From the IMG/VR virus record IMGVR_UViG_3300025132_000173, positions 1 to 31,448 of that record: a DNA stretch of 31,448 bases. One strand, written 5' to 3'. Position 1 is the first letter of the stretch, and each line of letters opens with the position of its first letter. The notes beneath the pieces were generated by a model. The model was not told the origin of the DNA, made no database searches, and saw nothing but the letters and a program-made list of their open reading frames with translations. Both the position numbers and the translations under genes were made by a program. This document shows positions 1-31,448 of this stretch, piece by piece. Origin of the DNA: a virus.

Positions 1-45
1 ACTATAAAAAGCTACTTTTTTATTTGTGCCGATTTATAAACTATT

Positions 46-73
46 AAGCCGTTATTGATTAACGGCTTTTTTT
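46..73 (+). terminator. Rho-independent terminator
   Basis: A 9-bp perfect stem (46-54 pairing with 60-68, AAGCCGTTA/TAACGGCTT) with a 5-nt loop runs into a T-rich tract. It would end transcription coming from the left edge of the window and so isolates the gene at 161. Confidence 0.85.
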
Positions 74-98
74 ATTTTTCCCGATTGATAAAAAACAC

Positions 99-127
99 TT
101 GCACAATATAAGATTTTATAAGATAAT
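99..127 (+). promoter_or_regulatory. Sigma70-like promoter
   Basis: TTGCAC at 99-104 and GATAAT at 122-127 are separated by exactly 17 bp and lie between a terminator and the gene at 161. Predicted transcription start is near 134, leaving a short leader with the CGGAG ribosome site at 146-150. Found by eye from consensus matches. Confidence 0.55.
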
Positions 128-160
128 TTAATTTTATTAATTAATCGGAGTATTTAAAAC

Positions 161-496
161 ATGACTACTAAACAAATGACAAAAGAGGAATTAGAAGAAA
201 TTAAAAAGCATTTTGAAATGGCTAATAATCAAGTACGAAAGCAAGTAGACGAAAGAAACATTATTAAAGGTAAATTACAAGCTTATCAAGAAATAATAGA
301 ATTTCTAAATAAAACATCTGCTAAATATGGGGATCAGTCTTTTTATTGGATGGAAACAGCCAAAAAAGAAACAAAATATAAAAAAGATTATATAAAAAAT
401 TCTCATCACTTTGAAGGTGCTAGTTTAGAGTTAATGGGTATTACTGAAAATCTAGAAATTAAAAAAAATAAGATAGCTAATAACTTTTTTGAATAG
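161..496 (+). CDS. Small helical hypothetical protein in its own transcription unit
   Basis: 111 aa, lysine and glutamate rich, with a heptad-like helical N-terminal half (residues about 1-55) that could form a coiled coil. No catalytic motif, signal peptide or membrane segment is seen and I do not recognise the family. The ATG at 161 follows CGGAG (146-150) with 10 nt spacing. The gene has its own promoter (99-127) and is bracketed by terminators at 46-73 and 515-541, so it is transcribed apart from the packaging genes. That arrangement is typical of an early gene end or a moron-type accessory gene. Its function is unknown. Confidence 0.75.
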   Translation: MTTKQMTKEELEEIKKHFEMANNQVRKQVDERNIIKGKLQAYQEIIEFLNKTSAKYGDQSFYWMETAKKETKYKKDYIKNSHHFEGASLELMGITENLEIKKNKIANNFFE

Positions 497-514
497 CTTA
501 AATTTTAATTTAAT

Positions 515-541
515 AAGCCGTCAATAAGACGGCTTTTTTTT
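515..541 (+). terminator. Rho-independent terminator
   Basis: An 8-bp stem (515-522 AAGCCGTC with 528-535 GACGGCTT), a 5-nt loop and a run of T. It ends the gene at 161. The stem core AAGCCGT is shared with the terminator at 46-73. Confidence 0.88.
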
Positions 542-573
542 CGCCTATTGGTTTATTTTAGCAAGTCATTTAA

Positions 574-678
574 TTAAGCGACCCATGACCCTCTAATCAT
601 TATAAAAAGTTTTTTAAGCGTGGATAATGCACCAATAAAAAATAATTTATTGTACTAACTTATGAGCCATTAAGCGTG
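574..678 (+). repeat. Three direct copies of TTAAGCG
   Basis: TTAAGCG occurs at 574-580, 614-620 and 670-676. The last two extend to the 9-mer TTAAGCGTG, and the first and third are each followed within a few bases by CCAT. Spacings are 40 and 56 nt. They could be protein binding sites; chance is not excluded for a 7-mer in AT-rich sequence. Confidence 0.5.
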
Positions 679-723
679 ATCCATCGGTAAAAAATAGCGT
701 TTAATTAATCGGTTAAATTAAAA

Positions 724-744
724 AACGGTCAACGGTTAACGGTG
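724..744 (+). repeat. Three tandem 7-bp iteron-like units
   Basis: AACGGTC, AACGGTT and AACGGTG follow one another without gaps. Related ATCGGT words lie at 683-688 and 708-713. The arrangement resembles small binding-site arrays for a repressor, replication protein or terminase small subunit. Confidence 0.55.
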
Positions 745-766
745 CAAGTAACTTTATAAAATAGGG

Positions 767-777
767 TGGTATAGAAT
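767..777 (+). promoter_or_regulatory. Possible extended -10 promoter
   Basis: TGG followed by TATAGA (770-775) fits an extended -10 element. No good -35 hexamer lies at 16-18 bp, so this is a weak call. Confidence 0.25.
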
Positions 778-930
778 AAAGGTTATAAGCTCATGATTCT
801 ATTATATTTTTATTTTTTCTTTTTTCACGCAATATGTAACTTGTGGGCACGAGTACATGTGCATGTTTTTCGCAAATAATCACATAAAATTCGGAACCAA
901 AATATATAAGATAAAACTGATAATATCGCT

Positions 931-957
931 TTGACAAAAAAGTAATTTTCCTATACC
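931..957 (+). promoter_or_regulatory. Possible promoter for the terS operon
   Basis: A perfect TTGACA at 931-936 is followed after 15 bp by TATACC (952-957). Spacing is short and the -10 poor, but the location fits: the terS ribosome site AGGAG is at 980-984 and the TTG start at 991. Confidence 0.4.
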
Positions 958-990
958 CTTGTCCGTGTACATTTTAATTAGGAGACTATA

Positions 991-1728
991 TTGGGATTCT
1001 CGAGCCGTTATGTATTACCCAGCTCTCAAAGACAAACATTAAGGGCTAAAGACAAGCCACCCGCCAAAAGGCGACCGTTGACACTTACTCGCAAACAAGA
1101 GCTTTTTGTTAAGGAACTCATCACCAAAGATGGCACGATCACGCAACGTGAAGCGGCAATCAATGCAGGATATTCTGCTAAAACGGCAAGTGCGATAGCT
1201 AGTAATATGCTCAATCCGAATGTGTATCCTCATGTGTATCAAGAATATATGCGTCAAAAGAGGGAGTTGGATTCAAAGTATGCTGTGCGTAAAGATCGGC
1301 ACTTGAGGGATTTACAAGTTATCCGTGACACGGCAATGCAGAATGGTGCTTACTCGGCAGCGGTCATGGCAGAGTATCGTAGGGGTCAAGCATCGGGGGA
1401 CATTTATGTCAATAAGAGTGAGATACGCCACGGCAGTATTGAATCGATGTCCAAGGACGAAGTAATTAAAGCACTGAAAGAGATAAGGGATAGCTATGCA
1501 ATCGACATTACTCCAGAAAGAGTTGAAGAAGATGGGGTTGACCCAGACGATCAAAAGCACCTCACCGATGAACAAGACGGGCAAGAGGTTGAAGACACCG
1601 AAGAAGGAGTCATCGATTCGGAGGAAGGAGAACGCTCTGTGGACGATGATGAAGGACACGATGAAAGTGACTCATCCGACATGGATAGCGAATCGGCTGG
1701 AGACGTGGTTAACACCGGGAATACCTGA
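991..1728 (+). CDS. terS: Terminase small subunit
   Basis: 245 aa. TerS recognises the packaging site and recruits TerL. Residues about 30-95 have the TerS pattern: a basic segment, LTRKQELFVKELI, then a helix-turn-helix (TQREAAINAGYSAKTA, 51-66) as in Terminase_2-type subunits. A helical oligomerisation region follows to about residue 170, then a very acidic tail (176-245, rich in D, E and S). The start is TTG at 991, supported by AGGAG at 980-984 with 6 nt spacing; no ATG gives the full N-terminus. The last 233 nt overlap the nuclease gene in another frame. Downstream are nuclease, small membrane protein and TerL, a normal packaging block. Confident on role; the acidic tail is unusual. Confidence 0.85.
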   Translation: MGFSSRYVLPSSQRQTLRAKDKPPAKRRPLTLTRKQELFVKELITKDGTITQREAAINAGYSAKTASAIASNMLNPNVYPHVYQEYMRQKRELDSKYAVRKDRHLRDLQVIRDTAMQNGAYSAAVMAEYRRGQASGDIYVNKSEIRHGSIESMSKDEVIKALKEIRDSYAIDITPERVEEDGVDPDDQKHLTDEQDGQEVEDTEEGVIDSEEGERSVDDDEGHDESDSSDMDSESAGDVVNTGNT

Positions 1729-2032
1729 TGTATTAATCTGTGACCACGAGTCACGGTTCCATCTGGTGGAATTAAAATTTTGTGTCAGTAATAAGGTGGA
1801 TATTCGTCCACATCAAGTGTCGTTTTTGTCCAAACACAAAAAGGCGAATGTCTGGCTTCTTGTGAAGAAGGTCACGGAACTTGGATCAAAAGGCGAGTTG
1901 TATTTATACCGAGGGGACTCCGTGGTCGATGTAGCATATACGGGACTCCAGACACCACCCTATTTTAAGATTAGCTTGGATGAACAAAAAGATGGTATGG
2001 TAGATGTTTTACATACTATAGGGAAGAAATGA
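1496..2032 (+). CDS. PD-(D/E)XK (VRR-like) nuclease overlapping terS
   Basis: 178 aa from the ATG at 1496. The core is a VRR-NUC-type endonuclease: KENALW (45-50), RLET (67-70), GIPD (75-78), VELK (91-94) and a downstream Q107. D78, E92 and K94 match the PD-(D/E)XK catalytic set. Such enzymes cut branched or invading DNA; near terminase a role in resolving DNA before packaging is plausible inference. TAAGG at 1484-1488 lies 7 nt before the 1496 start. Shorter starts (1568, 1646, 1661) exist, but the family-typical E-x-x-LW element at 45-50 argues against the last two. The first 77 codons lie inside terS in another frame, and the N-terminal about 45 residues look non-conserved and basic. It ends in a 4-nt ATGA overlap with the next gene. 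Confidence 0.72.
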   Translation: MQSTLLQKELKKMGLTQTIKSTSPMNKTGKRLKTPKKESSIRRKENALWTMMKDTMKVTHPTWIANRLETWLTPGIPDVLICDHESRFHLVELKFCVSNKVDIRPHQVSFLSKHKKANVWLLVKKVTELGSKGELYLYRGDSVVDVAYTGLQTPPYFKISLDEQKDGMVDVLHTIGKK

Positions 2033-2388
2033 AAAAGACATATATGTCTATTGTTTTTATACCGATTATTTTTTGGGCAGTTATTTATTTTACTTACACT
2101 CATGCGTGGAAGTTAGACGATTTGAATGAATGGGAGATGTGCGAAGAGATTTACTATTTGGCGACACGGTTTGCAGATATAAGGAATCATGGGTTGGTTC
2201 CTTCAGTCAAGACCAATCGAATGTTATCTTTGTTTGAGGAAGAGGTGTTACACGAGGTAGATAGGCGTGTGATGGAGTTAATGAGTATGAAATTTGATAA
2301 TCCAGAAAAATATGAAGGGATGTTAGAAAATCCTAATGCCATTGGATTACAAGTTTATGATGAATGTATGCTTGACCAAGGATTATGA
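2029..2388 (+). CDS. Membrane-anchored small hypothetical protein
   Basis: 119 aa. A lysine-rich start followed by a strongly hydrophobic stretch (residues about 6-24) predicts a signal anchor or signal peptide. The remainder is soluble, acidic and helical (EEVLHEVDRRVMELM) and has two cysteines (near 38 and 113), so it would sit on the periplasmic side. I do not recognise a family. ATGA overlaps join it to the nuclease before it and terL after it, implying coupled translation inside the packaging operon. A membrane or exported protein between nuclease and terminase is unexpected; a host-envelope or superinfection role is possible but unproven. Confidence 0.75.
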   Translation: MKKTYMSIVFIPIIFWAVIYFTYTHAWKLDDLNEWEMCEEIYYLATRFADIRNHGLVPSVKTNRMLSLFEEEVLHEVDRRVMELMSMKFDNPEKYEGMLENPNAIGLQVYDECMLDQGL

Positions 2389-3839
2389 ACGAAATAGAAG
2401 CTGATGAAAGAAAATTAAAGTTAGAATTACGACTTGCTCAACTTAATAAGATGGACAAATGCAAGGATAGTTTTCTCCCATTTGTTAAATCAATGTGGGC
2501 TGAGTTTATTGTAGGCAAACATCACCGTATTATTGCTGAAAAATTAGAAAAAATAGCAACGGGTGAGCTCAAACGATTGATTATTAATATGCCACCAAGA
2601 CATACCAAGTCAGAATTTGCTAGTTTTTTGTTTCCTGCATGGATGATCGGGCGAAAACCTAATATGAAAATCATTCAAGCGACACACACCACGGAACTTG
2701 CTGTTAATTTTGGTAGAAAAACCAAAAATTTGATGGAAAGAGACGAATATTTAGAAATTTTCCCAGAAGCAAAGCTTTCTGCGGACTCCAAAGCGGCAGG
2801 TCGATGGGACACGAGTCGTGGAGGAATGTATTATGCCGTGGGCGTTGGCTCAAACCTTGCTGGTCGTGGTGGTGATTTGATTATTATTGATGATCCGCAC
2901 TCGGAGCAAACGGCAATGTCGTCTAATGGCTTTGAAGATGCGTATGATTGGTACACGGGTGGTCCGAGACAGCGTTTACAGCCCGGTGGAGCGATTATTT
3001 TGGTAATGACACGATGGTCAGAGAAGGATTTGACGGGCAAATTGATTAAAGCACAGCTCAAAGACCCCGATGCAGACCAATGGGAAGTGGTAGAATTACC
3101 CGCTATTATGCCGTCTGGTAAACCGTGTTGGGAAGGATTCTGGTCTTTAGAGGATTTGACCAAGGTAAAAGCGTCTATTCCACCCAGTAAGTGGAACGCT
3201 CAGTATCAACAACAACCAACGGGCGATCAGGCATCTATTTTGAAAAGAGAGTGGTGGAAACGATGGACAAAACCGAATGTCCCTGCTTTGGAATACGTTA
3301 TTCAGAGTTACGATACAGCGTTTAGTAAAAGTGAGACGGCTGACTTTTCAGCAATTACAACATGGGGAGTGTTTCGACCAGAAGAAGCGGGTCCGATGGG
3401 TTTAATTCTGTTGGATGTGAAAAAAGATCGTTGGGACTTTCCAGAACTAAAGCAAGTAGCGTATGAGCAGTACAAATTTTGGGAACCAGAGACCGTGATT
3501 ATTGAAGCAAAGGCAACAGGGACTCCACTCACACATGAGTTGAGACAAATTGGTATACCTGTGGTAAACTTTACACCTAGCCGTGGAAATGATAAATTAT
3601 CAAGAGTACACAGCATTTCACCCCTATTTGAAAGTGGGATGATTTGGGCTCCAGAGGAACGATGGGCAGACGAATTGATTGAGGAGTGTGCTGCATTTCC
3701 GAATGGAGAGTATGACGACTTGGTGGATAGTACAACACAGGCACTGATGCGTTATCGTCAGGGCAATTTTGTGCAACTACCGACTGATGATTGGGATGAT
3801 GAACCTTTGAATTTGCGACCAATACAATATTACGGATAA
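2385..3839 (+). CDS. terL: Terminase large subunit
   Basis: 484 aa, the DNA packaging motor and headful/cos nuclease. The ATPase domain shows a Walker A-like PPRHTKS (70-76), Walker B LIIIDDPH (165-172) and coupling motif VMTRW (207-211). The C-terminal RNase H-like nuclease has the acidic positions SYDTAFS (D310), IIEAKATG (E374) and EYDDLVDST (D444/D445). Length and motif order fit Terminase_6/6C-type large subunits. The ATG at 2385 overlaps the preceding stop as ATGA. It docks on the portal (8086) and works with TerS (991). The gene appears complete and intact. Confidence 0.97.
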   Translation: MNEIEADERKLKLELRLAQLNKMDKCKDSFLPFVKSMWAEFIVGKHHRIIAEKLEKIATGELKRLIINMPPRHTKSEFASFLFPAWMIGRKPNMKIIQATHTTELAVNFGRKTKNLMERDEYLEIFPEAKLSADSKAAGRWDTSRGGMYYAVGVGSNLAGRGGDLIIIDDPHSEQTAMSSNGFEDAYDWYTGGPRQRLQPGGAIILVMTRWSEKDLTGKLIKAQLKDPDADQWEVVELPAIMPSGKPCWEGFWSLEDLTKVKASIPPSKWNAQYQQQPTGDQASILKREWWKRWTKPNVPALEYVIQSYDTAFSKSETADFSAITTWGVFRPEEAGPMGLILLDVKKDRWDFPELKQVAYEQYKFWEPETVIIEAKATGTPLTHELRQIGIPVVNFTPSRGNDKLSRVHSISPLFESGMIWAPEERWADELIEECAAFPNGEYDDLVDSTTQALMRYRQGNFVQLPTDDWDDEPLNLRPIQYYG

Positions 3840-6800
3840 ATGATAGTACGACCTTTAATTCCTCAACAATCCACGGTTAATGGTAAACGAAAAGTCATTT
3901 CTCGTTATGAAAACGGGGGTGAAGCAGCAAATACCGGTATAGGAAACTTTTTTCCTCATCGTGCTCTCCACGGGATTGTCAAAAAAATTATTGAAAATTT
4001 TAATAGTCCTACTTATTTAGAAACGGTTCAAGCACAAACTTTAGGTCAACCAGAAGCTAAAACCATAAAAAGATTATCTGAAGGGGTGGTTGACGAGGTT
4101 AAAAAGTTACCTCAAAATTATAAAGATTTTGTTAAAGGTTCAGCTTTACAATTTTTAGCTGCTCCGGGGGATATAGCGGATATATCTACACAAGCTGCTG
4201 ATGCAGCAACTAGAGTAACATATCCTCAACTTTTTTATGAAACAAAAATAAAACCTTCTCCTGTAGAAGTTGGTCCAGAACAACCCCCCGAAATAGCTGC
4301 TAAAAGATTACGCCAAAAAACTAATCCTTTTCCTACTCTAGAAGAAATAGAAAAATATGTAATGGATAATGGGATAATGACCTTAAATCCTGATAGCCCT
4401 TATTATTTTGCAGGTGGTTTCTCTACTCCATTTAAAGTGATTGGTGCAGCTAAAGCAGTTAAAGTGCTTAATAATTTAAGTAAAAAATATGGTCCAGATA
4501 TGAAAGAAGCATTAGCGGACGCATATATAGGTTTAACTCTTAAATATCCTGATTATTTTGGGGTTAAGTCAATAATTCCCTTTGAACCAAAAAGTACTTT
4601 AGTAGGTAGCAAAGTGAAAAGCTTTAATATTCCTGAAATAGATGAATATGAAAACGCATTAGCAAAATATGAAAAATCTCTTAAAGGAACAAAGGAACTA
4701 CGTTCTTCCGTTGCATCAGACATTTCTGAAAGAACAGGAGAAAATATTGCTACAGCTAACAGCCTACTTGATGAACTACTTGAAAAAAATCCTAATGATT
4801 TAGAAAAATTCGACAATTTTCGGTTTTTAAGTGACGAATCTAAAAGAAACTTTTTTCGTATACAAGATTTATCAAAAAAAATAAATCAAAAAGAAGCCGC
4901 TGAAAATTATGAAAAATTACGTCAAGCTAAACTAAAGTTGTATGACAAGTTAAGAGAACGAGGGGGAGAGGGAATGGAATCTAGAACCTTTCCTACTTTA
5001 GATATTGAAGCTGACCCAACTTTTAAGGATATAAAAGGAAGTGAAAGTTTAGTTGATTTTTCAGAGAGAAAATCAGAAGAGTTTACAAATCTTTTTGCAA
5101 AATACAATCAAGCTAGAAAAAACGCTCGAGAAGAGTTGGATAAACTTAAAAAACCAATGCTCGAAGCATTTGATAAAAAAACAGTAGATACACTTTATGA
5201 CAGAGGAGACCGACCGTTTGGCATGTATCCTAGTTCTTTAGAAACAGATTTTCAAAAAAAACTTGTAACAGAATTTGATAATATTAAAAAAAATTATTCA
5301 AATACAGTGCAGTCTTTGTTTGAAAATGCACCTATGCTACCTAATATTCGGTCTAAGGATCATTTTAAGTTAGCAGAAGATGGTAAAACAATCATAGCAA
5401 ATTATGATTCTCCTAAAGATTCTCCAATAAACCCCTTGGCGGGTTTTTCAGATGTAGAATTTAATATAAGAAGAAGTCTTAAAGATGTTAACAACACTTT
5501 TGATGATTTGTATTACGAAAGTATGGAAAGAGGTCTTTTAAAGGGTCAAGGTTTTGACAATGTTCTTAAGAGAGAGTTAACAAAAGATTTATTTTCTGAT
5601 AAATATTTAAAATGGCTTAATAAATCTAAATCTGACTATATTGACGCAAGTTCAGATGTGGCTTCTGTAAAAAAGTTTGAAGACCCTTTAAGAGGATTTT
5701 TTCCATCAAAAGATAAATCTCCCGATAAAATTTTAGATGCTTTATTAAAAGGAGAAATTTCTTTTTCTTCAAAAGCATTAAATTCTTTTTTTGATAACGT
5801 AACAAATACAGGAGATATAATACCAAAATTAAAAAAAGCAATAGTGGAAACTAGAGAAGTACTAGAAGATAAAAATAATTCTTTTGAAAAAGCTTTATCT
5901 CGAATGGACCCAACAAATTCTATTAACAAATTGTTGGGCGTTAACTTAAAAAATATGCCAAAAACAAAAGAGGAATTAAACGATTTATTAAATAGTTTAG
6001 AAAGTGAAATAGAAGACATATTAAAGTTTTCTAATAAAGTAAAAGACGAGGGAGAAAGTTTCTTTACGGAAGCTGTTAAAAACAAAAATATGTTAGCTTT
6101 AAATATTCTTAACAACATATATGATAACTTTAAGTTAGGAACTAGAACAGATAGGATTCAAAATTATTTTAAAATATTACCTACCATAGACTTTAAAACT
6201 AAAAAATTAGTATTTCCAGTAACACCAAAATTTACTATTACAGAAGGTAAAAAATTACGAGTAAAACCGGGTACAAACGAATTTTCTGAAAACATCGGTA
6301 TTTTTCCTGAAGACGGTGTAAAAAAAGTTCCTAAAATATATTCTCCTATTGTGGGAGAAACCACTTTTGAGCGTTTTGATGTAAAACCAGACTTTGATAT
6401 AGACCGCCATTACAGAGGTAATGTAGGTAACATTGATAATCCATATAATACCCAAGTAAGACAAGAATTAAATTTTGATATGTTTAAGGATGATGAGGGC
6501 AAAAAAGATTTTGATAAATTTCTTGAAAGATTAAAAGAAAATACTGCGACTAAGGAGTTTATAAAAAGGTATAAAAATATTTTTAATTATGAGGATATAG
6601 CTAAAGGAAAGGAGGGTTTATCGTATCAAAGAGGTATTGCTGCACAAATTCAAGATTATTTTTTAACTTCGGACGTTATAAATAAATTACCAATAGCAAT
6701 AACTCGTTATGTTCAATCTACTCCAAATAAAACATTAAAAAAACAATCTTTTGATGAAGTAATAACAAATGCTTTAAAAGATAATGAAAAAAATAAACGT

Positions 6801-7667
6801 ATATTAAAACGTATTTATAACAAACCCTTACCTACAAAGAATAAACTGCAAAATCCTAACACCAACACCGTTTGGGAAGATGTGGATGATGAAATAATAC
6901 CAAATGATTTTTTTACAAAAGATAAAATTCCTTTAGAATTTGTTCAAGACTCTGATGGCAACTATGTTCCTATGGATACAGAGCGTAATTTACCCTACAA
7001 AAGAATAACGTCTGATAATTCAGATCAAATTATTGCTACAAATAGTAAAAGAGGAGTTGTTGACATAAAAGGCTCTACCGTAGAAAAAGCAAACCAACAA
7101 TTAAAAGTACACCTTGTAGGAGCAGGGATGGAAAACTGCATAGGGACTATATGTAAAATTACTGACCCAAGTACACAAAAATTATTTACTTTAAAAGACG
7201 ATAAAAATAAACCTCTTTTTGCGGTGTTTATCAATAAAGTTAAAGGAGATGATAAAACATGGAATATAAAAAGTATTGGTTATTTTAAAGGAAAATTTAA
7301 CCATGATTTGAAAGATAAAAATTTTGTTTTTTCAGACAATAGTTTGCCTATAGAAGAAAATCAAAAAAACATGGTTAAAAATTTAGTTAATTTAGAAACC
7401 AATTTAAGAAAACAAGGGATTGAAATAGACAATTTTGGTAAGCGTCTATATGAATCATTAGGTCCAGACCTTATTACAAAATATAAAAAACTTCTCCCAG
7501 ATAGACCTCCATATGCGTACACAGGTAGTGGAAAAAATATTAGTTTTTATAAAGACGGTGGCGAGGTTCGTGGGCTAGGATCATTGAACCATATTGCGAG
7601 AAACATGTTCAAACAACCACAAGGTGTGGTAACATTGTCTTCTGTTGCAAGAAACATGTTTATATAG
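3840..7667 (+). CDS. Giant phage protein with LPD-like and PcfJ-like segments
   Basis: 1275 aa, starting directly after the terL stop with no clear Shine-Dalgarno. Near residues 95-210 the sequence has the pattern (APGDIADI, then PFPTLEEIEKYV and PYYFAGG) seen before functional domains in large polyvalent phage proteins. The middle (about 215-1000) is K/E/N-rich, largely helical, unrecognised and visibly more AT-rich than terL. Residues about 1085-1160 (ENCIGTIC, KLFTLKDDKNKPLFAVFI, IKSIGYFKGKFN) resemble the PcfJ-like domain of polyvalent proteins, with C1100 in the first motif. The tail carries KDGGEVRGLGSL and two ARNMF copies. Such proteins are often carried in the virion or act early on the host. 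Function here is unknown and the domain assignments are by eye. Confidence 0.6.
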   Translation: MIVRPLIPQQSTVNGKRKVISRYENGGEAANTGIGNFFPHRALHGIVKKIIENFNSPTYLETVQAQTLGQPEAKTIKRLSEGVVDEVKKLPQNYKDFVKGSALQFLAAPGDIADISTQAADAATRVTYPQLFYETKIKPSPVEVGPEQPPEIAAKRLRQKTNPFPTLEEIEKYVMDNGIMTLNPDSPYYFAGGFSTPFKVIGAAKAVKVLNNLSKKYGPDMKEALADAYIGLTLKYPDYFGVKSIIPFEPKSTLVGSKVKSFNIPEIDEYENALAKYEKSLKGTKELRSSVASDISERTGENIATANSLLDELLEKNPNDLEKFDNFRFLSDESKRNFFRIQDLSKKINQKEAAENYEKLRQAKLKLYDKLRERGGEGMESRTFPTLDIEADPTFKDIKGSESLVDFSERKSEEFTNLFAKYNQARKNAREELDKLKKPMLEAFDKKTVDTLYDRGDRPFGMYPSSLETDFQKKLVTEFDNIKKNYSNTVQSLFENAPMLPNIRSKDHFKLAEDGKTIIANYDSPKDSPINPLAGFSDVEFNIRRSLKDVNNTFDDLYYESMERGLLKGQGFDNVLKRELTKDLFSDKYLKWLNKSKSDYIDASSDVASVKKFEDPLRGFFPSKDKSPDKILDALLKGEISFSSKALNSFFDNVTNTGDIIPKLKKAIVETREVLEDKNNSFEKALSRMDPTNSINKLLGVNLKNMPKTKEELNDLLNSLESEIEDILKFSNKVKDEGESFFTEAVKNKNMLALNILNNIYDNFKLGTRTDRIQNYFKILPTIDFKTKKLVFPVTPKFTITEGKKLRVKPGTNEFSENIGIFPEDGVKKVPKIYSPIVGETTFERFDVKPDFDIDRHYRGNVGNIDNPYNTQVRQELNFDMFKDDEGKKDFDKFLERLKENTATKEFIKRYKNIFNYEDIAKGKEGLSYQRGIAAQIQDYFLTSDVINKLPIAITRYVQSTPNKTLKKQSFDEVITNALKDNEKNKRILKRIYNKPLPTKNKLQNPNTNTVWEDVDDEIIPNDFFTKDKIPLEFVQDSDGNYVPMDTERNLPYKRITSDNSDQIIATNSKRGVVDIKGSTVEKANQQLKVHLVGAGMENCIGTICKITDPSTQKLFTLKDDKNKPLFAVFINKVKGDDKTWNIKSIGYFKGKFNHDLKDKNFVFSDNSLPIEENQKNMVKNLVNLETNLRKQGIEIDNFGKRLYESLGPDLITKYKKLLPDRPPYAYTGSGKNISFYKDGGEVRGLGSLNHIARNMFKQPQGVVTLSSVARNMFI

Positions 7668-7699
7668 AATAATATAGGTATAGAATATAGGAAAATATT

Positions 7700-8083
7700 A
7701 TGGCAGAGTATACTAGAGGAGAAACTCGAAAAGAGTTTAAAAATAGATTAAGTAAAGTTTCTAAAGGTCTTGATTCAGGTATGAGTCAAGAAGAGATAAT
7801 GAAGTACAACCAAAAGGTTGGAAAAGACATTATAAAAGACATGAAATCGGAAGGATACGATTTTAGAACTGTTTCTGAAGTAGCGGTGGATGCTATTAAA
7901 GGAGCTCCCGGTGGCGTAAAGAAAACAGTTAAAAAAATAGTTAAAACGGTTCAGTCTCCCGAATCAAGTATGGGAATGGAGACCATAGGAAAATTTTCAA
8001 AAGGTGGTGCAGTTAAAAGTAAAAAGAAGTCTATTGATGGTATTGCTATCAAAGGACATACCCGAGCTAAAAGGAGAAGATAA
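7700..8083 (+). CDS. Small basic protein with KGG tail
   Basis: 127 aa, strongly basic. The N-terminal half is helical; the C-terminus is SKGGAVKSKKKS followed by IDGIAIKGHTRAKRRR, a tail type I associate with marine phage small proteins. AGGA upstream of the ATG at 7700 gives a reasonable ribosome site, and the portal starts 2 nt after its stop. The KGG segment closely resembles the N-terminus of the protein at 17533 (GNGGAVRSKTKS). A virion or DNA-binding role is possible given charge and position; no catalytic motif is seen. Confidence 0.7.
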   Translation: MAEYTRGETRKEFKNRLSKVSKGLDSGMSQEEIMKYNQKVGKDIIKDMKSEGYDFRTVSEVAVDAIKGAPGGVKKTVKKIVKTVQSPESSMGMETIGKFSKGGAVKSKKKSIDGIAIKGHTRAKRRR

Positions 8084-8085
8084 GT

Positions 8086-10509
8086 ATGGCAGAAAGCCCA
8101 CCACCAGTATCTTTGGTAGAAAGAGTTACTGACGATCCAAAAGTAGAGGACGCTCAAACAGATTTAGAAATTGAGATGCCTGCTGCAACATTCAAGACCG
8201 ACATTCCAGACGGTATTGAAATTGAAATGACAGAAGACGGTGGTGTAACAATTGATTTAGACCCCACTGCTGAAAATAATCCAATGACTGGAGAGTTTTA
8301 CAGAAACCTTGCAACAGAACTTGATGATAGTGAATTAGGTCGATTATCTTCTGATTTAGTCAGTGAATATGACGCAAACAAGTCTTCTCGTAAAGATTGG
8401 GAAGATGCGTATGCTAATGGATTAGAACTTCTTGGATTTAATTACGAAGAGCGTACCCAACCTTTTAGAGGAGCAACAGGGGTAACACATCCGTTGTTAG
8501 CTGAAGCTGCCACACAGTTTCAAGCTCAAGCATTTAATGAATTATTACCTCCAATGGGTCCAGTTAGGACAACCATTATGGGGACTCCAACTAAAGAGAA
8601 AGAAGAACAGGCTAAAAGAGTTCGAGAGTTTATGAATTACTACATGACAAACGTCATGGAAGAGTATACTCCAGAGTTTGACCAGATGTTATTTTATCTC
8701 CCATTGGCAGGATCAACTTTCAAGAAAGTTTATTACGATGACGGAATGGAAAGAGCAGTTAGTAAGTTTGTTCCAGCAGAAAATCTCGTTGTGCCTTATG
8801 AAGCTAATGATTTAGATACTTGCCCAAATATTACGCAAGTTGTCCGAATGGATTTAAATGAACTTCGTAAGAAACAAATTAGTGGTTTTTACAGAGATAT
8901 TCCCGTGCATCCTGCACAGAACCCAACTGATAGTGTGTCCAATGAAATTGATTATATTGATGGCGTTCAGCCTAGTAATATTGACTATGACTGTACATTG
9001 CTTGAATGTCATGTTGATTTAGACCTCAAAGGTTATGAAGATAAAGATGAGAATGGGGAACCAACAGGAATTAAAGTGCCATATGTTGTCACAGTAAGTG
9101 AAGACAATGGTCAAATTCTATCAATAAGAAGAAACTACAAGGAGGATGATCCACAAAAGAGAAAGATACAATATTTTGTGCATTACAAGTTTCTTCCCGG
9201 CTTTGGATTTTATGGATTAGGTTTAATTCATACCATTGGTGGACTCTCCCGAACTGCCACAGCAGCCTTGAGACAACTCATAGATGCAGGTACGTTATCA
9301 AATCTACCCGCAGGATTCAAAGCTCGGGGACTTCGTATTAGAGATGATAGTGACCCACTACAACCCGGTGAGTTTAGAGATGTAGACGCACCCGGTGGAG
9401 CGATTCGTGATAGCTTGATGCCATTACCATTTAAGGGACCAGATTCAACACTGTTCCAATTACTTGGTTTTGTAGTTCAGGCAGGACAAAGATTTGCAAC
9501 CATTACTGATTTAAAAGTAGGAGATGGTAATCAACAAGCAGCCGTTGGTACAACCGTTGCAATGTTAGAGCAAGGCACAAGAGTAATGAGTGCCATACAT
9601 AAGAGATTACATTATGCAATGAAGCAAGAGTTTAAACTCCTTGCAAAAGTAATGTCTGAGTATTTACCACAAGAATATCCTTACAGTATTGAAAACGCAG
9701 AGCAGTCTGTTATGGCGGCGGATTTTGATGATAGGGTAGATATTATTCCTGTTTCAAATCCAAATATATTTTCTCAAGCACAGCGTATTGCTTTAGCTCA
9801 AACACAAATGCAATTAGCTGCTCAAGCACCTGAATTACATAACATGTACGAAGCTTTCAGAAGAATGTACGAAGCATTAGGTGTCAGAGATATTGATAAG
9901 ATTCTTAGAGCACCGTCATCAGATGAGCCAATACCAAAAGACCCTGCTCAAGAAAATATTGATGCACTAGAAAACACAGAGTTAAAAGCTTTTGAAGGAC
10001 AAGACCACGATGCCCACATTATGGCACACTTAGTTTTTGGTTCTTCTCCATTAGCACTAGCTAGTCCAAAGGTAGCAATTGATTTACAAAAGCACGTTAT
10101 GGAACACGCTAAACTTAAAGCACAAGAGCAGACAATGATATTGTTTATGCAACAGAATCAAGGTCTATCTCCAACGGAAGATCAGATGATTGAGTATGAA
10201 GCAATGACAGCACAGATTATTGCTCAAGAAATGCAGAATGTGAAGATGTTAAGTGCACAGATTGCAGGTGGTGGAGAGCAAGGCGATCCTGTTGTTGCTC
10301 TAAAACAGCAAGAATTAGGTATTAAACAGCAACAAGCTCAAGCAGATGCCTTAAATGACCAAGCGAAGATTCAACTCGAAAGACAGAAGATGGCAGAAAG
10401 GTCTAGGCAGTTTGATGAAAGAATAGATACTCAAACAAATATTGCCAGAGAAAGAATACAAGCTACCAATCAAAGAGAAATGATTAAACAACGAAATAAA
10501 GGAAAATAG
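8086..10509 (+). CDS. Portal protein
   Basis: 807 aa. It forms the dodecameric ring at the capsid vertex through which TerL pumps DNA. The core has features of podovirus-type portals: NYEERTQPFRGATGVTHPLLAEAA near 118-143, PLAGSTFKKVYYD and a VPAENLVVPYEA segment, a central GLGLIHTIGGLSRTATAALRQL stretch, and a Q-rich helical C-terminus (about 735-807) that could form a barrel-like extension as in P22. The ATG at 8086 follows AAGGAGA (8071-8077). Its location after terL and before scaffold and capsid genes supports the call. Length is usual for large P22-like portals. Confidence 0.92.
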   Translation: MAESPPPVSLVERVTDDPKVEDAQTDLEIEMPAATFKTDIPDGIEIEMTEDGGVTIDLDPTAENNPMTGEFYRNLATELDDSELGRLSSDLVSEYDANKSSRKDWEDAYANGLELLGFNYEERTQPFRGATGVTHPLLAEAATQFQAQAFNELLPPMGPVRTTIMGTPTKEKEEQAKRVREFMNYYMTNVMEEYTPEFDQMLFYLPLAGSTFKKVYYDDGMERAVSKFVPAENLVVPYEANDLDTCPNITQVVRMDLNELRKKQISGFYRDIPVHPAQNPTDSVSNEIDYIDGVQPSNIDYDCTLLECHVDLDLKGYEDKDENGEPTGIKVPYVVTVSEDNGQILSIRRNYKEDDPQKRKIQYFVHYKFLPGFGFYGLGLIHTIGGLSRTATAALRQLIDAGTLSNLPAGFKARGLRIRDDSDPLQPGEFRDVDAPGGAIRDSLMPLPFKGPDSTLFQLLGFVVQAGQRFATITDLKVGDGNQQAAVGTTVAMLEQGTRVMSAIHKRLHYAMKQEFKLLAKVMSEYLPQEYPYSIENAEQSVMAADFDDRVDIIPVSNPNIFSQAQRIALAQTQMQLAAQAPELHNMYEAFRRMYEALGVRDIDKILRAPSSDEPIPKDPAQENIDALENTELKAFEGQDHDAHIMAHLVFGSSPLALASPKVAIDLQKHVMEHAKLKAQEQTMILFMQQNQGLSPTEDQMIEYEAMTAQIIAQEMQNVKMLSAQIAGGGEQGDPVVALKQQELGIKQQQAQADALNDQAKIQLERQKMAERSRQFDERIDTQTNIARERIQATNQREMIKQRNKGK

Positions 10510-10511
10510 TT

Positions 10512-10724
10512 ATGCCACAACATTCAAAAGTTAAAATTTTAGGTGCACAAATACAAGAGCCACCAGCTCCAAGTAAAGTCGCTGAAATTCAAGGACAAGG
10601 ATCAATACCCTATGCACAATGTATCGAAGAAGCTACACCAAATACGGCAGTCGGTAAGAAAGTTACTGGAAAAAAGCGAGGAATGGGTGCTGCTCTCCGT
10701 TCTGGGCGTTATACTAGTTGTTGA
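10512..10724 (+). CDS. Small conserved hypothetical protein
   Basis: 70 aa starting 2 nt after the portal stop. N-terminal part is proline and glutamine rich; the C-terminus KKRGMGAALRSGRYTSC is a basic, glycine-containing tail of a kind I recognise from marine phage small proteins. Cysteines are at 37 and the last residue. No enzymatic motif. Position after the portal suggests a minor structural protein, but that is inference. Confidence 0.65.
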   Translation: MPQHSKVKILGAQIQEPPAPSKVAEIQGQGSIPYAQCIEEATPNTAVGKKVTGKKRGMGAALRSGRYTSC

Positions 10725-10735
10725 GAAAAAAATAG

Positions 10736-10882
10736 ATGCCTTTATTGAGTGGATCATCGGAAAAAACGATAAGTAAGAATATTAAAAAACTTATTGGAGA
10801 AGGATATAAGCAAAAACAAGCTGTAGCTATTGCATTAGATAATGCGGGAAAAAAGAAGAATGGTAAAAAAACTAGAGCCTGA
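10736..10882 (+). CDS. Tiny DUF6496-like protein
   Basis: 48 aa beginning [20 protein letters not shown] and continuing [20 protein letters not shown]. This matches the pattern of a short family common in phages and bacteria (ending QKQAVAIAL.xAGK), which I associate with DUF6496. No function is known. It lies between the 70-aa gene and the EF-hand membrane protein and overlaps the latter by 23 nt. The start ATG lies 11 nt after the previous stop codon; no strong ribosome site is present, so it may be translated by coupling. Confidence 0.75.
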
Positions 10883-11180
10883 AAGTCGCTACAATGAGTT
10901 TGATTTAAATCACGATGGCACAGTAGACGATGCAGAAATAGCAAAGTCAAAAGAAATGATAGAGCTTGAGTTAAGAGAAGAAAAAAGCCACGCTCAAAAA
11001 CAGATGTCTTGGACAGCTATTGGTAGTATGATTGCCTTTACTCTTTTGTTATTTTTACCTCTTGTGTCAGAAACAAGAGTATCAGCATTAGCTGATTTAT
11101 TAGGATTATTTTATTTAGGACAAGCATCCATTGTAGGTTTTTACTTTGGAGCAACAGCGTATATGAGTAGGTCACGATAA
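10860..11180 (+). CDS. EF-hand protein with two membrane segments
   Basis: 106 aa from the ATG at 10860 (an ATG 18 nt upstream adds MREKRR). Residues 15-26 ([12 protein letters not shown]) form a perfect EF-hand calcium loop with ligands D15, N17, D19, T21, D23 and E26. A charged helix leads to hydrophobic segments at about 51-69 and 79-101, then a short basic end. Only one EF-hand is present. Being just upstream of holin and endolysin suggests a lysis-related membrane protein, perhaps a second holin, but the family has no assigned function that I know of. It overlaps the next gene by 1 nt (TAATG). Confidence 0.75.
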
Positions 11181-11542
11181 TGGATTTAGCACCACAATTT
11201 AGTATGCCCATGCAGATGCCAACGGTAAATCAACCGATGATGGCACAGCCACAAATGCCACAACCACAACAAACAATGGAACAAAGGTTGGGTTCGTTGG
11301 AAGATAAGTTTTCTGGACTAACTAACCGATTAGATAAGTTAGGTAGTTTACAAACAGGAGTATTTAATCAAGAGAATACTCAACAGCCCTCATTTTATGG
11401 TAACTACCCACAAATGTATTTACCTAAAGAAAACCAATACTATCAACAACAAATGATGAATCGCTATATGCCACCTGTTTATGGTTATCCATTTCAGGGT
11501 TCTTTTAGTTCAGGTATAGGTGGATTCTTACCCTTTTTCTAG
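11180..11542 (+). CDS. Low-complexity Q/M/P-rich protein
   Basis: 120 aa. Residues 1-33 are rich in M, Q and P (MPMQMPTVNQPMMAQPQMPQ); about 34-58 form a short coiled coil (MEQRLGSLEDKFSGLTNRLDKL); the rest is tyrosine, glutamine and glycine rich and ends SGIGGFLPFF. No known domain. It begins one base inside the preceding stop and is followed by the holin gene 8 nt later. It may be a minor virion or lysis-region protein; the composition allows no firm call. Confidence 0.65.
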   Translation: MDLAPQFSMPMQMPTVNQPMMAQPQMPQPQQTMEQRLGSLEDKFSGLTNRLDKLGSLQTGVFNQENTQQPSFYGNYPQMYLPKENQYYQQQMMNRYMPPVYGYPFQGSFSSGIGGFLPFF

Positions 11543-11550
11543 GAGACAAC

Positions 11551-11955
11551 ATGTTAAAAAGTTTGATCGGTCCCGTGGCAGGATTGTTGGATAAATTTAT
11601 CGAAGATAAAGACCAAAAGAATCAATTAGCCCATGATATTGCTACAATGGCACAAAAACATGCCCATGAGAGCAACATGGCACAAGTAGATGTCAATAAA
11701 GCAGAAGCACAGCATCGCAGTATTTTTGTTGCAGGATGGAGACCATTTATTGGTTGGGTATGTGGTGTGGCGTTAGCTTATCATTTTATTCTTTACCCTA
11801 TTGTTGTTTTTATTCTAGCAAATTTTCCAACAGAAACATTTACGGTAGATCAATTACCTAAGTTTGATATGGATAGTTTGATGACTGTATTGTTAGGTAT
11901 GCTAGGATTAGGTGGATTAAGAACTTTTGAAAAAAACAAAGGATTAACTAAATGA
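11551..11955 (+). CDS. Holin, 3TM GTA-release type
   Basis: 134 aa. It has an N-terminal amphipathic segment, a polar helix (20-57), then FVAGWRPFIGWVCGVALAY (59-77), the hallmark of the GTA_holin_3TM family, with hydrophobic segments at about 66-91 and 110-124 and a charged end. Such proteins permeabilise the inner membrane at the time of lysis. AGGAG stands before the ATG at 11551. The endolysin follows in an ATGA overlap, the usual holin-lysin pairing. Confidence 0.8.
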   Translation: MLKSLIGPVAGLLDKFIEDKDQKNQLAHDIATMAQKHAHESNMAQVDVNKAEAQHRSIFVAGWRPFIGWVCGVALAYHFILYPIVVFILANFPTETFTVDQLPKFDMDSLMTVLLGMLGLGGLRTFEKNKGLTK

Positions 11956-12416
11956 GTTTTAAATTATCACAACGATCATTAGATCGATTAGATAGTGTAG
12001 ACCCAGATTTAATTAAAGTTGTAAAGTATGCTATAGGTGTTACTAAAGTAGATTTTGGGGTTATTGAAGGTATTAGAACATTAGAAAAACAAAAAGAGCT
12101 TGTAGCCGCAGGTGCATCAAAAACAATGAACAGTAAACATTTAAAAGGTTTAGCTGTTGATCTGATGGCATATGTTGGTGGAAGAGGATGTTGGGAACTA
12201 AAAGTTTATGATGATATTGCTGATGCAATGAAACAAGGAGCCATTGAATATGGTGTACCGATTGTTTGGGGAGCATCTTGGCATATTAGAAACATTGCTG
12301 ATTGGAAAGGTACTATGGAAGAAGCAATGAACGATTATATTGATACAAGGAGAAAAGAAGGTAAAAGACCATTTATTGATGGTCCACACTTTGAAATAAA
12401 TTCCAATTTAGTATAA
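11952..12416 (+). CDS. Endolysin, M15-family peptidase
   Basis: 154 aa, single domain. The zinc peptidase signature is clear: SKHLKGLAVDL gives H63 and D70, and IDGPHFEI gives D143 and H146, matching the T5-type L-alanyl-D-glutamate peptidases and D,D-carboxypeptidase-like M15 family. IEGIRTLEKQKEL (38-50) is the usual N-terminal family motif. It would cut peptidoglycan cross-bridge or stem peptides. There is no signal peptide, so it depends on the holin just upstream, with which it overlaps as ATGA. Length is normal for the family. Confidence 0.92.
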   Translation: MSFKLSQRSLDRLDSVDPDLIKVVKYAIGVTKVDFGVIEGIRTLEKQKELVAAGASKTMNSKHLKGLAVDLMAYVGGRGCWELKVYDDIADAMKQGAIEYGVPIVWGASWHIRNIADWKGTMEEAMNDYIDTRRKEGKRPFIDGPHFEINSNLV

Positions 12417-12422
12417 GATATG

Positions 12423-12452
12423 GTATTCTTTTATCTTTTATTGTAAGAATAC
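12423..12452 (+). other. Hairpin in the lysis-to-head gene junction
   Basis: GTATTCTT (12423-12430) pairs perfectly with AAGAATAC (12445-12452) around a 14-nt loop. The 3' arm ends 6 nt before the ATG at 12459, where no Shine-Dalgarno is visible. No T-run follows, so it is not a normal terminator; it may affect translation start or RNA processing. Confidence 0.4.
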
Positions 12453-12458
12453 TCTGAT

Positions 12459-12656
12459 ATGAGCGAAATTGACTTTGTACAGTTTGTGCAAAAGAAGATA
12501 AAAGAAAGACGAAGTAGTGTTTTAGATGTATTAGAACACAATGGAGTCAAAAACATGGAGCAGTATAGGGAACTTATGGGTGAACTTACTGCATTAAATT
12601 ACCTTTCGCAGGAACTCTCGAGCCTGCTGGATAAACAGGAGCAATTTGATGACTGA
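12459..12656 (+). CDS. Small helical hypothetical protein
   Basis: 65 aa, mostly helical with coiled-coil character (ELMGELTALNYLSQELSSLLDKQ). No membrane segment and no catalytic motif. The ATG has no evident Shine-Dalgarno and sits just after a hairpin (12423-12452). It overlaps the co-chaperonin gene by 8 nt and contains that gene's ribosome site. Small proteins of this shape occur before head genes in marine phages; function unknown. Confidence 0.65.
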   Translation: MSEIDFVQFVQKKIKERRSSVLDVLEHNGVKNMEQYRELMGELTALNYLSQELSSLLDKQEQFDD

Positions 12657-13068
12657 TAAAAAAGAGAACGTAACACCCCTATATAAACCTAAAGAAGAAG
12701 TCGTTCTAGACCCTTCTGAAGTTACCGATAGTCTTTTAGAGCGTATGCCTAGTCCAACTGGATGGCGTATCTTGGTATTACCTTACAGAGGTAAAGCCAT
12801 GACAGAAGGTGGTTTACATATTCCAACACAAGTTTTAGATGATACACAGATACAAACTGTGGTTGGTTATGTTTTAAAGCTAGGAAACTTAGCTTATAAA
12901 GACGAAGAAAAATTTCCCAACGGAGGATGGTGTAAAGAAAAAGATTGGATTATCTTTCCTCGATACGCAGGTTCTAGATTCCGTATAGATGGTGGGGAAG
13001 TTAGATTATTAAATGATGATGAGGTTTTAGCGTCAATTAAAAACCCTGATGATATTGTTAGCTTTTAG
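12649..13068 (+). CDS. groES: GroES-like co-chaperonin
   Basis: 139 aa; start ATG at 12649 chosen because AGGAG (12637-12641) lies 7 nt upstream. After about 35 extra N-terminal residues the Cpn10 pattern appears: GWRILVLPYRGK (38-49), a mobile-loop-like TEGGLHIPTQ (52-61), VVGYVLKLG (71-79), the DWIIFPRYAGSRFRIDGGEVRLL core (99-121) and EVLASI (125-130). Phage co-chaperonins such as T4 gp31 adapt host GroEL to fold the capsid protein; here the gene directly precedes scaffold and capsid genes, which fits. The mobile-loop triad reads LHI, not the usual hydrophobic IVL type. Fold assignment is by pattern only. Confidence 0.78.
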   Translation: MTDKKENVTPLYKPKEEVVLDPSEVTDSLLERMPSPTGWRILVLPYRGKAMTEGGLHIPTQVLDDTQIQTVVGYVLKLGNLAYKDEEKFPNGGWCKEKDWIIFPRYAGSRFRIDGGEVRLLNDDEVLASIKNPDDIVSF

Positions 13069-13078
13069 AGGATAGAAA

Positions 13079-14041
13079 ATGGCAGAAATACAGACAGACG
13101 ATAAACAAGTAGAGTTGGAATTGGAAACAAATGAAGACACTGAAGTTGAAGTTAAGGAAGATGAGAAGACATCTAAAAAAACTACCAAGATTGAGTCGCA
13201 GACTAAAGAGAAACCTGAAGTTGAGGTGGAAAAACCTCAAAAGAAAGATGAGCACGATCAGTATACGGACTCTGTTCAGAATCGCATTAATAAGCTTACG
13301 AAAAAAATGCGTGAAGCTGAAAGGCAGAGGGAAGAAGCGATACGTTACGCTCAACAAGTCCAAGACGAATCGAGTCAAATCAAACAAAGGCTCAAAAGTT
13401 TAGACCAAGGTTATATGACCGAATACGGTGGTCGTTTAGAAGTAGAGCAAAAACAAGTTGAAGCTGATCTCAAAAGAGCTGTAGAGCTTGGAGATGCGGA
13501 CGCTACTGTTTCTGCTCAACAAAGACTTACTCAACTTGCCGTGGCTAAGGATAGATACGATCAAGCTAAAGTTGCTCAACAACAAAGAGAAGAGCAGGAA
13601 AAGCAACAAGAAGAACAGCAACCTACTTATCAACAACCTCAAACTCAACAGCAACAAGCTCCTAAAAAAGCTGACCCAAAAGCTGAAGATTGGGCATCTA
13701 GGAATAAGTGGTTTGGTCAAGATGAAGCAATGACTTATGCTGCTTTTGGTATTCATAAAAGATTAATTGAGGACGAAGGATTTGACGGCAAGTCCGATGA
13801 ATACTATAATGAGTTGGATAGGAGACTTAAAGATAGGTTTCCAAGAGAATTTGAGGGTAATGTCGAAAGCGAGACATCACCTAGAAAAGTTACTCAGTCT
13901 GTGGCGGGAGTTTCTCGTTCATCGACTGCACCAACGTCTAATGGACGCAATCGAAAGGTTAGACTCACCCCTAGCCAAGTGCAAATAGCCAAAAAGTTGG
14001 GTGTGCCGTTAGAAGAATACGCAAAATACGTTAGAAATTAA
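13079..14041 (+). CDS. Scaffolding protein
   Basis: 320 aa. N-terminal 65 residues are very acidic and low complexity; about 68-175 is a long coiled coil (NRINKLTKKMREAERQREEA and onward); 165-195 is a Q-rich linker; the C-terminus (about 285-320) is basic and helical and ends LGVPLEEYAKYVRN, as expected of a capsid-binding helix. The composition and the place between portal and major capsid gene identify it as the internal scaffold directing procapsid assembly. AGAGGAT precedes the ATG. No protease gene is recognisable nearby, so scaffold exit rather than digestion is likely. Confidence 0.85.
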   Translation: MAEIQTDDKQVELELETNEDTEVEVKEDEKTSKKTTKIESQTKEKPEVEVEKPQKKDEHDQYTDSVQNRINKLTKKMREAERQREEAIRYAQQVQDESSQIKQRLKSLDQGYMTEYGGRLEVEQKQVEADLKRAVELGDADATVSAQQRLTQLAVAKDRYDQAKVAQQQREEQEKQQEEQQPTYQQPQTQQQQAPKKADPKAEDWASRNKWFGQDEAMTYAAFGIHKRLIEDEGFDGKSDEYYNELDRRLKDRFPREFEGNVESETSPRKVTQSVAGVSRSSTAPTSNGRNRKVRLTPSQVQIAKKLGVPLEEYAKYVRN

Positions 14042-14052
14042 GGAGATATGAT

Positions 14053-14544
14053 ATGACAACAAAGACAGATACAAAAAAATTTGAAGGGATAGCACGATCT
14101 CCTAGAACGAATTCTTCTAGAGAAAAGACAGCCAAAAGAAAACCATGGGCTCCACCATCTATGTTGGATGCTCCCCCTGCACCAGAGGGTTTTAAACATC
14201 GTTGGATACGAGCAGAAGTAAGAGGTTTTGATGACCGCAAAAATATTTCTGCAAGAATTCGAGAAGGTTATGAACTTGTTCGAAGAGATGAGTATCCAGA
14301 TTTTGAAGCTCCAGTAATTGATTCAGGGAAATTTGAAGGGGTTTTCGGTGTTGGCGGACTAGTTTTAGCTCGTATACCTTTAGATACAGTGAAAGAAAGG
14401 ACTGATTATTTTGCACAACGAAATACAGACCAACAAAACGCTGTTGACCAAGATATGATGAGAGAAAATGCACATTCAACCATGACGATCAGTAAACCTG
14501 ACCGTCAGAGTCGAGTTACCTTTGGGGGTGCTCGAAAAGATTAA
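14053..14544 (+). CDS. Conserved putative head protein
   Basis: 163 aa. The middle has WAPPSMLDAPPAPEGFKHRWIRAEV then GYELVRRDEYPDF, a pattern I recognise from proteins placed between scaffold and major capsid genes in marine phages. A basic N-terminus, no membrane segment and no catalytic motif. AAGGAGATATGAT precedes the start. Likely a minor head component or assembly factor by position. Confidence 0.7.
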   Translation: MTTKTDTKKFEGIARSPRTNSSREKTAKRKPWAPPSMLDAPPAPEGFKHRWIRAEVRGFDDRKNISARIREGYELVRRDEYPDFEAPVIDSGKFEGVFGVGGLVLARIPLDTVKERTDYFAQRNTDQQNAVDQDMMRENAHSTMTISKPDRQSRVTFGGARKD

Positions 14545-14566
14545 TTTATTTATGGAGAAGATTTAA

Positions 14567-15214
14567 ATGGCAAATCAAGATACATCTTTTGGTCTTCGTC
14601 CAATAGGTCTAAATGGCAGTGCAACAAATTCAACTGGGGTGACTCAGTATGAAATTGCAAACGACAATACAAATGCTATTTATCAGTATTCACCTGTAAT
14701 ACCTTTAGCGGCAGGTGTGATTGATATTGTTGGTAATGCAAACGGTGGTACTGTTCCATTTTTAGGTGTCCTAATGGGCGTTGAGTATGTGGATTCAGCT
14801 TCTAAGAAGACTGTTTTCAAAAATTATTGGCCGGGGTCTAATAACGTAAGCGTTGACACAAATTTTCCTGTCAAAGCTTTTGTTTCTGACAACCCTAATC
14901 AGTTATATATGGTAGCTGCTGATGAGTCTGTTACAAACAGAGCAACAGCACTAGCTGACGTATTTTCTAACTGTTCTTTAGCTACAGCCACTTCTGGTTC
15001 TACAGATAATGGTCGTTCTACTGGACAATTAGATATTAGTACAGCTGCTACAACAGCAACTCTTGCTATGAGAATTGTCGGATTAACTACAGATATAGCT
15101 AATCTTGACTATGACGCAGCGGGTGTTAACTTTGTAGTACGATTTAACTTCCACTTTAATTCACCTGCTTCTAGTTCTGATTCACAGACTACAGCAGATT
15201 CAACTGGTATTTAG
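14567..15214 (+). CDS. Putative capsid decoration or head protein
   Basis: 215 aa. Starts with MANQDTSFGLRPIG, an N-terminal motif I associate with structural proteins next to major capsid genes in marine phages. The rest is beta-rich, small-residue rich (T, S, A, N) and ends in an S/T/D-rich tail. It contains no cysteine pair or catalytic motif. GGAGAAG precedes the ATG. Next to the major capsid gene it is most likely a capsid-decorating or stabilising protein; an alternative is a minor neck protein. Confidence 0.68.
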   Translation: MANQDTSFGLRPIGLNGSATNSTGVTQYEIANDNTNAIYQYSPVIPLAAGVIDIVGNANGGTVPFLGVLMGVEYVDSASKKTVFKNYWPGSNNVSVDTNFPVKAFVSDNPNQLYMVAADESVTNRATALADVFSNCSLATATSGSTDNGRSTGQLDISTAATTATLAMRIVGLTTDIANLDYDAAGVNFVVRFNFHFNSPASSSDSQTTADSTGI

Positions 15215-15227
15215 GAAAGGATAAACT

Positions 15228-16133
15228 ATGGCTATTTCAAGAGCACAATTAGCGAAAGAGCTGGAGCCGGGTCTAAATGCCTTATTTGGACTTGAGTACG
15301 ATCGCTACGATAACGAACACGCTGAAATCTTTGATGAAGAGTCTTCAGACCGTGCTTTCGAGGAAGAGGTAATGCTTTCTGGATTTAGTACCGCACCTGT
15401 TAAAGGTGAAGGTGGTGCTATATCTTTTGACGATGCACAAGAAACTTACACCTCTAGATATACACACGAGACAATTGCATTAGCTTTCAGTATCACTGAA
15501 GAAGCAATTGAGGATAACTTGTATGACAGACTTGCGTCTAGATATACAAAAGCCCTTGCTCGTTCAATGTCACAAACAAAGCAGATTAAAGCTGCAGCAA
15601 TTTTAAACAATGCGTTTGATACTACTTTCCCTGTTGGGGACGGTGCTGCTCTTTGTTCATCTGCTCACCCTTCTTTGTCTGGTAACCAAAGAAATCAATT
15701 ATCTACTGCTGCTGATTTGAATGAAACTTCACTTGAGCAAATGTTGATTGATATTGCTGGTCTTACAGACGAAAGAGGTCTAAAGATTGCGGTTAGAGGA
15801 ACAAAATTAATTGTTCCTAAAGAGTTGCAATTTATTGCAGAAAGAGTTTTAAACTCTACTCTAAGACCGGGAACAGCAGACAATGACGTAAACGCTATGA
15901 AGTCAATGGGTATGTTACCTGACGGAGCGGTTGTAAACCACTTCTTGACTGACACAGATGCTTACTTCATTAAAACTGACGCTCCTAACGGCTTTAAATT
16001 ATTCCAAAGAACTCCTATCAGAACTGCTATGGAAGGCGATTTTGATACAGGAAACATGAGGTTTAAAGCTAGAGAAAGATACAGTTTTGGTGTATCTGAC
16101 TGGAGAGCAGTTTTTGGTACTGCTGGAGCATAA
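15228..16133 (+). CDS. Major capsid protein
   Basis: 301 aa. It builds the icosahedral shell. An N-terminal helix (AISRAQLAKELEPGLNALFGLEY), a long E-loop-like region around the SFDDAQETYTSRYTHETIALAFSI stretch, and a C-terminal MEGDFDTGNMRFKARERYSFG segment (near 266-288) match HK97-fold capsid proteins of the type related to Mu gpT. Length fits uncleaved shell proteins. AGGA ribosome sites precede the ATG, and a terminator follows the gene at 16141, as is common after the most abundant transcript. Confidence 0.92.
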   Translation: MAISRAQLAKELEPGLNALFGLEYDRYDNEHAEIFDEESSDRAFEEEVMLSGFSTAPVKGEGGAISFDDAQETYTSRYTHETIALAFSITEEAIEDNLYDRLASRYTKALARSMSQTKQIKAAAILNNAFDTTFPVGDGAALCSSAHPSLSGNQRNQLSTAADLNETSLEQMLIDIAGLTDERGLKIAVRGTKLIVPKELQFIAERVLNSTLRPGTADNDVNAMKSMGMLPDGAVVNHFLTDTDAYFIKTDAPNGFKLFQRTPIRTAMEGDFDTGNMRFKARERYSFGVSDWRAVFGTAGA

Positions 16134-16140
16134 CCAAATC

Positions 16141-16180
16141 AGGGGGTGTAAAAACCCCCTATTTTCTAGGATTTTTTTTC
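16141..16180 (+). terminator. Terminator after the major capsid gene
   Basis: AGGGGGT (16141-16147) pairs with ACCCCCT (16154-16160) around a 6-nt loop. An ATTTT follows at once and an eight-T run comes at 16172-16179. The delayed T-run suggests partial termination, which would raise capsid mRNA over downstream genes. Confidence 0.7.
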
Positions 16181-16240
16181 TTTGTTAACTGACCTAGCAG
16201 ACGTTGTAGAGATAACAAAGGTAAACCTTCTACAAAAGGA
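16166..16240 (+). promoter_or_regulatory. Structured leader before the gene at 16247
   Basis: Two perfect inverted repeats interleave: CTTTGTTA (16180-16187) with TAACAAAG (16213-16220), and TTGTAGA (16204-16210) with TCTACAA (16229-16235), the latter touching the AAGGA ribosome site at 16236-16240. A 5-bp CTAGG/CCTAG pair (16166-16170, 16193-16197) also fits. Crossing pairs allow a pseudoknot or two alternative folds. Seen by eye, without energy calculation. Confidence 0.4.
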
Positions 16241-16246
16241 AATATG

Positions 16247-16729
16247 ATGGCTAACACTACATTTAATGGTCCAGTTCGTTCTGAAAATGGATTTAAAACT
16301 ATCATTAAAAATTCAACTACAGGTGGATTAACTAATGATATGACTTTGTCTACTTACTCAACAAGCATTACTATTGCTGCTTCAGGTACAGATCACAAAG
16401 AGTCTTCTATCGGTATACCTTCTAATTTTATACCAATGGGAGTTGCTATTACTGTAACAAGTGCTGCAGCTAATGCGGTAAACCTAGTTGATATTGGCAC
16501 TGATGCGGATACTGATGGCTATGTTGATGGTATTACTGTTGCAATTAACAGCACAGGATTTAAAGGTTTTTTCCCATGTAATGGAGTTTTAGGAATGTCT
16601 GGTGGCACAACTACTGCTGCTACAGAAACAGCCGATGAAGTTGAAGTTGTAATCTCTGGCACAGCGGGTGCTGGTGGCGTTGTTGCACTCAAATTTTTCG
16701 GTCTTAGTTCCGATTCACCAACTGCATAA
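16247..16729 (+). CDS. Putative virion surface protein
   Basis: 160 aa from the second of two tandem ATGs (16244, 16247); the second lies 6 nt after AAGGA (16236-16240) and is preferred. It begins MANTTFNGPVRSENGF, a motif I recognise from structural proteins just after major capsid genes. The rest is beta-rich, full of T, G, A and V, without cysteine pairs or enzymatic motifs. Likely a head decoration or fibre-like protein. A separate terminator and structured leader precede it, so its expression may be set apart from the capsid protein. Confidence 0.68.
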   Translation: MANTTFNGPVRSENGFKTIIKNSTTGGLTNDMTLSTYSTSITIAASGTDHKESSIGIPSNFIPMGVAITVTSAAANAVNLVDIGTDADTDGYVDGITVAINSTGFKGFFPCNGVLGMSGGTTTAATETADEVEVVISGTAGAGGVVALKFFGLSSDSPTA

Positions 16730-16739
16730 GGAGTAACTC

Positions 16740-17018
16740 ATGGCATTATCTGATGTAATTGCCGTAACTAGAACTTCTGACGGAACTATTTTTGGTGGTA
16801 GGGCTAGAGTAAAACAGTTAGTAGTACATACTTCTGGCTCTGGTTCCCCTGCAGTAGTTTTAAAAGATGGAGGTTCTGGTGGCACAACAAAGCTATCCTT
16901 AACTTACACCACAAGCGATGTACATTCGTTAAATATTCCTGAAAACGGAATATTGTTTGAGACAGACGTATATTTAGATTTAACTGCTTGTGATGGTGTT
17001 ACTGTATTTTTTGCTTGA
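16740..17018 (+). CDS. Small conserved beta-rich protein
   Basis: 92 aa. The sequence IFGGRARVKQLVV, then AVVLKDGGSGG, then ENGILFETDVYLDL and a final VTVFFA follows a pattern I recognise in small phage virion proteins. It looks like a compact beta fold. AAGGAG precedes the ATG at 16740. Position beside the capsid genes suggests a minor virion protein; no experimental role is known to me. Confidence 0.68.
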   Translation: MALSDVIAVTRTSDGTIFGGRARVKQLVVHTSGSGSPAVVLKDGGSGGTTKLSLTYTTSDVHSLNIPENGILFETDVYLDLTACDGVTVFFA

Positions 17019-17022
17019 TTAA

Positions 17023-17316
17023 GTGGCAAAAAAAGTAAATAAAAAGAGTATGCCTTGTAACAAACCAAGGCGTACCCCTTCACACCCTAAAAAATCACAT
17101 ATTGTAAAAGCTTGTGAAGGTGGTAAGGAAAAGATTCTTCGTTTTGGTCAACAAGGTAAAAAAGTTGGAACATTATCAGGTACTGCGGGTAAACGTAAAA
17201 AAGGTGAATCCAAGCGTATGACGGCTAAACGTAAGTCTTTTGTAGCAAGACATGGTCCTAATATCAAAAAAGGTAAAATGTCTAGAGCTTATTGGGCTAA
17301 TACAGTAAAATGGTGA
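17023..17316 (+). CDS. Basic conserved protein, DUF6321-like
   Basis: 97 aa from the GTG at 17023; an in-frame ATG at 17050 begins MPCNKPRRTPSHPKKS and is the family-like start, so the true N-terminus may be there. The segments CNKPRRTPSHPKKSHIVKACEG, IRFGQQG-like ILRFGQQGKK and KRKSFVARHGPNIKKGKMSRAYWAN match the DUF6321 pattern found in phages. It is strongly basic with two cysteines. Function unknown; nucleic-acid binding in the virion is plausible from charge alone. Confidence 0.8.
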   Translation: MAKKVNKKSMPCNKPRRTPSHPKKSHIVKACEGGKEKILRFGQQGKKVGTLSGTAGKRKKGESKRMTAKRKSFVARHGPNIKKGKMSRAYWANTVKW

Positions 17317-17320
17317 TAAT

Positions 17321-17536
17321 ATGACCCCTGAAGAAGTTTTAAGACAGTTAGAAAAACATGAAGCATCTTGCGACAAGAGGTATGAACAGATTCAAGCTAC
17401 CTTGGAAAAGCTAGATTCACGTTTTGATAAACTCGATAAAAAAGTCAATAATGGTGGGTGGGTTGCGGTTATTGTTATATTATTTATGACTCCTCATACA
17501 ACTACAATTTTAGAAATATTAGGAAGACTATTATGA
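17321..17536 (+). CDS. Coiled-coil protein with one C-terminal membrane segment
   Basis: 71 aa. Residues about 3-43 are a charged coiled coil (RYEQIQATLEKLDSRFDKLDKK), followed by WVAVIVILFM and a further hydrophobic stretch to the end. This is the layout of XhlA-like or other accessory lysis proteins, but it may also be a membrane adaptor of another type. Overlaps the next gene as ATGA. Confidence 0.65.
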   Translation: MTPEEVLRQLEKHEASCDKRYEQIQATLEKLDSRFDKLDKKVNNGGWVAVIVILFMTPHTTTILEILGRLL

Positions 17537-17739
17537 AGTGTGTTGTTAAATTAGGCAATGGTGGTGCAGTAAGATCAAAGACAAAATCAAAAGGTAAAAT
17601 ATGTCCTTCTGGAAAAGCTTGGGCAAAAAGAACTTTTGATACTTACCCATCAGCCTATGCAAACCTAGCTGCATCAAAGTATTGTAAAGACCCAAATTAT
17701 GCTAAGAAAAGCAAAAGGAAAAAGCGTGGGTCAGCTTAA
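17533..17739 (+). CDS. Small basic conserved protein
   Basis: 68 aa; ATG at 17533 chosen because it overlaps the preceding stop as ATGA and has AGGA at 17521-17524. An earlier in-frame ATG (17458) would run through the previous gene. The N-terminus KLGNGGAVRSKTKSKG resembles the KGG tail of the protein at 7700. The core KICPSGKAWAKRTFDTYPSAY then ANLAASKYCKDPNYAK is a conserved phage segment with two cysteines, which could bind metal. It ends in a basic tail. Function unknown. Confidence 0.78.
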   Translation: MKCVVKLGNGGAVRSKTKSKGKICPSGKAWAKRTFDTYPSAYANLAASKYCKDPNYAKKSKRKKRGSA

Positions 17740-18049
17740 GCAATGGCTTAAAGAAGATTGGGTAAGAATAGATAGTAGTGGAAATATCAAAGGCAAATGT
17801 GGTACTTCCAAAGATAAAAAGAATCCAGACCGTTGTCTACCTAGAGCAAAGGCTCAAAGTTTAAGCAAAAGTGAAAGAGCGTCTACTGCAAAGAAAAAGA
17901 AACGTGAAGGCAGTAAAGGTAAAACTGTTGTAGCTAATACTCCAAAAGCTAAAGTAAGAAAATTAAGTGTAGGTGGTTATGTGGCTAGAATGAATAAAGG
18001 GTGTGGTGCTGTAATGGACGACAGAAGAAAAAGGACGAAATACTTATGA
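17726..18049 (+). CDS. Basic conserved protein, DUF5872-like, with GCGAVM tail
   Basis: 107 aa from the GTG at 17726, which has AAAAGGAA just upstream; an ATG at 17699 would add 9 residues. The segment WVRIDSSGNIKGKCGTSKDK then NPDRCLPRAKAQSLSKSERA matches a small family I associate with DUF5872. The end GGYVARMNKGCGAVMDDRRK then RTKYL is a tail motif that recurs in marine phage proteins. Very basic, cysteines conserved. It overlaps the preceding gene by 14 nt and the following one as ATGA. Function unknown. Confidence 0.78.
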   Translation: MGQLKQWLKEDWVRIDSSGNIKGKCGTSKDKKNPDRCLPRAKAQSLSKSERASTAKKKKREGSKGKTVVANTPKAKVRKLSVGGYVARMNKGCGAVMDDRRKRTKYL

Positions 18050-18630
18050 CAGCCGTACCTTTTGGAACACCCCAAGAAAAGCTTATTGAGACTGAGATTC
18101 GTAGATGGTCAGCAAATGTTTTAGAAAAAAAGAACAAAGCGTTTAATAATCTTCCTGCATGTCCTTATGCACAAGCTGCATGGGATAAAGACAAAGTAGG
18201 AATTGTTTTCAAGCATGACAAAGATTATCAGTCTTTATACAGTCTTATTTCTACTTTTGATGATAGGTATGATTTAGTTATTTTAGTAGATACTGCGTAT
18301 GATGAGTATGAAAAATTCCACGAATATATAGAACAACTAAATGATGCCATATCCCAAGGGTTTTTTATTGATAAAGATATATGGTTAATGGGTTTTCACC
18401 CAGAGGGGGATGACAATGATAATTTAGAAGGGGAAAGTTTTGAACCTTTAGTTGAGGAAGAATATGGTCTTATTTTTGTTCAAAGACTAACAAAATTACA
18501 AGAATCAGCAGAAAAAATTAAGAAATTAGGGTATTATGACTGTTATAAAGATGAATATAATAGTGATGAAATTTATCAAAAACGTGAATTATTTTATAGG
18601 AGATTAAAAAATGGCAATGAGTCCTCGTAA
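18046..18630 (+). CDS. Conserved protein, possibly DUF1415-like
   Basis: 194 aa from the ATG at 18046, which overlaps the preceding stop as ATGA; an upstream in-frame ATG (18001) would be inside that gene. The pattern is IETEIRRWSANVL, NLPACPYAQAAW, an acidic strand DLVILVDT, a helix, and WLMGFHPEG followed by a VEEEYGLIFVQRLTKLQ stretch. Order and motifs (CP-x-A, then FHP) resemble DUF1415 proteins, though the match is by eye and partial. Unlike its tiny basic neighbours it is acidic and looks like a soluble globular enzyme-like fold. Its last 20 nt overlap the next gene. Confidence 0.6.
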   Translation: MTAVPFGTPQEKLIETEIRRWSANVLEKKNKAFNNLPACPYAQAAWDKDKVGIVFKHDKDYQSLYSLISTFDDRYDLVILVDTAYDEYEKFHEYIEQLNDAISQGFFIDKDIWLMGFHPEGDDNDNLEGESFEPLVEEEYGLIFVQRLTKLQESAEKIKKLGYYDCYKDEYNSDEIYQKRELFYRRLKNGNESS

Positions 18631-18961
18631 AACAATGGCTATGATGAAGTCAGGTGGTGCTGTCAAAAAAATGCGTGGTGGCGGTATGGTTAAAAAAATG
18701 CGTGGTGGTGGCATGATGAAGAAAATGAAAGCAGGTGGTGCTGTTAAAAAAATGCGTGCAGGTGGTCCAGTTAAGAAAATGCGTGGCGGAGGTATGGTTA
18801 AAAAACTTCGTGGCGGAGGTATGGTCAAGAAGATGAAAATGGGTGGTGATATCTCTTTATCAGGTAATCAAAAAAAGTTAGACGCTAATAAAAACGGAAA
18901 AATAGATAAGCAAGATTTTAAAATGTTAGCAAAGAAAAAAACTAAAAAGAATATGGCGTAA
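18611..18961 (+). CDS. Cationic 9-residue repeat protein with EF-hand loop
   Basis: 116 aa; AGGAG at 18598-18602 precedes the ATG at 18611. Residues 14-76 are seven 9-residue repeats of the form xGGxVKKMR, giving a long glycine-rich polycation with regularly placed methionine. A spacer leads to LDANKNGKIDKQDF, an EF-hand loop with D91, N93, N95, G96, I98 and D102, and a lysine-rich end. No family function is known to me. It may bind DNA, membrane or nucleoid in the virion; the single calcium loop resembles a dockerin half-site. Overlaps the previous gene by 20 nt. Confidence 0.75.
   Translation: MAMSPRKTMAMMKSGGAVKKMRGGGMVKKMRGGGMMKKMKAGGAVKKMRAGGPVKKMRGGGMVKKLRGGGMVKKMKMGGDISLSGNQKKLDANKNGKIDKQDFKMLAKKKTKKNMA
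18650..18838 (+). repeat. Seven in-frame 27-bp tandem repeats
   Basis: Each 27-bp unit encodes xGGxVKKMR with variants (MVKKLR, MMKKMK, PVKKMR). The copies are similar but not identical at DNA level, so expansion is old or under drift. Confidence 0.85.
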
Positions 18962-18964
18962 ACC

Positions 18965-19633
18965 ATGGCAACTTCAGGATCAAAAAACTTTGAACTAGAT
19001 GTTTCAGACTACATCGAAGAAGCTTTTGAAAGATGTGGGGTTGAAGTACGCACTGGTTATGATTTAAAAACAGCGAAACGCTCACTAAACCTATTGTTAG
19101 CTGATTGGGCAAATCGAGGACTAAATCAGTGGACAATCAAACAAACCACCGTAACATGTATATCAGGCACAGCAGACTATACGCTAGATGCAGATACGAT
19201 TGATATTTTATCTGTTGTTGTAAGACGAGATAATACAGATTATGGTATTGAAAGATTAAGTAGGGATGAGTATCTAAATATTCCAAATAAAACAAGTACA
19301 GGCAGACCTTCACAGTTTTTTCTTGATAGACAAATAACTCCTATTTTAAAAGTTTGGACAACTCCTGAAAACAGCACCGATCAACTTATCTTTGACCGAT
19401 TGGTCAGGATAGATGATGCGGATACTTTTAAAAATACCATGGAAGTGCCTTTTAGATTTTATCCATGTTTGGCAGCAGGATTAGCTTATTATATTTCTAT
19501 TAAGAAAGCACCTAATAGGACACAGTTTTTAAAAGCAATATACGAGGAAGAGTTTGAAAGAGCTATGACAGAGGACAGAGATAGAGCATCTTTTAATGTT
19601 GCACCAAGCTTAGAGTATTATAGGGTTAACTAA
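18965..19633 (+). CDS. Head-tail adaptor, P22 gp4-like
   Basis: 222 aa. Residues 12-50 (DVSDYIEEAFERCGVEVRTG then YDLKTAKRSLNLLLADWANRG) match the N-terminal helical region of P22 gp4-like tail accessory factors, which bind below the portal and lock packaged DNA in. WTIKQTTV and TADYTLDADTIDIL follow in the usual order, as does PFRFYPCLAAGLAYYIS. Gene position, after capsid genes and before other neck genes, supports the call. It shares one base with the next gene (TAATG). Confidence 0.78.
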   Translation: MATSGSKNFELDVSDYIEEAFERCGVEVRTGYDLKTAKRSLNLLLADWANRGLNQWTIKQTTVTCISGTADYTLDADTIDILSVVVRRDNTDYGIERLSRDEYLNIPNKTSTGRPSQFFLDRQITPILKVWTTPENSTDQLIFDRLVRIDDADTFKNTMEVPFRFYPCLAAGLAYYISIKKAPNRTQFLKAIYEEEFERAMTEDRDRASFNVAPSLEYYRVN

Positions 19634-20004
19634 TGTCAAAGTACGCTGTTGGTAAAAAAGCTTTTGGAATATCAGATCGTTCTGGTTTTCGTTATCCACT
19701 ACATAGGATGAAAAAAGAGTGGACAGGAATGTTGGTAGGGTTCGATGAGTTTGAAAGAAAGCACCCGCAGTTAGAACCTAGACGTAAGTTTTCAGATGCT
19801 CAAGCCATAAAAAACCCTAGACCAGATAGAGTTGAACCGTTGACAGTAGCAGTGGGTGTTCCTTTAGTTGAGGGACCAACTTTCAGACCTACTATTGGAA
19901 TCGGACAAATTAGTGCTGTTACCGTGGATGCTCCTTCAGATGTTTCACCTGACGGAGTAGCAGGAACAGGAAATGTTGGATCAGTTACAGTGAGTACACC
20001 ATGA
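19633..20004 (+). CDS. Conserved virion-region protein with shared GTGNVGSVTV tail
   Basis: 123 aa. The N-terminal half (YAVGKKAFGISDRSGFRYPL, then KKEWTGMLVGFDEFERKHPQ and LEPRRKF) belongs to a family that in other phages often carries zinc-ribbon-like cysteines at the ISDRS position; here the protein has no cysteine at all. NPRPDR follows, then the C-terminus GVAGTGNVGSVTVSTP, which is the same module repeated in the gene at 21921 and at the end of the gene at 29303. Probably a neck or tail component. ATGA overlap with the next gene. Confidence 0.7.
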   Translation: MSKYAVGKKAFGISDRSGFRYPLHRMKKEWTGMLVGFDEFERKHPQLEPRRKFSDAQAIKNPRPDRVEPLTVAVGVPLVEGPTFRPTIGIGQISAVTVDAPSDVSPDGVAGTGNVGSVTVSTP

Positions 20005-20006
20005 GT
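19984..20006 (+). repeat. Gene-junction repeat, copy 1
   Basis: These 23 nt, covering the end of one gene and the ATGA start of the next, recur at 29579-29601 with one mismatch. Confidence 0.7.
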
Positions 20007-20651
20007 TTTACATTAGCCACTTTAAAAACAGCAATACAAGATTATGCTGAAAATGATGAGACTACTTTTGTTAATCATCTAAATGATTTTATTAAAGCTG
20101 CAGAAGAACGTATATTTAAAAACATTCAGTTAAGTTTTTTTATAAAAAATAGCACGGGGTCTATGACTTCATCAAATCAATTTTTAGCTTTACCGTCTGA
20201 TTATTTAGCATCTTTTTCGTTATCTTTTACTAATGCAAGTAATGAAAAAGTATTTTTAGATTTAAAAGATACAGACTATGTTCAGTCCTATAATCCTAAC
20301 CCTAGCACAACAGGAACCCCAAAATATTACGCTGTTTTTGATATTAGTAATTTTATTATTGGACCCACTCCAGATAGCAATTATTCTGTAGAGTTACACT
20401 ATTATTACCGTCCTGCAAGTTTAACGGTTGGAGCAGATAGTGGTACGACATGGTTGAGCACTAATGCACCGTTTGCTTTATTGTATGGTAGTTTATTAGA
20501 AGCTTATACTTATATGAAAGGTGAGCAAGACATGCTTGCTATGTATGAAAAAAGATTTACTCAAGCTCTTACCGAATTGAAGATGTTGGGTGAAGCAAAA
20601 GAAACAACAGACCAATATAGAACTGGAATGGTTATTAGACCAAAACAATAG
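20001..20651 (+). CDS. Putative neck/adaptor protein
   Basis: 216 aa. The order FVNHLNDFIKAAEERIFKNI (about 24-43), ALPSDYLASFSLSF, GTPKYYAVFD, then VELHYYYRP and a helical C-terminus LLYGSLLEAYTYMKGEQD is that of a conserved marine phage family placed among neck genes. A globular connector or adaptor role is likely by context. Begins inside the preceding stop (ATGA), so it is translationally coupled. No enzyme motif. Confidence 0.68.
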   Translation: MSFTLATLKTAIQDYAENDETTFVNHLNDFIKAAEERIFKNIQLSFFIKNSTGSMTSSNQFLALPSDYLASFSLSFTNASNEKVFLDLKDTDYVQSYNPNPSTTGTPKYYAVFDISNFIIGPTPDSNYSVELHYYYRPASLTVGADSGTTWLSTNAPFALLYGSLLEAYTYMKGEQDMLAMYEKRFTQALTELKMLGEAKETTDQYRTGMVIRPKQ

Positions 20652-20660
20652 GGGATTTTT

Positions 20661-20954
20661 ATGTTTGATATGCAAGTGGGTTTATCTAAAGATTTTAAAG
20701 TTGATGTTAAAACCACAGAAAACAAAGGGCATAGTATTGAAGAATTAGCTGAAAGATGCACAGATAAAATAGTATCTGTTTCTGATTACGCTAAACCTGA
20801 AGTAAAAGAACAAGCACATGCTTTCAAAAGACGTATCAAGCAACTTATAGAACTATACATGCAACAAGCTGTTAAAAGTGACAGAACAACCGTGTATAAT
20901 GCTATAATAAATGCTGGACAACCAAAACTTGCTGAACTAATAAGGAGATTATAA
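20661..20954 (+). CDS. Conserved small helical protein
   Basis: 97 aa. The segments FKVDVKTTENKGHSIEELAERC, DKIVSVSDYAKPEVKEQAHAF and DRTTVYNAIINAGQPKLAEL form a family I recognise from many marine phages, always near tail genes. Mostly helical, no membrane segment, one cysteine. AGGGGA precedes the ATG. Possibly an assembly factor or minor tail protein; function unknown. Confidence 0.72.
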   Translation: MFDMQVGLSKDFKVDVKTTENKGHSIEELAERCTDKIVSVSDYAKPEVKEQAHAFKRRIKQLIELYMQQAVKSDRTTVYNAIINAGQPKLAELIRRL

Positions 20955-20955
20955 C

Positions 20956-21390
20956 ATGGCTTTTTCAGGCAATTTCATGTGTACGAGCTTTAAAAAAGAA
21001 TTATTGGAAGCTAAGCACAATTTTTTAAACTCAGGTGGTAATACATTCAAACTTGCAATGTACACTAACAGTGCGTCATTTAATGCAGCAACCACTGCAT
21101 ATACTACTAGTAATGAGGTATCTGGAACAGGATATAGTGCAGGTGGCGGAACTTTAACTAGGGTAGACCCCTCAAGTTCTGGAACAACTGCTTTTACAGA
21201 TTTTAGTGATTTAACCTTTTCCTCAGCTACTATCACAGCTAGAGGTGCTTTAATTTATAATGACAGTGCATCAGGTGATCCAACGGTTGTAGTTCTAGAT
21301 TTTGGCGGAGACAAAACTTCTACCGCAGGTGATTTTACAATACAGTTTCCGACAGCAGATGCGTCAACAGCTATTATAAGAATAGCGTAA
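20956..21390 (+). CDS. Conserved tail or head structural protein
   Basis: 144 aa. FKLAMYTNSASF, the TTAYTTSNEVSGTGYSAGG stretch, TARGALIYND and VVLDFGGDK with a final AIIRIA follow a widespread phage structural family. It is beta-rich and small. AAGGAG precedes the ATG at 20956. Location between neck and fibre genes suggests a virion surface or tail protein. Confidence 0.72.
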   Translation: MAFSGNFMCTSFKKELLEAKHNFLNSGGNTFKLAMYTNSASFNAATTAYTTSNEVSGTGYSAGGGTLTRVDPSSSGTTAFTDFSDLTFSSATITARGALIYNDSASGDPTVVVLDFGGDKTSTAGDFTIQFPTADASTAIIRIA

Positions 21391-21401
21391 GGAGCCAATA
21401 A

Positions 21402-21920
21402 ATGGCTCTTGTTTTAAAAGACCGTGTAAAGGAAACTACGACCACTACGGGTACAGGAACAGTTACTCTAGCAGGAGCTGTTACAGGGTTTGATGCGTTT
21501 TCTGAAATAGGAAATAGTAATACAACTTATTATGTCATAGCTCATCAAACAGCAGATGAGTGGGAAGTAGGTCTTGGAACATATACATCTTCTGGCACTA
21601 CTTTGGCTAGAACAACGGTTTTATCTTCTTCAAATTCAGGTTCAGCAACCAATTTTTCAGCAGGAACTAAAGATGTTTTTTGTGCCTATCCTGCAGGCAA
21701 ATCTGTAAATTTAGATGCAAGTGGTGATGTCACTATTAGCACAGGTTTTTTACGAGCAACAGAAACCGAAGCGTCAAATGGAATAATGGCAAATGCTACA
21801 ACTATATCAGCAAACTACACCGTTCCAACAAACTATAATGCACTTAGTGCAGGACCAGTTACGGTCAATAGCGGCGTAAGCGTTACGGTAAACAGTGGGT
21901 CTGTTTGGACTGTAGTTTAA
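21402..21920 (+). CDS. Fibre-like protein with shared C-terminal cassette
   Basis: 172 aa. The N-terminal 110 residues (ALVLKDRVKETTTTTGTGTV, GFDAFSEIGNSNTTYYVI, WEVGLGTYT) match a small family common beside phage tail-fibre genes. The C-terminus (about 144-172, NYNALSAGPVTVNSGVSVTV and SGSVWTVV) is almost the same as that of the fibre protein at 22563, suggesting an exchangeable end domain. AAGGAG precedes the ATG; the stop TAA abuts the next ATG. Confidence 0.7.
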   Translation: MALVLKDRVKETTTTTGTGTVTLAGAVTGFDAFSEIGNSNTTYYVIAHQTADEWEVGLGTYTSSGTTLARTTVLSSSNSGSATNFSAGTKDVFCAYPAGKSVNLDASGDVTISTGFLRATETEASNGIMANATTISANYTVPTNYNALSAGPVTVNSGVSVTVNSGSVWTVV

Positions 21921-22562
21921 ATGTTTTTTTCTGATAGCCCTTTTGCTACAGCACCTTTTTCATCAGTAGGAACAGTTGCTGAAGTAGATGTAACAGTTTC
22001 TTTAACAGGTGTAGCAGGAACAGGTAACGTAGGTAGTGCTACAGCACAAGCTAATGCAGATGTCTCTGTTACAGGAATTGCTGCAACAGGGGGAGTAGGC
22101 AGTGTAACTGTTACAGGAACGGCTACTGTAAGTGTTACGGGGATAGCGGGGACAGGTGGCGTAGGCAGTGCTACGGTTTCTGCCGATGCAATTCTTTCTG
22201 TTACAGGAGTGTCTGGGACAGGAAATGTAGGCAGTGTTACTGCATCTGGAAAAGCCGTTGTATCTTTAACAGGTGTAGCAGGAACAGGAAATGTAGGCAG
22301 TGTTACTGTTGCAGCAGGAGCAACCACGATTATTACGGGTGGTCTTCAAGCGTTAGGCTTAACTAATGCAGTTACTGTTGAAGCTAATACAGATGTTCCT
22401 ACGACAGGACTAGAAGCAGTAGGTAGTGTTAATGGGGTAGCTGTGTGGATAACAGTTGTGCCAAATCAAACACCGAGTTATAATGAGGTGGTTCCATCTC
22501 AAAATCCAACATGGGCAGAGGTAGAACCTGAACAAACACCAAACTGGAGAAAAGTAGCTTAA
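21921..22562 (+). CDS. Tandem-repeat tail or surface protein
   Basis: 213 aa. After 25 residues come five clear 22-residue repeats (26-135, form VSLTGVAGTGNVGSVTx), then two degraded ones to about 175, predicting a regular beta solenoid or stacked hairpins. The C-terminus has three 11-residue units of the form xPxQTPxWxEV (180-212). No catalytic motif or signal peptide. The ATG directly follows the previous stop and no Shine-Dalgarno is visible, so coupling is likely. Placed at the head of the fibre block it is probably an adhesin or fibre shaft. Confidence 0.72.
   Translation: MFFSDSPFATAPFSSVGTVAEVDVTVSLTGVAGTGNVGSATAQANADVSVTGIAATGGVGSVTVTGTATVSVTGIAGTGGVGSATVSADAILSVTGVSGTGNVGSVTASGKAVVSLTGVAGTGNVGSVTVAAGATTIITGGLQALGLTNAVTVEANTDVPTTGLEAVGSVNGVAVWITVVPNQTPSYNEVVPSQNPTWAEVEPEQTPNWRKVA
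21996..22325 (+). repeat. Five in-frame 66-bp tandem repeats
   Basis: Each 66-bp unit encodes 22 residues starting at 26, 48, 70, 92 and 114 of the protein. Units one and five are most alike. The word GTAGCAGGAACAGGAAATGT (22275-22294) also occurs at 19957-19976 in another gene. Confidence 0.88.
22458..22556 (+). repeat. Three in-frame 33-bp repeats
   Basis: Encodes VPNQTPSYNEV, VPSQNPTWAEV and EPEQTPNWRKV. Proline, glutamine and aromatic positions are kept across units. Confidence 0.8.
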
Positions 22563-23441
22563 ATGCCAAGTACATATACAACCAATTTAGGTATTGAAAA
22601 AATAGAAACAGGAACCCAAAGTGGAACTTGGGGGGACACAACTAATACTAACTTAGATTTAATTGATGAAGCAATTAATGGAATTGTTACCGTAACTTTA
22701 TCTTCTGCGGGTAGTTCAGGTTCGCCAAATACATTACCTATTACAGATGGTTCAAGTTCAAACGGTAGAAACAAATATATAGAATTTAATGACGGTAGTG
22801 ATTTGGGTGCTACTGCGTATGTGCAATTAACACCAAACGATGCAGAAAAGATTGTGTTTATTCGCAACAGTTTATCTGGTAGTAGAAGTATTATTATCTT
22901 TCAAGGTACTTATAATGCGTCAAATGATTTTGAAATACCTAATGGTAAAGATGTAGTTCTAAAGTTTAATGGTGGTGGAACAGGTGCAACGGTTACTGTT
23001 TTACAAGCTAATGAAAAAAGAACAGGTTCGTTTGAAGTTGACAATTTAAAACTTGACGGTAATACGCTTTCATCTACCGATACAAATGGTAATGTAAATA
23101 TTTCAGCAAGTGGTACAGGATATTCTGATGTTACGGGCACAGGACAACTAAAACTTCCTGTGGGCACGACTGCCCAAAGAAGTGGAAGTGCTGTAACAGG
23201 TATGATAAGATTCAATAGCACCTTAAGCAAATATGAAGGTTATAGTGGAAGTGCTTGGGGACAATTAGGAGGTGGTGCTACAGGAGGTGGTTCAGATACA
23301 GTTTTTTTTGAAAACGATCAAACGGTAACGGCTGATTATACTATAACCACTAATAAAAATGCTATGAGTGCGGGACCAGTCACAGTAAATAGCGGCATTA
23401 CGGTTACCGTGCCATCAGGCTCACGATGGACGATTGTATAA
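22563..23441 (+). CDS. Tail fibre protein
   Basis: 292 aa. It starts STYTTNLGIEKIETGTQSGT followed by WGDTTNTNLDLIDEAI, the N-terminal motif of many phage fibres, which attaches the fibre to the tail. The middle is beta-rich; RSGSAVTGMIRFNSTLSKYE then GYSGSAWGQLGGG is a common fibre repeat segment. The C-terminal 30 residues (NAMSAGPVTVNSGITVTVPS) match the end of the protein at 21402. Stop and start codons abut on both sides. Likely binds host surface or anchors further fibres. Confidence 0.85.
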   Translation: MPSTYTTNLGIEKIETGTQSGTWGDTTNTNLDLIDEAINGIVTVTLSSAGSSGSPNTLPITDGSSSNGRNKYIEFNDGSDLGATAYVQLTPNDAEKIVFIRNSLSGSRSIIIFQGTYNASNDFEIPNGKDVVLKFNGGGTGATVTVLQANEKRTGSFEVDNLKLDGNTLSSTDTNGNVNISASGTGYSDVTGTGQLKLPVGTTAQRSGSAVTGMIRFNSTLSKYEGYSGSAWGQLGGGATGGGSDTVFFENDQTVTADYTITTNKNAMSAGPVTVNSGITVTVPSGSRWTIV

Positions 23442-23969
23442 ATGGCAGTCACTATTTCAGGAACAAATATAACCGTTGGGAGTACAACTTTTACGGAAGA
23501 TACTCTTGGTGGAAAAATTAAACAAGTAACTCAAACTGTGTTAACAGATACATACTCTGCGACATCTAATACAGCAGAGGTTATAGTTACAGGTGTTGCT
23601 GCGTCAATTACACCAACGAGTTCATCTAATAAAGTTTTATTAATGTTTTGTTGTATGTTTTCAAACCACATAACAACTTATGGCGGTTATTTTAAAAGAG
23701 GGTCAACTATAATAGGTGTTGGTGATGCAGATGGTTCAAAACAACAGGTGGGTATGGGGTTAGGTTACAATGGTGACGCAAACCAATCTAACCAAGCAAG
23801 TTATACTTTTTTAGATTCGCCAGCAACAACAAGTTCCACCACTTATCAGTTATATTTAAAAAATGATAACACTGTTGCTTGTTTTTTTAATAGAAGCCCG
23901 AATGACCAAAACAATAATGTTGGTAAAAGAGGAATTAGCACAATTACACTATGGGAAATAGGGGCATGA
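23442..23969 (+). CDS. Fibre tip or receptor-binding protein
   Basis: 175 aa. From about residue 30 the sequence (ASITPTSSSNKVLLMF, GGYFKRGSTIIGVGD, YTFLDSPATTSSTTYQLYLK and the final STITLWEIGA) has the pattern of compact beta-sandwich domains at phage fibre tips. No Shine-Dalgarno is visible and the ATG abuts the previous stop, so it is coupled to the fibre at 22563. The next gene overlaps it as ATGA. Confidence 0.75.
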   Translation: MAVTISGTNITVGSTTFTEDTLGGKIKQVTQTVLTDTYSATSNTAEVIVTGVAASITPTSSSNKVLLMFCCMFSNHITTYGGYFKRGSTIIGVGDADGSKQQVGMGLGYNGDANQSNQASYTFLDSPATTSSTTYQLYLKNDNTVACFFNRSPNDQNNNVGKRGISTITLWEIGA

Positions 23970-24232
23970 GTTTTAACCATAAAGCAGCTTATGCGTTGTA
24001 TAAAAACGTAAAATCATGTAATAATAATGGTTGTTACGATGCTAATGGAAACAAAGTAGAAGTAGATATGAACGCTATTAATGCTTGGGTAGACCCTGAA
24101 GCTTATAAAGTTAGTAGGGAAATGGAGTATCCTCCAATCCAAGACCAACTTGATGACATATATCACAATGGCATTGATGGTTGGAAAGCAACAATCAAAG
24201 CTATAAAGGACAAATATCCAAAAGGAACTTAA
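23966..24232 (+). CDS. Putative fibre-assembly protein, XkdW/YorD-like
   Basis: 88 aa from the ATG at 23966, which overlaps the preceding stop as ATGA; an ATG 15 nt upstream is in frame but lies in the previous gene. The C-terminal half EYPPIQDQLDDIYHNGIDGW then IKAIKDKYPK fits small tail-fibre assembly or XkdW-type proteins. The N-terminus is helical with two cysteines (NNNGCYDANGNKV region). Placed directly after a fibre-tip gene, a chaperone role is plausible but inferred. Confidence 0.7.
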   Translation: MSFNHKAAYALYKNVKSCNNNGCYDANGNKVEVDMNAINAWVDPEAYKVSREMEYPPIQDQLDDIYHNGIDGWKATIKAIKDKYPKGT

Positions 24233-24234
24233 TT

Positions 24235-24840
24235 ATGTCAAAAATTAAAATAGAACCAAACGCATCAGGTTCAGGAACATTAACAATATCAGCACCTAAT
24301 ACGAATACTGATAGAACATTAAGTTTGCCTGATAGTGCTGGAGAAATATCAACAAACAAATCAACACCAATGTTTAGTGCAAAGTATACTGCTGACCATA
24401 GCACTAATTATATTGCGACAGGAACTTGGACAATAATACAATATGACACAGAAATAATTGACACAGAGGGATGGTATGACCATACAACTTATAAGTTTAC
24501 ACCCCAACAAGCTGGATATTATGTTTTAACTTTTAATGGGCAGGTATCAAGAGAAAATGCGAGTAACGACTGGTTTTTTATGTCAGGTTTTTTAAAAAAT
24601 GGTAGCACTGCTGATGCAGACACTATAATTGGAAATAGAATTCCACATCATGGTTCAAGTAATGTTAATGCTTCAAAGTTTGCAGACCCAGCTTGGAGTC
24701 AAACTACTATTATGTATTTTAATGGTTCAACAGATTTTACTGGAGGATATTTTTATCAAAACTCTGGGGCATCAACAGGACATAGATTAACATCAGGTGG
24801 TGCTGGTGTATTTTCAGGTTATTTATTAAGGGCAGTATAA
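24235..24840 (+). CDS. Tail fibre protein with C1q/TNF-like end domain
   Basis: 201 aa from the ATG at 24235, with AAGGA about 8 nt upstream; an earlier in-frame ATG (24181) lies in the previous gene. The N-terminus (IKIEPNASGSGTLTISAPNT then NTDRTLSLPDSAGEI) is the common short fibre-attachment motif. The rest, with TPMFSAKYT, TEGWYDHTTYKFTPQQAGYY and a final GVFSGYLLRAV, has the order of C1q/TNF-like jelly-roll domains, which trimerise. Likely a receptor-binding fibre. Confidence 0.78.
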   Translation: MSKIKIEPNASGSGTLTISAPNTNTDRTLSLPDSAGEISTNKSTPMFSAKYTADHSTNYIATGTWTIIQYDTEIIDTEGWYDHTTYKFTPQQAGYYVLTFNGQVSRENASNDWFFMSGFLKNGSTADADTIIGNRIPHHGSSNVNASKFADPAWSQTTIMYFNGSTDFTGGYFYQNSGASTGHRLTSGGAGVFSGYLLRAV

Positions 24841-24841
24841 T

Positions 24842-25054
24842 ATGTCAAATACTTTAATTACAAAATTAAAACAATATAATTCATCTGTTACTGATGATGA
24901 TTTTTTTAACGGAAACATTTGGTTAGTGCATGACAATGATGGTATTCCAAATGGCAAGGTAGGAGATACATCATCAAAGATTTTTATTAGCACATGGAAT
25001 CACCCTACAGTAACACAACCAACCCAAGCACAATTAGATGCGATTGGAGAATAG
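24842..25054 (+). CDS. Small fibre-assembly-like protein
   Basis: 70 aa. The end TWNHPTVTQPTQAQLDAIGE resembles C-termini of small tail-fibre assembly proteins (W...QPT..QL.A). An acidic, asparagine-rich body without other motif. It starts 1 nt after the fibre gene stop, with no clear ribosome site, and ends directly before the next fibre gene. Confidence 0.6.
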   Translation: MSNTLITKLKQYNSSVTDDDFFNGNIWLVHDNDGIPNGKVGDTSSKIFISTWNHPTVTQPTQAQLDAIGE

Positions 25055-26161
25055 ATGAGCACATTAAAAGTTGATACATTACAACATAGAGATGGAACAG
25101 AATATATTTTTTCTGAAAGAAACAAAGTCATTAATGGTGATTTTATGGTTTGTCAAAGAGGTTTGTCGTTTACATCAACAGACTCTGGCAATAATGATGA
25201 CACTTATAATTTAGATAGATGGTATTTGTTGTCAGATGGAAATGACATAGTAGATGTTACTCAAGAAATTTCAACTGTTCCAACAAATGGTTTATCGGCT
25301 ATTGCATTAGATGTAGAAACAGCTAATAAAAAGTTTGGCATAGCACAAATAATTGAAAATAGGAATTGTGTTGATTTGATTGGTAATGAAGTTACTTTAT
25401 CTTTTAAAGCAAAAGTATCTGCAACAACTAATTTAGATAATGTAAAGTGTGCAATTGTAGCATGGAGTGGAACTGCTGATACTGTTACATCTGATATTAT
25501 ATCTGCATGGGGTTCAGAGGGAACAAACCCAACTTTAATTACTAATGCTACATATGAGAACACTCCAGCTAATTTAAATTTAACAACAAGCTATGCTACT
25601 TATACTACAACTGCAACGATTGACACATCAGGTGCAAAAAATGTCATAGTTTTTATATGGAGTGATGTGACTACGACTAGTGCTGGTGAGTTTCTTTACA
25701 TTACAGATGTCCAGTTAGAACAAGGACCCAGTAATTCAATTTTTGAAAGAAAAAGTATTGAACAACAAATAGCAAACTGTAGAAGATACTATCAAAGGTA
25801 TGAGCAACTTGGAACAAGTTATTCAACAGTTGGTGCATCAGATAGAAGTTATGTTAATGCTGGAATTGTAGGAACTGGTTACAATAACTCAACAACAAGC
25901 TCTAGGTTTTTTAACACAAGAACTGCCCCATTGAGAAAAGGTGTGCCAACAATAAGTTATAGTCAATTAAGTGATTTTACAATTGTGGCTTCCTCTACAA
26001 GAACACCAACAGCAATAAATGCAGAAGTTTCTTCAATTAATAATGATGTGCATTGGTCAACTTTTACTGTGACATATAGTGTTGCTATGACGATTAGTCA
26101 CTTTGCTTGGATTTATCTTAATACAGATGGTGGTTTTATTGCTTATTCAAGCGAGTTATAG
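25055..26161 (+). CDS. Tail fibre protein with carbohydrate-binding-like domain
   Basis: 368 aa. After an attachment motif (STLKVDTLQHRDGTEYIFSE) comes NKVINGDFMVCQRGLSF and YNLDRWYL, then VTLSFKAKVS, the WSGTADTV region, and ITDVQLEQGPSNSIFERKS (about 216-234), the typical order of a CBM-like jelly roll in phage fibres. The last 130 residues form a separate beta-rich tip. GGAGAAT precedes the ATG. Likely binds host surface sugar. Confidence 0.82.
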   Translation: MSTLKVDTLQHRDGTEYIFSERNKVINGDFMVCQRGLSFTSTDSGNNDDTYNLDRWYLLSDGNDIVDVTQEISTVPTNGLSAIALDVETANKKFGIAQIIENRNCVDLIGNEVTLSFKAKVSATTNLDNVKCAIVAWSGTADTVTSDIISAWGSEGTNPTLITNATYENTPANLNLTTSYATYTTTATIDTSGAKNVIVFIWSDVTTTSAGEFLYITDVQLEQGPSNSIFERKSIEQQIANCRRYYQRYEQLGTSYSTVGASDRSYVNAGIVGTGYNNSTTSSRFFNTRTAPLRKGVPTISYSQLSDFTIVASSTRTPTAINAEVSSINNDVHWSTFTVTYSVAMTISHFAWIYLNTDGGFIAYSSEL

Positions 26162-26169
26162 GAGAAAAA

Positions 26170-26361
26170 ATGATAGTAACAAATGCAAAATATTACAAAG
26201 CACTTTTAGTAGATGGAACAAAAGGCACAAAAAATACTGAAATAAATTGTGTAATTAATGGTGTAAATTCAGTTGTTCCTATATCAACAAACAATGACGA
26301 TTATAATGAAATCATGCGTCAAGTAGATGTTGGAACTTTAACCATAGCTGACGCTGACTAA
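26170..26361 (+). CDS. Small protein, possible fibre-assembly partner
   Basis: 63 aa. AGGAG precedes the ATG. NCVINGVNSVVPISTNNDDY then NEIMRQVDVGTLTIADAD resembles small proteins coded after phage fibres, where the final segment EI..QV..G.L.I..A is common. Acidic end, one cysteine. Role inferred from position only. Confidence 0.55.
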   Translation: MIVTNAKYYKALLVDGTKGTKNTEINCVINGVNSVVPISTNNDDYNEIMRQVDVGTLTIADAD

Positions 26362-26382
26362 ATTGTATGGGGGATATTATCA

Positions 26383-26865
26383 TTGATCGACCCCGTTACT
26401 ATTGGAGTTGCATATAAAGCAGCCACTTCTGCAATTGACCTTATTAAAAAAGGCATTAATATGCACAAGGATGCCACTGAGATTGGGGATCACCTTCTTC
26501 AATACTTTGAAAAAAGAGATGAAGCCCAACGTCTTAAAAAAGAATTACAAAAACAAAATAAACGAAAACAACGCAGTTCTATTGAATCACAAGCTATTGA
26601 AGAAGCTACTTATGAGCACAATCTTCGTAAAAAAGAACGAGAGCTAAAAGAGCAGTTATATTGGTCGGGACATGCTGACTTATGGCAGACAATTCAAAGG
26701 AAAAAAATTGAGATAAAAAGAGAACGAGAAAGAGAAGAAGAATTACGAAAAGCACAGATACAACGCTACAAAGATATGATATTATATAGTAGTATTTTAG
26801 TGACCCTTTTGGGATTTACAGGGTGGATAATTTATGAACTTATTATTGCAATAAATAAAAGATAA
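26383..26865 (+). CDS. Coiled-coil protein with C-terminal membrane anchor
   Basis: 160 aa from a TTG at 26383, supported by GGGGGA about 9 nt upstream and by the MIDPVTIGVAYKAA N-terminus, which is family-like. Residues 40-130 are a long, charged coiled coil rich in K, E and R; 133-155 are hydrophobic (ILYSSILVTLLGFTGWIIYEL), then KR. I recognise the family from marine short-tailed phages but know no function. Tail-anchored topology suggests a spanin-like, holin-like or internal virion role. It shares one base with the next gene (TAATG). Confidence 0.72.
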   Translation: MIDPVTIGVAYKAATSAIDLIKKGINMHKDATEIGDHLLQYFEKRDEAQRLKKELQKQNKRKQRSSIESQAIEEATYEHNLRKKERELKEQLYWSGHADLWQTIQRKKIEIKREREREEELRKAQIQRYKDMILYSSILVTLLGFTGWIIYELIIAINKR

Positions 26866-29303
26866 TGCCTTTAACCAAATTACAATTTAGACCCGGTGTA
26901 AATAAAGAAACAACATCTTATACGAATGAAGGCGGATGGTTTGAATCTGATAAAGTGCGTTTTCGATTTGGTGTACCAGAAAAGATTGGTGGGTGGAGAA
27001 AAAATTCAAGTAAAAGTTTTTTAGGAACATGTCGTGCACTACATAATTTTGTAGCATTAGACGGTTCTGTGTATTTAGGAGTCGGTACTTTTCAAAAGTA
27101 TTATATTAACGAAGGTGGTGGTTTTAATGATATTACTCCTCTTCGTTTAACCACTTCAGCAGGAACACCTACTTTTTCAGCAGCTAATAACTCTTTAGCA
27201 TCTAATGTTACTGCGGGTGATTTAACTATAACTTTATCAAGTGCATCTGGTTTTCCATCAAACGGTAGAGTGCAAATTATTAATTTAGCCGATACAGATG
27301 GTGTTTGTGCTTCACAAACTCCAAGTGGTGCAGGAAACCTAACAATTAATGGTGCGTATGCAAATTCAGGAACAGTTACTTTTGAAGAAGCAAGAACCGT
27401 AACTATTACAGGAGCATCCGATGAAAGTGGTAAAAACTTTACAGTATTTGGAACCGATGCAAGTTCTGTGTCTATTAGTGAAGTTATTGCGGGTCCAAAC
27501 GCAACCACCGTTTCTTCAACAAAAACCTTTTTAACAATTACGCAAGTAGCTGTTAGTGCAGCAACAACGGGTGCGATAACGGTTGGAGTAGCTCAAGGTA
27601 ATCCAGAAAATGTAACCTATGAGTCTATTAGTGGTAACACTCTTACGGGTTGTACACGAGGGGTAGACGGAACATCAGACAGAGATCATTTGGCTACTAA
27701 TAGTGCTGTGTTTGCTAACACAATTATTGTTACATCTTCTAGTCATGGGTGTACCGATGGGGACTTTGTAGAATTTAGTGGAGCAGCTTCGCTTGGTGGC
27801 AACATTACAGCTAATGTATTAAATCAGGAATACGAAGTCGCTCATGTAGAAAACGATAATACTTTTCATATTGACGCTCGAGCAGTAGCTACTCTTGGTG
27901 ATATTACTACCGATGGTATTTACACTCCAACTTTTGTGTATAGTAATGCGTCAGACTCAGGAAACGGTGGGGGTTCTACCGTTGGTAAATATCAAATTAA
28001 TATTGGTATTAATACCTCTGTGACGGGTTCTGGATGGGGTGCGAGTACATGGGGTCGTGGAACATGGGGTTCTTCTGCTCCAATCAATACCACAGGAAAT
28101 CAACTACGTTTTTGGACACATGACAACTTTGGTGAAGATTTAATTATTAACGTTAGAAATGGCAACATTTATTATTGGGATGAATCTGGGGGTCTTAGCT
28201 CACGAGCCGTGCCTTTAAGCACTCTTGGAACTGATGCAGGAACACCAACAATTGCCAAAAAGGTAATTGTTTCTGATAGAGACAGACACGTTATTGCGTT
28301 TGGTGCTGACTCATTTGATAACATTGGGGTACAAGACCCACTGCTTATTCGTTTTTCTGGTCAAGCATCACCAACCGTGTGGACACCTTCTGCGACTAAT
28401 ACCGCAGGGGATTTACGAATCGGTAGTGGTAGTGAGATAATCACGGCTGTCGAGACAAGACAACAAATTATTGTCTTTACCGATGTATCACTTCATGCGA
28501 TGCAGTTCCTCGGACCACCATTTACTTTTGGTATTAATCAAATATCAGAAAACATTACTATTATTGGTCCGATGGCAGCAAAAGCATCGGATGATAGAGT
28601 GTATTGGATGGGGTTAGAAGATTTTTATGTGTATGATGGACGTATTCAAAAACTACCATGCACACTACGCTCTTTTGTGTTTAATGATTTTAATCTGACA
28701 CAGAAAGAAAAAACAATTGCAGCTCTCAATTCATCATTTAGTGAAGTATGGTGGTTTTATCCATCAAGTAGTTCTCAAGAAAATGATCGATATGTTATTT
28801 ACAACTATGCAGAAAACACATGGGCACATGGTAACTTACCAAGAACAGCTTGGGTAGATCGAGGTATTAACGAATTCCCTGTTAGTGCATCACCTGATTA
28901 TTATTTATATGACCATGAGTTTGGTTTAAATGATGGCTCAACATCTCCTGAATCAGCTATTACTTCTTTTATTGAATCAAGCCAAGTTGATTTAGCAGAT
29001 GGTGAACAATACGCATTTATCAGACGATTAATACCTGATGTTACCTTTGGTGGGTCAGAGTCAGATTCACCAAGTGCTAATTTTATTCTGAAGGCAAGAA
29101 ACTTTCCGGGTGCAAATTATGGCACACCTCAAACAGCAGCAGTTACACGATCAGCCACTGTACCTGTTGAACAATTCACGAATCAGGCTCATGTTAGACT
29201 ACGAGGTAGGTCTTTTGCTTTCAGAATTGAAAGTGATACGGAGTCAGTACAATGGAGATTAGGCTCACCAAGAGTAGATATAAGACCAGATGGGCGTAGG
29301 TAA
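26865..29303 (+). CDS. Tail hub protein, P22 gp10-like with large insertion
   Basis: 812 aa. The N-terminus (PLTKLQFRPGVNKETTSYTN, GGWFESDKVRFRFGVPEKIG) and the C-terminal half (QQIIVFTDVSLHAMQFLG, MAAKASDDRVYWMGLEDFYV, YDGRIQKLPC) fit gp10-like tail accessory proteins that close the neck and carry the spikes. P22 gp10 is about 470 aa; the excess here is a threonine/serine-rich beta segment at about 95-390, ahead of WGASTWGRGTWGSSAP (389-404). That insert may be an exposed Ig-like decoration. Between fibre and ejection genes the context supports a hub. Confidence 0.75.
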   Translation: MPLTKLQFRPGVNKETTSYTNEGGWFESDKVRFRFGVPEKIGGWRKNSSKSFLGTCRALHNFVALDGSVYLGVGTFQKYYINEGGGFNDITPLRLTTSAGTPTFSAANNSLASNVTAGDLTITLSSASGFPSNGRVQIINLADTDGVCASQTPSGAGNLTINGAYANSGTVTFEEARTVTITGASDESGKNFTVFGTDASSVSISEVIAGPNATTVSSTKTFLTITQVAVSAATTGAITVGVAQGNPENVTYESISGNTLTGCTRGVDGTSDRDHLATNSAVFANTIIVTSSSHGCTDGDFVEFSGAASLGGNITANVLNQEYEVAHVENDNTFHIDARAVATLGDITTDGIYTPTFVYSNASDSGNGGGSTVGKYQINIGINTSVTGSGWGASTWGRGTWGSSAPINTTGNQLRFWTHDNFGEDLIINVRNGNIYYWDESGGLSSRAVPLSTLGTDAGTPTIAKKVIVSDRDRHVIAFGADSFDNIGVQDPLLIRFSGQASPTVWTPSATNTAGDLRIGSGSEIITAVETRQQIIVFTDVSLHAMQFLGPPFTFGINQISENITIIGPMAAKASDDRVYWMGLEDFYVYDGRIQKLPCTLRSFVFNDFNLTQKEKTIAALNSSFSEVWWFYPSSSSQENDRYVIYNYAENTWAHGNLPRTAWVDRGINEFPVSASPDYYLYDHEFGLNDGSTSPESAITSFIESSQVDLADGEQYAFIRRLIPDVTFGGSESDSPSANFILKARNFPGANYGTPQTAAVTRSATVPVEQFTNQAHVRLRGRSFAFRIESDTESVQWRLGSPRVDIRPDGRR

Positions 29304-29599
29304 TGACTCGAAAATTAACGCTCCCACAATTTCCTGTACCACCAGAAGAATATGACTCAAGGTACTTAGCAGAAATCGTAAGATCGTTTAGTGTATACTT
29401 ACAACAAATGCAAAACCCGGGTGATGGGAGACTTACAGCATTAAATCTAAGTAATTTACAAGATGATGATGTAGGATTAAGAGAAAATGATTTGTTTAAA
29501 AAGGATGGATATATTAGAATTAGTAGATTAAATGTTGCATTTGTAAGAGGTTCACAAGCTACGGGTGCGGTAGGAACTGTTACAGTGAGTACGCCATGA
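29303..29599 (+). CDS. Conserved small tail-region protein
   Basis: 98 aa. LTLPQFPVPPEEYDSRYLAE then IVRSFSVYLQQMQNPGDGR is a family I recognise beside gp10-like genes in marine phages. The C-terminus GSQATGAVGTVTVSTP is the same module that ends the protein at 19633 and repeats in that at 21921. Starts one base inside the hub stop codon and ends in an ATGA overlap with the next gene. Likely a minor tail protein. Confidence 0.72.
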   Translation: MTRKLTLPQFPVPPEEYDSRYLAEIVRSFSVYLQQMQNPGDGRLTALNLSNLQDDDVGLRENDLFKKDGYIRISRLNVAFVRGSQATGAVGTVTVSTP

Positions 29600-29601
29600 G
29601 T
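29579..29601 (+). repeat. Gene-junction repeat, copy 2
   Basis: Matches 19984-20006 at 22 of 23 positions and again spans a gene end and the ATGA start of the next gene. Confidence 0.7.
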
Positions 29602-29829
29602 AATGAAACTATTATAACAATGAATGACGGAAGTCGTTGGAAACCAGCGACAAGTTCTGATACAATTAAGTGTGCAACATGCGACAATTTGGTCGATACA
29701 CCTGCGGAAGTTTCTTCCTATCCTTCAGGTCAATGTCCCCAGTGCAATAATCCGTGGACTGGCTCTGAAGTTAAACATACGACAATTACAGTGACCGCTC
29801 CACAACCAATACAAGGAGAGTCAGGATAA
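29596..29829 (+). CDS. Small zinc-ribbon-like protein
   Basis: 77 aa. Two CxxC knuckles, CATC and CPQC, separated by about 19 residues, plus NPWTGSE after the second, form a small zinc ribbon of a conserved marine phage family. The C-terminus TTITVTAPQPIQGESG is beta-like. Begins by ATGA overlap and shares one base with the next gene. Could be a structural adaptor or nucleic-acid-binding factor; no role known to me. Confidence 0.75.
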   Translation: MSNETIITMNDGSRWKPATSSDTIKCATCDNLVDTPAEVSSYPSGQCPQCNNPWTGSEVKHTTITVTAPQPIQGESG

Positions 29830-31448
29830 TGGCGTTTGCAATGGAAGAAGAAACAACAATGATGATACCCCCACAGGGTATGGAAGAGGATATGGGCGAA
29901 GGTATAGCTAGTTTACCAGAACAAGGTGATTCTGGTATTGCAGACTTACCACAAGCTGCTCAACAACTTGCTCAATTAGGAAGAGCACAAGATACGTTCT
30001 TAGGTCACTTATCACAAGACGAAGTTGTTATTCCTAGAGAACTTTTACAAGCATCTCCTGAACTAGAAGAGGTAATTCGTAATGCCTTTGAAGCAGAAGG
30101 CATGGACTACACACAATATATAGTGGGTAGTGATGAAAACTCAATTAACCCTGAAACAGGATTACCAGAGTTTTTTATTAAAAAAGCTCTTAAGAAAATA
30201 GAAAGAGCCGTTCGAAAACCTATTAAAAAAGCGGGTAGAAAACTAGAAAAAGCAGTTCGCAAACCTATTAAAAAAGTTGCAAGAGAACTAAAAAGAGCGG
30301 CACCCGTTGTTTTACCAATTGCTTTAACTTTATTGGCGGGTCCACAGGCAAGTTTATTTCAACAAATGTTACTTTCTGGAGCAGGGTCGGGTATTTCAAC
30401 TTTAGTTGCAGGTGGAAATTTTAAAGATGCTTTAAAAAATGCAGCGATATCTGCTGCTTTAACAGGAGCTATAAGTGGAACTCAAAAGGCTTTTGCACCA
30501 AAAGAATTAACACAAGCAGGAACACAAACACAAGGCATGGATTTAGTTAATCCTACAAACATTGCTGCTCAAACGCCAAAAAGTGTTAATGTAGTTGGAT
30601 CTACCCCTGATCTTAGCACAGTAACAGAACAAGTGGTTAGACAAGACCCTGTATCAAATCCTTTTCAATATACTGATTCTTTAATACCCCCTGCTTCACC
30701 TACAGGAACTGTTTATACTCCACCTAGTGATGCTTTAGGTATTCAAGGTGGTAATTTAGTAACTGACCAACAAGCGGCAAGACTTAATTTAGCAAAACAA
30801 ACAGCTCAACAATTTAGTGAAGATGCAGCTAAACAATCTGCTGAACGTGATTTTGTAACTAGAATTAAAGACGGGTATGAGACTACAAAAGAAGCGTTAG
30901 GTACGGCATATGACGCTACAAAGAGTGGGTTAGGCAAAGTAGGAGACTTTATATACCCAACAGGAGAGGGTTCTAAAAGAGCTAGAGACATAAGAATGGA
31001 AGAGCTAATTAAACAAGACAAAATGGGAGTGGACGCTGCTAAGTTTTTAGCTAATAAAGAGGTGGGGTACAGTGCTTTAAGACAATTTGGACCAGCAACA
31101 GCACTAGGTATAGCTGGTCTTAAAGCAAGTGGAGCGTTTGGTGGAACTGAAGAAGAAGAAAGTGAAGAAGATAGAGTTGCGAGACAAAAATTTGCGGACG
31201 ATTTAGCTTATGCACAAACTATTCCACAAATAGGAGACCCAAATCTTGTTCCTTATATTACGGGACAACAAACATTAGCGAGTGCTCCCAACTATCAATA
31301 TTCAAATCCTCTTTACCAAGGTGGTTATTTCTTAAATAACCCTATGATGAATAATCCAACACTAAATACAGGAATTACTATGGCAAAAGGTGGTGGAGAG
31401 ATGGCAGTAACAAATTTAGATACAAGTAAGTTTCCTAGAAGAACAGGA
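29829..31448 (+). CDS. Large probable internal/ejection protein, partial at window end
   Basis: 540 codons, open to the window end. It begins in the preceding stop (TAATG). Residues 58-112 (FLGHLSQDEVVIPRELLQAS, YIVGSDENSINPETGLPEFF) are a conserved motif of large marine phage virion proteins. Two cationic 15-residue units (126-155, xAVRKPIKKxxRxL) precede a hydrophobic stretch (158-195, VVLPIALTLLA onward) that could insert in membranes. A helical A/Q/K-rich body and then MAKGGGEMAVTNLDTSKFPR follow. Position after the tail hub and the composition suggest a protein ejected with the DNA or a tape-measure-like one. The rest of the gene lies beyond the window. Confidence 0.72.
   Translation, partial: MAFAMEEETTMMIPPQGMEEDMGEGIASLPEQGDSGIADLPQAAQQLAQLGRAQDTFLGHLSQDEVVIPRELLQASPELEEVIRNAFEAEGMDYTQYIVGSDENSINPETGLPEFFIKKALKKIERAVRKPIKKAGRKLEKAVRKPIKKVARELKRAAPVVLPIALTLLAGPQASLFQQMLLSGAGSGISTLVAGGNFKDALKNAAISAALTGAISGTQKAFAPKELTQAGTQTQGMDLVNPTNIAAQTPKSVNVVGSTPDLSTVTEQVVRQDPVSNPFQYTDSLIPPASPTGTVYTPPSDALGIQGGNLVTDQQAARLNLAKQTAQQFSEDAAKQSAERDFVTRIKDGYETTKEALGTAYDATKSGLGKVGDFIYPTGEGSKRARDIRMEELIKQDKMGVDAAKFLANKEVGYSALRQFGPATALGIAGLKASGAFGGTEEEESEEDRVARQKFADDLAYAQTIPQIGDPNLVPYITGQQTLASAPNYQYSNPLYQGGYFLNNPMMNNPTLNTGITMAKGGGEMAVTNLDTSKFPRRTG
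30204..30293 (+). repeat. Two in-frame 45-bp repeats
   Basis: Encodes RAVRKPIKKAGRKLE and KAVRKPIKKVARELK, a duplicated amphipathic cationic helix directly before a hydrophobic region. Confidence 0.8.

What the first reader, a model, noticed from the sequence alone, without database searches (positions are those of the whole stretch)
3840..7667. 1275-aa protein with LPD-like and PcfJ-like segments between terL and portal
The protein fills 12% of the window, lacks a recognised family over most of its length, and is more AT-rich than terL. It has an APGDI...PT.EEI segment and a C-terminal block resembling PcfJ-like domains of polyvalent proteins. Such proteins can carry effector or anti-defence domains delivered with DNA. 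The middle 800 residues could hide enzymatic domains.
Basis: partly seen in the sequence, partly recalled or inferred. Interest (0 to 1): 0.65.

Follow-up and report, generated by a model that had tools for sequence, protein, structure and literature searches.

The report
Swappable cargo protein between phage genes
Nearly identical ocean viruses of bacteria carry, between their DNA-packaging motor and portal genes, one large protein whose two ends never change but whose middle is exchanged for unrelated modules (here a PcfJ-like one), which looks like a loading dock for proteins injected into the bacterium to beat its defences.

Summary
The ORF is real: 3840-7667, 1275 aa, starting directly after the terL stop. 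It is AT-rich (GC 0.31 against 0.43 for terL) and has no Pfam, PHROG or PDB match. The C-terminal PcfJ-like call holds: profile-profile score 42.7 against at most 17.2 in 150 column shuffles. It is a diverged PcfJ, and most of the canonical polar residues are replaced. The "LPD-like" segment is a real module, but no LPD match was found.

The larger finding is outside the original claim. Phages with 98-99% identical TerL all fill this slot with a gene bracketed by the same ~37-aa N-terminal tag and ~39-aa C-terminal tag. The interior is one of at least seven modules, four or more PcfJ-like and the rest unrelated. An intermediate module (aa 38-244) is shuffled independently; all four combinations of two forms by two payloads exist. 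DNA homology breaks just beside Gly-Gly motifs in the tags. Payload dN/dS is 0.63-0.80 against 0-0.3 in neighbours. In about half of the related phages surveyed the slot is empty; others hold ART-PolyVal, GNAT or LPD23-like proteins.

Best reading: a polyvalent-type, virion-delivered effector cassette, resembling T4 internal proteins but constant at both ends. Packaging and injection are inferred, not shown. New variant of a known kind.

The parts
3840..7667 (+). Slot protein, 1275 aa: constant ends with a swappable interior
3840..3950 (+). Constant N-terminal tag, aa 1-37 (MIVRPLIPQQSTVNGKRKVISRYENGGEAANTGI...), near-identical in 11 contigs with different interiors; GG at aa 26-27
3951..4571 (+).
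4572..6716 (+). Payload, middle part, aa 245-959: predicted helical, fast-evolving (dN/dS 0.63-0.80), no recognised domain
6717..7547 (+). Payload, PcfJ-like domain, aa 960-1236
7119..7301 (+). PcfJ-like core motif, aa 1094-1154: GAGMENCIG ... LFTLKDDKNKPLFAVFI ... FKGKFN
   Evidence: hhalign alignment
7548..7664 (+). Constant C-terminal tag, aa 1237-1275 (YKDGGEVRGLGSLNHIARNMFKQPQGVVTLSSVARNMFI), with two ARNMF repeats; GG at aa 1240-1241
   Evidence: a diverged form (GGVITLADVARNMSRGPRGVASLAPVARNMNRPMVS) ends slot proteins of related phages
7700..8083 (+). Second, smaller swapped cassette: 127-aa basic protein with constant C-terminal tail (GGxVK..KKKSIDGxAIKG.T+.++); three alternative N-terminal forms not coupled to the payload type
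2385..3839 (+). terL (left border of the slot)
8086..10509 (+). Portal protein (right border of the slot)

Best explanation
The gene is an accessory cargo cassette of a marine podovirus whose TerL falls near the HTVC023P group. Its two short constant ends most likely put the protein into the virion, for example by binding scaffold or portal in the procapsid. The Gly-Gly motifs beside the homology breaks may be cleavage or hinge points. The shuffled GD...PTxEE module, which has mildly hydrophobic segments, may help passage into or through the envelope. The payload, here a long helical region plus a diverged PcfJ-like domain, is then released into the host with the DNA, where it acts against host defence or for takeover. 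Homologous recombination in the constant ends swaps payloads between co-infecting relatives, and the arms race keeps many payload types in circulation. Shown: the anatomy, constant ends, module swapping, independent shuffling, elevated dN/dS, PcfJ homology, dispensability of the slot and polyvalent domains in slot-mates. Inferred: packaging, processing, injection and the anti-defence or takeover target.
For: (1) Phages with 95-97% identical DNA on both sides lose all homology inside the gene; the break is at window ~3950-4060 (L003: 4501) and homology returns at ~7532-7557. (2) N-tag and C-tag are near-invariant in every member although interiors differ; at least seven payload types were seen. 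(3) Four-combination test at the DNA level: window=(A,1), L001=(B,1), L003=(A,2), L012=(B,2); L011 and L015 share a third form of the module with different payloads; L117 joins L013's module to L090's payload. (4) dN/dS 0.63-0.80 in the payload with dS equal to neighbours (~0.13); terL and portal 0.01-0.04; tags 0.08 and 0.22. (5) About half of surveyed relatives have terL and portal adjacent (gap 63 bp or less), so the gene is accessory; others hold different large genes. (6) Slot-mates carry ART-PolyVal (6e-8), GNAT, LPD23-like and canonical PcfJ (5e-9). (7) Phage polyvalent proteins are predicted to be packaged, lie near late genes and are fused to virion domains (PMC5512222); T4 Ip1-3 share only an N-terminal packaging leader, are injected and block restriction (PMC12373910). 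(8) GG[x][V/I] motifs are enriched in slot proteins of other phages: 78 seen, shuffles mean 31, maximum 45.
Against: No virion proteomics or functional data were found for any member. No head-maturation protease was clearly identified near the gene by PHROG, so cleavage at GG is a guess. No enzymatic domain is recognised in the window protein, and its PcfJ-like domain lacks most canonical polar residues, so the payload activity is unknown. No function for PcfJ itself was found. dN/dS hot spots rest on 3-10 synonymous changes per 100 codons.
Confidence: 0.62

Rival explanations
1. It is a structural internal or ejection protein (portal plug, ejectosome or scaffold-like); the variation reflects loose sequence constraint, not cargo function.
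For: Position between terL and portal; mostly helical middle; absent from Pfam/PHROG, as many ejection proteins are.
Against: About half of the relatives lack any gene there. Interiors are unrelated, not merely diverged, among phages with 99% identical TerL. Slot-mates carry ART, GNAT and PcfJ domains.
Confidence: 0.17
2. It is an accessory effector made late in infection (superinfection exclusion or takeover) and is never packaged; the tags serve localisation or stability.
For: Nothing here proves packaging (no call tests it). Accessory hotspots between structural genes exist in many phages (general knowledge).
Against: Two constant ends on unrelated interiors are more natural for a common loading machinery. 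Phage polyvalent proteins are predicted to be virion-borne (PMC5512222).
Confidence: 0.16
3. It is a toxin with a matching immunity gene (the small ORF 7700-8083).
For: Variable gene followed by a small variable gene, as in polymorphic toxin loci.
Against: The three forms of the small ORF do not track payload type: the MAEYT form goes with PcfJ-like, ParB-motif and L011-type payloads; the MSKKSK form with L003 and L010 payloads. It is a short basic protein with its own constant tail.
Confidence: 0.03
4. The payload diversity is an assembly artefact: co-occurring strains joined wrongly at the conserved tags.
For: Tags are conserved stretches of ~110 bp that could mislead a short-read assembler.
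Against: The same tag-payload pairs recur in contigs from different metagenomes (L015, L093, L094; L011, L096; window, L001, L002; L090, L117) with intact reading frames. The isolates HTVC023P and HTVC027P and complete genomes of 023Pt_psg01 and DSL-LC04 also differ at this slot.
Confidence: 0.02

Closest known systems
Polyvalent proteins of phages and conjugative elements (Iyer et al. 2017, PMC5512222)
   Same: Large modular protein in the late/virion gene region of a terminase-portal phage; slot-mates have ART-PolyVal, GNAT and LPD23-like domains; predicted delivery with DNA
   Different: The window protein itself has no catalogued polyvalent domain. PcfJ is not mentioned in that paper's main text. 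Constant N- and C-terminal brackets with whole-interior swapping between otherwise near-identical phages are not found in the parts of the paper read
T-even phage internal proteins Ip1-3 with capsid targeting sequence (PMC12373910, PMC9026906)
   Same: A genomic hotspot of unrelated interiors sharing a short constant leader; injected; anti-restriction
   Different: Small proteins (8-20 kDa) with an N-terminal leader only. Here a 1275-aa protein with constant sequences at both ends, a third shuffled module, and no shown packaging
PcfJ family (PF14284), incl. phage DSL-LC04 WJZ48068.1 in the same slot
   Same: Co-linear motif G..(L/M).(H/N)C(V/I)G...(I/L)F.L(R/K)...P......(K)G..N; profile score far above shuffles
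   Different: E to V, H to N, Y to I/C, R to K, T to A, E to F, Q to Y in the window protein; not detected by the Pfam model
MuF-effector fusions and P1 DdrB
   Same: Virion-associated proteins carrying effector domains (as described in PMC5512222)
   Different: No MuF or DdrB-type domain found; delivery tags here are unrelated short peptides
HTVC027P gp41-gp42, 023Pt_psg01 URG13084-URG13085, HTVC023P gp30
   Same: Genes at the same terL-portal position in phages with TerL 54-63% identical
   Different: No sequence similarity to the window protein

Membership tests
PcfJ (PF14284) | Match to the Pfam model | tested here: not met
   No hit up to E=10 in the window (also none); DSL-LC04 hits at 5e-9
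PcfJ (PF14284) | Profile-level homology over the CVG...LRD...GxxN core | tested here: met
   hhalign prob 87%, score 42.7; without DSL-LC04 80%, 38.7; 150 column shuffles of each give at most 17.2 and 21.3. With the PcfJ HMM the window-family PcfJ-like proteins (window, L001, L003, L088-L091) rank directly below L007 and L052 and above all other slot proteins
PcfJ (PF14284) | Near-invariant polar residues (E, H, R, T, E, Q) of the 12 aligned canonical members | tested here: not met
   G, C and N kept; E, H, Y, R, T, E, Q replaced in the window
PcfJ (PF14284) | Same fold | tested here: inconclusive
   Model pLDDT 66.7; best viral match is a PcfJ-like protein (prob 0.97, E 6.9e-3), no match under 1e-3
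LPD (large polyvalent-protein-associated domains) | Match of the APGDI...PTxEE segment to an LPD model | tested here: not met
   No LPD hit to the window, L001, L002, L003, L010, L011, L013, L015 or L094 at E of 1 or less
Polyvalent proteins | Two or more domains of disparate activity in one polypeptide | tested here: inconclusive
   Window: one recognised domain plus unassigned regions; slot-mate L042 (1784 aa) has GNAT, LPD23-like and HExxH-type motifs
Polyvalent proteins | Encoded among late/virion genes of a terminase-portal phage | tested here: met
   Between terL and portal
Polyvalent proteins | Presence in the virion and injection | not testable with these tools
   Needs virion proteomics and an injection assay
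T4-type internal proteins | Constant short packaging leader on unrelated mature parts in a variable locus | tested here: inconclusive
   Constant N-tag (and C-tag) on unrelated interiors is met; its packaging role is not shown
T4-type internal proteins | Sequence homology of the leader or processing by a gp21-like protease | tested here: inconclusive
   No separate maturation protease recognised among the ORFs scanned; the capsid ORF matches 'major head and protease protein' models over part of their length; leader homology to T4 not tested

The most novel reading that the evidence does not exclude
A natural plug-in loading system: a phage keeps fixed N- and C-terminal virion-loading peptides and freely exchanges payloads of about 400 to 1300 residues between them, with a separately shuffled intermediate (delivery) module. 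One gene would then supply a population-level library of injected counter-defence proteins in an abundant type of marine phage.
Probability: 0.5. Interest if true: 0.78.

Novelty: new variant of a known kind. Interest (0 to 1): 0.62.

Why it matters
[quoted passage not shown] It predicts that the constant ends are portable virion-loading tags, which is directly testable. It gives a way to find counter-defence proteins: read what lies between terL and portal, or search for the tags. It also places PcfJ, a family for which no function was found here, among the cargo of this slot in at least three phage lineages (window clade, DSL-LC04, L052).

Tried and rejected
Direct Pfam, PHROG, PDB and GenBank-phage searches with the window protein gave nothing. 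AlphaFold of the middle part was uninformative (pLDDT 42). The GD...PTxEE profile found no convincing relatives in slot proteins of other phages (best E 0.16). The PcfJ profile found no solved structure. Foldseek against PDB returned mostly GNAT acyltransferases, none significant (E 0.014 or worse): kept as a lead, not a claim. Toxin-immunity pairing with the small ORF was rejected. Assembly chimerism was considered and judged unlikely. The ARNM tag was sought in other proteins of the fetched loci and is confined to slot proteins, apart from two isolated 4-letter matches outside the tag (L052 N-terminus, L072). PcfJ literature search gave no functional paper.

Full report
Observation. ORF 3840-7667 (+) encodes 1275 aa and begins on the base after the terL stop. 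It is 12.2% of the window, GC 0.305 against 0.427 for terL and 0.392 for portal. The window is a 31,448-base linear virus record. Its TerL is 54-63% identical to phages 023Pt_psg01, HTVC027P, DSL-LC04 and HTVC023P; the phylogenetic placement rests on TerL alone. The protein itself has no family, PDB or GenBank-phage match.

The C-terminal domain. Seven homologues of the C-terminal region were aligned and compared with 12 PcfJ proteins fetched from plasmids and phages. hhalign gives probability 87% and score 42.7. Leaving out DSL-LC04, which shares the slot, it still gives 80% and 38.7. The best of 150 column shuffles reaches 17.2 and 21.3 respectively. In a separate test, an HMM of the PcfJ set ranks every window-family PcfJ-like protein with a complete C-terminus directly after DSL-LC04 and L052 and ahead of all other slot proteins. 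The AlphaFold model is of middling quality (pLDDT 66.7). Its top viral structural neighbour is a PcfJ-like protein, prob 0.97 but E 6.9e-3. So the domain is homologous to PcfJ but diverged. Gly1094, Cys1100 and Asn1154 are kept; the canonical Glu, His, Tyr, Arg, Thr, Glu and Gln are replaced. Any catalytic activity of PcfJ, if it has one, cannot be assumed here.

The cassette. Scans of IMG/VR with the protein, with TerL and with the C-terminal alignment brought in contigs whose TerL is 98-99% identical to the window's. Their slot genes all start with MIVRPLIPQQSTVNGKRKVISRYE(N/E)GGEA and, where complete, end with GGEVxGxGxLxxxARNMFKQPxGVVTLSSVARNMFI. Pairwise blastn shows high identity up to codon ~29-75 (further where the next module is shared), nothing in between for most pairs, then identity again from codon ~1231-1240, inside flanks that are 95-97% identical. 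Both homology breaks fall beside a Gly-Gly. Payload types seen: PcfJ-like 1 (window, L001, L002), PcfJ-like 2 (L003, L012, L088, L091), PcfJ-like 3 (L089), PcfJ-like 4 (L090, L117), one with a ParB-like motif QEGAHRLAA (L010), another with the same motif and a longer C-terminal part (L015, L093, L094), and one of unknown type (L011, L096). The ParB label is at motif level only.

Independent shuffling. The window and L001 share payload 1 but not this module. The window and L003 share the module but not the payload. L012 has L001's module with L003's payload. All four combinations therefore exist, at DNA identities of 87-92% over the shared parts. L011 and L015 share a third version (94%) with unrelated payloads. 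L117, an intact 1375-aa gene, joins L013's version to L090's payload.

Selection. Between window and L001 the payload has dN/dS 0.63 (aa 245-700) and 0.80 (700-960), with dS like that of neighbouring genes (~0.13); the PcfJ region has 0.28. Some 16 flanking genes compared between the window and up to four relatives have 0 to 0.29, and terL, portal and capsid mostly 0.05 or less. Windows at aa 470-569 and 845-944 reach 1.7 and 2.5, but on only 3-4 synonymous changes. Internal recombination may contribute to these values.

The slot in wider relatives. Of roughly 75 loci with both terL and portal, about 40 have the two genes adjacent (gap 63 bp or less) and about 34 have one to three genes between them; loci are partly redundant. 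Contents include ART-PolyVal proteins (L032, L034), a 1784-aa protein with GNAT and LPD23-like matches and repeated NGGSVYNQGIG-type linkers (L042), DUF6884 and DUF7178 proteins, and canonical PcfJ in DSL-LC04. In phages about 75% identical in TerL, a diverged form of the C-terminal tag closes slot proteins whose N-termini differ from the window's. Relatives of L015's payload lie just after portal in Roseobacter phage CRP-207 and in ctYwJ313.

Interpretation. The accessory nature, constant ends on unrelated interiors, module shuffling, fast evolution and polyvalent-type domains in slot-mates fit one explanation best: a virion-delivered effector cassette. The nearest precedents are polyvalent proteins (PMC5512222) and the T-even internal proteins, which share only a packaging leader and inhibit restriction enzymes after injection (PMC12373910; capsid targeting sequence, PMC9026906). 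Differences are the constant C-terminal tag, the size, and the third independently shuffled module. Virion packaging, cleavage at Gly-Gly, injection and target are inference. The 2022 study of uncultivated HTVC023P-type phages does not mention polyvalent proteins or PcfJ in its main text, and the HTVC027P transcriptome section read does not name gp41 or gp42.

Limits. Most relatives are metagenomic contigs. Library scans return only close relatives (at most 80 loci). Nothing is known of the host: one contig of the same phage type sits in a Maricaulis bin, which is weak evidence.

Noticed in passing
window 7700-8083: A second, smaller swapped cassette: three alternative N-terminal forms on one constant basic tail (GGxVK..KKKSIDGxAIKG.T+.++), independent of the neighbouring payload.
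   Followed up: partly
window 18611-18961 (array 18665-18825): Small ORF built of a 27-bp tandem repeat coding for (K)KMRGGGMVK units, resembling an array of the same basic GG-containing tails.
   Followed up: no
C-terminal domain model m61244e7524d5 (window aa 960-1232): Foldseek PDB hits are almost all GNAT acyltransferases, none significant. PcfJ may have a GNAT-like core.
   Followed up: partly
L042:11430-16784: 1784-aa slot protein with repeated NGGSVYNQGIGRL..LQDGG linkers between GNAT, HExxH-like and LPD-like segments, as if several tagged cargos were fused.
   Followed up: no
L101, L104, L105, L106: In plasmids PcfJ lies directly downstream of genes annotated as AcrIIA9-family Cas9 inhibitors, a possible functional link for PcfJ.
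   Followed up: no
L005:12263-14518 (023Pt_psg01 slot protein): Contains HEAAHAI, an HExxH-type metallopeptidase motif, unannotated in the record.
   Followed up: no
window 47-163: A ~115-bp stretch similar (76-78%) to two places in L011 and aligning to two places in L015: a duplicated small gene or repeat upstream of the packaging genes.
   Followed up: no
L117 (NZMJ01000056.1): A contig of this phage type is binned in a Maricaulis MAG; possible but weak host hint.
   Followed up: partly
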